DNA from: Verrucomicrobiota bacterium
GTDB lineage: Bacteria > Verrucomicrobiota > Verrucomicrobiia > Limisphaerales > PALSA-1396
DNA: 64,000 nucleotides
Assembly: GCA_016200005.1 (NCBI GenBank)
Contig: JACQFP010000036.1
Location: forward strand, 1-64,000
Direction of reading: 5' to 3'
In this document: in pieces, positions 1-64,000 of the stretch
Numbering within the stretch: the first letter of the stretch is position 1
Layout: each line of letters begins with the position of its first letter
Position numbers and translations under genes: made by a program
Notes under the pieces: model-generated
What the model saw: the letters and a program-made list of their open reading frames with translations, nothing else
Database searches by the model: none
Told to the model about the DNA's origin: nothing

Positions 1-543
1 GATGACGCTCGCCTCCTGATCGCCTTCCGTGATTTCCTTGTCTTCACCGACGATCAGTTCAAGCGGTTCGTCTTTGCCCAATTCATCAAGGGTTTCCGCG
101 CCGACGCCGTAATATTTTTTGAGCGCTTTCTCAATTTCCACTTTGGGAGCAAGCGCAAATTGAACCGCGCCTTGCACGTCGAATTGCACGGCGTTCAGCA
201 TCGCCGTGTCGAACGGATTGCCCACCGCCACTTGGAGCGTGCCGTTCTCGAAGCGCGTCGGCAGCACGGAATATTGGAAGGCGACCTTGGTGGAGATTTT
301 CTGGCGCGCTTCCACCGGCACATCGGTTTTCCGCAAGTCGAGGTAAGGCCAGCCGAGGGCCTTGGCCAGTTGTTGCAGAAACAGTTCCTCGGAGAGTCCC
401 CGTTCCCGGCAAATAAATGCCAGCAATGATTCCTGAGAACCATTGACGACCGCCACGTGCCAGGCCTTGCTCCACTCGTCGAACTGCTCCGGAGTGCCCA
501 GCGCCATCTGCGCGAATAAGTTTTTGATCGATGCAAACGCCAT
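1..543 (-). CDS. GspE/PilB-family ATPase, N-terminal part (runs off the left edge)
   Basis: The minus strand is open from an ATG at 543 to the window edge, 181 codons with no stop. The visible residues read as the N-terminal MshEN-type domain of type II secretion or type IV pilus assembly ATPases: a short helical lead, then a domain with an ALGWPYLDL stretch and a VAVGNPFDTAMLN stretch, ending in an acidic linker (GKDEPLELIVGEDKEITEGD). These motifs are characteristic of GspE/PilB; the Walker ATPase domain would lie outside the window. The family powers pilus or pseudopilus polymerisation at the cytoplasmic face of the inner membrane. Which of the two systems it serves cannot be told here. 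The ATG follows a 186-base gap and no gene precedes it in the same direction. Confidence 0.88.
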   Translation of the reverse strand, partial: MAFASIKNLFAQMALGTPEQFDEWSKAWHVAVVNGSQESLLAFICRERGLSEELFLQQLAKALGWPYLDLRKTDVPVEARQKISTKVAFQYSVLPTRFENGTLQVAVGNPFDTAMLNAVQFDVQGAVQFALAPKVEIEKALKKYYGVGAETLDELGKDEPLELIVGEDKEITEGDQEASVI

Positions 544-729
544 TTAACTTGCTCTAAAGTCTCAGACTTAACCAACAAGCGAAACTAGAAAAAGTTGCGC
601 CGCGGGTCAAAGAATTAGAGCCGGGATTATGGACACCAAGTGCGCCTTTCGTCCTTAAACCAACTCCCCTTTCTGCGCTTACGAGGATCTCGCCTCGACG
701 CCCGGTCTTTCCTGAGATAATTTCCAGTT

Positions 730-1704
730 GTGAATAGCTTGCTAATCGGTGTGCTCAGCGTGTTGGTTTCGACGAACCAGCCCACCACGATCAGCAACAC
801 CAGCACCAACCAGATTGGCATTTCTGCCTCGATTCCAAACCGCGATGACCTGTTGGAAAGAGAATGCCAGAAATTGCTGGAGGATGCGGCGGCCGCTCAG
901 GCCGAGGTGACCAGATGGATCAGAGAAAATCAGTCCGCCGAAGAAAAGGGCACCGCGCTTTCCAGCGCCGCGATGAATCAACGCGTCGCGGCACGCTTCG
1001 CGCCGATTCGAAAAGCGTATGAGGATTTCCTGCAACGCCACCCCGCCTACACTCAGGCCCGGCTGGATTACGCAAGTTTCTTGAGCGACAGCCACGAGGA
1101 AGACGCTTCGCATGATCAAATGGAAAAGGCCCGCGAACTGGACCCCAAGAATCCCGCCCCATGGAACAACCTTGCCAACTATTACGGCCACTTTGGCCCG
1201 GTCAAAAAAGCCTTTGAGTACTACGCCAAAGCCATTGAACTGGATCCGGCGGAGCCGGTCTATTTTCAAAACTTTGCCACCACGGTCTTCCTTTTCCGCC
1301 GAGACGCCAAAGAATTCTACGATATCGATGAACAAAAAGTCTTCGACAAAGCGCTCGAGCTTTACCGAAAGGCGTTGCAACTGGACCCGACCAATTTTGC
1401 CCTCGCCACCGATGTGGCGCAAACCTACTACGGCATCAAACCGCCGCGCACCGCCGAGGCGGTTGCGCTCTGGGAACAGACCTTGAAAATCGCCAGCAAC
1501 GAGCTTGAGCGCGAGAGTGTTCACGTTCACCTGGCCCGGATCAATCTGGGCGTGGGCCGATTCGACGAAGCGCGCCAGCATCTCAATGCCATCACCAACG
1601 AGACATACACCGTCATCAAGAATCGCCTGACCCGAAACCTCATCGAAAAAGAAACCAAGGCGAAGGAAACCAACGCACCACTGGGAGTGGTGCCCAGTAA
1701 GTAA
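730..1704 (+). CDS. Tetratricopeptide-repeat protein, first of a tandem pair
   Basis: A 324-residue protein with a GTG start. The first 20 or so residues could be a poor signal peptide. The central part holds TPR-like helix pairs, most clearly around NPAPWNNLANYYGHFG and KKAFEYYAKAIELDPAEP, followed by LYRKALQLDPTNFALATD. TPR proteins are scaffolds and no catalytic motif is visible, so the partner and role are unknown. It is a close paralogue of the next gene along nearly its whole length, so the two arose by tandem duplication. This copy has the weaker start region (GTG, no clear hydrophobic core), so the true start could be slightly different. Confidence 0.82.
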   Translation: MNSLLIGVLSVLVSTNQPTTISNTSTNQIGISASIPNRDDLLERECQKLLEDAAAAQAEVTRWIRENQSAEEKGTALSSAAMNQRVAARFAPIRKAYEDFLQRHPAYTQARLDYASFLSDSHEEDASHDQMEKARELDPKNPAPWNNLANYYGHFGPVKKAFEYYAKAIELDPAEPVYFQNFATTVFLFRRDAKEFYDIDEQKVFDKALELYRKALQLDPTNFALATDVAQTYYGIKPPRTAEAVALWEQTLKIASNELERESVHVHLARINLGVGRFDEARQHLNAITNETYTVIKNRLTRNLIEKETKAKETNAPLGVVPSK

Positions 1705-1767
1705 TCAGGCGTACGCTTGCCGCCGGGCCAGGACCACCGGATCGGCGCGCGATTCAGCGGTGGCGGC

Positions 1768-1859
1768 GTTGGAGTTCAAACTTTAGTTTGTCGGGCTCAG
1801 GCGGAAAGCGACTGGCATGAAGGGCGGTTAAGCCTGGGATGCTGAAGCATGAACTCCAA
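1768..1859. repeat. Palindromic repeat, family A (long-loop variant)
   Basis: The outer arms, GTTGGAGTTCAAACTTTAG at the left and GCTGAAGCATGAACTCCAA at the right, are complementary over about 19 bases. The same element occurs at 9804-9860 and inside fabD at 30911-30968. This copy has a longer middle part. It lies between the two TPR paralogues. Confidence 0.75.
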
Positions 1860-1904
1860 TTTCTGCCGCTCGACTCTCTTCCCGTGTTCAGCTAGTTTCT
1901 GCGT

Positions 1905-2879
1905 ATGAAACGACTTGTGATCGGATGGTTGAGCCTGTTGCTGGTGGCAAGCCAGATGGCAGCGGCCACCAACGCAAGTTCCAACAAGTCTGTGGTCGCA
2001 CTCAGTCTTCCCGTTCCCAACGATCCGGTCGAAAAGGAATATCAGAAACTGCTGGCGGAGGATGACGCCGCGCAGGCGGAGGTGGACAAATGGATTCGTG
2101 AAAACAAGGAGTTTGCCGAGCAAGGTGCCGGCATTTCCAGCGCAGCATTGAATCAACGCATCAAGGACCGCTTTACGCCAGTTCGCAAGGCGTATGAGGA
2201 ATTCCTGCAACGCCATCCCGATCACGCCCACGCGCGCCTGGCCTTTGGCAGTTTCCTCAACGACCTGCAGGAGGAGGAGGCTGCGCGCGATCAATGGGAG
2301 AAAGCGAGCGAACTCGAACCCGGGAATCCCGCTGCCTGGAACAACCTCGCCAATAACTATAGCGAACACGGGCCGATCAAAAAAGCCTTCGAGTATTATG
2401 CCAGGGCTATCGAACTCAAACCGGATGAGGCGCTTTATCATCACAATCTCGGCATGACCGTTCATCTTTTTCGCCGCGCGGCGATGGAGTTTTACAATCT
2501 GAGCGAACAGCAAGTCTTCGAAAAAGCCCTCGCGCTTTATCGCCAGGCGCTGAAGCTCGACCCGAATAATTTCCCGTTCGCCTCCGATGTCGCCCAAACG
2601 TATTACGGCCTCAAACCCACGCGGACCGAGGATGCCTTGAAAGCCTGGAACGACGCTCTGAAAATTGCCAACGACGACATCGAACGCGAAGGCGTTTACC
2701 TTCATCTCGCCCGTTTCAAACTCGATGCCGCGCGATTTGCGGAGGCCCGGCAGCAACTCCTGTCCGTCACCAATGCGATGTACACACAATTGAAGAGCAA
2801 CCTGCTGCAGAATATCAACGCGCAGGAAGCCAGAGCAAAGCAAACCAACGCGCCACCCGCCGCGGTGGAAAAGCAGTAA
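1905..2879 (+). CDS. Secreted tetratricopeptide-repeat protein, second of a tandem pair
   Basis: Also 324 residues, ATG start. The N-terminus (MKRLVIGWLSLLLVASQMAAA) is a good signal peptide with likely cleavage after about residue 21, so the protein probably acts in the periplasm or envelope. TPR-like repeats follow, with blocks such as NPAAWNNLANNYSEHG and KKAFEYYARAIELKPDEA that match the upstream paralogue almost word for word. The C-terminal 30 residues are rich in Ala, Gln and Thr. No enzyme motif is visible. The clearer signal peptide here suggests that the upstream copy is also an envelope protein whose start has degenerated or is misplaced. Confidence 0.87.
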   Translation: MKRLVIGWLSLLLVASQMAAATNASSNKSVVALSLPVPNDPVEKEYQKLLAEDDAAQAEVDKWIRENKEFAEQGAGISSAALNQRIKDRFTPVRKAYEEFLQRHPDHAHARLAFGSFLNDLQEEEAARDQWEKASELEPGNPAAWNNLANNYSEHGPIKKAFEYYARAIELKPDEALYHHNLGMTVHLFRRAAMEFYNLSEQQVFEKALALYRQALKLDPNNFPFASDVAQTYYGLKPTRTEDALKAWNDALKIANDDIEREGVYLHLARFKLDAARFAEARQQLLSVTNAMYTQLKSNLLQNINAQEARAKQTNAPPAAVEKQ

Positions 2880-3282
2880 GTAGGCAGGGCGCGGTGACCT
2901 CACCGCGCCTCCGAACGGAGTAACTCGCCTCCTCGCTCCATGGAACAAACCAGCCCAAGAAAAGTTTCGCTCAATTTTTTTCAAACCAAGCTCGCGGCAG
3001 GATTGTCATCCGGTTTGATCTGATTTGATTCGGCTGGAACCGGAAGACCGGCGGCCGGCGGAATCGGAGCCGGATTACATAACGGTCCGCTGCCGCTGGC
3101 GTCTGGGGGAGAAAGCCTTTCGCGAGAATCTGGCGGAGCAGAAGAGCGAACGTAGATGGCGGAACAAATCATCGCGGAGGAATCGAAACGGCGACGGTGG
3201 AAAGAGACCGATCAGCAAACCCGGCCCGGAGATGATGCGGCGAAAGTGGCGTTGGCGGCGCGGTTGAATCCGGTGCTTTTCT
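2880..3282. other. Intergenic region without a convincing gene
   Basis: This 403-base gap separates convergent genes. It starts with a GC-rich stretch that may end transcription of the TPR pair. A 63-codon proline-rich open frame on the minus strand (2981-3172) is the only candidate; it has no recognisable motif and I do not call it. Confidence 0.5.
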
Positions 3283-4677
3283 TTACTGTCCCGAGTAATC
3301 CTTCTCGACCTTGGCGGCCACGTCCTTGTAGCCGATGTCGTGTTCGTAAATGAGTTTGTATTGCTCGATGGCTTCCTGGACCTGACCCATTTTTTCGAGC
3401 ACGCCGGCCAGCGCGTAAATCAACTCCTTCTTTTCGGTGTCGAAGGGAATTTTTTCCTTGATGGCATTTTGCAGCGTGCGGGCGGCGAGGTCGTTCATGC
3501 CCTTGCGCGCGAAGCACTGCCCCAACAGACTCAAGGCCTGAAGCTTTCGATGCGGATTGTCTTTCGCCCGCTGCAGTTCCTGGATGGCCTCGTTGATTTT
3601 GCCGGCTTGAAAGTAGAGCTGGCCAAGCTCGAAGCGAATCTGCAGGTCGGTCGGATATTTCTCTGCGCGCTGCTGGCACTCCGTAATCTGATAAGCTTGT
3701 CGCTCCGATTGAATTTGCGCCGAGGTCTCCGCGTAATCGGGGTCTTGAGGATCGAGTTGCGCCAACGCGTGATCATATTTCTTCAGGGTCGTCTCGGCCA
3801 TGGCGCGTTCCAGCGACGAATCGCCACCCGCACCGGAGGTCTTGATCTTTTCGTAGTAACCCAGCGCGCGGTCAAAATCCTTTTTCTGCGTGTACAACTC
3901 CGCGAGCGAACGCAGCAGCTTCAGGTTGTCAGGTTCGTTCGGCAGGCGGGTCTCATATTCCCGGATCAAGCGAGCGGCCACATCGTCCGATTTGACTTCA
4001 CGCTTTTCCTGTTCAAGCGAAACCGCCTCCTCCTTGTTTTTCAAAATGTCGCGATACGACCCCTGCCCGTCGGCCAGCGCTTCGTAACCGCCTTCGTCGA
4101 GCGTTTTGCGCGCGGAGACGTTTTTCATTTCCTGAGCGAGCGCGGTGTCGCCGGGAAAATCGCGCACGAGATCGCTAAACACGGTTTCGGCCCGCGACAC
4201 TTCGCCGGCCAGTGCCAGCGCCCGGGCGAGTTGGACGCGCAGTTCCTTGTCCTTGGGCGAATTTTTTACCAGGATTTCCAGCGAGAACACCGCGGTGCGG
4301 GGCAGGTCCGCCGCCAACGCCGCCTCGGCCAGCAGCTTGTGCGCGGCGGTATTCTGCGGGTCGCCGTTGAGGATGTGCTCGGCAATAGTGATGGCTTCGA
4401 GCGGATTATTGCGGAGAGCGAGCTGGCCTTTGGCGATCATCGGCGACGAACTGGCACCACCGAAGACCTTTTTGAAGAAGCCGGTGCCGCCACCCATTTT
4501 CTTGAATTGCGCCACGCGCAAGAATTCGCGGCACTCGAAGAAGGCCGGCTCCTTGGCCAAGATCTCGTTGAAGATCGCGATGGCGTAATCGTAATTGGCA
4601 CGTTGCAGCGCGGTGGCCCCCTTTTCAAAATACTGGCGCAAGGCCAATGGAATTTCATCCATGCTCTTTTCGGGCAT
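3283..4677 (-). CDS. Cytoplasmic tetratricopeptide-repeat protein
   Basis: A 464-residue protein from an ATG at 4677. It has no signal peptide or membrane segment. TPR-type helix pairs run through it: near the N-terminus (LQRANYDYAIAIFNEILAKEP), in the middle (LYTQKKDFDRALGYYEKIK) and near the C-terminus (LYFQAGKINEAIQELQRAK, and AGVLEKMGQVQEAIEQYKLI). A charged linker around residues 195-235 divides it in two. The family organises protein complexes; no partner is indicated by the neighbours. It ends 2 residues after a typical KDYSG tail. It is not a paralogue of the two TPR genes to the left beyond sharing the repeat type. Confidence 0.85.
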   Translation of the reverse strand: MPEKSMDEIPLALRQYFEKGATALQRANYDYAIAIFNEILAKEPAFFECREFLRVAQFKKMGGGTGFFKKVFGGASSSPMIAKGQLALRNNPLEAITIAEHILNGDPQNTAAHKLLAEAALAADLPRTAVFSLEILVKNSPKDKELRVQLARALALAGEVSRAETVFSDLVRDFPGDTALAQEMKNVSARKTLDEGGYEALADGQGSYRDILKNKEEAVSLEQEKREVKSDDVAARLIREYETRLPNEPDNLKLLRSLAELYTQKKDFDRALGYYEKIKTSGAGGDSSLERAMAETTLKKYDHALAQLDPQDPDYAETSAQIQSERQAYQITECQQRAEKYPTDLQIRFELGQLYFQAGKINEAIQELQRAKDNPHRKLQALSLLGQCFARKGMNDLAARTLQNAIKEKIPFDTEKKELIYALAGVLEKMGQVQEAIEQYKLIYEHDIGYKDVAAKVEKDYSGQ

Positions 4678-4791
4678 GAGCAGAGTCTAGTCGGCACCCG
4701 CCAAAAATCCAATGTAAATCAGGCGGTGCGTTGCACCCGCTTGGTAGGTGGAAAACTTTATGAAGACCCCCTCACCATGAACCTGCCACCG

Positions 4792-4869
4792 ACCCACCCC
4801 TTGCCCCTCCCAGGAGGGGAGCGGCGCAATGTTGGATTGTTCCCCTCCTGGGAGGGGCAAGGGGTGGGT
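4792..4869. repeat. Perfect 29-base inverted repeat, family B
   Basis: Bases 4792-4820 and 4841-4869 are exact reverse complements (29 of 29), with a 20-base loop. The arms are built of ACCCACCCC and CCCCTCC blocks. A diverged copy lies at 31302-31381. As RNA it would form a very stable hairpin, and it could end transcription from either flanking gene, though there is no T-run. Confidence 0.9.
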
Positions 4870-4935
4870 TGAGCGCGCGAAATTGTCTTTCGGGGAATTC
4901 TCACCCCACTCCCTCTGTCGCTTCGCGCTTGGATC

Positions 4936-6099
4936 TCAAACCGACTTGAGCGCAGCAATGACGGGCAGACGTGATGCCCGGATTGCCGGCAGGAAACTTC
5001 CCACCACCCCGACCAGCACCGAAAAAATCAGACCCTTCGTCGCCAGCCACGGCGTGATCCGAAACTGGAAGACAATTTCGCTGAACGATTCAAAACTCAT
5101 CGTCCCGGTGGCGTAACCATTCATCGGCAGCGAAAACAGACATCCCAACACGCCCCCGATCAACGCGAGGAATGCGCCTTCAATCAAGAAGCTCACCAGG
5201 ATGGTTCGGCGACGAAATCCCAGCACCCGCAACGTGCCGATTTCCCGCGTGCGCGAGCCGACGCTGGCATACATCGTGTTCATGGCGGCAAAGACAGCGC
5301 CGATGGACATGGCCGTCGCCAGAAAACCACCGAGGATTTTGATCGGCATCGCAGTCATGGTTTGCGCGCTGTAATACGCCACCTCCGGCATGCCGCGGAG
5401 CGACAGGCGTTTGTCCGCATCCACCCGATTCGTTAATGATTGAGCGGCGGCGGCGTCCACCACGCGCACCAGCAGGCTGGAATAATTCTCGCGGTCGAAA
5501 ATCGAGCGCGTCTCATCGGCGTCCAGCCAGACCTCGGAATCAAACGCGCTGTTTTGTCCGTCCATCCAGCCGACGACGGTGAGTTCCTGACCGGCGCTTT
5601 TGAAAGTGTCGCCGATTTTAAAATTGCCAAAACGCGCCGCCAATCGTCGGCTCACGACCACCTCGCGTTTGCCCGGCGTGAACCATCTCCCCTCCACTAG
5701 CGACACCTGGGGCCGGAGTTCCATGCCCATCGGCGAAATGCCGCGGAGGAGAACATTGGCCTCGCCTTCCGCTTTACCGCGCGGCAGATTGATCAACACC
5801 AGCACATCGCCGGAGATCAGCGGCTGGCCTTTTTCGTTGCGGGCGATTTCGGGCCAATACTGAATGAGCTTCAGTTGGGTGCGCATCACCTGGCTGCTGG
5901 ATTCGGCGGTCGAGCCTTTGCGAACAATCATCACGTTGCGCGGATCGCCGGTGTTGCGGCTGGATTTTTCCAAGCCGACCGCCAGCGCCTGCACGAGGAC
6001 GTAAACGGCGACGACCAGTGCCACGCCAAGAATCGTGGCCAGGGTCGCGCGCCAGCGGACGAACACGTTGCGAACATTATATTTCAGCGGAAGGGCCAT
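4936..6099 (-). CDS. FtsX/MacB-type ABC transporter permease
   Basis: I take the ATG at 6099 (MALPLKYN, 387 residues); an in-frame start 10 codons upstream exists. The layout is that of FtsX-type permeases: one N-terminal membrane segment (LATILGVALVVAVYVLVQAL), a roughly 220-residue periplasmic MacB_PCD-like domain, then three membrane segments with the hallmark cytoplasmic loop SRTREIGTLRVLGFRRR between the second and third. Such permeases act in lipoprotein or small-molecule export, with an ATPase and often a periplasmic adaptor. The sister permease is at 6767-7912 in the same direction, but no ATPase or adaptor is in the window. A toxin-antitoxin pair lies between the two permeases. Confidence 0.9.
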   Translation of the reverse strand: MALPLKYNVRNVFVRWRATLATILGVALVVAVYVLVQALAVGLEKSSRNTGDPRNVMIVRKGSTAESSSQVMRTQLKLIQYWPEIARNEKGQPLISGDVLVLINLPRGKAEGEANVLLRGISPMGMELRPQVSLVEGRWFTPGKREVVVSRRLAARFGNFKIGDTFKSAGQELTVVGWMDGQNSAFDSEVWLDADETRSIFDRENYSSLLVRVVDAAAAQSLTNRVDADKRLSLRGMPEVAYYSAQTMTAMPIKILGGFLATAMSIGAVFAAMNTMYASVGSRTREIGTLRVLGFRRRTILVSFLIEGAFLALIGGVLGCLFSLPMNGYATGTMSFESFSEIVFQFRITPWLATKGLIFSVLVGVVGSFLPAIRASRLPVIAALKSV

Positions 6100-6154
6100 G
6101 TTGCCAAAAGCGCGAATCCAACATCCCAAGCGCGCATATCAAGATCCCACATTT

Positions 6155-6499
6155 TCAAGTCATTCCCATCGTGAAGACCATGCAATTTTCAATCGCGGAC
6201 AAAGTTTGCGGATTTACGGCGCCAAGCTTTTGGCGGAGACGGGTTTTGTCGAGAACACGCAACTGGTGGCAAAGCAAAACAGAGTCACTCGCCAATCCGC
6301 CTTCGCCTTTTGGTATTTGCAGGCACGTCGGCAGTGCCGCGCGGCGGAGGTTTGTTGTAAACGGGATTGCGAGCACCGTTGAACTGAACCTGCTGATTAG
6401 ATCATTTTGCAAGATCAACACGGGGCGCAAGCCGGCCTGCTCCGAGCCGCGTGTGGGATTCAAGTCCGCAAACCAGACTTCGCCCCGGCGGGCGCTCAT
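6155..6499 (-). CDS. MazF/PemK-family endoribonuclease toxin
   Basis: A 114-residue protein with the typical start MSARRGEVWFADLNPTRGSE, followed by RPVLILQND, which is the core of the MazF/PemK fold. In this family the Arg-Gly-Glu-Val/Asp-Leu-Asn-Pro loop and a downstream Thr make the RNA-cleaving site. The ATG overlaps the stop of the upstream antitoxin as ATGA, giving translational coupling as in most type II modules. The C-terminus (NCMVFTMGMT) is slightly longer than usual. mRNA cleavage upon antitoxin loss is known for the family; the cleavage sequence here is not predictable. Confidence 0.9.
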   Translation of the reverse strand: MSARRGEVWFADLNPTRGSEQAGLRPVLILQNDLISRFSSTVLAIPFTTNLRRAALPTCLQIPKGEGGLASDSVLLCHQLRVLDKTRLRQKLGAVNPQTLSAIENCMVFTMGMT

Positions 6500-6732
6500 C
6501 GGTTGTCCTCTTTGAGGAGTGCGGCGGCGTAATCCGAGACACCTTCTTCAGCCAGCAAGCGATCCGCCTCGGCGCATTCACCGTACAGCGTCGCGAGCTT
6601 CCGCTCGTCAAGTGCGGCATCTGGCGCGTGATGAGAGCGACGCCTCAGAAAATGCAAATACGCGGCTACCTGGCGGAGTTCGGCGTCTCCCAACCCTTTG
6701 AGTTCTTCTGCAACTTGCTCTTTGATGGACAT
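6496..6732 (-). CDS. Antitoxin partner of the MazF-type toxin
   Basis: A 78-residue acidic, helical protein beginning MSIKEQVAEELKGLGDAELR. It directly precedes and overlaps the MazF-type toxin by 4 bases, which is the main evidence for its role. The N-terminal third resembles small helical DNA-binding antitoxins seen with MazF-like toxins; the C-terminal third (LLAEEGVSDYAAALLKEDN) is the likely toxin-wrapping tail. It is unrelated in sequence to the second antitoxin at 12973-13236. Antitoxins of this type usually repress their own promoter, which would lie in the 34 bases upstream or depend on the permease transcript. Confidence 0.78.
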   Translation of the reverse strand: MSIKEQVAEELKGLGDAELRQVAAYLHFLRRRSHHAPDAALDERKLATLYGECAEADRLLAEEGVSDYAAALLKEDNR

Positions 6733-6766
6733 AACACAACCAATCTACAAACGCTAAGCGTGAATT

Positions 6767-7912
6767 TCAATCCAAGGTTTTCAAACCGTCCACCACGCTC
6801 ATGCGCGCCACGGCAATGGCGGGGGCAACGCTGGCGATGATGCCGAGCGCGGCCGCCACGAGCGCGGCCCGCCCGATGATGGCCGGCGTGACTTCAAAGG
6901 TGATGAAAATGCCGTTGGTCATTTTGGCGATGCTGACATAGGTGTAAATCCACCATGCGCCCCCGATTCCCAGGAGCGCGCCGAACATCGCCAGCCCAAA
7001 ACTCTCCGCCAGGATCGCGGCGAACAATTCGCGGCGGCGAAACCCCAGCGCCTTCAACACGGCCAATTCCCGGAACCGCTCGCGAATCGCCATGCTCATG
7101 GTGCTGGCCGAAACCAAAATGAGCGTGAAAACGACGACCGAGGAAATCGAGCGGACCAGGATTTTGATGTTGCCCCACATCGAGACCATGCTCATCTGGA
7201 AGGCGCGCTCGGTTTCCGCGCGCACCTCGGCGGAGGTATTGGCAAAAGCTTTGTCGATGCGGGCACAAATCTGCGACATGTCGTCGAGGTTGTTGGCTTT
7301 GACCCACCAGGTGCCGACCTGCCCGGCGCTGCCTGAGGCTTCATCGAGATATTTGTGGTGAAAGAAGAGGTTGCGGTCGTCAATCGATCCCTCGTAAATG
7401 CCGGCGACTTTCAACGTCAGATCGCAGGGCCAGATCGTGCCGGTGAAGGGCAGGCGGTCGCCGACCTTGATGTGGTATTTCTCTGCCGTGAGCTTGCCGA
7501 CGATGCAGGAGGTTTGATCTTTGAGGAATGCCTCCAATTGATCGGGTGGGACTTTGGCTTCACCCATCACCTTGAAAAACTGAATCGGATCGATGGCAAA
7601 CTGGGCGAAGAGTGTGGCTTCCTCGTCCCGAAACTTGCCGCCATACCAACTGAACGGGGTGACGGCTTCCACGCCCGGTATCCGTTCCAGCACGGCGCGC
7701 TGGCGGGCGGGCAACAGGTTGGCCAGGGAAATCTTGTTGCGCACAACGATGCGCGACGCCGCCCCGATGTCCTCCGGCGGCACCGTGATTTCCCGCATGG
7801 CCACCAGCAGCGTGACAAATAGAAAGAGACTCGCCGCCACGCTCAAGATCGAGAGCGCGGCGCGGCGTTTGTTGCGCAGAGCGTTTTTGACGACGAATGT
7901 TGCCGGATTCAT
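6767..7912 (-). CDS. FtsX/MacB-type ABC transporter permease
   Basis: The ATG at 7912 (MNPATFVVKNALRNKRR, 381 residues) fits the family: a short cytoplasmic lead with basic residues, then the first membrane segment (SILSVAASLFLFVTLLVAM), a large periplasmic domain and three membrane segments. The conserved loop IRERFRELAVLKALGFRRRE is present near residue 290. A longer frame back to 8080 is open, but its first codons lie in a palindromic repeat and are rejected. It forms an apparent two-permease unit with 4936-6099, interrupted by a toxin-antitoxin module. The ATP-binding subunit is not nearby. Confidence 0.9.
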   Translation of the reverse strand: MNPATFVVKNALRNKRRAALSILSVAASLFLFVTLLVAMREITVPPEDIGAASRIVVRNKISLANLLPARQRAVLERIPGVEAVTPFSWYGGKFRDEEATLFAQFAIDPIQFFKVMGEAKVPPDQLEAFLKDQTSCIVGKLTAEKYHIKVGDRLPFTGTIWPCDLTLKVAGIYEGSIDDRNLFFHHKYLDEASGSAGQVGTWWVKANNLDDMSQICARIDKAFANTSAEVRAETERAFQMSMVSMWGNIKILVRSISSVVVFTLILVSASTMSMAIRERFRELAVLKALGFRRRELFAAILAESFGLAMFGALLGIGGAWWIYTYVSIAKMTNGIFITFEVTPAIIGRAALVAAALGIIASVAPAIAVARMSVVDGLKTLD

Positions 7913-8064
7913 GGTGACCGCCAGCAAGAGTGTGGCCCGTTTCGTCAGGGTTTTCAAAAACAAATCTTGCCAAAGCGCCGGAATCTTTATCGCATTGGCA
8001 AGCTCAGGCACAAATTTGAGTTTGAGTTGGTACGAGAGAGTCCCAGTGCGACGCAGCCGTAACC

Positions 8065-8182
8065 ACTCCCTCTCCTCCATCGGATGGAGGAGAGGGCCGG
8101 GGAGAGGAGGAGTTTTTCTCGCTTCGGGTTAACGCAGCCCCTCTCCTCGGTCCTCTCCCCACTCCTGCGTCATGGGGAGAGG
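8065..8182. repeat. Composite palindromic repeat, family C (C1 and C2 parts)
   Basis: C1 (8065-8110) contains CTCCTCCATCGGATGGAGGAG, a near-perfect hairpin, followed by GGCCGGGGAG. C2 (8152-8182) has arms CCTCTCCCCA and TGGGGAGAGG around an 11-base loop. The same C1-then-C2 order is found at 37101-37351, and a C1-type copy at 50752-50791. The region between the permease gene and the next gene (7913-8294) otherwise holds only the probable promoter of the 8295 gene. Confidence 0.8.
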
Positions 8183-8294
8183 AAGAAAAATCGCAGCGTC
8201 GAAATTTTTGTCGAGGAAACGCGAACCTTTGCAATTGTGATACAACTAAGTCCGGCAAATTGAACAGAAAAGTCTTGGAAAGAACATTTTCAAT

Positions 8295-9740
8295 ATGAAT
8301 CAGGAAGAAGAAGCGTTGGGAGTTCATCAAAAGGCGCTGCGCATCAATCTGGACGCCAGCAAATACGGCACGTTCGCCGAGATTGGCGCGGGTCAGGAGG
8401 TGGCGCGCTGGTTTTTTCGCGTGGGCGGCGCGTCCGGCACCATCGCCAAGACCATCTCGGCTTACGACATGACGGTGAGCGACGCCATTTACGGTCGCTG
8501 CGAACGGTACGTGAGTCGCGATCGACTGCGCACGATGCTCGATTACGAATTTGGCTTGTTGTTGGAGCGGTTAAGAAAAGTGCGGGGGGACAAAACCAAG
8601 TTTTTTGTCTTCGCCAATACGGTCGCGGCGCAAAGTTTCACGCGGCGAATTGATTGCAACGGTTGGATGGGCATCCGGTTTCAGACGCAGCCCAAGGCCG
8701 AACCATCGGAGATCATCATTCATGTACGCATGTGGGACAAAGAAAATCTCCAACAACAGGAAGCGCTGGGCATGCTGGGGGTGAACCTGATTTATGGCGC
8801 CTACGAATATCACAACAGTCCCGAGCAACTGATTCTTTCCTTGATGGATGATTTGTCCACCGAGCGAGTGGAGGTGGACATGATCAAATTCTCCGGGCCG
8901 GCGTTTCAAGGTGTCGATAACCGACTGATGAGTTTGTGGTTGGTGGAAAAAGGCATCACCAACGCCGCCATGTTTACGGCGGACGGTGAAGTGGTGCAGG
9001 CCGCCGAGGTGCTTTACAAAAAGGCTGTTCTGGTGGAGCGCGGCAGTTTTCGCCCGGTGACCAAAGTCACGATCGACATGCTGGAGTCGGCGGAGGCGCA
9101 GTTCGTGCAAGAGCCGAATGTGCAGGGGGAAGAAGTGGTTGTGCTCATGGAGATGACCTTGAAGAATCTGACGAGCGGCGGCGAGATCAATCACCAGGAT
9201 TTTCTGGATCGTGTGGACATCCTCGGCGCGTTGGGCAAGACCGTGCTGATTTCCAACTACTCGGAATTTCATCGAGTTGCGGCGTTTCTGTTTCGTTACA
9301 CCAAGAAAATGGTCGGCCTTGTCATGGGCGTGCCGACGCTGCAGGATATTTTTGATGAAAAATATTACGCTGATCTCGAAGGCGGGATTTTGGAATCATT
9401 CGGGCGGTTGTTCAAAAACGATTTGAAGTTTTACGTTTACCCGCTGAAAGAGCCGAAGACCGGCGCGCTCATCACCGCGGGCAACCTGCGTGTCGCGCCC
9501 CATCTGCAGCATCTTTATGCCTACCTGTTGGAAAACCATTTCGTCCAAGGTGTGCGTGACATCAAGGAAGAGCATCTCTCGATCTTTTCGCGGGATGCGC
9601 TCGCCAAAATTCAACATGGCGATCCATCCTGGGAGGAAATGGTGCCGCCGCAGGTCGCGCGGCTGATCAAAGAACGCAAACTATTGGGCTACGCCAGCAA
9701 AGCCGGACTGGCGGTCGCCCCAAAAGCGGCAGTCAGTTAG
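8295..9740 (+). CDS. Conserved protein of unknown function
   Basis: A 481-residue protein from an ATG at 8295, preceded by a weak GGAAAG ribosome site. It has no signal peptide or membrane segment. Notable stretches are LRINLDASKYGTFAEIGAGQ near the N-terminus, a GGASGTIAKTISAYDMTVSD block, and near the C-terminus HLQHLYAYLLENHFVQ. It looks like a well-conserved soluble family that I have seen carried under inconsistent labels, so I assign no function. No classic nucleotide-binding or protease motif is visible. It is monocistronic: flanked by a divergent permease upstream and repeats downstream. Confidence 0.8.
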   Translation: MNQEEEALGVHQKALRINLDASKYGTFAEIGAGQEVARWFFRVGGASGTIAKTISAYDMTVSDAIYGRCERYVSRDRLRTMLDYEFGLLLERLRKVRGDKTKFFVFANTVAAQSFTRRIDCNGWMGIRFQTQPKAEPSEIIIHVRMWDKENLQQQEALGMLGVNLIYGAYEYHNSPEQLILSLMDDLSTERVEVDMIKFSGPAFQGVDNRLMSLWLVEKGITNAAMFTADGEVVQAAEVLYKKAVLVERGSFRPVTKVTIDMLESAEAQFVQEPNVQGEEVVVLMEMTLKNLTSGGEINHQDFLDRVDILGALGKTVLISNYSEFHRVAAFLFRYTKKMVGLVMGVPTLQDIFDEKYYADLEGGILESFGRLFKNDLKFYVYPLKEPKTGALITAGNLRVAPHLQHLYAYLLENHFVQGVRDIKEEHLSIFSRDALAKIQHGDPSWEEMVPPQVARLIKERKLLGYASKAGLAVAPKAAVS

Positions 9741-9803
9741 GCTGAGACGCTGGTGGCGATTACGTTTGCGTCTCATCCGCTTTAAACGCTGTCCGCACGC
9801 CCA

Positions 9804-9860
9804 GTTGGAGTTCACGCTTTAGCGTGCCGGGCGCGGACAAGCTGAAGCTTGAACTCCAAC
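9804..9860. repeat. Palindromic repeat, family A
   Basis: A 57-base element whose outer 16-18 bases on each side (GTTGGAGTTCACGCTTTAGC and GCTGAAGCTTGAACTCCAAC) are complementary with a few mismatches. It is nearly identical in both arms to the copy embedded in fabD at 30911-30968; only the loop differs. Confidence 0.85.
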
Positions 9861-9879
9861 GAGCATTCGCGCTTTGAAG

Positions 9880-9912
9880 TCAGTAAACCAACACCAACTC
9901 CGCCGCCTGGAA
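9880..9912 (-). pseudogene. Detached duplicate of the C-terminus of the decayed trypsin-like gene
   Basis: Read on the minus strand this stretch encodes FQAAELVLVY and a stop, matching the last residues (EQAAVLVLVY) and stop of the decayed gene at 9991. The bases CAGTAAACCA occur at 9881-9890 and again at 9992-10001. A nonamer inverted repeat lies between the two. I read it as a remnant left by a local duplication or by repeat-mediated rearrangement. Confidence 0.55.
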
Positions 9913-9918
9913 TGAAAC

Positions 9919-9984
9919 CACGGATTTCACGGATGACACGGATAATGCAATTCCCATCCGCGTAATCCGTGTAATCCGCGGTCA
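9919..9984. repeat. Inverted pair of nonamer arrays
   Basis: Three nonamers of type CACGGATTT (9919-9945) face three of type CCGCGTAAT (9958-9984) across a 12-base loop, giving an imperfect palindrome. It is the same architecture as the heptamer array pair at 30132-30236. Confidence 0.8.
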
Positions 9985-9990
9985 AAAGAA

Positions 9991-10455
9991 TCAGTAAACC
10001 AGAACGAGCACGGCAGCTTGTTCAGCAGCCTTGACGAGATCTTCAAACTTCCGCTCCTTCGTCTCCGGCTCTTTGAGCTTGGCAGAAACATCCGGCACGG
10101 ATTCCAGGAAGCTCAGGAGATAACTGCTCTTCACCGCGTAATTCACATTCTCCGGCAACGCCCCGCCCGCGCGCTCAACTTGGCCGACACCACCCCCACC
10201 ACGTTGCCCCGCTCGTCCACCAACGCCCCGCCCAAATTGCCCGGCTGCACCGGCACGCTGATCTGGAAATACCGCGCGTCATCCCCCGCGCCGGACAGCG
10301 ACGCGATCTCGCCCTTGGCCAGCTTGGGCGCGAACCCTTGCAAGCCGAGTTTGGGAAAACCCACCGTGGCCACCGTGCCGCCCAACTTCACCGCGCGACT
10401 CGCCCCCTACCGGCAACGTCAGGTCATTGACCGCATCCGCTTTCATCACCTTGGC
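9991..10455 (-). pseudogene. Decayed trypsin-like (HtrA-type) serine protease gene fragment
   Basis: Minus-strand frames from about 10455 to the stop at 9991 together match the last third of a trypsin-like protease: KADAVNDLTL, then VKLGGTVATVGFP, VPVQPGNLGGALVDERGNVV and ALPENVNYAVKSSYLLSFLES, ending EQAAVLVLVY. At least two frame breaks separate these blocks, one near 10415 and one near 10160. The catalytic GNSGG has become GNLGG, removing the nucleophilic Ser. The N-terminal domain with the His and Asp of the triad is missing; the right side passes into degenerate repeat sequence next to the 576-residue gene. It is a pseudogene, not a functional protease. Confidence 0.8.
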
Positions 10456-10463
10456 GGAAATGA

Positions 10464-10490
10464 TTCAACGCAAAGACGAAAACTCGCAGA
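10464..10490. repeat. Left flank repeat of the 576-residue gene
   Basis: TTCAACGCAAAGACG at 10464-10478 is the reverse complement, apart from an 8-base length difference, of 12321-12343 on the other side of the gene. Both look like short nonamer-type arrays. They could be the ends of a mobile unit or simply its insertion target. Confidence 0.5.
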
Positions 10491-10520
10491 GAAAAAAACA
10501 ATCTCGCCGCACCTAGGAAC

Positions 10521-12251
10521 TTAACTGGACAAAGTGCAAACATTTGAAAGAATGTCGTTGGTAGTTAGCACCAACCAAACTCTTGTATGGATAAAGAGAA
10601 GCAGCAAAAGTTTATAACGATGGTTCAGACAGCCATCATTACCAAATATGTCTGCGACCGTGGCTGAACAGAACGGCGTCAGATGCTTGCAAGTTATGAA
10701 TGACGTGATGATTTTGCGGCCGCCCTCGGTCACGACGTAGCGATGCGTGCCGCTGACTTTGCGCAACAGTCCATGCGCCCGCAGCAGCCGCAACTGGCGG
10801 GTGACGGCACCGGCTCGCCGCCGTTCTTCTTTGTCCGTTCCAGATTTGGCCCAGAGTTGCCGGCGGAGATCGCGGTTGCGCAGGCCGTTGATGACATATT
10901 CGCCCCGGCTCACCGCCGCGAGCAGCGCCGCGTCTTTTTCGCCCCACGGATTGAGCGCGCGATGGCGGCGTCCGTCCCGCACCACGGCCCGGCAGACGGT
11001 GGCGCTGGCTTGGCCCGCCGGAGTTTTGTCCGTCACGCCGGCCAGGGCTTCGAGATAGCGCTGGTTGGCCGCCGCCGAGACTTGGGCCCGCCGCCACAAC
11101 TCGCCCACGCTCCGTTGCAATGGACGCCAGGATTTCTCCCCGCCGGGGTCGCCTTGCTTGGCGCGATAGACGCGGAAGTCTTCGGTCTTGTTGATGGTGG
11201 TTTCGATGCGCAGGACGCTGCCTTCCTTGTCATACATCTTCACCGAGTTGCCGTTGACGGAGTGTTTGACCCGGATGCCTTCGGGCCGGTGCTTGAGGTC
11301 GCTGATGATTTCACCGGTGAACAACGGCGGCACCCGCCCGCCCGTTGTCGGAATGTTCCGGCCCAGGAAGCGCATCACGTCGGGACTGGCGAAGGTGCGC
11401 AGGCCGTGATGGACCAGCCGGGGATAAAGCGCGGCCAGACTCGGAGCATCGCGGAAGAGCAGGTCGGTGGCATACTCGCTGGCACTGGCGGACCAGTAAT
11501 AGGTCTGACCGATGGGCCGGCAGATTTCGGCGTGCAGTGGATGGGCTTGATCGAGCAGGCGGCCCAGCACGCTCGGCCAGTCGGTGCGCAGTTGTTCGTC
11601 CAGCAAGGCCTGCGCGCGCGTGGCTTCCTGCACCCAGACAAAGCAGTTGTCGCGCTGGCGGTAGGCCAGCCCGGCCTGGTCCATCTGACGGGCGAGCCGG
11701 TCGCGACCGTTGAGACAGAGATCCACGGTGAAGGGAAACCAGGTTTGCACACGCACATGGCACAGGCCCAGTTGCTCGTGCAGGAAGTAATGGTAGAGGT
11801 GAAGACATTTGCGGCGTTCCAGAACCAGGTGGATGTGTTGGGTCTGGCGGTTGCCACGCACGGAGTAGGAGAGGCAGTTTTCCAGCGCACTAAAGATGGC
11901 GATCAGGCCGGAGGTCACGCCGTCCGCGCGGGCGATCTGACGGGCGAGGGCTTCCTTGCTGGTCTGGCTGCTGGCCAGATAGTGGAAGGGGCGTCCGGCT
12001 TGTTCGGCACTGGCATAGGCGGCGGCTTTGATGCGGGCGATCAGCCCTTGGGCAAAAGTGCCGAAGTCTTTGATGAGGATGCGACAGGCGTTGAGATAAG
12101 CTTCCATGACCGTGGGCTGGAAGAGATGACGCAGCGTGCCGCGCAGACGCAGCCGGTCGAAACCGGACAAAACCCCTGTGATGGAATGACCAAATCGGTT
12201 AAGAAAAGCCGGCGGGACGCCGGTGACAGTGGGAGAAGTTTGTGAGTTCAT
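10521..12251 (-). CDS. Large protein of an uncharacterised, probably mobile, family
   Basis: A 576-residue protein from an ATG at 12251. No known domain can be named with certainty. Visible blocks: GVLSGFDRLRLRGTLRHLF at the N-terminus; KCLHLYHYFLHEQLGLCHVR and WFPFTVDLCLNGRDRLARQM around residues 145-190; YYWSASASEYATDLLFRDA near 255; VKHSVNGNSVKMYDKEGSVL near 330, which recalls the KxYDK...LRIE pattern of some replication initiators; and a C-terminal winged-helix-like end (VTRQLRLLRAHGLLRKVSGT). From memory such proteins occur in many near-identical copies in Verrucomicrobia and Planctomycetes genomes, which fits mobility. The last 60 residues look like read-through beyond the usual end. 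It sits between inverted repeats, beside a decayed gene. Confidence 0.75.
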   Translation of the reverse strand: MNSQTSPTVTGVPPAFLNRFGHSITGVLSGFDRLRLRGTLRHLFQPTVMEAYLNACRILIKDFGTFAQGLIARIKAAAYASAEQAGRPFHYLASSQTSKEALARQIARADGVTSGLIAIFSALENCLSYSVRGNRQTQHIHLVLERRKCLHLYHYFLHEQLGLCHVRVQTWFPFTVDLCLNGRDRLARQMDQAGLAYRQRDNCFVWVQEATRAQALLDEQLRTDWPSVLGRLLDQAHPLHAEICRPIGQTYYWSASASEYATDLLFRDAPSLAALYPRLVHHGLRTFASPDVMRFLGRNIPTTGGRVPPLFTGEIISDLKHRPEGIRVKHSVNGNSVKMYDKEGSVLRIETTINKTEDFRVYRAKQGDPGGEKSWRPLQRSVGELWRRAQVSAAANQRYLEALAGVTDKTPAGQASATVCRAVVRDGRRHRALNPWGEKDAALLAAVSRGEYVINGLRNRDLRRQLWAKSGTDKEERRRAGAVTRQLRLLRAHGLLRKVSGTHRYVVTEGGRKIITSFITCKHLTPFCSATVADIFGNDGCLNHRYKLLLLLFIHTRVWLVLTTNDILSNVCTLSS

Positions 12252-12625
12252 TGCCCAAACTTTTACTCCAACGCACGGCGCTCCGCCACTTTGGTTGCGG
12301 CTTGCCGCGCTATGCCTTGGCGTCTTTGCGACTTTGCGTTGAAATCCTCGCCCCCAAAAGTGGTGCTAAAGCCACGCGCAGTCCAAACGCTTCGCGACTG
12401 CCGGGCGTCTGCGAACCTCGCGAAGCGTTTGGAGTGCGGATGTGTTTACCGCCGCTTTCCCCCGGCGCGTGCGGAGACGCAAAGAAGCCCTCCAGTTTTC
12501 CCAGCGCCTTCCGTCTTCATCCGCTTTCATCCGCCTGCATCTGATTTCGGCGGGACAAGTCTGATTCCAGCGCGACGAGTCGGATTTCAGCGCGACCGGT
12601 GGCGTTGAAAAATCCGCCGGGTGGT
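12252..12625. other. Repeat-rich intergenic region right of the 576-residue gene
   Basis: It holds the repeat at 12321-12343 (inverse of 10464-10478), an inverted repeat at 12377-12438, and three degenerate copies of a 20-base unit of type CTGATTTCGGCGGGACAAGT at about 12540-12600. No coding potential is apparent. Confidence 0.6.
12377..12438. repeat. Inverted repeat, family G
   Basis: The arms at 12377-12396 and 12419-12438 are complementary at 19 of 20 bases around the core CCAAACGCTTCGCG. The right arm, CGCGAAGCGTTTGGAGTGCG, recurs exactly as a single half-site at 44381-44400, downstream of the GreA-domain gene. Confidence 0.85.
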
Positions 12626-12973
12626 TTACAAACCGAGGCAGTGGCGGACGGTGTTTTCAACTCTTTGCAGTGTCACCCCGGAAACTTTTCCGGCGGGCAC
12701 GCCAGCGAACCGCGCGGGGTCAAGCGAGCGGAGTTGGAAGCAGAGGAAAACCGTTTCCATCGGCAGGCCGCTTTCGGCGGCGGGAATGCGGACGTTGGTG
12801 GGATAATCGCGCTCCACATTTTCGCCTTTCGTGCCGATGACGACGGTGACGACCAGCGGCAGTTTGTTGATGGCGTTGACGGAGAGAACCAAAACCGGCC
12901 TGCGTCCCGCTTGTTCCCGGCCTTGCACCGGATTGAGGTCCACCAAGCAAATGTCACCGCGCTCGATGGCCAT
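12626..12973 (-). CDS. MazF/PemK-family endoribonuclease toxin
   Basis: A 115-residue protein with the family start MAIERGDICLVDLNPVQGRE followed by RRPVLVLSVNAIN, aligning well with the first toxin at 6155-6499. The C-terminus (VSGVTLQRVENTVRHCLGL) matches the usual last helix. Its ATG overlaps the antitoxin stop as TGATG. Like other MazF-type toxins it is expected to cut mRNA when the unstable antitoxin is lost. The two toxin genes of the window belong to one family but are paired with unrelated antitoxins, pointing to separate acquisitions. Confidence 0.9.
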   Translation of the reverse strand: MAIERGDICLVDLNPVQGREQAGRRPVLVLSVNAINKLPLVVTVVIGTKGENVERDYPTNVRIPAAESGLPMETVFLCFQLRSLDPARFAGVPAGKVSGVTLQRVENTVRHCLGL

Positions 12974-13236
12974 CAGAGTTTGCCAAGACCGTCGGATTCA
13001 GCGGCGGCGAACTCGGTGTTGATGGAGCGCAATTCGCGCTGGATTTGCGGGTCGTTTGCCATTGCCGTCATTGCGGCGTCCAAATCCACCACCCGGCCGG
13101 CGGCGATGTCGGCCATGCCCTGCTTGAACTCTTCCGGAATCCAGGAATCGTCGCTTTCCACGACAAACTTCGTCACTTGCGCGCGTTCTGCCGGCGGCAA
13201 GTGTTTGATTTGTTCAATTACTTCCTGTGCGCTCAT
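12973..13236 (-). CDS. Antitoxin partner of the second MazF-type toxin
   Basis: I choose the ATG at 13236 (MSAQEVIEQIKHLPPAERAQ, 87 residues); the open frame continues upstream to 13467 into the end of cysNC but without sensible sequence. The N-terminal helix pair of type EQIKHLPPAERAQV is common in addiction-module antidotes that partner RelE- or MazF-like toxins. The rest is acidic and helical. Its stop overlaps the toxin start. The short 133-base gap to cysNC leaves room for its own promoter. Confidence 0.75.
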   Translation of the reverse strand: MSAQEVIEQIKHLPPAERAQVTKFVVESDDSWIPEEFKQGMADIAAGRVVDLDAAMTAMANDPQIQRELRSINTEFAAAESDGLGKL

Positions 13237-13369
13237 GCGTATAATTAGCCATAAAAAGTCGAGTCGGGCAAGTTGCCATTTTCCGGCGAGTCGCTTTCGC
13301 CGGGTTAGTCGCCCAATCCGCAAGCTCTTTTGCCAAGACATCCTGGTGCGGGAAACTTTTGCAACTACG

Positions 13370-15268
13370 TCAGATCGAAACCATCGTGTCGTCTTCCTGC
13401 ACGTGGAGAAATTCCAGAACTTTGGCGACCGATTCGGGAACGGACAATTTGTCCGTGTGCAATTCAATTTCCGGGTTCGACGGCGCTTCGTAAGGGGCGG
13501 AAACTCCGGTGAAATTCTTGATCTCGTTGGCGCGGGCCTTCGCGTAAAGGCCCTTGGGATCGCGCTGTTCGCAGACTTCGATGGGCGCGTTCACATAAAC
13601 TTCGATGAACCGCCCCCCTTTCATAATTGTTCGGACAAGATCGCGGTCGGAGCGATACGGCGAAATGAATGCCGTGATGCAAATCATCCCGGCGTCGGCA
13701 AACAGCTTGGCCACTTCGCCCACGCGCCGGATGTTTTCCTTGCGGTCAGCCGGCGAAAAACCGATGTCGGAGCAAAGACCGTGGCGCATGTTGTCGCCGT
13801 CGAGCACGTAAGCATGTTGTCCCAGGTTGAACAATTCGCGCTCCAACTCGGTGGCGATGCTCGACTTGCCGGAACCCGACAGGCCGGTGAGCCAGAGGAC
13901 GCAGCCGGAATGTTTGTTGCGCATGGCGCGCTGTTGCGCGGTCACTTTGCCGTGACTCCAGTAGATGTTGTGGCTTTTGTGCAGCGAGTCCGCTGTGCGA
14001 CGCGGATAATTGCCATCGGCGATGATGCCGCCGCCACAGACTTCAAACCCATCAACGATCACGAAACGACCGGTTGGCACAATTTCGGAGTGAGCGTCGA
14101 AGGCAACGGGACGCTTGGTGCGCAGCGTCAACTCCGCAACTTCATGACGGCCCACGAAGATTTCGTTGTTGGCGCGCGAAACGGTTTCAAGGGTTGAGGC
14201 ATCAATGACTTTCTCAATCGACTCGATTTCGCAATCCATTTCCTGGGTGGCGAGTTTGAGTTTGTAAACCTTGCCTTTGGCGAACGGCGCGCGACCCAGC
14301 CAGAACAGACGGGCCTCAAACCGCGTCAGTTCATAAGGTGGCGCGGTTTCCAGGGCGGCGATGGCGCCTCGTTCCACAAAGATTTGTTCGGTGAGCGTGA
14401 TGCCGATGGATTCGCCGACATGGGCAGAAGTCGTGGTCGGAGCGTTCCAGCGTTCTATGGTCTTGACCGTGCTGGTCTTGTTACTCGGCGCGAACAGCAG
14501 TCGGTCGCCAACTTTGATCGAACCTGCCTCCACGCGACCGGCGAGGATTCGGCGGTCGTCGAAACGATAGACGTCTTGAATCGGAAAACGGAGTGGTTGG
14601 TTGTCGGGCCGGTCGGTAACCTTGAATTCGTCCAATGCCTGCAACACGGTCTGCCCTTTCCACCACGACATGTTCTTGCTCAACGATGCGATGTTGTCAC
14701 CGTGCTTGGCCGCAATGGGAATGAAGACCTTTGGTTCGACGCCGATGTTTTGAAGATAGGCGCGATACTCAGTCTCGATCTGCTTAAATCTGGATTCGCT
14801 GTAATTCTCCAAATCCATTTTGTTCACGAGCACTGCAATTTGCCGGATGCCGAGCAGGTTCAGGAGATAGCCGTGGCGACGGGAGTTTTCCTGCACGCCT
14901 TCGTGAGCGTCGATGAGCAGCAGCGCGGCTTCGGCATTGGCGGCGCCGGTGATCATGTTCTTCAAAAACTCCTTGTGGCCTGGCGCGTCGATGATGACGT
15001 ATTGCCGCTTGGGTGTGTGAAACCAGATTTGGGCGGTGTCGATGGTGATGTTCTGGTCGCGCTCCGATTGAAGCGCGTCCATGAGGTTCGCCCATTCGAA
15101 CGGTACGCCACGCCGCTCGGCGACTTTTTGAAGCTGCTCCAATTTGCCTTCCGGCAGCGAACCGGTGTCGTGGAAGAGCCGGCCGACGAACGTGGACTTG
15201 CCGTGATCCACGTGGCCGACGATGACAATCTTGAGTTGTTCAGTCGGAGCGGTTTGAGAGATGCTCAT
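13370..15268 (-). CDS. cysNC: Bifunctional sulfate adenylyltransferase large subunit / APS kinase
   Basis: A 632-residue fusion. Residues 12-230 are the GTPase of CysN with GHVDHGKST (P-loop), [11 protein letters not shown] and NKMD; then EF-Tu-like beta-barrel domains to about residue 430; from 455 the APS kinase CysC with its own P-loop GLSGSGKSS and the [15 protein letters not shown] motif. With CysD it makes APS from ATP and sulfate, driven by GTP hydrolysis; the kinase domain phosphorylates APS to PAPS. It is the last gene of the cysI-cysH-cysD-cysNC set and starts 15 bases after cysD. Because CysH here looks like an APS-type enzyme, the PAPS may serve sulfation rather than reduction (inference). 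Confidence 0.96.
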
Positions 15269-15283
15269 GGGTTGAAACCAAAA

Positions 15284-16096
15284 TTACATGTAGCCATCAC
15301 GGCGCAGTTTTTCGAAGGCATCTTCGCTCTCCTTGTCCTGCGCGCGGCCGGCGCGTTCGGATGTTTTCGTGGTCCGCAGTTCCTCGATGATTTCCCGGAC
15401 GTTCCGCGCGTTCGACTTGATCGGAAAGGTGCACGGATAGCAACCAATCGAACGAAATCGCTCGCCTTTGCCATTGGCGAAATAGAGCGGAATGACGGGC
15501 ATATCTTCGCGCTCGATGTATTCCCAGATGTTCAACTCGGTCCAGTGCAGCAGCGGATGGATGCGGATGTGCGTACCCTTTTGGAAATCGGTCTTGAACT
15601 GATCCCACAATTCGGGCGGCTGGTCTTCGACGTTCCATTCCATGTTCTTGTCGCGCGGACTGAAGTAACGTTCCTTGGCGCGGGTCGGTTCTTCATCCCT
15701 GCGAACGCCGACAATGACGCCGGTGTAATTATGCTTTTCGAGCACGGCCTTGAGGGCATCCTTCTTGAGAGTACCGCAACATTCGACGCGCGTGGCTTTG
15801 CCGTTCGGGTAAGTGACGCCGCTCTTGAGGGCTTCCTCGTTCTTGCCGACGACGAGCTGAAGCTTCCAATCTTTCACGAGCTTGTCGCGGTATTCGATCA
15901 TTGACGGAATCTTGTAGGTCGTATCGACGTGGACGAGCGGAAACGGGACGTGGCCGAAGAAGGCCTTGCGGGCAAGCCAGAGCAACACGGTGGAGTCCTT
16001 GCCGATGCTCCAAAGCATGGCGAGATGTTCAAATTTGTTGAACGCCTCGCGCATGATGTAGATGCTCTGGTTTTCGAGTTTGGAGAGATAGTCCAT
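15284..16096 (-). CDS. cysD: Sulfate adenylyltransferase small subunit
   Basis: A 270-residue protein starting [18 protein letters not shown], typical for CysD. The PP-loop reads [18 protein letters not shown] near residue 30, and the HTDTTYK-type motif appears as [16 protein letters not shown]. The conserved tail ends with KLRRDGYM. CysD adenylylates sulfate with the CysN GTPase to form APS in the cytoplasm. Length and motifs match the family. It lies between cysH and cysNC, with a 77-base gap before it and 15 bases after it. Confidence 0.96.
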
Positions 16097-16173
16097 GGCT
16101 AAATTAGAAATTAGGAATGCAAAAGGATGATGACACCACTCGCCGATGAAGTGAATTTGAATTTTGCATTCTG

Positions 16174-16905
16174 TCAGATTTGAAAATCAATTTTCTTCGA
16201 CATGAATGTATGAATACCACATTCGACTTTGTTAAAGCCAATCCAACGTCCGGCGCGCTCATTGTCGCCGTTGAAGGTTTTGACCGTGCAGGGCCTACAG
16301 CCAATGGAGTGATAGCCGCGGTCATGCAGCGGATTGTAGGGGATCTTGTGATCGCGAATGTAATTCCAAACGGCTTCGCGTGACCAGTTGGCCATCGGAT
16401 TGAGTTTCACGATGTCGCGTCCGGCAGCCTCGTCGAAAACATACACTTCGATGATCCCAATCTTCGCGCGCGTGTCGGACTGTTGCCGTCGCAGGCCGGT
16501 GATCCAGCAATCGAGTTCGGCAAGTTTGTTTTGCAGCGGCAGAACTTTTCGGACCGTGCAGCAGAGATCGGGGTCGCGCTTCCAAAGCTCCGGGCCTTGG
16601 GCTTCGGCTTGTTGTTCGACGGTCAGTTCCGGCACGAGTGATTCGATTTTGTAACCGAAGAAATCTTCGAGCCGCTTCTGGAGGTCGAGTGTTTCTTCAA
16701 AGAGCAGGCCGGTGTCCAGTGTGAAAACGGGAAAGCGCAAATTGTTCTGTTTGGCGAGGTGCATCATCACCAAGCCCGCGCCTTGAAAACTTGTGCCAAT
16801 GGCCGCGCGCGAACCAAAACGTTTCGACGCCCACGCGAGGATTTCCTCGGTCGGCAAGCTGTCGAAACGCTGGTCAAGCGAACGGACTTCAGCAGAAGTT
16901 AGCAT
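16174..16905 (-). CDS. cysH: APS/PAPS reductase with iron-sulfur cysteine pairs
   Basis: A 243-residue protein of the PP-loop superfamily ([33 protein letters not shown]). It carries both cysteine pairs typical of the [4Fe-4S] assimilatory APS reductase, [11 protein letters not shown] and IGCRPCT, and the C-terminal catalytic motif KVECGIH. Enterobacterial PAPS reductases lack these pairs, so this enzyme probably reduces APS directly to sulfite, using thioredoxin. It starts 42 bases after cysI and precedes cysD, consistent with an operon. That it could accept PAPS as well cannot be excluded. Confidence 0.95.
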
Positions 16906-16947
16906 ATGATGTGGAATCGGGTGCTCGTGAAAACGCCCGCGGTCCGG

Positions 16948-18633
16948 TTAATTCTGAGCGGCCGCGGTTTCTTGCCACAGCACGCGATCGCACCAATCAC
17001 CGAAGCGTTCGCCGCCTGTGCGTTCCTGAGCGTAACGGCTCAGCACGGGACGCAGTTCGTTGACGATGTCCTCGCCCTTGACGGTGTCCTTGAAGAGGCG
17101 GTTGAGGCGGGTGCAGGATTCATTGCCGCCCAAATAGATTTGATATTTGTTTGGTGACTTGCCGACGAATCCGATTTCCGCCGTATACGGGCGCGCACAG
17201 CCGTTCGGGCAACCGGTCATGCGAATAATGATCTCTTCATCCTCCAAATTCAACTCGGCCAGTAATTGCTCAATCCGGGTCAGCACGTCCGGCAGGGCTC
17301 GCTCCGCTTCGGCGAGGGCAAGCCCGCAAGTGGGCAAAGCCGGGCACGCCATCGAGGCGCGCCGGATGACCGTGGCTTGGTTTTCGACTGGGATGCCGTG
17401 GTCGGTCAGGATTCTCGTGATGGCGTCGCGTTGAGCGGGAAGCACATTGTTAAGAAGTAAATTCTGCGATGGCGTCAGGCGTATTTCAGACTGGAATTGC
17501 TCAACAATCCTGCGCAATGAAGTTTTGAGTTGTTGCCTGGCTGTGTCTTTGATGCGCCCGGTTTCGACATAAAGGCCGAGGAAATAATTTCCGTCGGTTT
17601 TCTGATGCCAACCGAAGAGGTCACCCTGTTTCGTGAATTCGAACGGTCGGGCTGGCTCAAGCTTGAAACCGGCACGTTGCTCAATCTCATTGCGGAACCA
17701 CTCGACTCCATGATCTTTGAGGACGTACTTGAGGCGGGCATGTTTGCGATTGGTGCGATCGCCCCAATCGCGATGAATGGTAACAGCGGCTTTGGCTACG
17801 ACTTCGACGTGTTCCGGCTTGATGAAGCCGATGACATCGGCCAAGCGTGGAAAAGTTTGTTTATTGCCGTGACTCATGCCCATGCCACCGCCCGCCAGAA
17901 AATTGTAGCCCAACAATCTGTCGCCCTCCCCAATGGCGACAAAGCCAATGCAGTTAGAAAAAATATCAATATCGTTGAGGGGCGGAATGGCGAACGCGGT
18001 TTTGAATTTGCGAGGTAGATAAGTCTTGCCGTAGAGCGGATCCACAAAATCTTTTGATGTCTCGTTGGACAAGTTTAGTTCGACCCCTTCCACCCAGATT
18101 TGATGATAGGCGCGAGTCGAAGGCAGGAGTGCTTTGGAAATCCGACGGGCGTCTTCCTGAACGCGTTCGACCAAACGACTCGTGGCTGGAGTCGACGGCG
18201 CCATTACGTTCCGGTTCACATCCCCGCAGGCGGCCAAGGTGGTTGCCAAGGCTTCGTTAATTCCCTTGATAAGTTTTCCCAAGCCGTTCTTCACCACGCC
18301 GTGAAATTGAAACCCTTGACGCGAAGTGACACGCAAGGTGTTGTTTGCGTAGTCTGCCGACAGGCGATCAAAAAGTAGAAACAAAGAAGCGGGTACAACG
18401 CCACCGGGCAATCGACCGCGAACCATGAACATGTATTTCTTGCCAACCTTGCGCTGATCCCGGTCGTCCTGCTGGTAAATACCATGAAACTTCAGGAATT
18501 GCGCGTCGTCCTCGGAAAACCGGTCCGCGTTCGGGTCGGCAAGCGTCTGAGCAATATTTCCCGCCAACGTGGGATTGGCCGCTTTGATAAGCTCGTTGTG
18601 CGTCGGTTTTGTTTGCGCTGGAGGATCAATCAT
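16948..18633 (-). CDS. cysI: Assimilatory sulfite reductase hemoprotein subunit
   Basis: I take the ATG at 18633 (MIDPPAQTKPTHNELIKAAN, 561 residues). A TTG 17 codons upstream coincides with a probable -35 box, so translation cannot start there. The protein has the two-fold nitrite/sulfite reductase ferredoxin-like and 4Fe-4S/siroheme domains, with TSRQGFQFHGV, and the cluster ligands in MACPALPTCGLA (C-x5-C) and TGCPNGC (C-x3-C). It reduces sulfite to sulfide with six electrons. No CysJ flavoprotein is near, so electrons probably come from ferredoxin or an unlinked partner. First gene of the sulfate assimilation set. Confidence 0.95.
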   Translation of the reverse strand: MIDPPAQTKPTHNELIKAANPTLAGNIAQTLADPNADRFSEDDAQFLKFHGIYQQDDRDQRKVGKKYMFMVRGRLPGGVVPASLFLLFDRLSADYANNTLRVTSRQGFQFHGVVKNGLGKLIKGINEALATTLAACGDVNRNVMAPSTPATSRLVERVQEDARRISKALLPSTRAYHQIWVEGVELNLSNETSKDFVDPLYGKTYLPRKFKTAFAIPPLNDIDIFSNCIGFVAIGEGDRLLGYNFLAGGGMGMSHGNKQTFPRLADVIGFIKPEHVEVVAKAAVTIHRDWGDRTNRKHARLKYVLKDHGVEWFRNEIEQRAGFKLEPARPFEFTKQGDLFGWHQKTDGNYFLGLYVETGRIKDTARQQLKTSLRRIVEQFQSEIRLTPSQNLLLNNVLPAQRDAITRILTDHGIPVENQATVIRRASMACPALPTCGLALAEAERALPDVLTRIEQLLAELNLEDEEIIIRMTGCPNGCARPYTAEIGFVGKSPNKYQIYLGGNESCTRLNRLFKDTVKGEDIVNELRPVLSRYAQERTGGERFGDWCDRVLWQETAAAQN

Positions 18634-18656
18634 AAGTTTGTTGCTAAAGATAATCA

Positions 18657-18684
18657 ACTTTAACAGCGGTTTGAAATTTGTCAA
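18657..18684 (-). promoter_or_regulatory. Probable sigma-70 promoter of the cysI operon
   Basis: On the minus strand TTGACA (18684-18679) is followed after 16 bases by TAAAGT (18662-18657), a 4-of-6 match to TATAAT. Transcription would begin near 18650, leaving a leader of about 17 bases before the ATG at 18633. No riboswitch would fit in so short a leader. Confidence 0.6.
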
Positions 18685-18837
18685 TTGCTTTTTCGATTTT
18701 TCCCCTGCATCGGTGAACCGCCAAATCTCGCAAGTATCCTTTGCCCTCCGTCAAATACTCAAGATAATATCAACGCCTGAGTTTGATGCCTTGTAACCGA
18801 GGCTAGAAACGAAAAACTGTGAAATGATTCATTGGAA

Positions 18838-20094
18838 ATGACCGAGCAGAAGATTTACTATTTCGACAACAACGCCACCACGAAGATCGCTCCCGAAGTG
18901 ATAGCCGCAATGCTGCCCTTCCTAAGCGAATACTGGGGCAATCCGTCCAGCGTTTACGGCTTCGGCAACCAATTGGCCAAACATCTCGAAGCAGCGCGCA
19001 GCAAGGTCGCCACACTCCTCAATGCCGATCCGCGAGAACTGGTCTTTACAAGTTGCGGGACGGAGAGCAACAACTCCGCCATCCAAAGTGCGTTGATCAC
19101 CAACCCGGGCAAGTGTCACGTGCTCACCACCGCTGTCGAGCACTCCTCCAACATCAAATTTTGCGAGTCCCTCCAAAAGCGAGGCTGCGAAGTCACTGTT
19201 TTGCCGGTCGAATCCGACGGCGGACTGGACCTGCATCTTTTGGAGAAATCAATCCGCCCCGACACCGCCATCGTTTCGGTGATGTGGGCCAACAATGAAA
19301 CGGGCGTCATTTTCCCGCTGGAAGAAGTCGCTGCCATCTGCCGCAGCAAGGGAGTGTTATGCCACACAGACGCGGTCCAGACGCCAGGCAAATTGAAGAT
19401 TGATGTCAACGCTCTAGGGGTAGATTTCCTCTCCCTCTCCGCCCACAAACTGCACGCGCCAAAAGGCATTGGGCTGCTCTATGTCAAGCGGCGCGCAAAA
19501 TTTCTGCCGTACATCATCGGGGGAAGCCAGGAAAGGGGACGAAGGGGAGGCACCGAAAACGTGGCGAGCATGATTGCCTTCGGTCGCGCCGCCGAACTGG
19601 CGCTTTCCACTTTGGACGACGAAAACACCCGGGTCCGCGCCTTGCGCGATCGTTTGGAAAGCACTGTTCTGCGCACCATCCCCGGTACAGTGCGGAACGG
19701 TGCCAAAGAGCCACGGTTGCCCAATACAACCAATATCGCGGTCGACTCAGTTGAAGCGGAAGCCATTCTTACGTTGCTCGATCAGGTCGGGGTTTGCGCC
19801 TCCAGTGGCTCGGCGTGCACCACCGGCTCACTGGATCCTTCTCATGTTTTGACCGCGATGGGACTCAGCGCGGCGCGTGCGCGCGGCAGCATTCGGTTCA
19901 GCTTGGGGATCTACAACACAGACGAGGACGTCGATTATCTCTTGAAACAACTGCCGCCAATCATTGCGAGATTGCGCGCTGTGTCGTTGGCCGATTCGCC
20001 TCCCAAGAATAGCAATCCTGACGACCTTGGGCCCGCTCCCTACGAACGAACAGACGAGGTCGCCACCAAGACCAAGGAGAACAGCGTTGTTTGA
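18838..20094 (+). CDS. Cysteine desulfurase, NifS/IscS family
   Basis: A 418-residue PLP enzyme from the ATG at 18838; a TTG two codons upstream is an alternative. Hallmarks: YFDNNATTKIAPEVIAAML at the start, CGTESNNSAIQSAL, VEHSSN, the PLP lysine in SLSAHKLHAPKGIG, and the persulfide cysteine in CASSGSACTTGSLDPSHVL. The enzyme removes sulfur from cysteine for iron-sulfur cluster or other cofactor synthesis. It is divergent from cysI across about 200 bases, a meaningful pairing of sulfide production and sulfur use. The 30-residue C-terminal tail is low in structure. No iscU or scaffold gene follows, so NifS-type versus IscS-type cannot be decided. Confidence 0.95.
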   Translation: MTEQKIYYFDNNATTKIAPEVIAAMLPFLSEYWGNPSSVYGFGNQLAKHLEAARSKVATLLNADPRELVFTSCGTESNNSAIQSALITNPGKCHVLTTAVEHSSNIKFCESLQKRGCEVTVLPVESDGGLDLHLLEKSIRPDTAIVSVMWANNETGVIFPLEEVAAICRSKGVLCHTDAVQTPGKLKIDVNALGVDFLSLSAHKLHAPKGIGLLYVKRRAKFLPYIIGGSQERGRRGGTENVASMIAFGRAAELALSTLDDENTRVRALRDRLESTVLRTIPGTVRNGAKEPRLPNTTNIAVDSVEAEAILTLLDQVGVCASSGSACTTGSLDPSHVLTAMGLSAARARGSIRFSLGIYNTDEDVDYLLKQLPPIIARLRAVSLADSPPKNSNPDDLGPAPYERTDEVATKTKENSVV

Positions 20095-20135
20095 GTTCGA
20101 CCAAGGGACTTCGCATACTGCCTGCTGCAGCTTCC

Positions 20136-20627
20136 TCAGAGCAGCCGCTCCATATAGACCACATCAAGCCAGCGGTTGAATTTGAACCCAACCTGTTTCA
20201 GCAGCCCCACGCGTTCAAAGGCGAACCGGTCGTGGAGTCGGATACTCGATTCGTTTTCAGCGTCGATGAGGGCGACTATGGCGTGTAATCCGCGTTCGCG
20301 CGCTCCGTCAATCAAGGGTGGCATGAGCAGCGTTCCGATCCCCTTTCCGCGTTGGCCGGCTGCCACATAAACAGAATTCTCAGCGGTAAAACGATAACCG
20401 ATGCGATCGTGAAAACGGCCTAGCGACGACCAGCCGACAATCCGGTTCGCTTCGTTCACCGCGACGAATACCGGGTAATTGTTTTTAACATGATCGTCAA
20501 ACCACACGATTCGTTGGTCCAGGGTGCGCGGCTCGTAATCATACGACGCGGTCGTGTTGAGCACAGCCTCATTGTAGATTTCCAGAATTCCGGAAACGTC
20601 AGCGTGGGTTGCGGCGCGTACAATCAT
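20136..20627 (-). CDS. GNAT-family N-acetyltransferase, phosphinothricin-acetyltransferase-like
   Basis: From the ATG at 20627 (MIVRAATHADVSGILEIYNE, 163 residues); an extra TTG codon lies just before. The order of motifs is that of the Pat/YncA group: IYNEAVLNTTASYDYEP, VNEANRIVGWSSLG, the acetyl-CoA loop AAGQRGKGIGTLLM, and ENESSIRLHDRFAFERVGLL. Such enzymes acetylate amino groups of small molecules such as phosphinothricin or methionine derivatives. The substrate is unknown. It lies 6 bases after the ribulokinase frame ends on the same strand's upstream side, that is, it is located just upstream of and in the same direction as no other gene; it converges with the desulfurase gene. Confidence 0.9.
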   Translation of the reverse strand: MIVRAATHADVSGILEIYNEAVLNTTASYDYEPRTLDQRIVWFDDHVKNNYPVFVAVNEANRIVGWSSLGRFHDRIGYRFTAENSVYVAAGQRGKGIGTLLMPPLIDGARERGLHAIVALIDAENESSIRLHDRFAFERVGLLKQVGFKFNRWLDVVYMERLL

Positions 20628-20633
20628 CAAGAA

Positions 20634-22349
20634 TCATTTCTCTGTTCGACTCAGCACTCGGACTTTGAGCTGCTTTAACACCTTCATCGTGCCGTGCGGA
20701 TCGCGTCCAAACCAATCATGCAGCCGCGTATATTCGGCATAAAGCTGGTCGTAGATCGGCTTGTTCCGGAAGTCCGGCTGATAACTTTTCTTCCGCACGC
20801 GCGCCATTTTCAACGCTGCGGCGTGAATCTTCGGATACGCGCCGGCCGCAACCGCCGCCTGCATTGCTGCGCCAAGCGCGCAAGTTTGTTCCGACTCGGC
20901 GACCTTGATCGGCCGGCCTGTCACGTTGGAATAAATTTGCATCAGTAGCGGATTTTTTTGCGCCAGACCGCCGCAAGCGTAAAGTTCGTCAATGGCAACT
21001 CCCTTATTCGTGAACGCTTCAATGATTTTGCGTGTGCCAAACGCTGTCGCCTCAACGAGCGCGCGATAAATCTCGTGTGGCTTGGTGGTCAGCGTGGCAC
21101 CGATGAGCAGCCCGGTCAGGTCGGCGTCCACCAGCACGGACCGGTTGCCATTCCACCAGTCCAGCGCGAGCAAACCGCTTTCTCCCGGCTTGAGCGCAGC
21201 AGCTTTCCTCTCCAAAATCTGGTAAACGCTCTTGCCGCTTTTTTTTGCCTCGGCTTGGACATAAGCTGGAACACCTTGCCCCACATACCAGGCAAACAAA
21301 TCCCCCACGCCAGCCTGCCCTGCTTCGTAACCCCAAAATCCCGGCACCACGCCGTCTTTTACCACGCCGCACATACCTTCCACTTCCTGCCGCGTTTCGC
21401 CGATGAGCAAATGACAGGTGGACGTGCCCATGATCATCACCAGCTTGCCCGGTGTCGTGACCGTGCAGGCCGGCACCGCCACGTGCGCGTCGATGTTACC
21501 CACTGCCACCGGCGTGCCTTCGCGCAATCCCGTGAGCTTCGCCATCGCGGCCGTCAAGCCGCCCGCTCGACTGCCGAGCGGATAGAGTTTGGCGCTGAAC
21601 TTCTCCACAACCACGTTCTCCAGCTTCGGATGCAACGGCTGGAAAAAATCCGGGCTGGGATAAGTCCATCCACCTTTGCCGTCCGGATAAACCCACATGG
21701 CTTTGAAACCCGCCGCGGACACACACCGACGTTCCGCCCCGCACAGTTGCCAGACAATCCAATCACCCGCTTCAATGAAACGATCGGCGGCGTCATAGAC
21801 TTCCGGCGCGTGGTTGACCGTCTCCAGCAGCTTGGAGAAAAACCATTCGCTCGAATACTTGCCGCCATACGTCGCGAGGAACGGCTCATTTCCCTGATGC
21901 CCAATCTCGTTGATGAAATTCGCCTCGGGCTGTGCGGCGTGATGTTTCCAGAGTTTTACCCAGGCGTGCGGATTCTTGCGCCACTTTTTGTCGAAACAAA
22001 GCGGCGTGCCGTCAGCCTTGGTCGGCAGCATCGTGCAACAGGTGAAGTCCGTGCCCAATCCGATAATCTGTTCTGGCTTCACTTTCGCCGCGCGGAGCAC
22101 CTTGGGGATGGTGGCGGACAATGCCGTCAGATAGTCCGCCGGGTTTTGCAGGGCGGTGTCTGGCGGCAATCGCTTCTTGTCGCCCGGCAAAGTCGTTTCG
22201 ATGACTCCATCGGCGTATTCATAAACCGCGGAGGTGACTTCCTCGCCCGTGTGGACATCCACCAGCAACGCGCGACCGGACAGCGTGCCGAAATCCACGC
22301 CGATGACATACTGCTTCGTTTTGCCAGAACGAGAAGGTGACGACTTCAT
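20634..22349 (-). CDS. araB: Ribulokinase (FGGY family)
   Basis: ATG at 22349, 571 residues. FGGY carbohydrate kinase of the AraB type: the N-terminal phosphate loop VIGVDFGTLSGRALLVDV (ribulokinases carry GTxS/GR here), LVMIMGTSTCHLLIG in the middle, and the C-terminal domain signature ALDWWNGNRSVLVDADLTG and ACGGLAQKNPLLMQIYSNV. It phosphorylates L-ribulose at O5 in L-arabinose breakdown, at least in well-studied members. It is third in a row with rhaB and a fucose-isomerase-like gene; no araA or araD is present, so here it may phosphorylate another ketopentose or ketose. Confidence 0.93.
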   Translation of the reverse strand: MKSSPSRSGKTKQYVIGVDFGTLSGRALLVDVHTGEEVTSAVYEYADGVIETTLPGDKKRLPPDTALQNPADYLTALSATIPKVLRAAKVKPEQIIGLGTDFTCCTMLPTKADGTPLCFDKKWRKNPHAWVKLWKHHAAQPEANFINEIGHQGNEPFLATYGGKYSSEWFFSKLLETVNHAPEVYDAADRFIEAGDWIVWQLCGAERRCVSAAGFKAMWVYPDGKGGWTYPSPDFFQPLHPKLENVVVEKFSAKLYPLGSRAGGLTAAMAKLTGLREGTPVAVGNIDAHVAVPACTVTTPGKLVMIMGTSTCHLLIGETRQEVEGMCGVVKDGVVPGFWGYEAGQAGVGDLFAWYVGQGVPAYVQAEAKKSGKSVYQILERKAAALKPGESGLLALDWWNGNRSVLVDADLTGLLIGATLTTKPHEIYRALVEATAFGTRKIIEAFTNKGVAIDELYACGGLAQKNPLLMQIYSNVTGRPIKVAESEQTCALGAAMQAAVAAGAYPKIHAAALKMARVRKKSYQPDFRNKPIYDQLYAEYTRLHDWFGRDPHGTMKVLKQLKVRVLSRTEK

Positions 22350-22424
22350 GGGGCGCGAGTCTGGCAAAACTTGTTTTGCGAGGCAAGCTGCGCTGTCACA
22401 TTCAAAGAAGATGCTTTCTGCAAC

Positions 22425-23888
22425 CTACCTCCGCCAGAAACCGAGGAAGCGTTGATAAGCTGTTTCCCATCCCATCTTGTCCTGCGGTTGAACCATCGTC
22501 ATCGGAAACGAATCCCGCACCACCTGCCTGGCCACCGTCAGCGACGGCAATTCGCCGAGCGCGATGGCCTGTACTAGAACATTGCCCGCCGCCGTGGCCT
22601 CGACTGGCCCGGCCAAAACCGGGATTTGAACAGCGTTCGCGGTGAATTGATTAAGCAACTCATTCTTTGAACCACCCCCTACGATGTGCAGTCTCTCGAT
22701 CTTTCTGCAGACCAGTTCTTCCAATTGATTCAAGGTGCGGCGATAGAGCAACGCCAGACTTTCCAATGCGCAACGGATGAATGCGCCGTGACTTGTTGGA
22801 ACAGGCTGGGCGGTTTCCCGGCAGAAGGCGGCGATCTTGGCCGGCATGTCACCGGGGCCAATGAACCGCGCATCGGCGGGATTGATGAGCGAAACAAACC
22901 GTGGCGCACTGGCGGCGAGCGCGGCCAGATCAGCGTAATCGAACTCATGGCCCGCCTCAGCCCATTCACGCCGGCACTCCTGTACGAGCCAAAGCCCAAT
23001 GATGTTCTTCAACAACCGGATGGTTCTGCCGTAACCGACCTCGTTGGTGAAATTCAACTCGCGGCAACGATCATTGATGATCGGCTTGGCAAGTTCCACG
23101 CCCATCAACGACCACGTGCCGGAACTGATGTAAGCCCAGTTCGAATCGGCAGCCGGCACCGCGGCTACTGCTGCGCCGGTGTCGTGCGAACACGATGCAA
23201 TAACTTCCATCGTTGCGAGTCCTGTTTCTCCGACAACTTCGCGTTTGAGCGGTCCAAGGCGGGTACCCGATGGGACGATCGGCGTAAAGATTTTTTCCGG
23301 AAGACCGAGGGCTTGAATTAGTTTCTTCGACCAAGTCTTGGTACGCGGATTGTAAAGCTGCGTGGTACTGGCCATCGATTCATCCGTTTTCGCAACACCA
23401 GACAACATGAAATTGATGCCATCGCCGATGAGTAGAAGCCGGTCAGCCCGCGCGAGTCGCTCCGGCGTTTCCGCTGCCAACTGATAAAGTGTGTTGAAGG
23501 CCATGAACTGGATACCCGTCTCCTCAAAAATGGTTTCCCAAGAGACAAGCCAATGGACTTTGTCCACCACACGCGGATTGCGCGGGTCGCGGTAATGAAA
23601 CGTCGGCGACATCAACGAACCGTCCGCCGCGAACAGCAAGTAATCCACTCCCCAAGCATCGCAACTGATGCTGGCGATGGGCAGCTTGCGGGCGGCGGCC
23701 TTTTTCAGTCCCACCTTCAGCTCGTCGAATAATCTCGGAATGTTCCAATGCAGCGACTCGCCCGCCTTGATCGGCGTGTTGGGAAAGCGATGAAGTTCTT
23801 CGAGGGCGAGCTTTCCTTTCGCGAGCGTTCCCAGCATCAACCGCCCGCTCTCCGCGCCCAAGTCACAAGCAAGATGGTGGTTGGTCAT
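22425..23888 (-). CDS. rhaB: Rhamnulokinase
   Basis: ATG at 23888 (MTNHHLACDLGAESGRLMLG), 487 residues, the usual RhaB length. The N-terminal phosphate loop DLGAESGR is diagnostic for rhamnulokinases; SCDAWGVDYLLF, SCSHDTGAAVAAVPA and YISSGTWSLMGVEL follow in the usual order, and IVGGGSKNELLNQFTANAV closes the second FGGY domain. The enzyme phosphorylates L-rhamnulose to L-rhamnulose 1-phosphate. It starts 58 bases after the isomerase-like gene. A dedicated rhamnose isomerase and aldolase are not in the window. Confidence 0.94.
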   Translation of the reverse strand: MTNHHLACDLGAESGRLMLGTLAKGKLALEELHRFPNTPIKAGESLHWNIPRLFDELKVGLKKAAARKLPIASISCDAWGVDYLLFAADGSLMSPTFHYRDPRNPRVVDKVHWLVSWETIFEETGIQFMAFNTLYQLAAETPERLARADRLLLIGDGINFMLSGVAKTDESMASTTQLYNPRTKTWSKKLIQALGLPEKIFTPIVPSGTRLGPLKREVVGETGLATMEVIASCSHDTGAAVAAVPAADSNWAYISSGTWSLMGVELAKPIINDRCRELNFTNEVGYGRTIRLLKNIIGLWLVQECRREWAEAGHEFDYADLAALAASAPRFVSLINPADARFIGPGDMPAKIAAFCRETAQPVPTSHGAFIRCALESLALLYRRTLNQLEELVCRKIERLHIVGGGSKNELLNQFTANAVQIPVLAGPVEATAAGNVLVQAIALGELPSLTVARQVVRDSFPMTMVQPQDKMGWETAYQRFLGFWRR

Positions 23889-23945
23889 TCGCGCAATACT
23901 CAATGTCGCTGCAGATCCGCTGTGCCAGTTCTCGCGGAAATTCGC

Positions 23946-25577
23946 TCAATCAATCCGCACGTTCCCGCACAAATGCACCTCCAGCCCGAGTTCGGCCAGC
24001 GCCGCCGCCTTGATGCGCGCCGCGCGATGGACCTGCGTTTCGTTCGGCGCATAGACGACCTGGATGTGGTTGGACTTGTGGCGCGCCATCATCTGGTCGC
24101 GAGTCACGCCATCGAGCACGGCGTGCATGATGGGCCATTGCGGCGTGGTTTCGCGCCAGCGGCGCTCGGTTTCCTTGCGCGGCAGTTCGACGACTTTGGC
24201 CACGCCCAAATCGCAATGCAATTTCCCCTCCATGATGAACGCGCGACTCCAGACGATGTGGCCGGGCTTGGAAATCCCTTTCAACGTGCCGCCGCCCAAT
24301 CGGAAATACATTGGCGGCTGACGCTCACTGCTCGCGCCCTTGAAGCCGCCGATGAAATGCGCCGGCGGCGCGGCGCCGGAAATCAGAAAGACCCAAACGT
24401 AGTCATTCACTCCGTCGCCCTTGTAGGGTCGTCCCCAGCGCAAATCGTGGAGTGTGTTCTCCGGCGCAAGACCGAGTTCGCGCCAAAGGCGATACGTCAC
24501 AAGACCGTCGAGTCCGGCGCATTCGTCCACCTCGTTGAAATGCGGCAAAGCTTCACCAGCGAACAGCACCCGCCCGGTTTTCGCGCATTTCACCGGCGGG
24601 CGGTCCACGTTGTTCAACAATCCTTCCACGAGGTCGCTGGCCGGCGTGAGGTCCTTCAACCCTTGCTGATACTGGATACCGATGGTCGCGCAACCGAATT
24701 CATCGGCCAGGCGCACCGCGGCGATATACATTTTGCATTGCTGTAGGATTTGATTCTCAGTCAGTTCCGCTTCTTCATCGCGACCTAGCACGAACTTCAT
24801 TCCCTTTTTCTTGAGCCATTCATAAATGCCTTTTGCCTCGAAATCCGAGACCGCTCGCGTGGCGGCATACAAGGCCGACTGACTCAGTCGTTCCTTGAAA
24901 AGGCCGGTGGGATTGAGCAGTTCGTCGGGAATGATGGCGTTGTGCATCCCCATGCAACCTTCGTCGAACACGCCCATGATGGCTTTCTGCTTTTTCAATT
25001 CGTGCGCGAACCGCCGACCAATCTGTTCGTCCGCGAGTGGAAGTTTCAAGCGGGCGAGATCCTGAACATGACTTTGATCGTGCGTGACGACGCCATCGGT
25101 CAACCATTGTCGCAAACCGTCCTTGAAAAAAACGTCCGTGAACTTCTCGCTCCAGAGCGTGCTGTAGCGAACACCCATCTTGGTCAAAGACGCATTCAAA
25201 TTCAACATGCCGACCAGTCCCGGCCATGTGCCGCTCCAGTTGGCGACGGTGAGAATCGGCCCGCGATGGGTGAACAAGCCCGGCAGCACATGCTGGCTGT
25301 ATTGCCAGACGCACTCGGCGACTATGAGCGGCGCGTTCGGATCAAGCCGACGAAAGACTTCGATGCCTATCTTTTGCGAATCGACAAAGCCATGCTGCTT
25401 CATTTTGTCGAAAGGGTGCGCGCGAACGACCGTCCAGCCCTCGGCCCTCAACGCCTTGGCGATGGCGGCCTCCATCACGGCTTGCGCGGGCCAGCATTTC
25501 TGGTTGGCAGAGAGGCGAAGATCGCCGTTGGCCACGAGGTAAACGTGTTTCGGTTTCAGAGGAGTGGGAGTTTTCAT
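23946..25577 (-). CDS. L-fucose isomerase-like protein
   Basis: A 543-residue protein from the ATG at 25577. The architecture and several blocks match the L-fucose/L-arabinose isomerase superfamily: a Rossmann-like N-terminal part (VAECVWQYSQHVLPGLF, ILTVANWSGTWPGLVGML), a middle with LGRDEEAELTENQILQQC and the metal-site region FNEVDECAGLDGL, and a C-terminal part with SKPGHIVWSRAFIMEGKLH. Superfamily members interconvert aldoses and ketoses with Mn2+. Its place before rhamnulokinase and ribulokinase genes suggests that it feeds ketoses to them. Exact sugar is not deducible. Confidence 0.82.
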   Translation of the reverse strand: MKTPTPLKPKHVYLVANGDLRLSANQKCWPAQAVMEAAIAKALRAEGWTVVRAHPFDKMKQHGFVDSQKIGIEVFRRLDPNAPLIVAECVWQYSQHVLPGLFTHRGPILTVANWSGTWPGLVGMLNLNASLTKMGVRYSTLWSEKFTDVFFKDGLRQWLTDGVVTHDQSHVQDLARLKLPLADEQIGRRFAHELKKQKAIMGVFDEGCMGMHNAIIPDELLNPTGLFKERLSQSALYAATRAVSDFEAKGIYEWLKKKGMKFVLGRDEEAELTENQILQQCKMYIAAVRLADEFGCATIGIQYQQGLKDLTPASDLVEGLLNNVDRPPVKCAKTGRVLFAGEALPHFNEVDECAGLDGLVTYRLWRELGLAPENTLHDLRWGRPYKGDGVNDYVWVFLISGAAPPAHFIGGFKGASSERQPPMYFRLGGGTLKGISKPGHIVWSRAFIMEGKLHCDLGVAKVVELPRKETERRWRETTPQWPIMHAVLDGVTRDQMMARHKSNHIQVVYAPNETQVHRAARIKAAALAELGLEVHLCGNVRID

Positions 25578-25673
25578 AATTCAAATTCGCTTCAGAAAGT
25601 AGCGAGCCGGTTTCGAAATTCAAAGTTCAAAGTGGTTTGGGGGCGTTTGCTGAAGCCCTTTTCTGCGACAACC

Positions 25674-27041
25674 TCACGCCAAAACTGTGTCCCGAATCAA
25701 CGGCGGCAAGTCCGGTGGCTGATCAGAAATGTCGAAAGCTGTTCGCAACCTGGCTAGAGCTGTTTTGGCTTGCGCTCGGTCAGCAGCATGAATGCGTGCG
25801 AGCATCGAACCCACCCTCACTTCATCACCCGGTTTGGCGAGACGGTCCACACCCACGTCGTAATTGATGATGGATTCCTTCGAGAGCCGGCCGCCGCCGA
25901 GGTCACGAACGATTTCGCCGATGAGCCGTGCGTCGCATCGGGACACGAATCCCGCCTTCGTCGCCTTCAATTCCTTTACGACTGTCGCGGTGTGGTCGAG
26001 CGCAAGCCGCCGGTTGAACACGTCCAGGTCTGCTCCTTGCGCCACCAGCATTTCGTCCCACTTCTTGCGTGGGGCACCGGAGTTCAGGCAGTCCTCGACC
26101 TGCTTGAGTGCGGCGTCGAGAGATTTGGCCTTGTCGGTCTGCACGAGCAGATGCGCGGCACAACTGAGGACGAGTTTGCGTAGGTCTTCGCGTCGCCCCT
26201 CACCCGGCCTCCGGCCACCCTCTCCCCGTCGGACGGGGAGAGGGATGGGGTGAGGGGTTTCAAGAACTGCAACCGCTTCCTTCACCTCCAGCCAATTACC
26301 CGCAGCGCGACCCAACGGCGCGTTCATGTTCGTGAGCAGCGCGCGTGTGTTCACGCCGCACTCGTTGCCGAGGGCGACCATGGCTTGCGCGAGTTCGCGA
26401 GCTTGCGCCTTCGTTTGCATGAACGCGGCGCTGCCGAACTTCACGTCGAGCACAAGCGCGTCGAGGCTTTCGGCTAGTTTTTTGGAAAGAATGGAGGAGA
26501 CGATGAGCGGAATGCTCGGCACGGTGCCAGTCATGTCGCGCAGGGCGTAGAGCTTTTTGTCCGCGGGCACCATGCGGTCGGTCTGGCCGCAGATGACGCA
26601 GCCGACGATTTGCACGATCTCGACGATGCGCTCGGTGGGCAGCGAGGTCTTGAAACCGGGAATGGATTCCAGCTTGTCGAGTGTGCCGCCGGTGATGCCG
26701 AGGCCGCGACCGGAAATCATCGGCACGCGAAAGCCGAGGCAGGCAAGCAACGGTGCCAGTGGAAGCGAAGCTTTGTCGCCGACGCCGCCGGTGGAGTGTT
26801 TGTCCACGAGGGGACGCTCGTCTCGCGGAAACTTCAGAACGTCCCCGGAATCGCGCATGGCGAGCGTGAGCGCGGTGGTTTCCTCCGTATTCAAGCCCCG
26901 AAAGTAAATGGCCATGAGCATCGCGGCCATTTGGTAGTCGGACATTTTTCCGGCGGTGTATGCGGAGATGGTTTCGCGGATTTGGTTAGTTGTGAGGGGA
27001 TGACCTTCGCGCTTTAATTCGATTATCGACAAGAAGTTCAT
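25674..27041 (-). CDS. Thymidine/pyrimidine-nucleoside phosphorylase with an in-frame palindromic insert
   Basis: ATG at 27041, 455 residues. Family motifs: the phosphate-binding stretch DKHSTGGVGDKASLPLAPLL, SGRGLGITGGTLDKLES, and VLDVKFGSAAFMQT with the catalytic lysine. It cleaves thymidine or other pyrimidine nucleosides with phosphate to base and deoxyribose 1-phosphate. Residues about 262-283 (PHPIPLPVRRGEGGRRPGEG region) have no counterpart in the family and are encoded by a 62-base palindromic element whose relatives lie between genes at 49692 and 50845. The reading frame resumes correctly with EDLRKLVLSCAAHLL. The start overlaps the upstream gene's stop as TGATG. Confidence 0.94.
   Translation of the reverse strand: MNFLSIIELKREGHPLTTNQIRETISAYTAGKMSDYQMAAMLMAIYFRGLNTEETTALTLAMRDSGDVLKFPRDERPLVDKHSTGGVGDKASLPLAPLLACLGFRVPMISGRGLGITGGTLDKLESIPGFKTSLPTERIVEIVQIVGCVICGQTDRMVPADKKLYALRDMTGTVPSIPLIVSSILSKKLAESLDALVLDVKFGSAAFMQTKAQARELAQAMVALGNECGVNTRALLTNMNAPLGRAAGNWLEVKEAVAVLETPHPIPLPVRRGEGGRRPGEGRREDLRKLVLSCAAHLLVQTDKAKSLDAALKQVEDCLNSGAPRKKWDEMLVAQGADLDVFNRRLALDHTATVVKELKATKAGFVSRCDARLIGEIVRDLGGGRLSKESIINYDVGVDRLAKPGDEVRVGSMLARIHAADRAQAKTALARLRTAFDISDQPPDLPPLIRDTVLA
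26195..26257. repeat. Palindromic repeat of family D inside a coding sequence
   Basis: It runs CCCCTCACCC ... GGTGAGGGG with an inner hairpin CTCTCCCCGTCGGACGGGGAG. It aligns base for base with the reverse complement of 49692-49753 (both about 62 bases, roughly 85 percent identical by eye). Here it is translated as part of thymidine phosphorylase. It lacks the outer 19-base terminal repeats of the two intergenic copies. Confidence 0.9.
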
Positions 27042-27553
27042 CAAGTGTTTTCCGATTGCTGCGAGACGCTGAGCGAGTCGAAGAATTCCTTCTCCATTTT
27101 CTCCAGCGCTTCTGGTTTACCGTGCTTGAGGTCTTGGAACGGTTTCCAGAAGCGGAATTTTCGAGACCTCTGGAAAGGACGAACTACAACAGCGAGCGGA
27201 TTAAACTCGCGATGCCCTCGGAAGTGATGAAACGCTAACCGGGCAAGTGTTGGCGGAAAATGCCACTGGTTTCGCTCTGACCAATTCAAAATCTTTGCAC
27301 GATTTCCCAGGCGAGGTAAGACTTGTTTCTCGATGTGCTCCTGCCAAATCGGGCTATCGGAGTAAACAAACAGAACGTTGCAACCACGAGTACACCAGAT
27401 CGACCAGATACAAAGATGAAGAAAAACAGAGAACAGAATATAAACAACCAAAATGAAAAGCAGGAGAGGAATCCAAATCGGCATGAGCAAAAGTACCACT
27501 CCGGCAAGAGCGAGGTTTTTCCACCAACCGACTTGATCCTGTCCGCTGCTCAT
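27041..27553 (-). CDS. Small membrane protein of unknown function
   Basis: A 170-residue protein starting MSSGQDQVGWWKNLALAGVV. Residues 12-50 are strongly hydrophobic (LLLMPIWIPLLLFILVVYIL and on), enough for one or two membrane segments, followed by a soluble, basic C-terminal domain of about 110 residues that should face the cytoplasm. I recognise no family. It is coupled to thymidine phosphorylase by a one-base TGATG overlap, so the two are co-translated, but the link may be only positional. Confidence 0.65.
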   Translation of the reverse strand: MSSGQDQVGWWKNLALAGVVLLLMPIWIPLLLFILVVYILFSVFLHLCIWSIWCTRGCNVLFVYSDSPIWQEHIEKQVLPRLGNRAKILNWSERNQWHFPPTLARLAFHHFRGHREFNPLAVVVRPFQRSRKFRFWKPFQDLKHGKPEALEKMEKEFFDSLSVSQQSENT

Positions 27554-27621
27554 ACGAACTCAATTAGGTGATGGCATGAGTTTTCGGCGCGGCGCCGAAA
27601 ACAACCTACAAGACGCGGGCG

Positions 27622-28881
27622 CTACCCCACAAACCTCTTCGCCACGATGCTCGCATTGTGCCCGCCAAATCCAAACGAGTTGTTGATGATGGCGTTGACG
27701 GTCATTTCGCGCGCCTTGTTGGGAACGTAATCCAGATCGCAATCCGGATCGGGGTTTTCGTAGTTGATCGTCGGCGGCACGACGCCGGTCTGGATCGCCT
27801 TGCAACAGACGGCCATTTCTACCGCGCCGGCGGCGCCGAGCATGTGGCCAGTCGCGCCTTTGGTGGAACTGACGGCGAGTTTCTTCGCGTGCTCGCCGAA
27901 AACGGTTTTGATCGCCTGCGTTTCGCAGATGTCGCCCTGCGGCGTGGAAGTGCCGTGGGCGTTGATGTAGGAAATGTCCGTAGGATTCAGGCCGGCGGAG
28001 CGCAACGCCAACTTCATGCAGCGGGCCGCGCCCTCACCTTCCGGGGCCGGAGCGGTGACATGGCTGGCGTCCGCGGTGCTGCCGTAGCCGACAACTTCGC
28101 AATAAACCTTCGCGCCGCGCTTCTTTGCATGTTCGAGTTCCTCCAGCACAACGACGCCCGCGCCTTCGCCCATCACAAATCCATCACGTTCCTTGTCGAA
28201 AGGCCGCGAAGAGCGCTTGGGTTCGTCGTTGCGGGTGCTCATGGCTTTCATGGCGCAGAATCCGCCGATGCCGAGGGGCACGATGGTGGCTTCCGCGCCG
28301 CCGGCGAAGATTGCATTGGCGTCGCCCATCTTGATCGTCCGCCACGCTTCGCCGATGGCGTGCGTGGAGGTGGCGCAGGCGGAGCAGGTGGCGACGTTTG
28401 GTCCACGCAGCTTTTGATACATGGAGAACATGCCCGACGCCATGTTCAGAATGAGCATCGGGATCATGAACGGCGAGAGTCGGCCAGGGCCTTTATTCAA
28501 CAAAATCTTGTGCTGCTCTTCGACGGTGTGAAGTCCGCCGATGCCAGAGCCGATGAATACGCCGATTTCGTCGCGATTCAACTTGTCGAGTTCCATGCCG
28601 GAATCGAGCAGCGCCTCCCGGCCGGCGAACACCCCGAATTGTGAGAAGCGATCGGTGCGGCGGATTTCCTTGGGCGAAGGGAACGCAGGCGCGGGATTGA
28701 AATCCTTCACCTCGGCGGCGATTTTGCAGTCGTAGTTGGAAACATCGAAGGCGGTGATTTTGTCGATGCCGCATTGTCCGGCAAGGAGGTTGTTCCAAAA
28801 CGTGTCCATCTGCTGCCCCAATGAAGAGACGACACCGAGGCCGGTGATCACCACCCTGCGGTTGGTTGGGTTGCTGGCCAT
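27622..28881 (-). CDS. fabF: Beta-ketoacyl-ACP synthase II
   Basis: A 419-residue condensing enzyme, ATG at 28881. It begins [19 protein letters not shown] and has the catalytic Cys at about residue 169 in [17 protein letters not shown], followed by the two active-site His motifs [12 protein letters not shown] and [16 protein letters not shown]. The C-terminus [17 protein letters not shown] is standard. It elongates acyl-ACP with malonyl-ACP. It is the last gene of the fabD-fabG-acpP-fabF order on the minus strand, the common bacterial arrangement; fabH is not in the window. Confidence 0.97.
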
Positions 28882-28946
28882 AAAATAAATCGGAGCAGCT
28901 TGAGCTGATGCCAGCCAAAACTGCCCCGAATCAATCCACGCGGCAA

Positions 28947-29192
28947 CTACTTTTGCTTGGTCTCCTCGATGTATTTGATGACATCGCCGACGCTTTGGAG
29001 TTTCTCGGCCTGTTCGTCGGGGATTTCGTTGCCAAACGCCTCTTCCAGCGCCATGACCAGTTCGACAGTGTCGAGGGAATCCGCGCCCAAGTCTTCGATG
29101 AACTTGGCATCCGGTGTGACCTGGTCGGCGTTCACGCCCAACTGCTCGACAATGATTTCTTTGACTCGTTGTTCAATAGTTTTATCAGCCAT
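28947..29192 (-). CDS. acpP: Acyl carrier protein
   Basis: An 81-residue acidic protein, ATG at 29192. The phosphopantetheine attachment site [12 protein letters not shown] places the modified serine at residue 39. Helices one and four are as in other ACPs ([29 protein letters not shown]). It carries the growing acyl chain for FabD, FabF, FabG and FabI. It lies 65 bases before fabF and 147 bases after fabG; the latter gap may contain its own promoter, since ACP is needed in large amounts. Confidence 0.98.
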
Positions 29193-29339
29193 GGGTTGCT
29201 CCGTTTTTCATGTGTGTCTATGCCACGTTCCAGAAGGCGTCAAGCCCTGAATCGCAATTATTTTTCAATATTCAATTGCTGCTCGATGGACACGTGCCAG
29301 TCTGTCTATCGGCTGGCGCAGCGGGCGTCCAGCGCGAAT

Positions 29340-30083
29340 TTACATCACCATCCCACCATCGACCGTCAAGACCTGCCCCGTCACATAACGGGCCGCCGGA
29401 CTTGCGAGAAACAAGGCGGCATTGGCAATGTCCTCCGCCTGGCCGAAACTGTTCAAGGGAATTTTTTTCAACAACTCCGCCCGCATCGCTTCATTCAACG
29501 CGGCGGTCATGTCCGTTTCAATGAATCCCGGTGCCAACGCATTGCAGGTAATCCCGCGAGAAGCAAGCTCCGAAGCCACGGACTTCGTGAAACCGATCAA
29601 GCCGGCCTTGCTCGCGGCGTAATTCGCCTGACCGGCGTTACCCGTCAGGCCGACGACAGACGCGATGTTGATGATGCGCCCGGCGCGCTGCTTTAGAAAG
29701 CTGCGTGTGAAAGCCTTGGTGAACAGGAATGCGCCCTTCAAGTTTGTGTCGAGCACCGTGTCCCAATGCTCCTCGCTCATGCGCATCAGCAATCCGTCGC
29801 GCGTGACGCCCGCGTTGTTCACCAGAATGTCCACCCTGCCGCACTCGGCCAGAATTTTTTCGGCGGCCGCAGAAACCGCTGCCGCATCCGCCACATCGAC
29901 GGCGTGCGCCCAGGCTTTGCGACCCACGGTCCGGATTTCGGCGGCCACTTTGTCGGAGTTTTCCGCTGTGCGCGAAACGCAGACGACATCCGCGCCTTCC
30001 GCGGCAAACTTCAGCGCAATGGCGCGCCCAATGCCGCGACCCGCACCGGTGACGACGGCGATGTGATTGTCGAGTTGGTTCAT
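29340..30083 (-). CDS. fabG: 3-oxoacyl-ACP reductase
   Basis: A 247-residue SDR, ATG at 30083. NADPH-binding VTGAGRGIGRAIALKFA at the start, NNAG at about residue 88, and the Ser-Tyr-Lys triad in NIASVVGLTGNAGQANYAASKAG. PGFIETDMTAALN and the C-terminal TGQVLTVDGGM are characteristic of FabG. It reduces 3-oxoacyl-ACP to 3-hydroxyacyl-ACP. Between this gene and fabD, 147 bases hold an inverted pair of heptamer arrays, which may fold in the polycistronic mRNA. Confidence 0.96.
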   Translation of the reverse strand: MNQLDNHIAVVTGAGRGIGRAIALKFAAEGADVVCVSRTAENSDKVAAEIRTVGRKAWAHAVDVADAAAVSAAAEKILAECGRVDILVNNAGVTRDGLLMRMSEEHWDTVLDTNLKGAFLFTKAFTRSFLKQRAGRIINIASVVGLTGNAGQANYAASKAGLIGFTKSVASELASRGITCNALAPGFIETDMTAALNEAMRAELLKKIPLNSFGQAEDIANAALFLASPAARYVTGQVLTVDGGMVM

Positions 30084-30131
30084 GACGACGGTTGTTTAAT
30101 CATGATTGGGCGCTGATGAACATAAAAAAAA

Positions 30132-30236
30132 CGTGATGCGTAAATCGTGAAACGTGATGCGTGATACGTGAAACCATCCTGCGATGCTAATAACATCACG
30201 CTTCACGCCTCACGTTTCACGTATTACGCCTCACGC
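30132..30236. repeat. Inverted pair of six-unit heptamer arrays
   Basis: 30132-30173 is six exact-length heptamers of type CGTGATG/CGTGAAA; 30195-30236 is six heptamers of type TTCACGC/CTCACGT, the reverse complement, across a 21-base loop. The right array runs into fabD: its last unit supplies the final alanine codon and TGA stop of FabD on the minus strand. No unit is interrupted, so this is a tandem array and not a CRISPR. Confidence 0.92.
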
Positions 30237-31208
30237 AACCAATACCCTCACCGTGGCTTCCAAACTCGCCACATCCGCCACATTGAGCATCTGCGCGTTC
30301 TTGTCGATGCGCTTCATGAAACCGCTCAGCGCTGTCCCCGGCCCAAGTTCGATGAACCGGGTGAAGCCCTGAGCCAGCAGGTGGCGCATGGACTCTTCCC
30401 AGCGAACCGACGACGTGACTTGCAGGACGAGCTGCGAGCTGATCTGGTCGGGAGTGGTGTGTGGTAGTCCGGTAACATTGGAAATAACAGGAACGGTTGG
30501 CACCAGGATTTTTGATTTGCCGAGTTCTACCTGAAGTTTCGCTTGTGCGCTGGCCATCAGCGGCGAGTGATATGCGCCCGCCACCGGCAATGGAATCGCT
30601 CGCTTCGCCCCCTTCGCTTTGGCAAGTTCACACGCCTTCGCGATTCGTTCTGCTTCACCGGAAATGACGAGCTGGCCGGGGCAATTCAGATTCGCCAGCA
30701 CCACGCCCGCTTCGGCGCAGACTTCGCGCGTGGGCGCTTCGTCGAGGCCGATGACGGCTGCCATGCCGCCTTTGGTCACCTCGCACGCCTCCTGCATGAA
30801 GCGACCGCGCTGGCGCACGACGCGCAGACCGTCCTCGAAACTCAACGCGCCCGCCGACGTCAACGCCGTGAATTCACCGAGCGACAATCCCGCCGTCGCC
30901 TCGAATTCAAGTTGGAGTTCACGCTTTAGCGTGTCAGTGGTGGAACAAGCTGAAGCTTGAACTCCAACGCGCTCCTTCAGCAATTGGAACGCGACCCAGC
31001 TCACGAGGAAGATGCCGGGCTGCGCGTTTTCGGTCCTGGTCAATTCGGCGTCCGGTCCGTTGAAGCAAATGGCTGTGAAATCGTAGCCGAGCGTGGCGTT
31101 GGCGCGGTCGAACCACGCGCGGGCGGACGGGAATGCAGTAGCGAAGTCTTTCCCCATGCCGACGACCTGCGCGCCTTGCCCGGCAAACAGCAGTGCGGTT
31201 TTGCTCAT
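30231..31208 (-). CDS. fabD: Malonyl-CoA:ACP transacylase with an in-frame palindromic insert
   Basis: A 325-residue protein, ATG at 31208. FabD motifs: LLFAGQGAQVVGMGKDF, the catalytic serine at about residue 109 in AGLSLGEFTAL, then RGRFMQEA, and the active-site histidine in VAGAYHSPLMASA. GLSLG replaces the commoner GHSLG. It transfers malonyl groups from CoA to ACP. Residues 81-100 (VGVQASACSTTDTLKRELQL) are an extra segment encoded by a family A palindrome (30911-30968) placed just before the catalytic strand. The stop codon comes from a heptamer array. First gene of the fab cluster. Confidence 0.95.
   Translation of the reverse strand: MSKTALLFAGQGAQVVGMGKDFATAFPSARAWFDRANATLGYDFTAICFNGPDAELTRTENAQPGIFLVSWVAFQLLKERVGVQASACSTTDTLKRELQLEFEATAGLSLGEFTALTSAGALSFEDGLRVVRQRGRFMQEACEVTKGGMAAVIGLDEAPTREVCAEAGVVLANLNCPGQLVISGEAERIAKACELAKAKGAKRAIPLPVAGAYHSPLMASAQAKLQVELGKSKILVPTVPVISNVTGLPHTTPDQISSQLVLQVTSSVRWEESMRHLLAQGFTRFIELGPGTALSGFMKRIDKNAQMLNVADVASLEATVRVLVA
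30911..30968. repeat. Palindromic repeat of family A inside fabD
   Basis: A 58-base element with arms GTTGGAGTTCACGCTTTAGC and GCTGAAGCTTGAACTCCAAC, the same as in the intergenic copy at 9804-9860. It is translated in frame in FabD on the minus strand. Confidence 0.93.
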
Positions 31209-31301
31209 AAAGTCCGGGAACTAAACAGGAATCCGCGCCACAGAGAAAGGAGAGAATTCGTGTTGTGAAACGTAACGCTTCAAGATTTCGCCAAACCCCT
31301 G

Positions 31302-31381
31302 AACCCACCCCCCGCCCCTCCAAGGAGGGGGAGCAACGCACGGTGGCTTGTTCCCCTCCTGGGAGGGGTCAGGGGTGGGTT
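31302..31381. repeat. Inverted repeat, family B (diverged copy)
   Basis: Arms AACCCACCCCCCGCCCCTCC and the complement of GGAGGGGTCAGGGGTGGGTT pair with a few mismatches; the loop shares the GGCTTGTT/GGATTGTT end with the perfect copy at 4792-4869. It fills most of the 210-base gap between fabD and the metallohydrolase gene. Confidence 0.85.
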
Positions 31382-31418
31382 GGCGGCGGCTTCGTGGGGA
31401 GGACCCTGTAATTCCTAA

Positions 31419-32999
31419 TCATCGGGCATTCGCCTTTTCGACTTTCTCCTGCCAGAACTTTTCGGCCATGCGGTGGTACGCGAGCACCTCCTCGCGTTGC
31501 TTCGCGTCGTCGAGTTTGATGCGGCTCATTCGCTCGCGCACCCAATCCAGAAAGAACTGGGCGGACTCGCGGCTGATGAGTCGCTTGCGCTCGCCAATCT
31601 CCACGTAGAACGGCGCCGTTGAAGCGAAACGGAACGTCTTGGGGTTGTCCGTAATGGCTCGCACGAGAAACCAGCCGCTTTCGGTGAACTTCATCTTGCC
31701 CAATTTGCCCGTGCGCTTCCATTGCTCGAAGGGCACTGCGCGATCGACACGGCCATTCTTGATGATTTCGATCGCCAAAATCGGATCGCGAGTATTGAGC
31801 GCAGCCTCGACCTCGATGTCCAACTGTGACTTCACCTTGAACACGTGTCCGGGCCATTGGTCATTGGCTTTGCAGCGCAAGAGCGGCCCGTTCGAGACAA
31901 ACGAACGGCCGGCGCGCAAACCTTCCCACCATTTTTCGTACGTGAGGTCCGGTCCGACCTGAACATAGACGCGGTCGTAACCGACCGGATTCGGCAACAC
32001 GCCGGACGCGCTGCCCGCCGATGGTGGAATACGTAAGCCACAGTTGAGGATGTGGTAATAGATTTCCTGCGTCCAAAATCCATTGCCGCGCGGCGGCGGC
32101 AAACGCTCTTTGTCGCGCGGCTTGCCCCACGCTTCGCTTTCGTACATCTGATCGCGGCACATGTGGTTGTTCGCCAGTCCAATCGAATCCACCTGTCCGC
32201 TCGCGAGCCAAACCGGCACGTCCCACCAGAATGGCTTCTCGATGTCCACCCACACGCCGGTATTTTGACGCGCGTCTTTCAAAAACTTCATTGGCGAGGG
32301 ATATTCGCGCGCGGCTGATGCGATGGGCAACGGCTCTTTCAGGTTGAAGTAAAGCAGCGCGCCGCCTTCACGTTCATCTTCGCCGGCCATGACGTGGTAA
32401 AAGCGATTTCCGTCGAACTGAACCATCAGGTCGGCGGGTGGTTTCCGTTTGCTCCATTCGTTCTTTGCGTTCCACCAGGTCATGACCGGCGCCACGTGCA
32501 AGTCTTCTGCCCACATGAGCAGTTCGATGTCCTTCACTGGCCGATGCACGTGCAAATCGCCCGACCACCAACCTTCCGCCGCCATGTCCACCAAACGCTC
32601 CAGCCTCAGCGCGAGATTCTGCGTGGCGGCAGCGGTGACGATGACCGATCCGGTGCGCACTAGATACTCCGGCCCGCGCTCGATTTCGTAAGAGTAATTG
32701 CCAGGAGACAGGTCGAGTTGAACTTTGCCGGTGCAAACAAAGTGGTCGCGGAAAAAAGGCAGCTTCTCCGCTCTCACAGATCTTCCGTTGCGGTCCTTGA
32801 GGTGAATGCGGCACGGGATTGACCCGCTGTTCTTGTGGTCGGTGATAGTTATTTCGAACCGCCCCAGGTTTGTCTGCGCGAGGAGGTGGTCGTTTGCGAA
32901 AAGGGCGGAGACTATCCACGCAATGGGCGCAGCGCGAAGTAGCCACGACGTTACCGGAGCGCGACTGTGTCTGAAAGACCAGTCGCAGCAGCTTCGCAA
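31419..32999 (-). CDS. CehA/McbA-type (PHP-like) metallohydrolase, secreted
   Basis: Start uncertain: I use the TTG at 32999, which gives 526 residues and keeps a hydrophobic signal-like segment (LLRAAPIAWIVSALFANDHL). The open frame continues to 33407 but those residues look random. After about residue 35 comes a small beta domain, then the metal-site motif WWSGDLHVHRP near residue 143, SIGLANNHMC and PVMTWWN, as in CehA-like members of the PHP superfamily. The family hydrolyses phosphoester or carbamate bonds; substrate unknown here. The C-terminal part ends in charged helices. The next upstream gene is the DUF1549/DUF1553 protein, 202 bases away on the same strand. Confidence 0.75.
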   Translation of the reverse strand: MRSCCDWSFRHSRAPVTSWLLRAAPIAWIVSALFANDHLLAQTNLGRFEITITDHKNSGSIPCRIHLKDRNGRSVRAEKLPFFRDHFVCTGKVQLDLSPGNYSYEIERGPEYLVRTGSVIVTAAATQNLALRLERLVDMAAEGWWSGDLHVHRPVKDIELLMWAEDLHVAPVMTWWNAKNEWSKRKPPADLMVQFDGNRFYHVMAGEDEREGGALLYFNLKEPLPIASAAREYPSPMKFLKDARQNTGVWVDIEKPFWWDVPVWLASGQVDSIGLANNHMCRDQMYESEAWGKPRDKERLPPPRGNGFWTQEIYYHILNCGLRIPPSAGSASGVLPNPVGYDRVYVQVGPDLTYEKWWEGLRAGRSFVSNGPLLRCKANDQWPGHVFKVKSQLDIEVEAALNTRDPILAIEIIKNGRVDRAVPFEQWKRTGKLGKMKFTESGWFLVRAITDNPKTFRFASTAPFYVEIGERKRLISRESAQFFLDWVRERMSRIKLDDAKQREEVLAYHRMAEKFWQEKVEKANAR

Positions 33000-33201
33000 T
33001 GTATGACGTGGGAAGTAATCCCAACTCGCTCGAGCTTCGGGAGTGCTGCGGCTCGTGCTTCGCACACAGCCGCGGTCCGACGACGTGGATGGTTGGAATG
33101 CTTTAGGTTTTGCACCCTGATAGTCCACCTCCTTGCGTCGGTGGCTACGGCCGGCGGTCATTTTTGCCAATGCTCCAAAACTAACACCTCCGAGGTGACT
33201 T

Positions 33202-35520
33202 TCATTCCACATACAAAAAAGCATTCCCTGCCAGCACCATCTGGCAGAAGTCCGTCCAAACGCGTTCGGCCTTGTCCGGTTTGTCGGCGTAATGAGTCGT
33301 CTGCGACTGCAAGAATTCTTCAGCGGCGGAACGCTCGGTGGGGTTTGGTTTTCGTCCGAGTGCCAGCAGGAATGTTCGTTCGAGGCGTTGTTGGTTGTCC
33401 GCACCACACTCCTTTTCCAGCCGCTGAGCGAAGGCGCGGCTGCGAGCGCGGATGAAATCAGAGTTCAACAACGCGAGCGATTGCAGTGAAACGGTGGAAG
33501 GATTGCGCCGGGTGCAGTTGGGATTCATCCTCGCGGTGTCGAACACATCGAGCATCGTCAATGGCTGGGTGCGCCGGTGTTGCAGGTACAGCGACCGGCG
33601 TTTGGCGCCGGCTATGGCTTCATCCACGACCACCTGACTATCGCTGTTGGCTTTGGTTGGAACGTAAGCCCCGCCAAGTTCCAAATTAAGTTCGCCGCAG
33701 GTGAACAGGATGGCGTCGCGGACGGATTCCGCGTCGAGCCGTTGTAACGGGTAACGCCAAAGTAATGTATTTTCCGGATCAACCGCGTAAGCCGCATCGC
33801 GCAAAGCGCCGCTCTGCCGATACGTGGCCGAGTTGACAATCAGTCGATGCAGTGACTTGAGCTTCCAGCCGGATTGAACAAACTCCGTGGCCAGGTAATC
33901 CAGCAATTCGAGATGGCTGGGTTTCGCGCCAGTCACGCCCAGATTGTCAACGGTGGCGACCAGCCCCTCGCCGAAGTGGTGCTGCCAAACCCGGTTCACC
34001 AGCACGCGGCCCACCATTGGATGTTCCGGTGAAGTCAACCAGCGGGCGAGCGCAAGTCGTCGCCCGGAATTTTTTTGCGCAGTGTTTGAAACAAGCTGAT
34101 AGGAATTCCTGGCGCTGCAAAACACGGCGGGAACTCCGGGCGGCACTTCGGCCCCTTCGTTTGCGTAAACACCGCGAACCAACAGGTGATGCTTTGGTAG
34201 TTCCGTGCCCGGCTCGGTCAATACCGCGATTTGTGGCAACGCCGACGGGCGCTCCGCTTCGCGCTTTTTGATCGCGTCCTTCAGGCTGTTGAACCCTGCC
34301 GACAACTCAGGAAAGCGCTTGATCAAATCCTCGTCCTTAATTTGAACGATGGCCTCATTGGTTTTCAGCAGCGCCTTCATTTCTTCGGTGCGCTCCTTTT
34401 CTTTTGTGTCGAGTGCTTTTTGGATGGCGGCGCGTGTCGGTTCAAGAATCTTCTCCAGATTCTCGCGCAGACCGAGTTTTCGAAACGGCGTAGTCAACCC
34501 CTCCAGGCTTTCATTCAGCGCCTTGAGTTCCCGGTCGTATTTTTCAAGCTGACGTTTGCTTTCCCCGCGGGCGGCGCGCGTGCCGACGGTGAGCGCGCGC
34601 TCGTTCGGCTTGCGCCAGTGCTCCGGATCGAACGCGGGACGAAGAATCGCCTGGAGCGCGTAGTATTCTGACTGTTTGATGGGTTCAAACTTGTGGTCGT
34701 GACAGCGGGCGCATTGGACGGTCAGACCGAGAAACGCAGAGCCAAGAATCTGAACGTTGCCTTCCAGCACGGAATATCGATCCACCTTCAACTCCAGCGG
34801 ATTGCCGTCGCTCTCGCCTGTCCCGTCCGGCGCGTTGCGGAGAAAATGCGTCGCGATGAGCAACTCCTCCATTTCCGGAGTGATGTCGCCGTCGGGCTGG
34901 TAGCCGCACAATTCGTCACCGGCGAGTTGTTCCTGAATGAACCGATCAAACGGCTTGTCATCGTTGATCGAGCGAACGACGTAGTCGCGATACTTGTAAG
35001 CCAGCGGCCGATCGCTGTCGGCGTTGAAGTAACCGTTTGAATCCGCGTAACCAGCGGCGTCGAGCCAGTGGCGACCCCAACGCTCGCCGTAGTGCGAAGA
35101 GGCAAGCAGTCGCTCCACGAGTTTGTCGTACGCGCCGGAGCTTTTGTCGTTCACAAACTCGTCCACCTCCTGCGGCGTTGGCGGCAGACCGATCAGATCA
35201 AAGCTCAAACGGCGAATCAAGGTGGCGCGGTCGGCTTCAGGCGAAGGCAAGATTTTCTTTTGTTCGAGCCGGACGAGCACGAAATTGTCGATGGCGTTGC
35301 GCGGCCATTTTTGGTTTCGCACTTTGGGCGTCGCCGGTCGAACAGGAGGCTTGAAGGCCCAATGATTGGTAGTAGGCGGCGCCTTGCTTCCTTCTCCCGG
35401 AGACGGTGGAGCAGCGAAAGCATTCAAAGTCAAGGCGACCGCGAGCCAGATTGCCGGCTGAAACCAGGCCAGGCGAAAGGAAGACCTGGTGGTTCGGAAA
35501 AACAATGCGGGCGGTTTCAT
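33202..35520 (-). CDS. Secreted DUF1549/DUF1553 protein with a CxxCH motif
   Basis: ATG at 35520 (MKPPALFFRTTRSSFRLAWF), 772 residues with a signal peptide ending near residue 40 (LTLNAFAAPP). The DUF1549 part is clear (FDLIGLPPTPQEVDEFVND, LLASSHYGERWGRHWLDAA) and contains CARCHDHKFEPI with a c-type haem-like CxxCH at residues 270-274. A charged coiled region around residues 320-420 precedes the DUF1553 domain (RWLTSPEHPMVGRVLVNRVW, LDAESVRDAILF). Such proteins abound in Planctomycetes and Verrucomicrobia, usually beside a DUF1501 gene, which is absent here. No N-terminal Planctomycete cytochrome C domain is present. Proposed role is envelope or polysaccharide-linked; function is not established. 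Confidence 0.9.
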   Translation of the reverse strand: MKPPALFFRTTRSSFRLAWFQPAIWLAVALTLNAFAAPPSPGEGSKAPPTTNHWAFKPPVRPATPKVRNQKWPRNAIDNFVLVRLEQKKILPSPEADRATLIRRLSFDLIGLPPTPQEVDEFVNDKSSGAYDKLVERLLASSHYGERWGRHWLDAAGYADSNGYFNADSDRPLAYKYRDYVVRSINDDKPFDRFIQEQLAGDELCGYQPDGDITPEMEELLIATHFLRNAPDGTGESDGNPLELKVDRYSVLEGNVQILGSAFLGLTVQCARCHDHKFEPIKQSEYYALQAILRPAFDPEHWRKPNERALTVGTRAARGESKRQLEKYDRELKALNESLEGLTTPFRKLGLRENLEKILEPTRAAIQKALDTKEKERTEEMKALLKTNEAIVQIKDEDLIKRFPELSAGFNSLKDAIKKREAERPSALPQIAVLTEPGTELPKHHLLVRGVYANEGAEVPPGVPAVFCSARNSYQLVSNTAQKNSGRRLALARWLTSPEHPMVGRVLVNRVWQHHFGEGLVATVDNLGVTGAKPSHLELLDYLATEFVQSGWKLKSLHRLIVNSATYRQSGALRDAAYAVDPENTLLWRYPLQRLDAESVRDAILFTCGELNLELGGAYVPTKANSDSQVVVDEAIAGAKRRSLYLQHRRTQPLTMLDVFDTARMNPNCTRRNPSTVSLQSLALLNSDFIRARSRAFAQRLEKECGADNQQRLERTFLLALGRKPNPTERSAAEEFLQSQTTHYADKPDKAERVWTDFCQMVLAGNAFLYVE

Positions 35521-35599
35521 CGGACGTGAATCATCAAGAAGAATAAACACCGGAGCGCAAAAATTGGCAATCGCCAAAGACCCACTTCCGTTCCGCCGT

Positions 35600-36352
35600 T
35601 TAATAGGTTGCCCGGCCGCCGGATAAATCGAACACAGCGCCCGTGCTGAACGAACATTCCGCCGAGCAAAGCCAGGCCACGAGGGCGGCGGCCTCTTCCT
35701 TCAATCCAAACCGGCCCATCGGAATTTTGGACAGCATGTAGTCGATGTGTTCCTGTGTCATCTGATCGAAGATGTCCGTCTTGATGACCGCCGGGGTGAC
35801 GCAGTTCACGATCACGCCGGAGCGAGCCAGTTCTTTGCCGAGCGATTTGGTCAAAGCCATGACGCCGGCCTTGGACGCGCTGTAATGCGAGGCGTTGGGG
35901 TTGCCTTCCTTGCCCGCGATGGAAGCGATGTTCACAATGCGGCCGTAGCCTTTCGCGACCATGGCCGGGACGACCTCGTGGCAGCACAAAAATATGCCGA
36001 ACAGATTCACATCGATCACCTGTCGCCATTCGACGAGCGACAATTCCCAGGTTTTCTTGTTCACCCCCGCGATGCCGGCGTTGTTGACCAGGATTTCAAT
36101 CGAACCGAAATGTTTGAGCGTTGACTCTTTAGCGCCGGACACCGAAGCCGGGTCGGTCAAATCCACCACGGCGGTGTGAACTTCGCCTTGACCGGCCAGA
36201 CTTTTGACTGCGGCGTCGAGTGCCGTGCGGTCAATGTCCCACAGACTGCACCGCGCGCCTGAAGCAAGCAGTCGTTGAGCTATGGCCAACCCGATGCCGC
36301 GCGCGCCGCCGGTCACGATGGCGTGCTTTCCCTGCAAATCGATTTTGTTCAT
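35600..36352 (-). CDS. Short-chain dehydrogenase/reductase
   Basis: ATG at 36352 (MNKIDLQGKHAIVTGGARGI), 250 residues; ten more codons are open upstream. Classical SDR: TGGARGIGLAIA for the dinucleotide, NNAGIAG near residue 87, the triad in SIAGKEGNPNASHYSASKAG, and the C-terminal TGAVFDLSGGRATY typical of sugar or 3-oxoacyl type SDRs. NAD(P)-dependent oxidation of an alcohol is expected; the substrate is unknown. It stands alone, 79 bases upstream of the DUF1549 gene in the same direction. Confidence 0.9.
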   Translation of the reverse strand: MNKIDLQGKHAIVTGGARGIGLAIAQRLLASGARCSLWDIDRTALDAAVKSLAGQGEVHTAVVDLTDPASVSGAKESTLKHFGSIEILVNNAGIAGVNKKTWELSLVEWRQVIDVNLFGIFLCCHEVVPAMVAKGYGRIVNIASIAGKEGNPNASHYSASKAGVMALTKSLGKELARSGVIVNCVTPAVIKTDIFDQMTQEHIDYMLSKIPMGRFGLKEEAAALVAWLCSAECSFSTGAVFDLSGGRATY

Positions 36353-36598
36353 AGGCGAGAACATTAACCCGACTTTCGCCATTGGCGAGGCGATTTGACT
36401 TTTCTTGAGGTAGTGGGTGGCGGATTTCTTGAGGGATCGACGAAGGTTTTCCGAGTTGAGTTTGATGCAAACCTACGCCCTTTCCCTTTGGAGCTTCGAT
36501 GCAGTCGAGTCAGCGTCCAGCCCATCGCGTCGGGGTTTCACCCACAGTTTCGTCGAGTGAACGTTGACGCCCGCCGCGTCTCTCGTCAAAGTCCTGCC

Positions 36599-37051
36599 AT
36601 GGCGCACATTCACGAAAGGATTGATTTCACCGTGGCGATCTTTGTCATCCATGACCGGCACATCCTACTCATTCATCACCGCAAGCTCGACCAATGGCTG
36701 CCACTGGGCGGTCACATTGAACTGGATGAAGACCCGGAAAGCGCGGCGTTGCGAGAAAGCAGGGAGGAAAGCGGTCTGGAGGTGGAGTTGATCGGCGAAC
36801 GGCCGCCGACCACCGGGCCGGGCACCCGCGCGCTCATCGCGCCGCGGTTTCTGGACATTCACCGCATCACCGATACGCACGAACACATCGGGATGATCTA
36901 CTGGGCGCGTCCGAAAAATGGTTCGCTGCAACTTGCCACCGCCGAACATCACGACATTCGCTGGTGCGCCGCTGACGATTTGGACAAACTCCAACCGCCG
37001 ATGTCGAACGCGGTGAAATGGTATTGTCGCAAAGCCCTGGAAGAAATTTGA
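36599..37051 (+). CDS. Nudix hydrolase
   Basis: I take the ATG at 36599 (MAHIHERIDFTVAIFVIHDR, 150 residues), which places the Nudix fold at the N-terminus as usual; the open frame upstream to 36395 has no family similarity. The Nudix box matches G-x5-E-x7-R-E-x-x-E-E-x-G in GGHIELDEDPESAALRESRE followed by ESGLEV. Members hydrolyse nucleoside diphosphates linked to other moieties, with Mg2+. The HHRKLDQWLPLGGH segment resembles the ADP-ribose or mutator-type subgroup, but the substrate cannot be set. Confidence 0.9.
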   Translation: MAHIHERIDFTVAIFVIHDRHILLIHHRKLDQWLPLGGHIELDEDPESAALRESREESGLEVELIGERPPTTGPGTRALIAPRFLDIHRITDTHEHIGMIYWARPKNGSLQLATAEHHDIRWCAADDLDKLQPPMSNAVKWYCRKALEEI

Positions 37052-37100
37052 AGTTGAAGGCAACCATGTTTCACCCAGTGGGACTGACGCCGCAACCGAA

Positions 37101-37351
37101 CCTTCTCCCACTCCTCCATCGGATGGAGGAGAGGGTTGGAGAGCGGAGGGGCGTTTGTTATTGGATTGCCCCTGCCCATGAACCTGGGAGCGCCGGCATC
37201 CCTGCCGGCGAGATGGTACACGCGCAACACGCCGGCAGGGATGCCGGCGCTCCCAGGACGGCTGGCTGGTTCAATGGCGTAAGGCGCGCAAAAAGTTCGG
37301 GGTGGTCTCTCCTCGGTCCTCTCCCCGCTCCAGCGTCATGGCGAGAGGAGG
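37101..37351. repeat. Family C repeat pair with a family F palindrome between
   Basis: C1 at 37101-37151 and C2 at 37307-37351 match the order at 8065-8182. Between them 37183-37210 and 37230-37257 form a perfect 28-base inverted repeat (core GGAGCGCCGGCATCCC) with a 19-base loop. The layout suggests that F entered a pre-existing C element. It fills the gap 37052-37424 between the Nudix and MFS genes. Confidence 0.85.
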
Positions 37352-37424
37352 AAAAAGCGCGCTTCAGAAACTTTGCTAAATCAACAGAACGCTCAGGCAT
37401 TGTAGTTCACTTTGCAGGCTGCCC

Positions 37425-38606
37425 ATGACCCAGCGCCAGCTCAAAACCGGTTATTTTTTCCTCGAAGGTTTGAACGCCTTCGCCACGACGTTTTATTTTT
37501 ACTACCTGTTTTTCCTGCTGCAATCGGAGTATGGCTTCGGCAATCTCGGCAACCTCGTCGTCTCCGCGCTCAACGGTTTTGTCTGCCTCTTTGCCTCCTT
37601 CTATGGCGGCCGGTTCGCGCAGAAAAAGGGTTACTTCTGCGCGCTGAAAATTGGCTTTGCGCTCATCGGCCTGATGATGGTCGCCGGCGTTTTATGCCAC
37701 AACGCCAGCGCGCAAATTGTCATCATGGTGGTGTGGTCCATCGGCTTGTGCTTCACGTGGCCGACGCTCGAAGCGCTGGTCAGCGAAAGGGAAACGCCCG
37801 CCGGCTTGTCACGCATGATCGGCATTTACAACGTCGTGTGGGCGGGCGGCGGGGCGCTCGCCTATTTCGTCGGCGGCGCCGTGTTGGAAAAACTGGGAAT
37901 GCGGAGTTTGTTTTTGGTGCCCTTGGCGTTCCATCTATTGCAGATTGGGCTGACCCTCTGGTTGGAAAAAAAGAGTGTCGCCGCGACCCAAGACGTTTTG
38001 CCACTGCCGTCATCCGCCGCCGAGCCGCTCTCGCTCAATCCTCGACCCATTGCCAAGGCAAAAACTTTTCTGCGCATGGCGTGGCTGGCCAATCCGTTCG
38101 CCTATGTCGCGATCAACACCGTTATCCCGTTGATTCCCGACCTGGCAAGCAAACTGGAACTCTCTCCGGCGCAGGCGGGTTTCTTTTGTTCTATCTGGTT
38201 TTTCGCGCGATTGGGCACCTTCATTCTGCTCTGGCTCTGGGCCGGCTGGCATTATCGTTTCGGTTTTTTGCTGGGCGCCTATCTCCTGCTGATGGCGAGT
38301 TTTGCCGTGCTCTTGTTGGTCGTGCAATTTTGGGTGGTTCTTCTGGCGCAAATCATTTTTGGTCTGGCCATCGGTCTGATTTATTATTCGTCTCTTTTCT
38401 ATTCGATGGATGTCGGTGAAACCAAGGGCGAACATGGCGGCGTGCATGAAGCCGCCATTGGTGCGGGAATTTTCGTGGGACCGGCTTGTGGTGCCATGGC
38501 CCTGCGATTCTTCCCGGAACATTCCACCAGCAGCATCTGGGCGGTCAGCGGTCTGTTGCTGATGGGTTTGGCGGTGCTGATCTGGTTACGTTACCGGAAA
38601 AAGTAG
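37425..38606 (+). CDS. Major facilitator superfamily transporter
   Basis: A 393-residue, very hydrophobic protein, ATG at 37425, with about twelve predicted membrane segments and a loop rich in Pro and Ser in the middle (residues 190-215). The loop between segments 2 and 3 holds GGRFAQKKG in place of the classical MFS RxGRR motif. It looks like the group of MFS permeases with PF07690-type fold and unknown substrates. It is followed after 98 bases by fabI; the two may share a transcript. Confidence 0.86.
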   Translation: MTQRQLKTGYFFLEGLNAFATTFYFYYLFFLLQSEYGFGNLGNLVVSALNGFVCLFASFYGGRFAQKKGYFCALKIGFALIGLMMVAGVLCHNASAQIVIMVVWSIGLCFTWPTLEALVSERETPAGLSRMIGIYNVVWAGGGALAYFVGGAVLEKLGMRSLFLVPLAFHLLQIGLTLWLEKKSVAATQDVLPLPSSAAEPLSLNPRPIAKAKTFLRMAWLANPFAYVAINTVIPLIPDLASKLELSPAQAGFFCSIWFFARLGTFILLWLWAGWHYRFGFLLGAYLLLMASFAVLLLVVQFWVVLLAQIIFGLAIGLIYYSSLFYSMDVGETKGEHGGVHEAAIGAGIFVGPACGAMALRFFPEHSTSSIWAVSGLLLMGLAVLIWLRYRKK

Positions 38607-38704
38607 CTGCGGGGTTTCACCCTTGCCACGTGGTCGGATTTTCCCTACTGCTATTGCCCCGAAACAACTTTGTGACCGCTTAACAATTCAACGAATTAAC
38701 GACT

Positions 38705-39475
38705 ATGTCATTGCTGGCAGGAAAACTCGGGATTGTCTTCGGCGTCGCCAACAAACGTTCCATCGCCTGGGCCATCGCGCAGGCGTGGCACAAGGCCGGG
38801 GCGAAACTCACCTTCACCTACCAGGGCGAACGCTTGAAGGAAAACGTGGAGGAACTCGCCGGCACGTTCGGCGCGGACACGCTCATTCTCGAATGTGACG
38901 TGACGAAAGACGACCACATCGCCCGCGTGTTTTCGGAAGTCGAACAGAAATTCGGCAAGCTGCATCTCATGTTGCATTCGGTGGCGTTCGCGCCGAAGGA
39001 GGCGCTGGAAGGCGAGTTCCTCAACACGAGCCGTGAGGCGTTTCGCATTGCGCACGATGTCAGCGCCTATTCGCTGATCGCGTTGGCGCGTGGCGCGGCG
39101 CCGTTGATGACCGAGGGAGGCAGCATTGTGGCCATGACCTATTACGGCGCGGAAAAAGTCGTGCCGCACTACAACGTGATGGGCGTGGCCAAGGCGTCGC
39201 TCGAAGCCAGTACGCGCTATCTCGCGTATGATCTCGGCCCGAAGAAAATCCGCGCCAACTGCATCAGCGCCGGCCCGATGAATACTTTGGCTGCGCGTGG
39301 CATCTCCGGTTTCACCACAATGCTCAAACACTACGAAGCTCACGCACCGCTCAAACGCAACGTGCTCCCCGAAGAACTTGGTGCCACTGGCGTTTTCCTC
39401 GCCAGTGACGGCGCGGCGGCAATCACGGGACAAGTGATTTACGTGGACAGTGGTTACCAGATCATGGGGATGTGA
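38705..39475 (+). CDS. fabI: Enoyl-ACP reductase (NADH)
   Basis: A 256-residue protein, ATG at 38705. It starts LLAGKLGIVFGVANKRSIAW, the FabI version of the nucleotide loop, and has the active-site pair in MTYYGAEKVVPHYNVMGVAK (Tyr and Lys in the Y-x6-K spacing) and the C-terminal GQVIYVDSGYQIMGM. It reduces trans-2-enoyl-ACP in the last step of each elongation cycle, complementing the fabD-fabG-acpP-fabF cluster 7 kb to the left. FabI is the triclosan target in other bacteria. It begins after a 98-base gap from the MFS gene. Confidence 0.97.
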   Translation: MSLLAGKLGIVFGVANKRSIAWAIAQAWHKAGAKLTFTYQGERLKENVEELAGTFGADTLILECDVTKDDHIARVFSEVEQKFGKLHLMLHSVAFAPKEALEGEFLNTSREAFRIAHDVSAYSLIALARGAAPLMTEGGSIVAMTYYGAEKVVPHYNVMGVAKASLEASTRYLAYDLGPKKIRANCISAGPMNTLAARGISGFTTMLKHYEAHAPLKRNVLPEELGATGVFLASDGAAAITGQVIYVDSGYQIMGM

Positions 39476-39481
39476 TCGTGA

Positions 39482-39509
39482 GTCAGCAGTTAGTGGTCAG
39501 TAGTCAGTA
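39482..39509. repeat. Heptamer array, 4 units
   Basis: GTCAGCA, GTTAGTG, GTCAGTA and GTCAGTA in direct succession. It is the inverse of the array at 39906-39933 (unit ACTGACT), and the two enclose the four-helix-bundle gene. Confidence 0.85.
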
Positions 39510-39536
39510 GCATGAACAGCCAACAGTCCAAATGAT

Positions 39537-39917
39537 ATGAAGAGCAAAACGGCGTTCGAGAATCTTCGCATTTATCGCTTATTAGAAAATTTGGCGGATT
39601 CAATTTGGGATGTCGTGCTTGGTTGGAATCGATTTGCGCAAGACACAGTCGGCAAACAAGTCGTTCGCTCGGCAGATAGCGTTGGCGCCAACATTGCCGA
39701 GGGCACCGGCCGCGGTTCTTACCAGGACAATCGCCGCTTTGCCCGAACCGCGCGCGGTTCACTCAATGAGACGCAGCATTTTCTCCGGCGCGCTTACAAA
39801 CGCAAATTGCTGACCACCGACCAGGTAAAAAGGCTGAAGCCGCTCGTTGATAATCTGGCTCCGCAGTTGAACTCCTACATCAAGAGCATCGGACGCACAG
39901 GTGCAACTGACGACTGA
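39537..39917 (+). CDS. Four-helix-bundle protein (23S rRNA intervening-sequence type)
   Basis: A 126-residue protein, ATG at 39537. It has the family blocks FENLRIYRLLENLADSIWDV, KQVVRSADSVGANIAEGTGR and ETQHFLRRAYKRKLL, all helical. Homologues are encoded inside 23S rRNA intervening sequences of spirochetes and as free-standing genes in many phyla; molecular function is not established, and a DNA- or RNA-associated role is suspected. The TGA stop is inside the downstream heptamer array, and arrays in opposite orientation flank the gene, suggesting that it travelled as a unit. Confidence 0.9.
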   Translation: MKSKTAFENLRIYRLLENLADSIWDVVLGWNRFAQDTVGKQVVRSADSVGANIAEGTGRGSYQDNRRFARTARGSLNETQHFLRRAYKRKLLTTDQVKRLKPLVDNLAPQLNSYIKSIGRTGATDD

Positions 39918-39933
39918 CTACGGACTACTGACT
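39906..39933. repeat. Heptamer array, 4 units
   Basis: ACTGACG, ACTGACT, ACGGACT and ACTGACT in direct succession. It contains the TGA stop of the four-helix-bundle gene (39915-39917) and ends one base before the GTG start of the MFS gene at 39935. Confidence 0.88.
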
Positions 39934-39934
39934 C

Positions 39935-41140
39935 GTGCGCAAACCCGCCCTCGGCTTCATCTTCGTCACGCTGTTCCTCGACATTTTGGGACTCGGCTTG
40001 ATCATTCCGATTCTGCCCAAACTGATCGAGCAGTTGTCGGGCAGCGTGGTCGCCGCGTCGCACATTTATGGATTGCTGGCGTCGGTGTCCGGGCTGATGC
40101 AGTTCCTTTTTGCCCCAGTGCTCGGCAGCTTATCAGACCGCTTCGGGCGGCGCCCGGTGATCCTCATTTCGCTGTTTGGCTCAGGACTTGATTATTTGCT
40201 GCTCGCGTTTGCACCGAGCATCGCCTGGTTTTTCGTGGGGCGCATCATCGCTGGCATCACGAGCGCGAACATCACCGCGGCGAATGCGTACATCGCGGAC
40301 ATCAGTCCGCCGGAAAAACGCGCGGCGAACTTCGGGATGGTTGCGGCGGCTTTTGGACTGGGCTTCATCGCTGGACCGGCGCTTGGCGGTCTGCTCGGCA
40401 ATATCGGTTTGCGCGTGCCATTTCTCGTCGCGGCGGGGCTGACGATGCTCAACTGGCTTTACGGCATGTTCGTCTTGCCGGAATCGTTGCCGCACGCGCA
40501 TCGCCGGGCGTTCAGTTGGGGGCGCGCCAATCCCATCGGCTCGCTGATTGCGCTGAAGCGTTTTCCCGTCGTACTCGGTTTGACGGAAACATTTTTCCTG
40601 ATCAACTTCGCGCACCAGGTTTTTCCAAGCACCTGGGTGCTTTACACCGGCTACCGCTACCATTGGAGCACCGGCCAGATTGGCGCGTCGCTGGCGCTGG
40701 TGGGATTGATGTCAGCCCTCGTGCAAGGCCTGCTCGCGCGGCGCATCTTACCGGCGCTGGGCGAGCGGCGTGCCATCGTGATCGGGTTGTGCAACGCCAC
40801 GTTCTTCATGTCGCTGTATGGTCTCGCGACGCAAGGGTGGATGGTTTATGTGCTGCTCGTCGTCGGCTCTTTTGGCTCCATTGCGATGCCGGCGATTCAG
40901 GGTCTCATTTCGCGCAGCGTGCCGCCGAATGAACAAGGCGCGGTGCAAGGTTCGCTCGCCAGTCTGGGCAGTGTTGCCGGGATCATCGCGCCGCCGGTGA
41001 CGACCGCGCTGTTTGGTTATTTCATCAGCCCGCGCGCGCCGGTGCACCTGCCGGGCGTGGCGTTCTTCTTCGGGGTCGGCGCTGATTTTCTGCGCGCTGC
41101 TGCTGGCGCTGCGCTCATTTGGGAAAAGCCCGCCCGTTGA
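39935..41140 (+). CDS. TetA-type MFS drug exporter, C-terminus frame-shifted
   Basis: GTG at 39935 following a heptamer array. The 401 residues carry the TCR/Tet pattern: [19 protein letters not shown] in segment 1, [16 protein letters not shown] in loop 2-3, and about 11 membrane segments. In the present frame the last segment is disrupted ([20 protein letters not shown]). Shifting by one base in the GGGG run at 41072-41075 restores a normal ending ([20 protein letters not shown]) and extends the protein to a stop at 41181-41183. This is either a real frameshift mutation or an assembly error. Tetracycline or other drug export is typical of the family, not demonstrated. Confidence 0.85.
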
Positions 41141-41188
41141 AAGCGCGGCCCGGGCATCAGGCACCGCGAGCGCGGCAAACTGATGTAG

Positions 41189-42487
41189 TCAAACCGCTCT
41201 TCGCATCCGCGCAACATAAGCACCATCAGCGCCATCCACGAACGGCAACAATTCGCGTTCCGCTTCCAGTTTGAATTCGGCGTGTTCGCCTAGAAATCGC
41301 TTCGCCACTTCCCGATTCTCCTCCGGTTCAAGGCTGCATGTGCTGTAAACCAAAACCCCGCCCGGCTTCACTTGCGGCGCGGCCTGGTTCAGCAAATCCA
41401 GTTGCGTGGCGCGCAGCCGTTCGATTTCCTCCGGCCGAATGCGCCAGCGCAATTCCACACGCCGACGCATCACGCCGGTGTTGGAGCACGGCGCATCCAC
41501 GAGCACGCGGTCGTAGAAAGTTGAGGGTTGAAGGTTGAGGGTTGAGAGTAAAATTGTTTCGACGCACGTCGCTCCCAGCCGGACGCTGTTCTCCTTAATC
41601 AGGCTCAACCGGCTCTCAGAAACATCTGCGGCAGCGATGCGACCTTGGTTTAGCATGAGTTGCGCGATGAACGTCGTCTTGCCGCCGGGCGCGGCGCAAA
41701 AGTCCAGAATTATTTCGCCTGGTTGCGGGTCCAGTTCACGCACGGCCAGCAAGGTGCTCGGGTCTTGAACATAAAATAGTCCCTGTTGAAAACTCGGCAG
41801 GCTTGTCAGCGGAGGATGAGACTTCAATTCGAACATCAGGTCGTCGCCCGTCCAGTTCCAACGGCGCGTGGTGAATTCGACTCCTTCGCGATCCCACTGC
41901 GACTTGAGCGCGGCGGCGTCGGCCTTCAACGAGTTGCGGCGCGCATAAGTCGGCGGCGGCGTGTTGTTCCAATCCAGCAGTTGCACCGTGGAGGTGTCGC
42001 CCCAGCGTTTGCGCCAGCGTTCCACCAGCCATTCGGGATGGGAGAAGCCGAGGTGCGGTTGATCCGTTTTTAACTGCTCCAGCAGCTTTTGAGTTTTCGT
42101 CCGCTCCCGGACATAGCCGCGCAAGACCGCATTGATGAATCCGGCTTGCGCACCAAACCCAAGTTGCTTGCCCAGCTCAACGGTCTCATGGACGGCGGCG
42201 TGATCGGGAATGCGATCGAGCCAGAACATCTGGTAAAGCCCGAGGCGCAACAGGATTTGCAGGAGCGGTTTTTGCTGGCGCGCCCCGGTTTTGCGCGCGA
42301 TGAGCCAATCGAGCGCGCTCTGCCAGCGCACGATTCCATAAACCAGTTCCTGACAAAGTCCGCGGTCGGCCGGGGAGAGCGCAGCGCCGGACAATCCCGT
42401 TTCCAACAGGTTTTCCACGTAATCCACCCCCTGCGCCTGCTGGTGCAGGAGACGCACGGCAATTTCTCTTGGTTTTTGAACGGTCAC
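41189..42487 (-). CDS. rsmB: 16S rRNA (cytosine-C5) methyltransferase RsmB/Sun
   Basis: GTG at 42487, 432 residues. The NusB-like helical N-terminal domain (REIAVRLLHQQAQGVDYVEN to about 140) precedes the RNA methyltransferase domain with the AdoMet motif ILDFCAAPGGKTTFIAQL, the catalytic VLVDAPCSNTGVMRRR and the second cysteine in VYSTCSLEPEEN. It methylates C967 of 16S rRNA in E. coli. Near residues 314-323 the protein contains LSTLNLQPST, encoded by four tandem heptamers (41521-41548) and inserted between the motif strand and DRVLVDAPC. Length is otherwise normal. Confidence 0.95.
   Translation of the reverse strand: MTVQKPREIAVRLLHQQAQGVDYVENLLETGLSGAALSPADRGLCQELVYGIVRWQSALDWLIARKTGARQQKPLLQILLRLGLYQMFWLDRIPDHAAVHETVELGKQLGFGAQAGFINAVLRGYVRERTKTQKLLEQLKTDQPHLGFSHPEWLVERWRKRWGDTSTVQLLDWNNTPPPTYARRNSLKADAAALKSQWDREGVEFTTRRWNWTGDDLMFELKSHPPLTSLPSFQQGLFYVQDPSTLLAVRELDPQPGEIILDFCAAPGGKTTFIAQLMLNQGRIAAADVSESRLSLIKENSVRLGATCVETILLSTLNLQPSTFYDRVLVDAPCSNTGVMRRRVELRWRIRPEEIERLRATQLDLLNQAAPQVKPGGVLVYSTCSLEPEENREVAKRFLGEHAEFKLEAERELLPFVDGADGAYVARMRRAV
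41521..41548. repeat. Heptamer array, 4 units, inside rsmB
   Basis: TTGAGGG, TTGAAGG, TTGAGGG, TTGAGAG. On the coding strand this is CTCTCAA-type, the same heptamer as the five-unit array at 61346-61380. Slippage by one unit (7 bases) would shift the reading frame of rsmB. Confidence 0.88.
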
Positions 42488-42538
42488 TGCTTAATAATCA
42501 TCATCGCGTTCCTGCACGCGAGTTTTTAAGCTATCAAT

Positions 42539-44359
42539 ATGAAAGAAGAGTTCGAAAAAATGGTCGCCGCCGGCAAGCTCGAAAGGCACCACATTGATCC
42601 GCTTGTCCAGCTCACCACAAGCGGATTTTGCATGCATCGTAGCTGGGGCTTCGGAAAAATCACGACGGTGGACACGGTGTTCGCCCGGTTCACGATTGAT
42701 TTCCAGTCGAAGGCCGGCCACACCATGGATTTGAACTTCGCGGCGGAATCCCTCAAACCCATTGGAAAAAATCACATCCTCGCCCGCAAGGCTGCCGATC
42801 TCGAGGGTCTTCGCCAGATGGCCGCGCTGCATCATCTCGATCTGATCAAACTGGTTCTGGAAAGTTATGGCGGCAAGGCCACCTTGGATCAAATCCAACA
42901 GGTGCTCGTGCCGGACGTGATCCGTGATGATTGGAAGAAATGGTGGGAGGCGGCCAAGCGCGAGCTGAAGAAGGACGGTCATTTCCAGGTGCCGATCAAA
43001 AAAACCGACCCGATCATTTATCAAGCCCGGGAGGTTTCCTTGCAGGACCGGCTGCTCGAAGAATTCCGCGTCGTGAAAGGATTGAAAGCCCGCATCGTCG
43101 CCGCCACAGAACTGTTCAAGAACGCCAGGGATTTGATTGACATGCAGGCGGCAGCCACGGAAGTGATCGCCGCGCTCAATGTCGAAATTGCCACGCACCA
43201 ACGCACGCAACCGGCCGTCGCCCTCGAGGGCATCTTTATCCGCGATGATATTCGCGAAGTCACCGCGTTGCCGATGCCCGAAGGCGAGCTGACCGCCGCG
43301 GCGATCTGGTCGCAAGAGGTCAGGCTCGGCGAGATTCTCGAAGCGATGCCCGCGGCGAAACACCGCCGGACATTAGACTCCTTCAAGGCCGCCAATCCGG
43401 AACGCTGGCCGGAGATCGTGCAAAACACGCTCAACGGCGTTTCCGCCCGCGTCTGCCGCGAGTGCGCCCAACTGTTGATTCACGAAGGCAAAATTGATCT
43501 CCTCAAAACCGCCTTGGCGCGGCTCATCAGCCAGCATCAAGCCAGCAGCGAACTTCTGCTCTGGCTGGCCAAGGAACGCTCCGACTCTTTCGCCGACATT
43601 CTCGGGCCGGAAGTGTTTCGCGCCATGCTGAGTGCCATCGAACGCGATCAGTTTAACGAGAAAAAATCCAATCGCCTGCGCGATTTCATCCTCGACGACC
43701 AGCAATTGCTCGTGGAGTTGATTGGTTCAGCCGACCTGGAAGTCATCAAAGATTTGACCCGCGCGCTGCAACTGTCTCCGTGCTTCGATGACATGGACAA
43801 GCGCTCGCTCCTGGCACGCATTGTCAAGAGTTACCCCGCCGTGCAGTCGCTTATCTCAGGCGATCAAACCAAACAGGAAGCCAACCTCATTGTGTCCTGG
43901 GACAGTCTCGAGCGGCGCAAAGAGGAATACAACGAACTGGTGCAGAAAAAAATCCCCGCCAATTCCAAAGAGATTGCCATCGCCCGCAGCTACGGCGACC
44001 TGCGCGAGAACCACGAATACAAAGCGGCCAAAGAGATGCAGAAGATGCTCATGCGCCGCAAGGGCGAGTTGGAGAATCAACTCGTGCGCGCGCGAGGGAC
44101 GGACTTTGCGGACGTGAAGACGGACGCTGTAAGCATTGGCACCAAAGTCACCGTCACGGATTTGATCGCCAACCATCCGGAGACTTTCACGGTTTTGGGC
44201 GCGTGGGATTCCAACCCCGAACAGGGCGTCATCAGTTACCTCTCGCCCGTCGCCCAATCCCTGCTCAACCGCAAAGCCGGTGAAGAAGTGGAGTTCGAAA
44301 TGGAAGGTGTCAAGAAGCGTTATCGCATCGACGCGATCGCGGCCTACAAGGCGGCGTAG
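42539..44359 (+). CDS. Giant GreA-domain transcription elongation factor
   Basis: A 606-residue protein, ATG at 42539. The last 160 residues are a GreA/GreB coiled coil and C-terminal domain: SKEIAIARSYGDLRENHEYK with the acidic tip, KEMQKMLMRRKGELENQL and VTVTDLIANHPETFTVLGAW. Before it lies a helical N-terminal region of about 440 residues, beginning HHIDPLVQLTTSGFCMHRSW, with no known catalytic motif. Ordinary GreA is about 160 residues; the long extension is shared with Chlamydiae, so it is a PVC trait. GreA restarts backtracked RNA polymerase by RNA cleavage; the role of the extension is unknown. Divergent from rsmB. Confidence 0.9.
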   Translation: MKEEFEKMVAAGKLERHHIDPLVQLTTSGFCMHRSWGFGKITTVDTVFARFTIDFQSKAGHTMDLNFAAESLKPIGKNHILARKAADLEGLRQMAALHHLDLIKLVLESYGGKATLDQIQQVLVPDVIRDDWKKWWEAAKRELKKDGHFQVPIKKTDPIIYQAREVSLQDRLLEEFRVVKGLKARIVAATELFKNARDLIDMQAAATEVIAALNVEIATHQRTQPAVALEGIFIRDDIREVTALPMPEGELTAAAIWSQEVRLGEILEAMPAAKHRRTLDSFKAANPERWPEIVQNTLNGVSARVCRECAQLLIHEGKIDLLKTALARLISQHQASSELLLWLAKERSDSFADILGPEVFRAMLSAIERDQFNEKKSNRLRDFILDDQQLLVELIGSADLEVIKDLTRALQLSPCFDDMDKRSLLARIVKSYPAVQSLISGDQTKQEANLIVSWDSLERRKEEYNELVQKKIPANSKEIAIARSYGDLRENHEYKAAKEMQKMLMRRKGELENQLVRARGTDFADVKTDAVSIGTKVTVTDLIANHPETFTVLGAWDSNPEQGVISYLSPVAQSLLNRKAGEEVEFEMEGVKKRYRIDAIAAYKAA

Positions 44360-44380
44360 ACTCGGCTAGTTGTTGACGTT

Positions 44381-44400
44381 CGCGAAGCGTTTGGAGTGCG
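44381..44400. repeat. Half-site of family G repeat
   Basis: CGCGAAGCGTTTGGAGTGCG is identical to the right arm of the inverted repeat at 12377-12438. Here no left arm is seen. It lies 20 bases after the GreA gene stop. Confidence 0.8.
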
Positions 44401-44459
44401 TCCGATTTATCGGCGCTTGTTCCCGGTCTGATTTCGAACTTTGGTTTTCGGATCTTCCT

Positions 44460-44909
44460 CTACGCCTTCCCGCCAAAGCTAACGTGATCGTCCAAGTCCA
44501 GCAGGTCAAACCACGTCGCCACATCATCGCGTCTGGGTCCGGCTTGCTTGTGAAGCTTCTGGAAAAACTCGCGCGTTTCCAGTTCGCTCGGAACGCGCTG
44601 CTCCTGGTACGCCGACCACGCATTGATTTCCCACGGCAAGGGCTTGGTCCGCGAAGACTGGTTGATCCATTTCAGAATGTCGCCGTCGCCTTTTCCGGCG
44701 GCGAGTTGTTTCTTGAGCGCGGCGGCGTTGATGCCCGCAAACTTCACGAAACGCTGGTCCAGCGGACAGTCGTAAATGTATTCGCCGTTCTTCCGGGCGA
44801 GGGTGGCGCGCCCTTTATCGAGCAAGCGCGGCAGAATCGCGTAACCGCCGAGGCGCACACGCGGACTGCGCGGCGGACGTTTGGTTAGATCAGGAGCATT
44901 GATGGCCAT
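44460..44909 (-). CDS. DUF5069 domain protein
   Basis: ATG at 44909 (MAINAPDLTKRPPRSPRVRL, 149 residues); a TTG two codons before is open. The pattern DLTKRPPRSPRVRLGGYAIL and LPRLLDKGRATLARKNGEYI at the start and EINAWSAYQEQRVPSELET near the end match a small family known as DUF5069 from Verrucomicrobia and Planctomycetes. The function is not known. It has no signal peptide. It is monocistronic, with no gene closer than 100 bases. Confidence 0.82.
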   Translation of the reverse strand: MAINAPDLTKRPPRSPRVRLGGYAILPRLLDKGRATLARKNGEYIYDCPLDQRFVKFAGINAAALKKQLAAGKGDGDILKWINQSSRTKPLPWEINAWSAYQEQRVPSELETREFFQKLHKQAGPRRDDVATWFDLLDLDDHVSFGGKA

Positions 44910-45180
44910 AGACAAGTATCAAGGTTTACGGTTTTCAGTTTTCGAGATGAGTCGAATGAGAAAGGCCTTTCAATCAACTCATCGCAGTGCCAGTTAACCT
45001 GCAACCAAGATTTCCGATTGCAAGAAAAAGTTTCCAAAGGTGGCGCGGTGGCATTGCTTCGAATTCCGGCTGGCTAGGCGAACTGATGCGACAAGCGGCG
45101 ACTCCGATGAGACCCCGTAGGAGACGAGGTAACGAGGCTCAAACCAAACCGGGGCCAGGCTGGCGACCCGGACCGGACGT

Positions 45181-45300
45181 AACGCAGAGACGCCGAGAAC
45201 GCCGAGGAACGCGGAGTGGTTGAGAAGCAATGCGGGCAACAACGGGTGAATTCCTGTTATCCAATCTCTGCGGGTCTTAGCGGCCTCGGGTCTCTGCGTT
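45181..45300. repeat. Inverted pair of nonamer arrays
   Basis: Four nonamers at 45181-45216 (AACGCAGAG, ACGCCGAGA, ACGCCGAGG, AACGCGGAG) face four at 45265-45300 (TCTCTGCGG, GTCTTAGCG, GCCTCGGGT, CTCTGCGTT). The outermost units are exact reverse complements. Confidence 0.8.
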
Positions 45301-45317
45301 GAATTCCGACTGCCGAC

Positions 45318-45366
45318 CTCTGGCCTCTGCCCTCTGTTTTCTGCTTTCTGTTTTCTGCTTTTTGCT
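45318..45366. repeat. Heptamer array, 7 units
   Basis: CTCTGGC, CTCTGCC, CTCTGTT, TTCTGCT, TTCTGTT, TTCTGCT, TTTTGCT. The drift from one unit type to another along the array suggests repeated unit duplication with mutation. Confidence 0.85.
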
Positions 45367-45535
45367 TACCCCCTTCTGGCTTTGAAACCAGCGGGCGCAC
45401 CGCCCGCCGGCAGCTTGAAAGCGAAGCCCTGTCGGGGCTGGCCACCCCGCGCTGGCTGGGCTCCACCCCGGCGCGCAACACCGGACAGCCACCAGTGGTA
45501 AGTCAGCACACCGTCACCGCCTTCACACTGGGGCC

Positions 45536-45922
45536 TTACTTCGTCCGCTGAATCAGTTCGATCTCGTAACCCTCCGGCGCATCGATGAAGGCGAAGCCGC
45601 CGCCATCTTCTCTCATGGTCGGACCGTCGGAATATTTCAATCCGAGTTTGGCGAGGTGGTCGCCGAATTCCGCCAGGCTGTCCACTTCGAAAGCAAGATG
45701 CGTGAGGTCGGGCTGGACCTGCACCGGGCCGCTGGCGGGAAAATAGCAAAGTTCGATCAGTTCCTCGCTCTCGGGCGCCTTCAAGAAAACCAGTTCCGAT
45801 CCGCGCGGCGATTTGTGCCGTCTCGTTTCTTCAAGACCCAGCACCTCCTTGTAGAACTTGACGGACTTTTCAAGATCGTTCAGCCGATAGCGCGTGTGAT
45901 GGATTTTTCTGACTTTGTGCAT
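45536..45922 (-). CDS. Glyoxalase/VOC-superfamily protein, lactoylglutathione lyase-like
   Basis: ATG at 45922 (MHKVRKIHHTRYRLNDLEKS, 128 residues). The two-fold VOC pattern is clear: HTRYRLNDLEKSVKFYKEVL, GSELVFLKAPESEELIELCY, then LTHLAFEVDSLAEFGDHLAK and the last-strand metal ligand GYEIELIQ. The metal ligands (His, Glu, His, Glu) are in glyoxalase I positions. It might isomerise the hemithioacetal of methylglyoxal, but other VOC activities are possible. It is monocistronic. Confidence 0.9.
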   Translation of the reverse strand: MHKVRKIHHTRYRLNDLEKSVKFYKEVLGLEETRRHKSPRGSELVFLKAPESEELIELCYFPASGPVQVQPDLTHLAFEVDSLAEFGDHLAKLGLKYSDGPTMREDGGGFAFIDAPEGYEIELIQRTK

Positions 45923-45983
45923 GCGCGTAGAATAAGGACGACATGAAACCACGGCAACTCAACATTTCCATTTCACTTTCCGC

Positions 45984-46099
45984 GTAGCGCAGCCGTCCTC
46001 GGCTGCGGGTTCGCGGGGCGTCCGCGCCCCGTGGTCCTGGCTTGGCCCCGACAAGCCGTTGTCGGGGCCATAACCCGCAGGCGGGGACGCCTGCGTTAC
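45984..46099. repeat. Multi-hairpin palindromic repeat, family E
   Basis: The ends GTAGCGCAGCCGTC and GACGCCTGCGTTAC are nearly complementary. Inside lie two further hairpins: CGGGGCGTCCGCGCCCCG, and GGCCCCGACAA (46044-46054) with its exact complement at 46059-46069. It fills the space before the gene at 46177. Confidence 0.8.
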
Positions 46100-46176
46100 G
46101 AGGATGGTGCCTGATGCGTTCATTGTTGCGATAGCGGGAATGAACTTGCGAAGGCGCGACGTTTCAGGCTAGTTCA

Positions 46177-47421
46177 GTGCCCGTGAATTCAAATTCATTC
46201 AGACTGACGCTTCTGCTTCTGCTGTGGGTTGGATTTCTTCCCCTCGCGCAGGCCCAGCTCGACCCGGAAAAGCGGCAGTTGATTCAGCTCGGCTATAATC
46301 AGCCGCTGGAAGGCCAGGGGCCGATCGCCGGCTATGCATTTTATTATTTGAATGAACCAAATTTTCATTCGAGCAACGTAACCTTGCGGCTGGCCGTGGC
46401 GCCGGTCTATCTGGATTCGGAATTTGGTTTCAAGGACGCGCTGGGGCCGCACACGGACTTGGGCTTGGGGCTGTCCGGCGGTGGCTTTGCGGACTCTTTT
46501 TCCGAAGTCGTTGGTGGAAATTATTTGAAGAAGCAATCCTTCACCGGCCACGGTGGGGAATTATCAACCAGCCTCTATCACCTCTTTAATCCGTCACAAC
46601 AAATTCCATTGTACGCCGTACTGAAAGGAGGCGTGCATTATTCGAAATATCAGCGGGATTCCGAAACGGACACTAACCCCACCAACTTTTTCGAGCTGCC
46701 GGATGACCGCGTCACGTATCTGATGCGGGTTGGGCTTCGTTGGGGCGGCATGGAACCGCTCATGCGACCACCTTTGGCGATGGAACTTTCTGTTTGGTAT
46801 GAAGGTCAGTTTCGTACGGATTCGGGCACTTACGGTTATTTCGACGATCGCAAAGTTCAGGCCCATTCCCATTTATTCTGGGGCCGCGCGCTCCTCGCCT
46901 ACACCATGCCGGAATGGAAACATTATTTCAGCCTTGGTCTGACAGCGGGGACGAGCGTGGACGCCGATCGCTTCAGCGCCTACCGCCTTGGTTCGGTGTT
47001 GCCGCTGGCCTCGGAATTTCCGCTCAATCTGCCGGGCTATTATTTCCAGGAAATCACCGCGCGAAAGTTTGTGCATTTCAACGGCCTTTATTCCATTCCG
47101 CTGGACAAAGCGGGGCGCTGGAGCGTGAACGCGTTCGAGTCCACGGCCCTCGTTGATTATCTGCCCGGCATGGCGCAGCCCGGCCATTGGCATTCGGGAG
47201 TGGGCGGCGGGGTGGCTTATCAATCGCCGCACAACACGCTGCAAATCGTCGCCGGTTACGCGTACGGTATCGACGCCATTCGCAACGGCGGGCGCGGCGC
47301 CCAAAGCATCGGCTTGCTCTGCCAGTTTGATTTGGAAGCGCGCCTCCATCAAGGTTTGCCGCACATTTTCGAAAGTCCTTACAAATCGCGAGGACTATTC
47401 CGCTTTTTCGAAGGCTTTTGA
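46177..47421 (+). CDS. Putative outer-membrane or secreted beta-rich protein
   Basis: GTG at 46177, 414 residues. The N-terminus (FRLTLLLLLWVGFLPLAQAQ) is a strong signal peptide. What follows has alternating hydrophobic residues, many Gly, Tyr and Phe, and blocks such as HTDLGLGLSGGGFADSFSE and YLMRVGLRWGGMEPLMRPPL, a pattern of outer-membrane beta-barrels. The C-terminus ends in Phe (FRFFEGF), consistent with a BAM signal. I do not recognise the family. The next gene starts 32 bases after its stop, so both may be expressed together. Confidence 0.75.
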   Translation: MPVNSNSFRLTLLLLLWVGFLPLAQAQLDPEKRQLIQLGYNQPLEGQGPIAGYAFYYLNEPNFHSSNVTLRLAVAPVYLDSEFGFKDALGPHTDLGLGLSGGGFADSFSEVVGGNYLKKQSFTGHGGELSTSLYHLFNPSQQIPLYAVLKGGVHYSKYQRDSETDTNPTNFFELPDDRVTYLMRVGLRWGGMEPLMRPPLAMELSVWYEGQFRTDSGTYGYFDDRKVQAHSHLFWGRALLAYTMPEWKHYFSLGLTAGTSVDADRFSAYRLGSVLPLASEFPLNLPGYYFQEITARKFVHFNGLYSIPLDKAGRWSVNAFESTALVDYLPGMAQPGHWHSGVGGGVAYQSPHNTLQIVAGYAYGIDAIRNGGRGAQSIGLLCQFDLEARLHQGLPHIFESPYKSRGLFRFFEGF

Positions 47422-47453
47422 GATCATTGATTGGGCGGCGCGAACTACCTGCC

Positions 47454-49370
47454 ATGAAGAAAATAATCTGCCTGCTGCTTTCATTTGTTTCGGTCGCCGG
47501 TGCGCAAGTCCCGGACAACCTGGTGGCCGAAAGCATCCCGCCCCTCCCCGCCGAATTGAAAAAGGAAGTGGGCCGCTATCTGGAATTTCGCAGCGCGGCG
47601 TTCAACAGTTGGCATCCGACCCGCCGGGAATTGCTCATTACGACTCGCTTTGCCGACACGATGCAACTGCACCTTGTGAAAATGCCTGGCGGTGCGCGCA
47701 AGCAACTCACCTTCTCGGCTGAACCGGTCGGCGGAGGATCGTTCCAGCCCAAGACCGGCGAGTATTTTATTTTTTCCCAGGACACCGGCGGCGGCGAGTT
47801 TTACCAACTCTATCGCTACGATCTGACCGATGGCAAAATCACGTTGTTGACCGACGGCCAATCGCGCAACACGGGCGCGCGCTGGTCGAACGGCGGCCAA
47901 TGGATCGCATACTCCTCCACACGTCGTAACGGCAGAGACAACGACATTTACGTCATCAATCCCGCCGATCCAAAAAGTGACCGCCGGCTCCTGGAAGTTT
48001 CCGGCGGCGGATGGGAAATCACCGACTGGTCGCCCGATGATTCGCGCCTGATCCTGGGTGAATACATTTCGATCAACGAAAGTTACTTTTATCTCGCCGA
48101 CGCTAAAACCGGTGCGAAAGAGCTGTTGACCGGCACAGGCGCTGAAAAAGTCGCTTATGCTCAGGCGCAGTTTAGCGAGGATGGCAAATCGGTTTTCGTG
48201 ACGACCGACAAAGGTTCGGAGTTTCGCCGCCTTGTGCGAATCGATCTCGCAACGAAGAAGGAAACGGTCTTGACGCCGCACATCCCGTGGGACATCGATG
48301 ACTTCGCGCTGTCGCACGACGGGAAAACGATTGCTTTCACCGCCAATGAAAATGGTGTCGGCGTATTGCATCTGCTGAACACACAGACCGGCAAGGAAAT
48401 GCCTGCGCCCACACTCCCGCTCGGCACCGTTTCCAATCTGGACTGGCACAGGAACAATCGCGACCTCGCCTTCAATCTCAATTCCGCGCGGTCGCCTATG
48501 GACGTATATTCGTTTGATTTGAAGACCGGCAAAGTCGAGCGCTGGACGGAAAGCGAAACGGGCGGCCTTGATCCGGCGAAGTTTGCCGAACCGCAACTGG
48601 TGAAGCTGAAAAGTTTCGACGGCCTGCCGATCTCGGCTTTTGTCTATCGGCCTGACGCCACCAAGTTCCGCGGCCAACGCCCCGTGCTCATCAACATTCA
48701 CGGCGGACCGGAAGCCCAATCCCGTCCTGGGTTCCAAGCTCGTAACAATTATTACCTGAACGAAATGGGCGTTGCCATTGTGTATCCGAACGTGCGCGGA
48801 TCGAGCGGCTACGGGAAAACGCACCTCACCCTCGACAACGGCTTCAAACGCGAGGACACCGTCCGCGACATCGGTGCGGTCATCGAATGGATCAAACGCG
48901 ATCCCGACTTCGACGCCGACCGCATCGGCGTCATCGGGGGAAGCTACGGTGGCTATATGTCGCTCGCCTGCATGACTCATTACAGCGATCAACTTCGCGT
49001 CGGCATTGATGTCGTGGGCATTTCGAACTTCATCACCTTTTTGGAAAACACACAGGATTATCGGCGCGATTTGCGCCGCGTTGAATACGGCGATGAACGG
49101 GACGCGGCCATGCGCCAGTTTCTGGAAAAGATTTCGCCCTTCACCAACGTGAAGAAAATCAAGAAGCCGCTATTCGTCGTGCAAGGCAAGAACGATCCGC
49201 GAGTCCCCGTCACCGAATCCGAACAAATGGTCAAAGCCATTCGCGATAACGGCGGTTTGGTCTGGTATCTCATGGCCAAAGACGAAGGGCACGGCTTCGC
49301 CAAAAAGAAAAATGCCGATTTCCAATTCTTGGCCACGATTTTGTTTTTGCGGGAGCAGTTGATGAATTAG
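47454..49370 (+). CDS. S9-family prolyl oligopeptidase-type peptidase, secreted
   Basis: ATG at 47454 (MKKIICLLLSFVSVAGAQVP, 638 residues) with a signal peptide. Residues 50-380 form a WD-like beta-propeller (repeated YRYDLTDGKITLLTDGQS-type blades). The alpha/beta-hydrolase domain begins near 390 (VLINIHGGPEAQSRPGF) and carries GVIGGSYGGYMSL with the nucleophile at Ser497, Asp581 in GKNDPRVP and His613 in DEGHGF. It cleaves short peptides, often after proline or dipeptides, in the periplasm. It follows the outer-membrane-like gene at short distance. Confidence 0.94.
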   Translation: MKKIICLLLSFVSVAGAQVPDNLVAESIPPLPAELKKEVGRYLEFRSAAFNSWHPTRRELLITTRFADTMQLHLVKMPGGARKQLTFSAEPVGGGSFQPKTGEYFIFSQDTGGGEFYQLYRYDLTDGKITLLTDGQSRNTGARWSNGGQWIAYSSTRRNGRDNDIYVINPADPKSDRRLLEVSGGGWEITDWSPDDSRLILGEYISINESYFYLADAKTGAKELLTGTGAEKVAYAQAQFSEDGKSVFVTTDKGSEFRRLVRIDLATKKETVLTPHIPWDIDDFALSHDGKTIAFTANENGVGVLHLLNTQTGKEMPAPTLPLGTVSNLDWHRNNRDLAFNLNSARSPMDVYSFDLKTGKVERWTESETGGLDPAKFAEPQLVKLKSFDGLPISAFVYRPDATKFRGQRPVLINIHGGPEAQSRPGFQARNNYYLNEMGVAIVYPNVRGSSGYGKTHLTLDNGFKREDTVRDIGAVIEWIKRDPDFDADRIGVIGGSYGGYMSLACMTHYSDQLRVGIDVVGISNFITFLENTQDYRRDLRRVEYGDERDAAMRQFLEKISPFTNVKKIKKPLFVVQGKNDPRVPVTESEQMVKAIRDNGGLVWYLMAKDEGHGFAKKKNADFQFLATILFLREQLMN

Positions 49371-49793
49371 CAAAGCGGAAGTTAGTCGTTGGCGGCGGTC
49401 CAATACGGAGCTTCAGTAACCGTGGGCAATTCCGCACAGGTGCTGTACCCGCAGCGCTTCGCACAGCAGCCGTCAAGTCACAATGCCAACGGCGGTGCCT
49501 CATGCCCGCCCGAAATTCGCGGAAGTCACCGTGCCGTCGCTGGATGATTGAGAACAGAAATGGGAGAAAAGTCACAACGCAGCGTTCAGCCGGAGTTGGT
49601 GCCGGTGAATTTCCGGTCGCCGTTGGCTGCCATCTCGGAAAAACATTTCTCCTGATGATTATACTGTCTGCCAGAGTTAATTTCCGAATTGCCCCTCACC
49701 CCTTCCCTCTCCCCATCGAATGGGGAGAGGGTGGTCGAAGACCGGGTGAGGGGTCGGTGTATTTCTATTCGGAAATTTATTCTGGCAACCGCT
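49371..49793. other. Intergenic region with an element of the D family
   Basis: It holds a diverged short palindrome around 49436-49480 (related to GCTGCGG...AGCCGCGGT at 33041-33072) and the complete element at 49670-49786. No gene is supported. Confidence 0.55.
49670..49786 (+). mobile_element. MITE-like element with 19-base terminal inverted repeats, copy 1
   Basis: The ends GCCAGAGTTAATTTCCGAA (49670-49688) and the complement of 49768-49786 agree at 17 of 19 bases. Between them is the 62-base D palindrome (49692-49753). A second copy in opposite orientation lies at 50812-50931, on the other side of the HD-domain gene. No coding capacity, so non-autonomous if mobile. Confidence 0.65.
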
Positions 49794-50651
49794 CTAGGCC
49801 GTCGCTTCAGTCAATTGCTGGCGCAACTGAGCCATGTGGGATTCAATGCGATCGAGATAGAAATTCGGGCCGTCGGGATAGGGAACATTCAGAAACTGGT
49901 AAAGGCCGCCGAAATCGGATTCGATTTTTTCGCGCACGTACTTGTCCCAGAACCCAGGCGTCTTTTGGATCAGGTCGGCGGCGTTGGAAAAGGTCCCCAC
50001 GGCGCCGGCATCCCCGCCGGAAAAGCGCGCGGCTTCCGCAAATTCAGAATACAACTCCGGCAGCTTCTGGACATAATCTTCCGCCGCCATCTGCCCGAGC
50101 AAATCAGCGGTGCCCAAAGCAAACCCAGCAGTTTTTTCCAAATCACTTTGAAACGGAATGGCCTCGAGATTGGCATTCACCCCGGTACAGCGGATCATGT
50201 TTTGGACTGACTTGATTTCGTCCTTGCCGAAGCCTTTTTGCGCCAGCAATTCCGCCGCGAAGTCGGCGCTCCGCGACACGTGGATGACCGTGTACTTGGC
50301 CCCGGTCCCCTCCCGATCGTCCCGTCGCTTGAGATACCCGGTGTCGTGCAGCAAAATGGCGAGGAGGCCCAACTCAAATATCCGTTGCGACAACACGGGC
50401 CTGGCCCTGGCCTGGTGGCGGCCATGCAGCAGACGCACCATGCAGAGTGTCCCCTGCAATGTGTGTTCGAAATCGTGGTAGCTCGCGTCGATGGCCTGAT
50501 ACCCCAGACAGTTTCCCGTGAAGGAATCAATTGCCCATCCAAACGCGCGCGGCACAAAATACCGGTCACCGCGTGGAAACATCGCCAGATACCTGGATTG
50601 CACTTCGAGTTCCACCACCGCTGGATCTTTCGTATCAACCTGCTGGAACAT
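49794..50651 (-). CDS. HD-domain (metal-dependent phosphohydrolase) protein
   Basis: I use the ATG at 50651 (MFQQVDTKDPAVVELEVQSR, 285 residues); an ATG at 50678 is also possible. The HD pattern is visible as AIDASYHDFEHTLQGTLCMV (first His and the HD-like DF..H), then LAILLHDTGYLKRRDDREGT with the HD doublet, and HVSRSADFAAELLAQKGFG; the distal Asp is probably in TADLLGQMAAED. Such proteins cleave phosphate esters of nucleotides such as (p)ppGpp, dNTPs or cyclic dinucleotides; the exact substrate is unknown. It is flanked on both sides by inverted copies of a MITE-like element. Confidence 0.82.
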   Translation of the reverse strand: MFQQVDTKDPAVVELEVQSRYLAMFPRGDRYFVPRAFGWAIDSFTGNCLGYQAIDASYHDFEHTLQGTLCMVRLLHGRHQARARPVLSQRIFELGLLAILLHDTGYLKRRDDREGTGAKYTVIHVSRSADFAAELLAQKGFGKDEIKSVQNMIRCTGVNANLEAIPFQSDLEKTAGFALGTADLLGQMAAEDYVQKLPELYSEFAEAARFSGGDAGAVGTFSNAADLIQKTPGFWDKYVREKIESDFGGLYQFLNVPYPDGPNFYLDRIESHMAQLRQQLTEATA

Positions 50652-50751
50652 GTATAAAAAATCTAGCGCACCTCCCATAAAATGCACGTTTTTTTAATGG
50701 ACACCCCGAAGTTGGGAGCAACTTCACCCTCACACGTTTCAACAGGTGGGA

Positions 50752-50791
50752 ACTCCCTCTCCTCCTTTGGAGGAGGGCCGGGAAGCGGAGG
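50752..50791. repeat. Palindromic repeat, family C (C1 type)
   Basis: ACTCCCTCTCCTCCTTTGGAG followed by GAGGGCCGGGAAGCGGAGG, the same element as at 8065-8110 with a different apex. Confidence 0.75.
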
Positions 50792-50811
50792 CGCTGATAT
50801 TTAGGGTGGTC

Positions 50812-50931
50812 GCCAAAATAAATTTCCGAATAGAAATACACCGACCCCTCACCCCGTCTTCAACCACCCTCTCCCCATCCGATGGGGAGAGCCAAAAGAG
50901 GTGAGGGGGCAAGTCGGAAACTAATTCTGGC
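50812..50931 (-). mobile_element. MITE-like element with 19-base terminal inverted repeats, copy 2
   Basis: The left end GCCAAAATAAATTTCCGAA (50812-50830) differs from the complement of the right end of copy 1 at one position. The inner D palindrome is at 50845-50908; the right end (50913-50931) is the complement of GCCAGAATTAGTTTCCGAC. Similarity to copy 1 goes on outside it (TATACTG), so the true boundary may be a few bases further. Confidence 0.65.
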
Positions 50932-51133
50932 AGCAGTATAAACCACCTCTCTTACTCCGGTTCTCTCCTCGCTCGTTCCGCGCGGGGAAAGTGTGTCAGA
51001 TCGCGTTGGCAGTCACCTCCCGCTGGCCATATTATACCGTTTACCAAACGACGTTGGTACGAAACTCCATTCGGATCTTGCGAATGCGAATCTCCGTCAC
51101 CGATTTGGGGCGCACAGTTAAATTTCTTCCGTC

Positions 51134-51598
51134 TCACCACAAGAACGACTGCTGTTCGGCCAGCACCAGGTCGCCTTCCAACAAGCTGACGTGCCACGCG
51201 GTCACTTCTCCAAATTGTTTATACTCGTCGCCGCCAAAAGTCAGTGCCGACCAGTGACTGAACCAGCCGCGGCCCTTCACCAGCTTCTCCAGGACTTTTT
51301 GCTTGGGCTGATTGCCTGCTGCGACGCCCCGGATTTCCACGCGTAGTTTGTGCGGCGACTTTCCCGGACTGACGAGCTTCCACTGGACATCAAAGCGGAT
51401 GGCCGAACGCTTTTCGGGATGCTGGCGCAACTGCGCCTGGTACGCATCGCGCTCATACAGACTGGGAGACAGCGTGTGTTGACCCTTGGCGTCCAAAAAA
51501 TGCGGCAGCACCTTGATCACACGTCCATCGACCGCGCGCGCGGCGAACGCCGGGACGATGCAGAGCAACAAGAGCGGCCATGTGATTGAGCGGCGCAT
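51134..51598 (-). CDS. Small secreted protein of unknown function
   Basis: ATG at 51598, 154 residues. A signal peptide (RRSITWPLLLLCIVPAFAAR) is followed by a compact beta-rich domain (KVLPHFLDAKGQHTLSPSLY, IRFDVQWKLVSPGKSPHKLR). No family is recognised. It lies 63 bases after the AsmA-like gene in the same direction and could be the last gene of that operon. The gap holds no obvious terminator. Confidence 0.7.
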   Translation of the reverse strand: MRRSITWPLLLLCIVPAFAARAVDGRVIKVLPHFLDAKGQHTLSPSLYERDAYQAQLRQHPEKRSAIRFDVQWKLVSPGKSPHKLRVEIRGVAAGNQPKQKVLEKLVKGRGWFSHWSALTFGGDEYKQFGEVTAWHVSLLEGDLVLAEQQSFLW

Positions 51599-51661
51599 GA
51601 GGACAGAATAACGGGCGGCAGAATAAACTCAATGCTGATTAATTTCCAAATTATCCGTCCA

Positions 51662-54600
51662 TCACTGATTCTTTTCCGGCGGTGGCGCAAACGGTTTGGC
51701 GGGTTCGGGGGAGAAGAGTTCCTTCAAGGATTGCAATGGATGCAACGGCATCAGGAAAAAGTTGGGCAGATAGAGCGGTTCGCTTTTGGGATCGCTCAAG
51801 GTGCCGGTGACTTTGAATTCGAAGATTTTGGTCACCGGCAGCAGCGCCAGACTGAGAACGCGACCCAGGCCCGGAAAGTCACGCAACAGTTCGGCTTCCA
51901 TGCGCGCATCCACGCGCCCCTTGAAATCGACGTCCCCCTGATACTGCATCCGAAAACCGGTTGAGCGAATTTCCAAATCGTCCGAGTGGATCACGCTGTT
52001 GGTGATGGTAAACGTGGCGACGCCGTCGCTGGCGCGGCTGTTACCAAGACCGGGCCAGAGCAGGTTCAACATCGACGAGAAGATGCCAAAGACCGGAATG
52101 TCCCAGATGAGTCCGTCGCGCAATCGGACCTTGCCGCTGCCCTGCCAGCTTTCCCAGTTGTCCGAGTTTGCATTCGTGATCGTCAGATGACCTTTGAGGG
52201 TGCCCTCAAGATGGTTGGTTCGGGGGGAGAGATCGGCCATGAGTTGTTGCAGGCTGGCGTTGGTGACGGTCACATCAAAACCGAACTCCGTTCCCTGACC
52301 GCGCGCGAACTGAAATGCCGCGTCGCCGGCCGCGTGGCCGCCGTAAAATGCCGCTTGCATGTTGGTCAACGTCAGCGTTTGACCGACCCAGTCCACGCTG
52401 CCCGCGATCTGTGGCACGTTGAATTTCCACCATTGAAACGGTCCGCCATCAACATCGAAATGCAAATCCACGGTCTCGATGTCGTCGATGGGAATGACGC
52501 CGTTGACGCGCACCGTCGGCGATTTCAAGAAACGATAGGGTTCGACGGCGTGCGCGGTTTTCGGGCCAATGGCGCGGGTGACGACCATCGGGTCCATGAC
52601 ACTGAATCCGTTGGTCAGAAATACTTTCCGCTCCGTGAAATCGATACCCACGCTCGTGGCGGTGAGATATTCGGCAGCTCGTTCAACTCGCGCCTCCGTC
52701 AGCGTCAAGAATTTATTGGTGAATTGCAATGCGCTCTGTAAGCGCGTGGCGGTTTCGCCGCGAAAAGTGAAATTGCTGCACGCGACCCGGCCTTTGAAAC
52801 CGATCAGTTCTACCGCGTGCCAGCGGCCCCAGATTTCGCCGTCAACGACCGGCGTCGTAGTAAATTCAATTTGATCGAAGGCGCGTTGCTCTTTTTCTTC
52901 AAGCAACGGGCGCAGGGCTTTCACGTCAATCGTGCTGTGGACGCGAAAATAATAATTGTGCGTACGATCGTCGGCGATGTGGGCCAGTTCCAGTTTTCCA
53001 TCGGGACGGGTGGCGACGAGGTCGGGCAGATTCCAAACTTCGTTGGAGTACGTGAAATGGGAACGAGCTGAGGTGACCGGCACGTTGCTATAAGCACCGT
53101 GGCCGGCGCTGAACTCACCCTGCAAGCGGAGGGTCGGCTGCACGTCCTTTCGCCAATCGGGCTGGTGATTTGTCCACGCCGGTAACACTACGAACACCTG
53201 TCCGTGGGCTTGCGGCGGTTTTTCCCAGGAATATCGCGAGAGCCATTCCCGACCTTTCTCGGTCAGCAGCGGAGAAATCTTGTGCACGTCAAAATCGGAT
53301 GAGGCATTGGCTGTCAATTCGCGCGTGGCGACGTTCACCTCGGCGCGGGCATCGAGTTGACCCTGATACAGTTCGGTGTGGAGGTTGGTGACGGTAAGTT
53401 CGGGCGCGCGCCAGTTGCCTTGACAGACAATTTCCTGCACGGACAGTTCGGGCGATTCCACGCCGCTGATTTGGGCTTCCCAATCCAGTGCGAAGGGCGC
53501 GAGGTCGGCCCACAACGCCCAACTTTCGTCGGTGCGCGGCGGCGCATTCGTGCCGGGCGGCGCAAGCCGACCGACGATGCGCGTCCGCTTCGTTTTGCCC
53601 CAGCGAGTTTCGACGCCCGCCAGTTGCAACTCTCCCTGGCCGGACAAGGGAATGGCGTTGGTGATGGCGTGGGTCCAATGGGCGGTGAACTGCACTGCAT
53701 CCGCCTGCACCCACGCCGTTCCGATCGGTCCGGCCAGCAATTTGAGGTCGGCTTGGACAAGGTTGGTGTTGTCCCTGGCGGAGACCAGATGCACATCGAG
53801 TTGCAGATTCTGGTTCGTGCCCCAGCGGGTTTCCGCATCGGCGGCGCGCAGACTGAGTTCGGCCTGGTGTAGTTCATTGCTGGCGGTTGCGGGAAGAAGT
53901 TTCACGGAGAACAAGCCGTTTCTGAATTGTCCCCAGGGAGTTTCCGCGCCCGGCGCTCTCAAGATCAGGTTGCCGTTGAAACTGTCGAGGTCGCGGGCGT
54001 CGCCGCGCACGGCCAACTGAAGTTCCGGCGGGGAGGCGTACGTGATTGCTTCGAGCGTGTTCACCAGTTGGCGCAGCCGGTTCTGCATCACCTCCCGATT
54101 CGCCGGCCGACCGGTGCGGAGGAATGTCCAGTCACGGACGGCAGAGGCGTTGGTGAGGGTGCCAGCGAGTTGCATTTTGGCCCCGGCGAAATGGGCCTGG
54201 AATTTATCGAGTTCCCACTGGTCATTGGGAAGGAAGCGAAGCTCGGTCTGGATGTTGTCCAGGAACAATTTTTGCGGCGGCTGATTGGTGTCCGTGAGCG
54301 GCCAGATCAAACGACCCTGATGCAGCAGCAAGGAATCGACTTGCAGTCGCCGTTTTTTGAGCGCGGCCATATTGATCCGCACTTCGACTTCCGCGAGCGA
54401 GAACTGCGGGCCTTGAGGTTGATTCGCGGCTCCGAAATGGACATTTTCGGCGACAATACCGCGATACCAGCGGAGGCGCAGGCGGTCGAACTGGAGTTCC
54501 ACGCCGCGCGCTCGCAGTTCCTCCAGCAGAGGACGTTTGATGATGTTGGGGATGCCAACTTGATTCAAGTAGATGGCCGCGATGATCACGCCGAGTAAAA

Positions 54601-54709
54601 CGAGCAGGACGCTGATGCGAAACCAGCGGAACAATCTCCGGGCAATTCTCCAGAAGCGGCCTCCGGCTCGGAGACTACGGCTCGGAGAGCGCTGGACTCG
54701 CGGTGCCAT
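51662..54709 (-). CDS. AsmA/YhdP/TamB-like large envelope protein
   Basis: ATG at 54709, 1015 residues. A basic cytoplasmic lead of about 30 residues is followed by one membrane segment (RISVLLVLLGVIIAAIYLNQ), then a long beta-rich periplasmic body, beginning with the AsmA-like pattern RPLLEELRARGVELQFDRLR. The C-terminal third (FGFDVTVTNASLQQLMADLS, GTLKGHLTITNANSDNWESW, DVDFKGRVDARMEAELLRDF) matches AsmA-like C-terminal domains, ending in a Pro-rich tail. Proteins of this clan shuttle phospholipids to the outer membrane in proteobacteria. It starts 1 base after the DUF4340 gene stop. Confidence 0.88.
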   Translation of the reverse strand: MAPRVQRSPSRSLRAGGRFWRIARRLFRWFRISVLLVLLGVIIAAIYLNQVGIPNIIKRPLLEELRARGVELQFDRLRLRWYRGIVAENVHFGAANQPQGPQFSLAEVEVRINMAALKKRRLQVDSLLLHQGRLIWPLTDTNQPPQKLFLDNIQTELRFLPNDQWELDKFQAHFAGAKMQLAGTLTNASAVRDWTFLRTGRPANREVMQNRLRQLVNTLEAITYASPPELQLAVRGDARDLDSFNGNLILRAPGAETPWGQFRNGLFSVKLLPATASNELHQAELSLRAADAETRWGTNQNLQLDVHLVSARDNTNLVQADLKLLAGPIGTAWVQADAVQFTAHWTHAITNAIPLSGQGELQLAGVETRWGKTKRTRIVGRLAPPGTNAPPRTDESWALWADLAPFALDWEAQISGVESPELSVQEIVCQGNWRAPELTVTNLHTELYQGQLDARAEVNVATRELTANASSDFDVHKISPLLTEKGREWLSRYSWEKPPQAHGQVFVVLPAWTNHQPDWRKDVQPTLRLQGEFSAGHGAYSNVPVTSARSHFTYSNEVWNLPDLVATRPDGKLELAHIADDRTHNYYFRVHSTIDVKALRPLLEEKEQRAFDQIEFTTTPVVDGEIWGRWHAVELIGFKGRVACSNFTFRGETATRLQSALQFTNKFLTLTEARVERAAEYLTATSVGIDFTERKVFLTNGFSVMDPMVVTRAIGPKTAHAVEPYRFLKSPTVRVNGVIPIDDIETVDLHFDVDGGPFQWWKFNVPQIAGSVDWVGQTLTLTNMQAAFYGGHAAGDAAFQFARGQGTEFGFDVTVTNASLQQLMADLSPRTNHLEGTLKGHLTITNANSDNWESWQGSGKVRLRDGLIWDIPVFGIFSSMLNLLWPGLGNSRASDGVATFTITNSVIHSDDLEIRSTGFRMQYQGDVDFKGRVDARMEAELLRDFPGLGRVLSLALLPVTKIFEFKVTGTLSDPKSEPLYLPNFFLMPLHPLQSLKELFSPEPAKPFAPPPEKNQ

Positions 54710-54710
54710 A

Positions 54711-56537
54711 TCAGGGAGTCGAGCCGGAAGGAATCGTCAGGTGGAGTAAGATTTGTTGGTAGAGCAACCACGGGAATTCGAACGTCCAGCGCTGGCCATC
54801 GAGCGTCACCGCCGCATACGGGAATTTCGATGGCGCGAGGGCACCGAACTCGACAGTCAACGTTTGGAGTTTGTCATCATTCTTCACGTCGATGGCTATT
54901 TGGAGTGATTTTTCCGAGAAGCCATAACGGGTGCGGTTCTGATCGCCGCGATCCACCCAGGCCGCCGCCGTCAATTCGCCCAGCCGATAAAGCGTTTCTT
55001 CGAAGGCATACATCGTCACATCGTCAATGATGCCTTGCGAGCCGGGTGCGAGTGACCACTGACTCGAGCTGTTCCGGAGCAGTTGTCGGACTTGTCCGTT
55101 TTCGCGGATGGTGACGCGGGTCACTTCATTCGTAGCGAAGCTCCAGATATGGCGATCCCGGAGCTGCCAACCTGCCGCGGGCAATCGCACATAATCCCTG
55201 GTCTTTACCGCATACACCGAGCTTTCATCACTGCGGCGGACATAGATCTTGTCATCCCGCACGGCACCGAAATCGAGTTGTGCAATCACGGCATTTGTCG
55301 CTCCGGCAACTTCACTGACCTCGCCGCTTTTCAAGATGTATTGTCGCGCCGGCGAAGCCAGGCCGTAATTCGTAAAATCCAGTTCAGTGACGACATCCTT
55401 GGTGAATTCGGTAATTTGCAATCCGCTCAGGTCGGCCAACAATTCCCGCACCAGCCCGGCATCGGCTGGTAAAACCTCCGGGGCAGTCAGCCGCCAGGTG
55501 TCGTTGGTCTGGCGCTGCACGGTGAAACTCCCATTGCCGCGCGCCTCGACGACACGGACGCTGCCGGCCGTGAGAGACACGAGATAGCGGTCGCGAAAAT
55601 CCGTGTACTGCGCCCGCCACGGCTCAAGTTGAGCTTTGGGCACGAGCACGACGGAATTCTGATCACGCCGCCGGGCATGAATCATGGAGGTTTCGTTGGT
55701 GTCAGTCTTGCCGAATTGCAACACGAGGAGATTGTTTGTTCCCTGGGCGACGGCCAGTTCCAGTTCCGGCGGCTGGAGGCCGAAGGATGCCAGATCGGCA
55801 GTGGGGTCATCCGTCACAAATTTGCTGGCGCGCAAACTTTGCAGTTTTCGGAGCAGGTCTTCGATTTTCGGATTGTCGGCGCGTGCTCTCATGGGCTGGG
55901 TCATGCGCCATGTCTTGTTGGTCGCCTCGCGCTGGAGTTCGAGAATCCGAGGGCCGCTCGTCGCCGTGAGCCGGTCAAAGGCCAGGCCTTTGAGATTCAC
56001 CAGGGAGGGATCGCGCCAGTCCTCGGCCTGGCGGGGGAACAGCTTGAGCAGGTTGGCGTCCACGAGGTAAATCCGCTCATCGCCTACGACGCGTAAAAAA
56101 AACTGGTCGCGCAGGGCCGTCGGCGCACCGATGAGGATTCGGCGGCGGGCATCCCTTTCTTGCAACGTCAGCGAGACCTGGGGGTTGTCAAAACCAAATT
56201 CAGCGTCGGTGCTGGAGCGATTCCGCAATTCCTGGGCGGTGATGGGGGACTGCGAAGTGAGTTGTCCCAGCGCTTTCAGCAAGTTTTCGATGAGAGCAGT
56301 CTGGGCGGGATAAACCAACGGCTTGGTCAGTTGCCAGTTGCCGTTGGTGCGGTCGGCGCGGATTTCCTTCACGCCGGCGGGCGACACCTGGACGCTAGAG
56401 ATGGCATCGGTGTTGAGATAGGGAAAGACCAGGTTCGTCGGAGTCTCCTTCTTGAACGCGTGCCGTTCGTAAAAAAAGATGAAGGCGAAAAGGCCCGCGG
56501 CCAGCGCGAGGATCGTCCAGGTGTTTCTCGTGTTCAT
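54711..56537 (-). CDS. DUF4340 domain protein
   Basis: ATG at 56537 (MNTRNTWTILALAAGLFAFI, 608 residues); open further to 56618. One N-terminal membrane anchor, then repeated beta-rich units typical of DUF4340, for example ISSVQVSPAGVKEIRADRTN and NGNWQLTKPLVYPAQTALIE, and a second run with GPRILELQREATNKTWRMTQ. DUF4340 genes usually follow GldG-like genes, as here. The protein is thought to be an extracytoplasmic component of the ABC system; its function is undetermined. It lies 5 bases after the GldG-like gene and 1 base before the AsmA-like gene. Confidence 0.9.
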   Translation of the reverse strand: MNTRNTWTILALAAGLFAFIFFYERHAFKKETPTNLVFPYLNTDAISSVQVSPAGVKEIRADRTNGNWQLTKPLVYPAQTALIENLLKALGQLTSQSPITAQELRNRSSTDAEFGFDNPQVSLTLQERDARRRILIGAPTALRDQFFLRVVGDERIYLVDANLLKLFPRQAEDWRDPSLVNLKGLAFDRLTATSGPRILELQREATNKTWRMTQPMRARADNPKIEDLLRKLQSLRASKFVTDDPTADLASFGLQPPELELAVAQGTNNLLVLQFGKTDTNETSMIHARRRDQNSVVLVPKAQLEPWRAQYTDFRDRYLVSLTAGSVRVVEARGNGSFTVQRQTNDTWRLTAPEVLPADAGLVRELLADLSGLQITEFTKDVVTELDFTNYGLASPARQYILKSGEVSEVAGATNAVIAQLDFGAVRDDKIYVRRSDESSVYAVKTRDYVRLPAAGWQLRDRHIWSFATNEVTRVTIRENGQVRQLLRNSSSQWSLAPGSQGIIDDVTMYAFEETLYRLGELTAAAWVDRGDQNRTRYGFSEKSLQIAIDVKNDDKLQTLTVEFGALAPSKFPYAAVTLDGQRWTFEFPWLLYQQILLHLTIPSGSTP

Positions 56538-56542
56538 GCTTG

Positions 56543-58063
56543 CTAACGGCGTCGCCGCAACCAGACCAGACCACCGAGGAGCAACACGGCGCCCGGCATC
56601 CCCGCCAGCAAAAGCCACTGCACGGATTGCCGTTGGGAATCGGTCATGATGAGTTTGTATTCCTTGAGCGGGCGCGGGCCGAGTCCACTCAACAAGATTT
56701 GCGGACGTTCGAGCAGCCAGTTCACCGCCTGGCTGGCGAAATAATAATTCCCGGGCACTGAATCAATGATTTCGTTGTCGAGGCAAAGCGAATCGCCCAC
56801 CACGACCATGCGCGTGGTGCCATGATCGGTGACGTTCTTGATGCCGCCTTGTTCCACAGCCACGATCAGTGGAAAATTAGTTGCCTGCTGGCCGCGATAG
56901 GGATTGAGATAAGGAACGCCACCGCGGATCTCAGTCGCTTCCGTTCCACCTTCACTTGTGGCGGCCAGCAAATCGACCTTGGGCGCATCGACCTTGGGAA
57001 CACCGGTCTCCAATCTGCCCACGGCGCGCGGCAGGATCAGCCGGATCCGCAAGGCATCCGGCACGAGTGATTTGACGACGGGATGCTGGTCGCTCAACCG
57101 GGCGGTCAGCAAATCGCTCCCAGTCGGTGAATTCTTCGGATCGAAGACCATGTTATCGGCCACATCGACGCCCCACTTGGCGAGAATTTTTTCCAAGCCC
57201 GATCTTTTACCCAACGCCATGTTGTTCAACAGGGCAAACAAGCGCCCGCCTTGCTTGAGATAGTTTTCGATCCTTTCAAGTTCGCTGTCGCTCAAGGGTA
57301 TTCGCGGGCCCGCGATGATGAGGAGCTGACAATCCATGGGCACTTCGTTTGTTCCCTGGAGCGAAAATCGTTCGGGCTGGATGTTGTTTTCCTCCTTCAA
57401 CAGCGCGGCGAACTTGGCGTAACCGTGAGGTTCGCCGGTCAGTTCCGGGTTGTGCTCGCGATGTCCCTGGAGGAAATAAGCTTTGTAGGTCCGCGGGTTC
57501 GCCACGTTGAAAATGGCCGCAGTGAACAGCATTTCGCCTGTGAAACCAATGCGCTTAAACTCCTTGCTCTTCCCGCTGATGACTGCCTGGAGATCATAGT
57601 CCGAAAGCTCGTTCTGATAGACGATGCGTTGGTGACCCGCGCAATAGAAGATGATAAAATTCTTGTCTTTGGGGTTGGTAAGTTTGTGTTCGGCCAGCAC
57701 CAATTGCGCCTTCCCCGGCTGGCGCATGGGATCAACTGTTTTGATGCTGATCGCGGGATTCAGATAATTGTATTCCTTGAGCAGCGACGAAACGAGGCTG
57801 TAAAGTTCCTCTTCGCCCTGTGCGTCAAAGAAAACTGTGACCGCAACCTCGTTGGTCAAAGAACGCAGCACGTTCACGGTCTGCGGAGACAGCTTCATCT
57901 GGCCGCGGTCCGAAAACTGGAAACGCCAGTAATGCCGCACGCCGAGGTAATTGACCATGACGACCAACGCCAGCACCGCCAGACTGGCCACCACCACGTT
58001 GAAGCCGATGGTCCATTTGCGGCCGGCGGAAAAACTGGGCTTGGTTGACGTATCGTTGGCCAT
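56543..58063 (-). CDS. GldG-like ABC transport auxiliary protein
   Basis: ATG at 58063, 506 residues. Membrane anchor near residues 19-38 (FNVVVASLAVLALVVMVNYL), a periplasmic domain with GQMKLSPQTVNVLRSLTNEV and DAQGEEELYSLVSSLLKEYN, a glutamine amidotransferase-like or IFT52-like middle (GPRIPLSDSELERIENYLKQ), and a C-terminal membrane segment (LLLAGMPGAVLLLGGLVWLR) ending in basic residues. It resembles GldG, the companion of GldA-GldF in Bacteroidota gliding, and homologues in non-gliding bacteria. It begins 1 base after the permease stop. Confidence 0.9.
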   Translation of the reverse strand: MANDTSTKPSFSAGRKWTIGFNVVVASLAVLALVVMVNYLGVRHYWRFQFSDRGQMKLSPQTVNVLRSLTNEVAVTVFFDAQGEEELYSLVSSLLKEYNYLNPAISIKTVDPMRQPGKAQLVLAEHKLTNPKDKNFIIFYCAGHQRIVYQNELSDYDLQAVISGKSKEFKRIGFTGEMLFTAAIFNVANPRTYKAYFLQGHREHNPELTGEPHGYAKFAALLKEENNIQPERFSLQGTNEVPMDCQLLIIAGPRIPLSDSELERIENYLKQGGRLFALLNNMALGKRSGLEKILAKWGVDVADNMVFDPKNSPTGSDLLTARLSDQHPVVKSLVPDALRIRLILPRAVGRLETGVPKVDAPKVDLLAATSEGGTEATEIRGGVPYLNPYRGQQATNFPLIVAVEQGGIKNVTDHGTTRMVVVGDSLCLDNEIIDSVPGNYYFASQAVNWLLERPQILLSGLGPRPLKEYKLIMTDSQRQSVQWLLLAGMPGAVLLLGGLVWLRRRR

Positions 58064-58064
58064 G

Positions 58065-58816
58065 TTATTTCCAGCGGCGGCTTTCCACGACGCGCAGCGT
58101 CAAGAACAAAAACCAGATCGTGAGGCTCACGTAAAATACGACGTGGCGGGTATCGACAATTCCACGGGCGAAGTCCAGCATGTGATCGAACATCGTCAAG
58201 TGATTCAACACCTGCATTTGCCAGCCGGCATCCACGGATATTTGATTGCCCAGAAAGCTCAACAAAAACAAAGTGATGCCCGCCGCGAAACTGATCATTG
58301 CCGCGATGATCTGGCTGCGCGTCAGCGCTGAGGCAAAACAACCGAGTGACATGAACAGTCCACCCAATAATAGAATCCCCAGGTAGGTGGTGCCAATCGC
58401 GCCAACATCCAGTGCGCCTGGATCGGTGGTATAATGGCGCAGGATGAAGATGCAGCCCAGCAGCGGCAGCCACATCAGCACATAAAACATCATGGCCGCG
58501 GTGAATTTCGCCAGCACCACCTGCAAATCGCTGACGGGTGTCGTCATCAGGGTTTCAAACGTGCCGGAGAATTTTTCGAGGGCAAACAGCCGCATCGTGA
58601 TCACCGGTGAGGCCAGCAGCAGGATCAGCCAGAAAAACGGGGTGGAGTAAAACAATTCGGTCAGCGGCATGGGCGTCGGTTCGGACTGCAACTTCACCAG
58701 CAGCACCACAAAACTCAATCCCATCAGAAACAACGCGCCCGCGATGATTACGTAGCCGGTCATCGACACAAAAAAGCTGGCCAGCTCCCGCCGCGTCAGC
58801 GTGAGGTAAGCTTGCA

Positions 58817-58817
<1 letters not shown>
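58065..58817 (-). CDS. ABC transporter permease, GldF/ABC-2 type
   Basis: ATG at 58817 (MQAYLTLTRRELASFFVSMT, 250 residues), overlapping the ATPase stop as TGATG. Six membrane segments are visible (GYVIIAGALFLMGLSFVVLL first, FLFLTLRVVESRRW last), with the conserved loop MRLFALEKFSGTFETLMTTP between the second and third, typical of ABC-2 and GldF permeases. Substrate unknown. It forms the transport unit with the ATPase upstream and GldG-like protein downstream. Confidence 0.92.
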
Positions 58818-59782
<965 letters not shown>

Positions 59783-59841
59783 GGGTCGGCGAAGCGAAGT
59801 TTAGTCCGGAACTCCCCGGTTCGGCCAACATAAATTCATAG

Positions 59842-61230
59842 CTAACGCACCTTGACATCCACCGTGCCCTGCCGATAGCCGACCAGGTTACCCGCCCGCT
59901 GCGGCACCAGCACTGTCAGTCGCACGCGCTCGCCTTTTTTCTTGTCCGCCAGAATATCAGCCGCCGTCATCAGGTAGGTCGTGGTTTGTCCTTCGATGCC
60001 GGTGATCAGGAAACCGCTTTGCAACTTCGTCTGTTCCGTCGGCCCGCCTTTTTCCACGTCGGCAATCAACAGCCCCACCTTGCCTTTCACCCCCAGTGCC
60101 TGGACCAATTCGGGCGTGAGTTCCTGGACGTCGAGTCCCAGTTTGTCTTTGACCAACCGGCTCAACGGCAGCAACTGAATCGTCAATTTGCGATGATCAC
60201 CATTTTTTTGCGCGACGAGCAAGGTGGTCGGTTTAGTGCTGACGTTTAACATTTCATTGCATTCGATAAAACCTTTCGGCGTTTTGCCGTCCACCTGCAG
60301 AATCTGGTCGCCCACGCGCAACCCGGCCTGGCCGGCGGGGCTGTTCGGTTTCACAAAAGTGACTGTGGGCGGATACGGGCCGGCTTTGATCCGCGCGCCG
60401 AACCAGAGCGAATGGATCACTTCTGGAATAAAAATCTCCGAGAGCGCCTCGGTGACTTGCTTGATTGGAATCGCAAAGCCAATTCCTTGTCCTTCGCGAT
60501 AAACTGCGACGTTCAAACCGATGAGTTCGCCGCGCAAGTTGATAAGCGGGCCGCCGCTGTTGCCAGGATTGATCGCCGCGTCGGTCTGCAGCCAGTCGGC
60601 CACGTCCAACGGCTCGTCCTCTTTCGGCAGGCGACGATTCTTGGAACTCAGAATGCCGCGACTGACCGAGCCGCCCAGACCAAAAGGATTGCCCAACGCC
60701 AGCACCGTTTCCCCCAGCAGCAAATCATCATCGCGGGTGAACTTGACAGCCCGGAAGCGTTCGCCGGGTTTGGTTTTCAACTTGAGCAAGGCCACGTCAC
60801 TGCGGGTCGTGCCGACAATCGGCTCCGCTTCGTAGTCTTTGAATTGATTTCCATCGAACACTTTCACTGTGATGCGATTGGCCCGCCGCACGACGTGGAG
60901 GTTGGTGAGCACGTAGCCCTCTTCGTGAATGATAACTCCCGAACCGAGGCTGTATTCGGTGTTGGGCGGACGCCGCCGATAATACGGCCCCCAGAATTCG
61001 CGGAGCAATTCATCAAAGGGATCGCTGTATTCTACAATCGTTTCCGTCTGGATGTTCACCACACTGGGCATGACCCGTTCGACGGCCTCCACGGCGGCAT
61101 CCCGACGCACATCCACTTCCGCCGGGTGGACGCAGACCGTCCAGAGGCTGATCACCAGCAGCCAGGCGGTCAGTCGCCACTTTCGCGGCTGAACCCGCCG
61201 GGAATGTTCTCCCTCGGAAACCATGTTCAT
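59842..61230 (-). CDS. HtrA/Deg-type serine protease with two PDZ domains
   Basis: ATG at 61230 or 61224 (about 462 residues). A membrane-anchor-like stretch (LTAWLLVISLWTVCVHPAEV) leads to a trypsin-like domain with the triad His in TNLHVV, Asp in TTRSDVALLKL and Ser in NPGNSGGPLINLRGELIGL. Two PDZ domains follow (SPAGQAGLRVGDQILQVDGK; GPTEQTKLQSGFLITGIEG). It acts in the periplasm on misfolded envelope proteins. It is complete, unlike the decayed fragment at 9991-10455, and is not its parent judging by the different sequence. It is divergent from the DUF2851 gene. Confidence 0.93.
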   Translation of the reverse strand: MNMVSEGEHSRRVQPRKWRLTAWLLVISLWTVCVHPAEVDVRRDAAVEAVERVMPSVVNIQTETIVEYSDPFDELLREFWGPYYRRRPPNTEYSLGSGVIIHEEGYVLTNLHVVRRANRITVKVFDGNQFKDYEAEPIVGTTRSDVALLKLKTKPGERFRAVKFTRDDDLLLGETVLALGNPFGLGGSVSRGILSSKNRRLPKEDEPLDVADWLQTDAAINPGNSGGPLINLRGELIGLNVAVYREGQGIGFAIPIKQVTEALSEIFIPEVIHSLWFGARIKAGPYPPTVTFVKPNSPAGQAGLRVGDQILQVDGKTPKGFIECNEMLNVSTKPTTLLVAQKNGDHRKLTIQLLPLSRLVKDKLGLDVQELTPELVQALGVKGKVGLLIADVEKGGPTEQTKLQSGFLITGIEGQTTTYLMTAADILADKKKGERVRLTVLVPQRAGNLVGYRQGTVDVKVR

Positions 61231-61306
61231 ATTCAACACAAGAAACCCCGCGTGGGTTCATTAAATTGTTTCGCCGCGCGACTTCGAATGTTCGCGCGCA
61301 CGCGGC

Positions 61307-62806
<1,500 letters not shown>

Positions 62807-62840
62807 CAGCGGGGCTGCGGCAGGCGCAGCGCGACAATGA

Positions 62841-63539
62841 TCAGGCATCGATCTTTGCAAACGGATTGTTGGTAAATCCGGTCGCTTGTTCAGAAGCAGG
62901 CGGCAACGAAGCAGGTTCTTTCCGATTCGCGGTGATTTGCGAGTTGGGCGGACCCGGCTGGTCGTTTTCCTGGTGCGGATTTTTCGCCCGCTTGTTGCGC
63001 GGCAGTGGGCTGATCATGACGTTGATCGCCCGACCGACCAGCTTGGGCGTGAAATCGGGATGGCCATAGGCGGCCATTTCCTTGAGCGCCTTTTCAATCA
63101 CTTCAAAGCCGACTTCTGTGTGCGCCATTTCGCGACCGCGAAACTTCAACGCGACTTTCACCTTCATATCATCGCAAAGGAAATCGACAGCGTGGCTGAT
63201 TTTGACGCCGAGATCATGCGGATCAATCTTTGGGCTTAATTGAATCTCCTTCACCTTGTTGGCGTGCTGATGCTTTCTGGATTCGCGCTCCTTCTTGGCC
63301 TGTTCATAGCGGAACTTGCCGAAATCAACCAGCCGACACACGGGCGGAGTGGCATTGGGCGAAACCTCCACGAGATCCACCCCGTTGGCGCGCGCCTGGG
63401 TGAGGGCGTCGCCCAGGGTCAGGACGCCTAGTTGCTTGCCATCGACTCCGATGACCCGCACCTCGCGGGCACGGATTTTCCCATTGATCCTGACGAAAGC
63501 ACCAGTGGAGGAATTACGAGGCAGGAAAGGGCGGCTCAA
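62841..63539 (-). CDS. infC: Translation initiation factor IF-3
   Basis: I prefer the TTG at 63539 (232 residues), which follows a GGGGGTG ribosome site and puts the conserved NGKIRAREVRVIGVDGKQLG about 15 residues in; an ATG at 63596 is the alternative. IF-3 domains: the N-domain with DLVEVSPNATPPVCRLVDFG, the linker KFRYEQAKKERESRKHQ, and the C-domain with IDPHDLGVKISHAVDFL and KVALKFRGREMAHTEVGFEV. A disordered, Pro- and Gln-rich C-terminal tail of about 55 residues is a common feature in this phylum. IF-3 genes often use a rare start codon for autoregulation, which makes the TTG meaningful. Confidence 0.94.
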   Translation of the reverse strand: MSRPFLPRNSSTGAFVRINGKIRAREVRVIGVDGKQLGVLTLGDALTQARANGVDLVEVSPNATPPVCRLVDFGKFRYEQAKKERESRKHQHANKVKEIQLSPKIDPHDLGVKISHAVDFLCDDMKVKVALKFRGREMAHTEVGFEVIEKALKEMAAYGHPDFTPKLVGRAINVMISPLPRNKRAKNPHQENDQPGPPNSQITANRKEPASLPPASEQATGFTNNPFAKIDA

Positions 63540-63726
63540 GACACCCCCGTCGGTTGAAGCTTGTTCATGCGGCGATACTCGAACTGACTTTGGCAATTGG
63601 CCGGTAACTCATTCGACGGGAAACTAAGCCTGTCGCTCATGGTCTGCAAGCAAATAATTGCCCGAATTTTTTTGTGCAAACGAGGTTGCTTGTTCCGCCG
63701 GAATCAACCAATAAAGACGGCGCATC

Positions 63727-64000
63727 ATGGCATCGGAAATCTTCCAGGCCAGTCGTTGGACAAAGGGCAACTTCCTTTTTCCCACGCGCATTGAGGTCAC
63801 CGACAAGGCGGTGATCCGGCGCAAGCGTTCCTGGTTCAGCATTGATGAAATCAGCATCAGCATCCACAAGGTCGCTTCTGTCCACATCAAGACCGGCATC
63901 ATCTGGTCGGACATTCTGATCGAATCTTCCGGTGGGAGCGATCCGTTGAAAAGTCATGGGCATTCCAAAGGCGACGCGCGGCGTATCAAGGAACTGATTG
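63727..64000 (+). CDS. PH-domain-like small protein, 5' part (runs off the right edge)
   Basis: An ATG at 63727 opens 91 codons without a stop up to the edge: MASEIFQASRWTKGNFLFPT, then RIEVTDKAVIRRKRSWFSID, SISIHKVASVHIKTGIIWSD and a GDARRIKELI end. The alternating strands with a basic RRKRSWF turn and ILIESSGG resemble the bacterial PH-like domain of short membrane or stress proteins. Function unknown. It is divergent from infC across 187 bases that should hold both promoters. Confidence 0.75.
   Translation, partial: MASEIFQASRWTKGNFLFPTRIEVTDKAVIRRKRSWFSIDEISISIHKVASVHIKTGIIWSDILIESSGGSDPLKSHGHSKGDARRIKELI

Follow-up and report, generated by a model that had tools for sequence, protein, structure and literature searches.

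Paired heptamer arrays in a Verrucomicrobiota genome as probable terminal arms of hairpin elements that encode S23/IVP proteins

Tandem heptamer arrays have been reported in bacteria for decades without an agreed origin. They are known in Beggiatoaceae, cyanobacteria, and Bacteroidetes (PMC4679880), as well as in Xanthomonas and Nostoc, in a report that cites a polymerase-footprint hypothesis (PMC4692102). The S23 proteins (Pfam ID PF05635, “23S rRNA intervening sequence” protein, or IVP) are in turn a large orphan family of unknown function. In Coxiella, the intervening sequence (IVS) of the 23S rRNA gene carries 2 to 3 GACAGAT heptamers, in strain-variable number, 5' of S23p and is closed by a 28-bp terminal stem (PMC4990558). 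A search of the literature available without subscription found no paper that ties PF05635 to repeats outside rRNA.

Here we analyze a 64-kb stretch of the genome of a Verrucomicrobiota bacterium (hereafter, the window; Table 1), in which heptamer arrays and an IVP gene occur together. The elements described below resemble the 23S rRNA IVSs of Leptospira and Coxiella in having one PF05635 open reading frame (ORF), a length of about 0.43 to 0.5 kb, and inverted repeats at the two ends that pair into a stem enclosing the ORF. However, they are located between protein genes and not in an rRNA gene, reach up to 19 copies per genome, and have arms that both consist of tandem 7- or 8-mers changing from copy to copy. 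With the cyanobacterial STRRs, the TAACTGA repeats of Beggiatoaceae (PMC4679880), and the GGGANTN repeats of Xanthomonas (PMC4692102), the arrays share a period of 7, several different units, an intergenic location, partly degenerate units, and length variation between relatives. The likeness to STRRs drawn in the preliminary description of this DNA is apt: intergenic tandem heptamers with several units are found within one genome. In contrast, the accessible parts of those reports give no element, systematic inverted partner, or linked protein, whereas the arrays described here are most likely the arms of IVP elements, or remnants of such elements. As with MITEs and insertion sequences, full and ORF-less copies have their ends in common and empty sites exist, but there is no transposase, and the terminal repeats are not constant between copies, changing instead with the encoded protein.

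Table 1. Repeat arrays and the IVP gene in the 64-kb window
Feature	Position	Strand	Remarks
CGTGANN heptamer arm 1 of ORF-less inverted pair	30132..30173	+	between fabG and fabD (both -)
CGTGANN heptamer arm 2 of the same pair	30195..30236	-	reads CGTGANN on - strand; overlaps fabD stop
TCAGTNN arm, upstream end of IVP element	39480..39512 (array 39482-39509)	+	
IVP/S23 four-helix bundle protein, PF05635/TIGR02436, 126 aa	39537..39917	+	stop codon inside downstream arm
NNACTGA arm, downstream, inverted copy of TCAGTNN arm	39902..39934 (array 39906-39933)	-	
Solo GTTGANN array within rsmB coding sequence (gene on -)	41521..41548	+	translated as LLSTLNLQPSTF
Solo YTCTGNN-type array	45318..45366	-	
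Solo exact AACTCTC x5 array, GTTGANN family on - strand	61346..61380	-	
Nonamer inverted pair CACGGATNN / NNATCCGTG	9917..9982 (arms 9917-9943, 9956-9982)		loop 12
Nonamer-like inverted pair ACGCAGAGA / TCTCTGCGT	45181..45300 (arms 45181-45197, 45285-45300)		

The preliminary description had listed seven arrays with a strict period of 7, and all of them are present at the places given and have that period. It had also called them exact and uninterrupted, which is true solely of the array at 61346 (100% in TRF); the others are degenerate, with about 5 fixed and 2 free bases per unit. Since the 61346 array represents GTTGANN on the other strand, the unit families number four (CGTGANN, TCAGTNN, GTTGANN, and YTCTGNN), as had been reported. 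Both proposed inverted pairs are borne out by local alignment, with a score of 37 and a loop of 24 for 30132/30195 and a score of 33 to 36 and a loop of about 400 for 39482/39906. The two nonamer pairs are inverted as well (scores of 34 for the pair at 9917 and 26 for that at 45181), the former with the same layout as the heptamer pairs, and none of the IVP loci collected in this work has CACGGAT nonamer arms. No inverted partner lies within 1.5 kb of the arrays at 41521, 45318, and 61346. The one in rsmB lies in the methyltransferase domain, is read in frame on the stop-free C-rich strand, and is apparently an in-frame insertion in a loop.

The protein encoded between the TCAGTNN arms scores 86.6 bits against PF05635 (cut-off, 33.8) and 87 against TIGR02436 (cut-off, 24). 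Its predicted structure (pLDDT 94.6) is a four-helix bundle with a TM score of 0.88 to PDB entry 2GSC; the best structural matches of the model are the S23-family structures 2GSC and 2RLD, with five chains each, followed by the phage protein Avd (4DWL). The predicted fold is thus that of a pentamer-forming family. The genome of the window (designated G000) has 14 matches to the S23/IVP family, most of them with inverted, unit-matched arrays on both sides, and the unit is different at nearly every copy. The IVP-rich isolate Robertkochia sp. 3YJGBD-33 likewise has 14 matches.

A total of 120 distinct IVP loci were taken from the genome of the window, many genomes of the same order, and named genomes of several phyla (Chloroflexota, Bacteroidota, Nitrospirota, Nitrospinota, Planctomycetota, and others), most of the data being metagenome assemblies. 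For each gene, the 300 nt on its upstream side were aligned in inverted orientation to the 300 nt on its downstream side, and the highest score was kept. Inverted arms with a score of at least 30 were found at 81% of these loci, compared to 1.6% when the two flanks came from different loci and 1.1% when random intervals within the loci were used; the observed mean score was reached by 0 of 20,000 permutations, and direct-orientation matches were far fewer. The arms consist of tandem repeats with a period of 7 (74 of 99 cases) or 8 (19 of 99). Their unit varies among elements, being, for instance, TCAGTNN at the IVP of the window and GTTGANN at that of L178, and agrees between both arms of the same element. 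In 92 of 99 cases, the upstream arm is rich in G on the strand that encodes the IVP, and the median element length is about 500 bp. Mismatches between arms are concentrated in two adjacent heptad phases, which hold 223 of 357 against 184 expected (0 of 500 shuffles). The number of units per arm has its mode at five; considered as proof of a pentamer, it is suggestive only, given its wide spread. Arms could not be detected at about 10% of IVPs, and neither of the two cyanobacterial plasmid IVPs tested has any. Searches of the window and of 20 IVP loci gave neither an rRNA nor an Rfam match, and the flanks are protein genes; flanks conserved among IVP loci of different families, considered as candidate rRNA insertion sites, are actually shared protein-gene junctions.

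Taken with the tracking of the unit by the protein and with the full, deleted, and empty alleles described below, these flanking unit-matched arms lead us to regard the inverted pairs as the ends of IVP elements. We assign a probability of roughly 0.72 to the reading in which small hairpin elements carrying an S23/IVP gene have the paired heptamer arrays as their terminal arms and give rise, by internal deletion, to ORF-less pairs such as 30132-30236. As part of the same explanation, these elements would be intergenic relatives of the 23S rRNA IVSs.

The alternative that fares best, though we consider it unlikely, is a regulatory network maintained by host selection, in which the IVP, or proteins of the S1, Csp, or Csr type, binds the arrays and controls translation of its own gene and of the neighbors. 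Such a role has already been proposed for the TAACTGA repeats (PMC4679880), and it would suit both the occurrence of arrays near gene ends and the position of the upstream arm just 5' of the IVP start, at a median of 53 nt before the start of the domain. However, the neighboring genes are diverse, and elements have been gained, deleted, and lost at a single site among relatives, which is expected of a selfish element rather than of an essential control. Thus, the operon junction before a TatD-like gene is empty in many families (gap of 2 to 40 nt), and is occupied by a full GTTGANN element in G000, G003, G047, G084, and others; a GTTGANN hairpin without the ORF is found there in G048, and a decayed IVP in G026. 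At one site in the genus g15, a full element in G061 corresponds to an empty allele in G015, whereas in G084 both arms are retained with residual IVP sequence, most of the ORF being gone. As this residue shows that the G084 allele derives from a full element, ORF-less pairs do arise by internal deletion, at least at this site. A site with full, deleted, and empty alleles attests to gain and loss, as seen with mobile elements in general, and not to movement itself; no target-site duplication is evident in the compared alleles, whose flanks are 80 to 94% identical with blurred boundaries.

At two of the loci upstream of the TatD-like gene (L320 and L327), the stop codon of the upstream gene is a TGA of the array, so the element has changed the end of that gene. 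The upstream arm sometimes provides the stop codon of the preceding gene, but three-frame stops are no more common upstream (28%) than downstream (29%), and supply of stop codons is therefore not the general purpose of the G-rich arm. In the genome G037 (L337), the TatD-like junction has a different, longer hairpin along with an apparent remnant of a heptamer arm.

It is quite improbable that the arrays came first, i.e., that the inverted arrays are host terminator or attenuator hairpins into whose loops the IVP gene homes as a passenger. In favor of such an origin, the rRNA IVSs are located in rRNA hairpins (PMC4990558), ORF-less pairs exist, and a U run follows the 30132 hairpin on the transcribed strand. 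However, the empty alleles at the TatD-like junction and the g15 site contain no array at all, the ORF-less G084 allele comes from a full element, and the unit follows the IVP subfamily and not the site.

In the ORF-less pair at 30132, all 7 mismatches between the arms fall in the two free positions, and a CGTAA variant is common to both arms at the corresponding unit. Its transcript has a predicted RNA fold of -60.2 kcal/mol (z, -8.9). The hairpin at 30125-30240 (- strand) is followed by at least 7 U on the fabD-to-fabG transcript and resembles an intrinsic terminator or attenuator. A comparable pair is absent from the fabD-fabG gap in the other families examined. At L162, L159, L174, and L175, which come from such families, the gap is either empty or occupied by different short inverted repeats, CACAGAT/ACGGAT nonamer pairs among them, and it may therefore be a recurrent landing site.

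The link between unit and protein extends well beyond the genome of the window. IVP pairs with at least 60% identity have the unit in common in 33 to 42% of cases at unrelated flanks, as against 1 to 2% for distant pairs, and the TCAGTNN unit of the window is shared with 76%-identical IVPs of another family. On the IVP tree, period 7 versus 8 requires 11 changes, compared to a shuffled mean of 19.1 (0 of 500), near-copies contributing a little. The unit of the ORF-less 30132-30236 pair, CGTGANN, is found in the arms of an IVP elsewhere in the same genome (contig C68, positions 30230-30727; L189). CGTGANN-type arms are also seen at homologues of this protein that are 56 to 67% identical to it, in Verrucomicrobiota (G113, G118, and G109) as well as Chloroflexota (G131, twice, G112, G133, and G111); at one of these homologues only the downstream arm is readable (L357), another has CGTGTTC mixed into its arms (L359), and a further one in this identity range has the unit CGTAATG (L370, in G132). 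The units are CGTATTC, CGTGGTG, and CTGCGTA at 50 to 55% identity and unrelated (GGTGGCA, GGCAAGT, GAATGGC, and others) at 40 to 48%. Unit and period thus co-diverge with the IVP protein, the unit across at least two phyla.

The preliminary description had attributed the arrays to length-measuring slippage, with enrichment of period 7 as a check. In an 816-kb sample of the 6.54-Mb, 87-contig genome, about half of it picked around arrays, we counted 52 lag-7, 8 lag-8, and 0 lag-9 arrays, and a Markov control sequence gave 0; the 373 kb that had not been picked for arrays contained 5, 2, and 0, respectively. The CGTGANNx3 pattern occurs 86 times in the complete assembly, against 2 for the backward control. 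About two-thirds of the arrays in the sample are solo, without an inverted partner; they may be relics or have another origin. Among the paired arrays, the loops form one class of 18 to 81 nt (ORF-less) and one of about 340 to 540 nt, some of the latter with an IVP gene and some without a recognizable one, along with a single loop of 198 nt.

Slippage alone, with the preferred step set by the polymerase footprint and with the pairs and IVP neighbors incidental, has slightly lower odds than a host origin. It accords with the excess of period 7 and with a whole-unit change in length between sister species, one arm in G061 having ATCGTTAC six times where that of its sister genome G084 has diverged; the idea is also in print already (cited in PMC4692102). 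As the cause of the paired arrays, however, slippage is contradicted by the inverted, unit-matched pairing around a single protein family; it might apply to the solo arrays, provided that their units are unrelated to those of IVP arms. Nor does it account for a unit and a period (7 or 8) that follow IVP phylogeny across phyla, for arm mismatches in two adjacent heptad phases, or for the near absence of GTTGANN arrays from IVP-free genomes: GTTGANN matches average 0.1 in 20 IVP-free genomes versus 15.8 in 76 genomes with IVPs (kinship ignored). GTTGANN array number and IVP number are correlated in these 96 genomes (rho of 0.59, or 0.58 after genome size, kinship likewise ignored). Polymerase slippage thus explains little. 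A within-genome test for cognate arrays gave a weak excess: 29% of the arrays in G000 match the arms of its own IVPs, and 16 to 25% match those of same-order genomes. Exact (CGTGATG)n arrays were also seen in Rhizobacter, Acidovorax, Burkholderia, and Streptomyces (L010, L040, L041, and L080), in genomes without a PF05635 match.

In the favored interpretation of the paired arrays as IVP element ends, the IVP, a protein with a pentamer fold, would most likely bind the tandem units of the element's own single-stranded RNA or DNA. Plausibly, each subunit would take one repeat unit, with about 5 contacted and 2 spacer bases, and such binding by a ring would hold the core and the period fixed while the spacers drift. 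TRAP is a ring protein that reads spaced repeats, (G/U)AGNN. A TRAP-like ring would be expected to leave a footprint of constant spacing and free spacer bases, but binding by the IVP is our own proposal, the period here is 7 or 8, and the fold is unrelated. Tentatively, we extend this to the possibility that S23/IVP proteins in general form rings that read tandem heptamers, with a word specific to each subfamily, and that the scattered arrays of many bacterial phyla, including those of the STRR type, are the binding tracts and relics of elements that these proteins maintain or move. Movement of the element would need no encoded or genomic reverse transcriptase. The window's IVP resembles Avd, the accessory protein of diversity-generating retroelements (DGRs), in its four-helix fold and the five-chain crystal forms, but no reverse transcriptase, TR, or VR was found with IVPs. 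It is very improbable that the hairpins are copied by a trans-acting reverse transcriptase with the IVP as its Avd-like partner, as might be suggested by the similarity to phage DGR Avd, since PF00078 has no match in 51 of 96 genomes of the order, IVP-rich ones among them (G003 and G062 with 11 IVPs each and G007, G014, and G080 with 8 each).

Because the repeat word changes in step with the IVP, a class of repeats and an orphan protein family would explain each other. Seeing the paired arrays as the ends of IVP elements provides them with a cause and leads to a directly testable prediction, namely, that an IVP recognizes the heptamer of its own element; hairpins that are processed or regulatory are likewise expected within many operons. 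It suggests that such arrays mark the history of mobile elements rather than slippage noise, and if IVPs are indeed ring-shaped readers, these elements would constitute a new class of selfish elements with a repeat code that the protein specifies.
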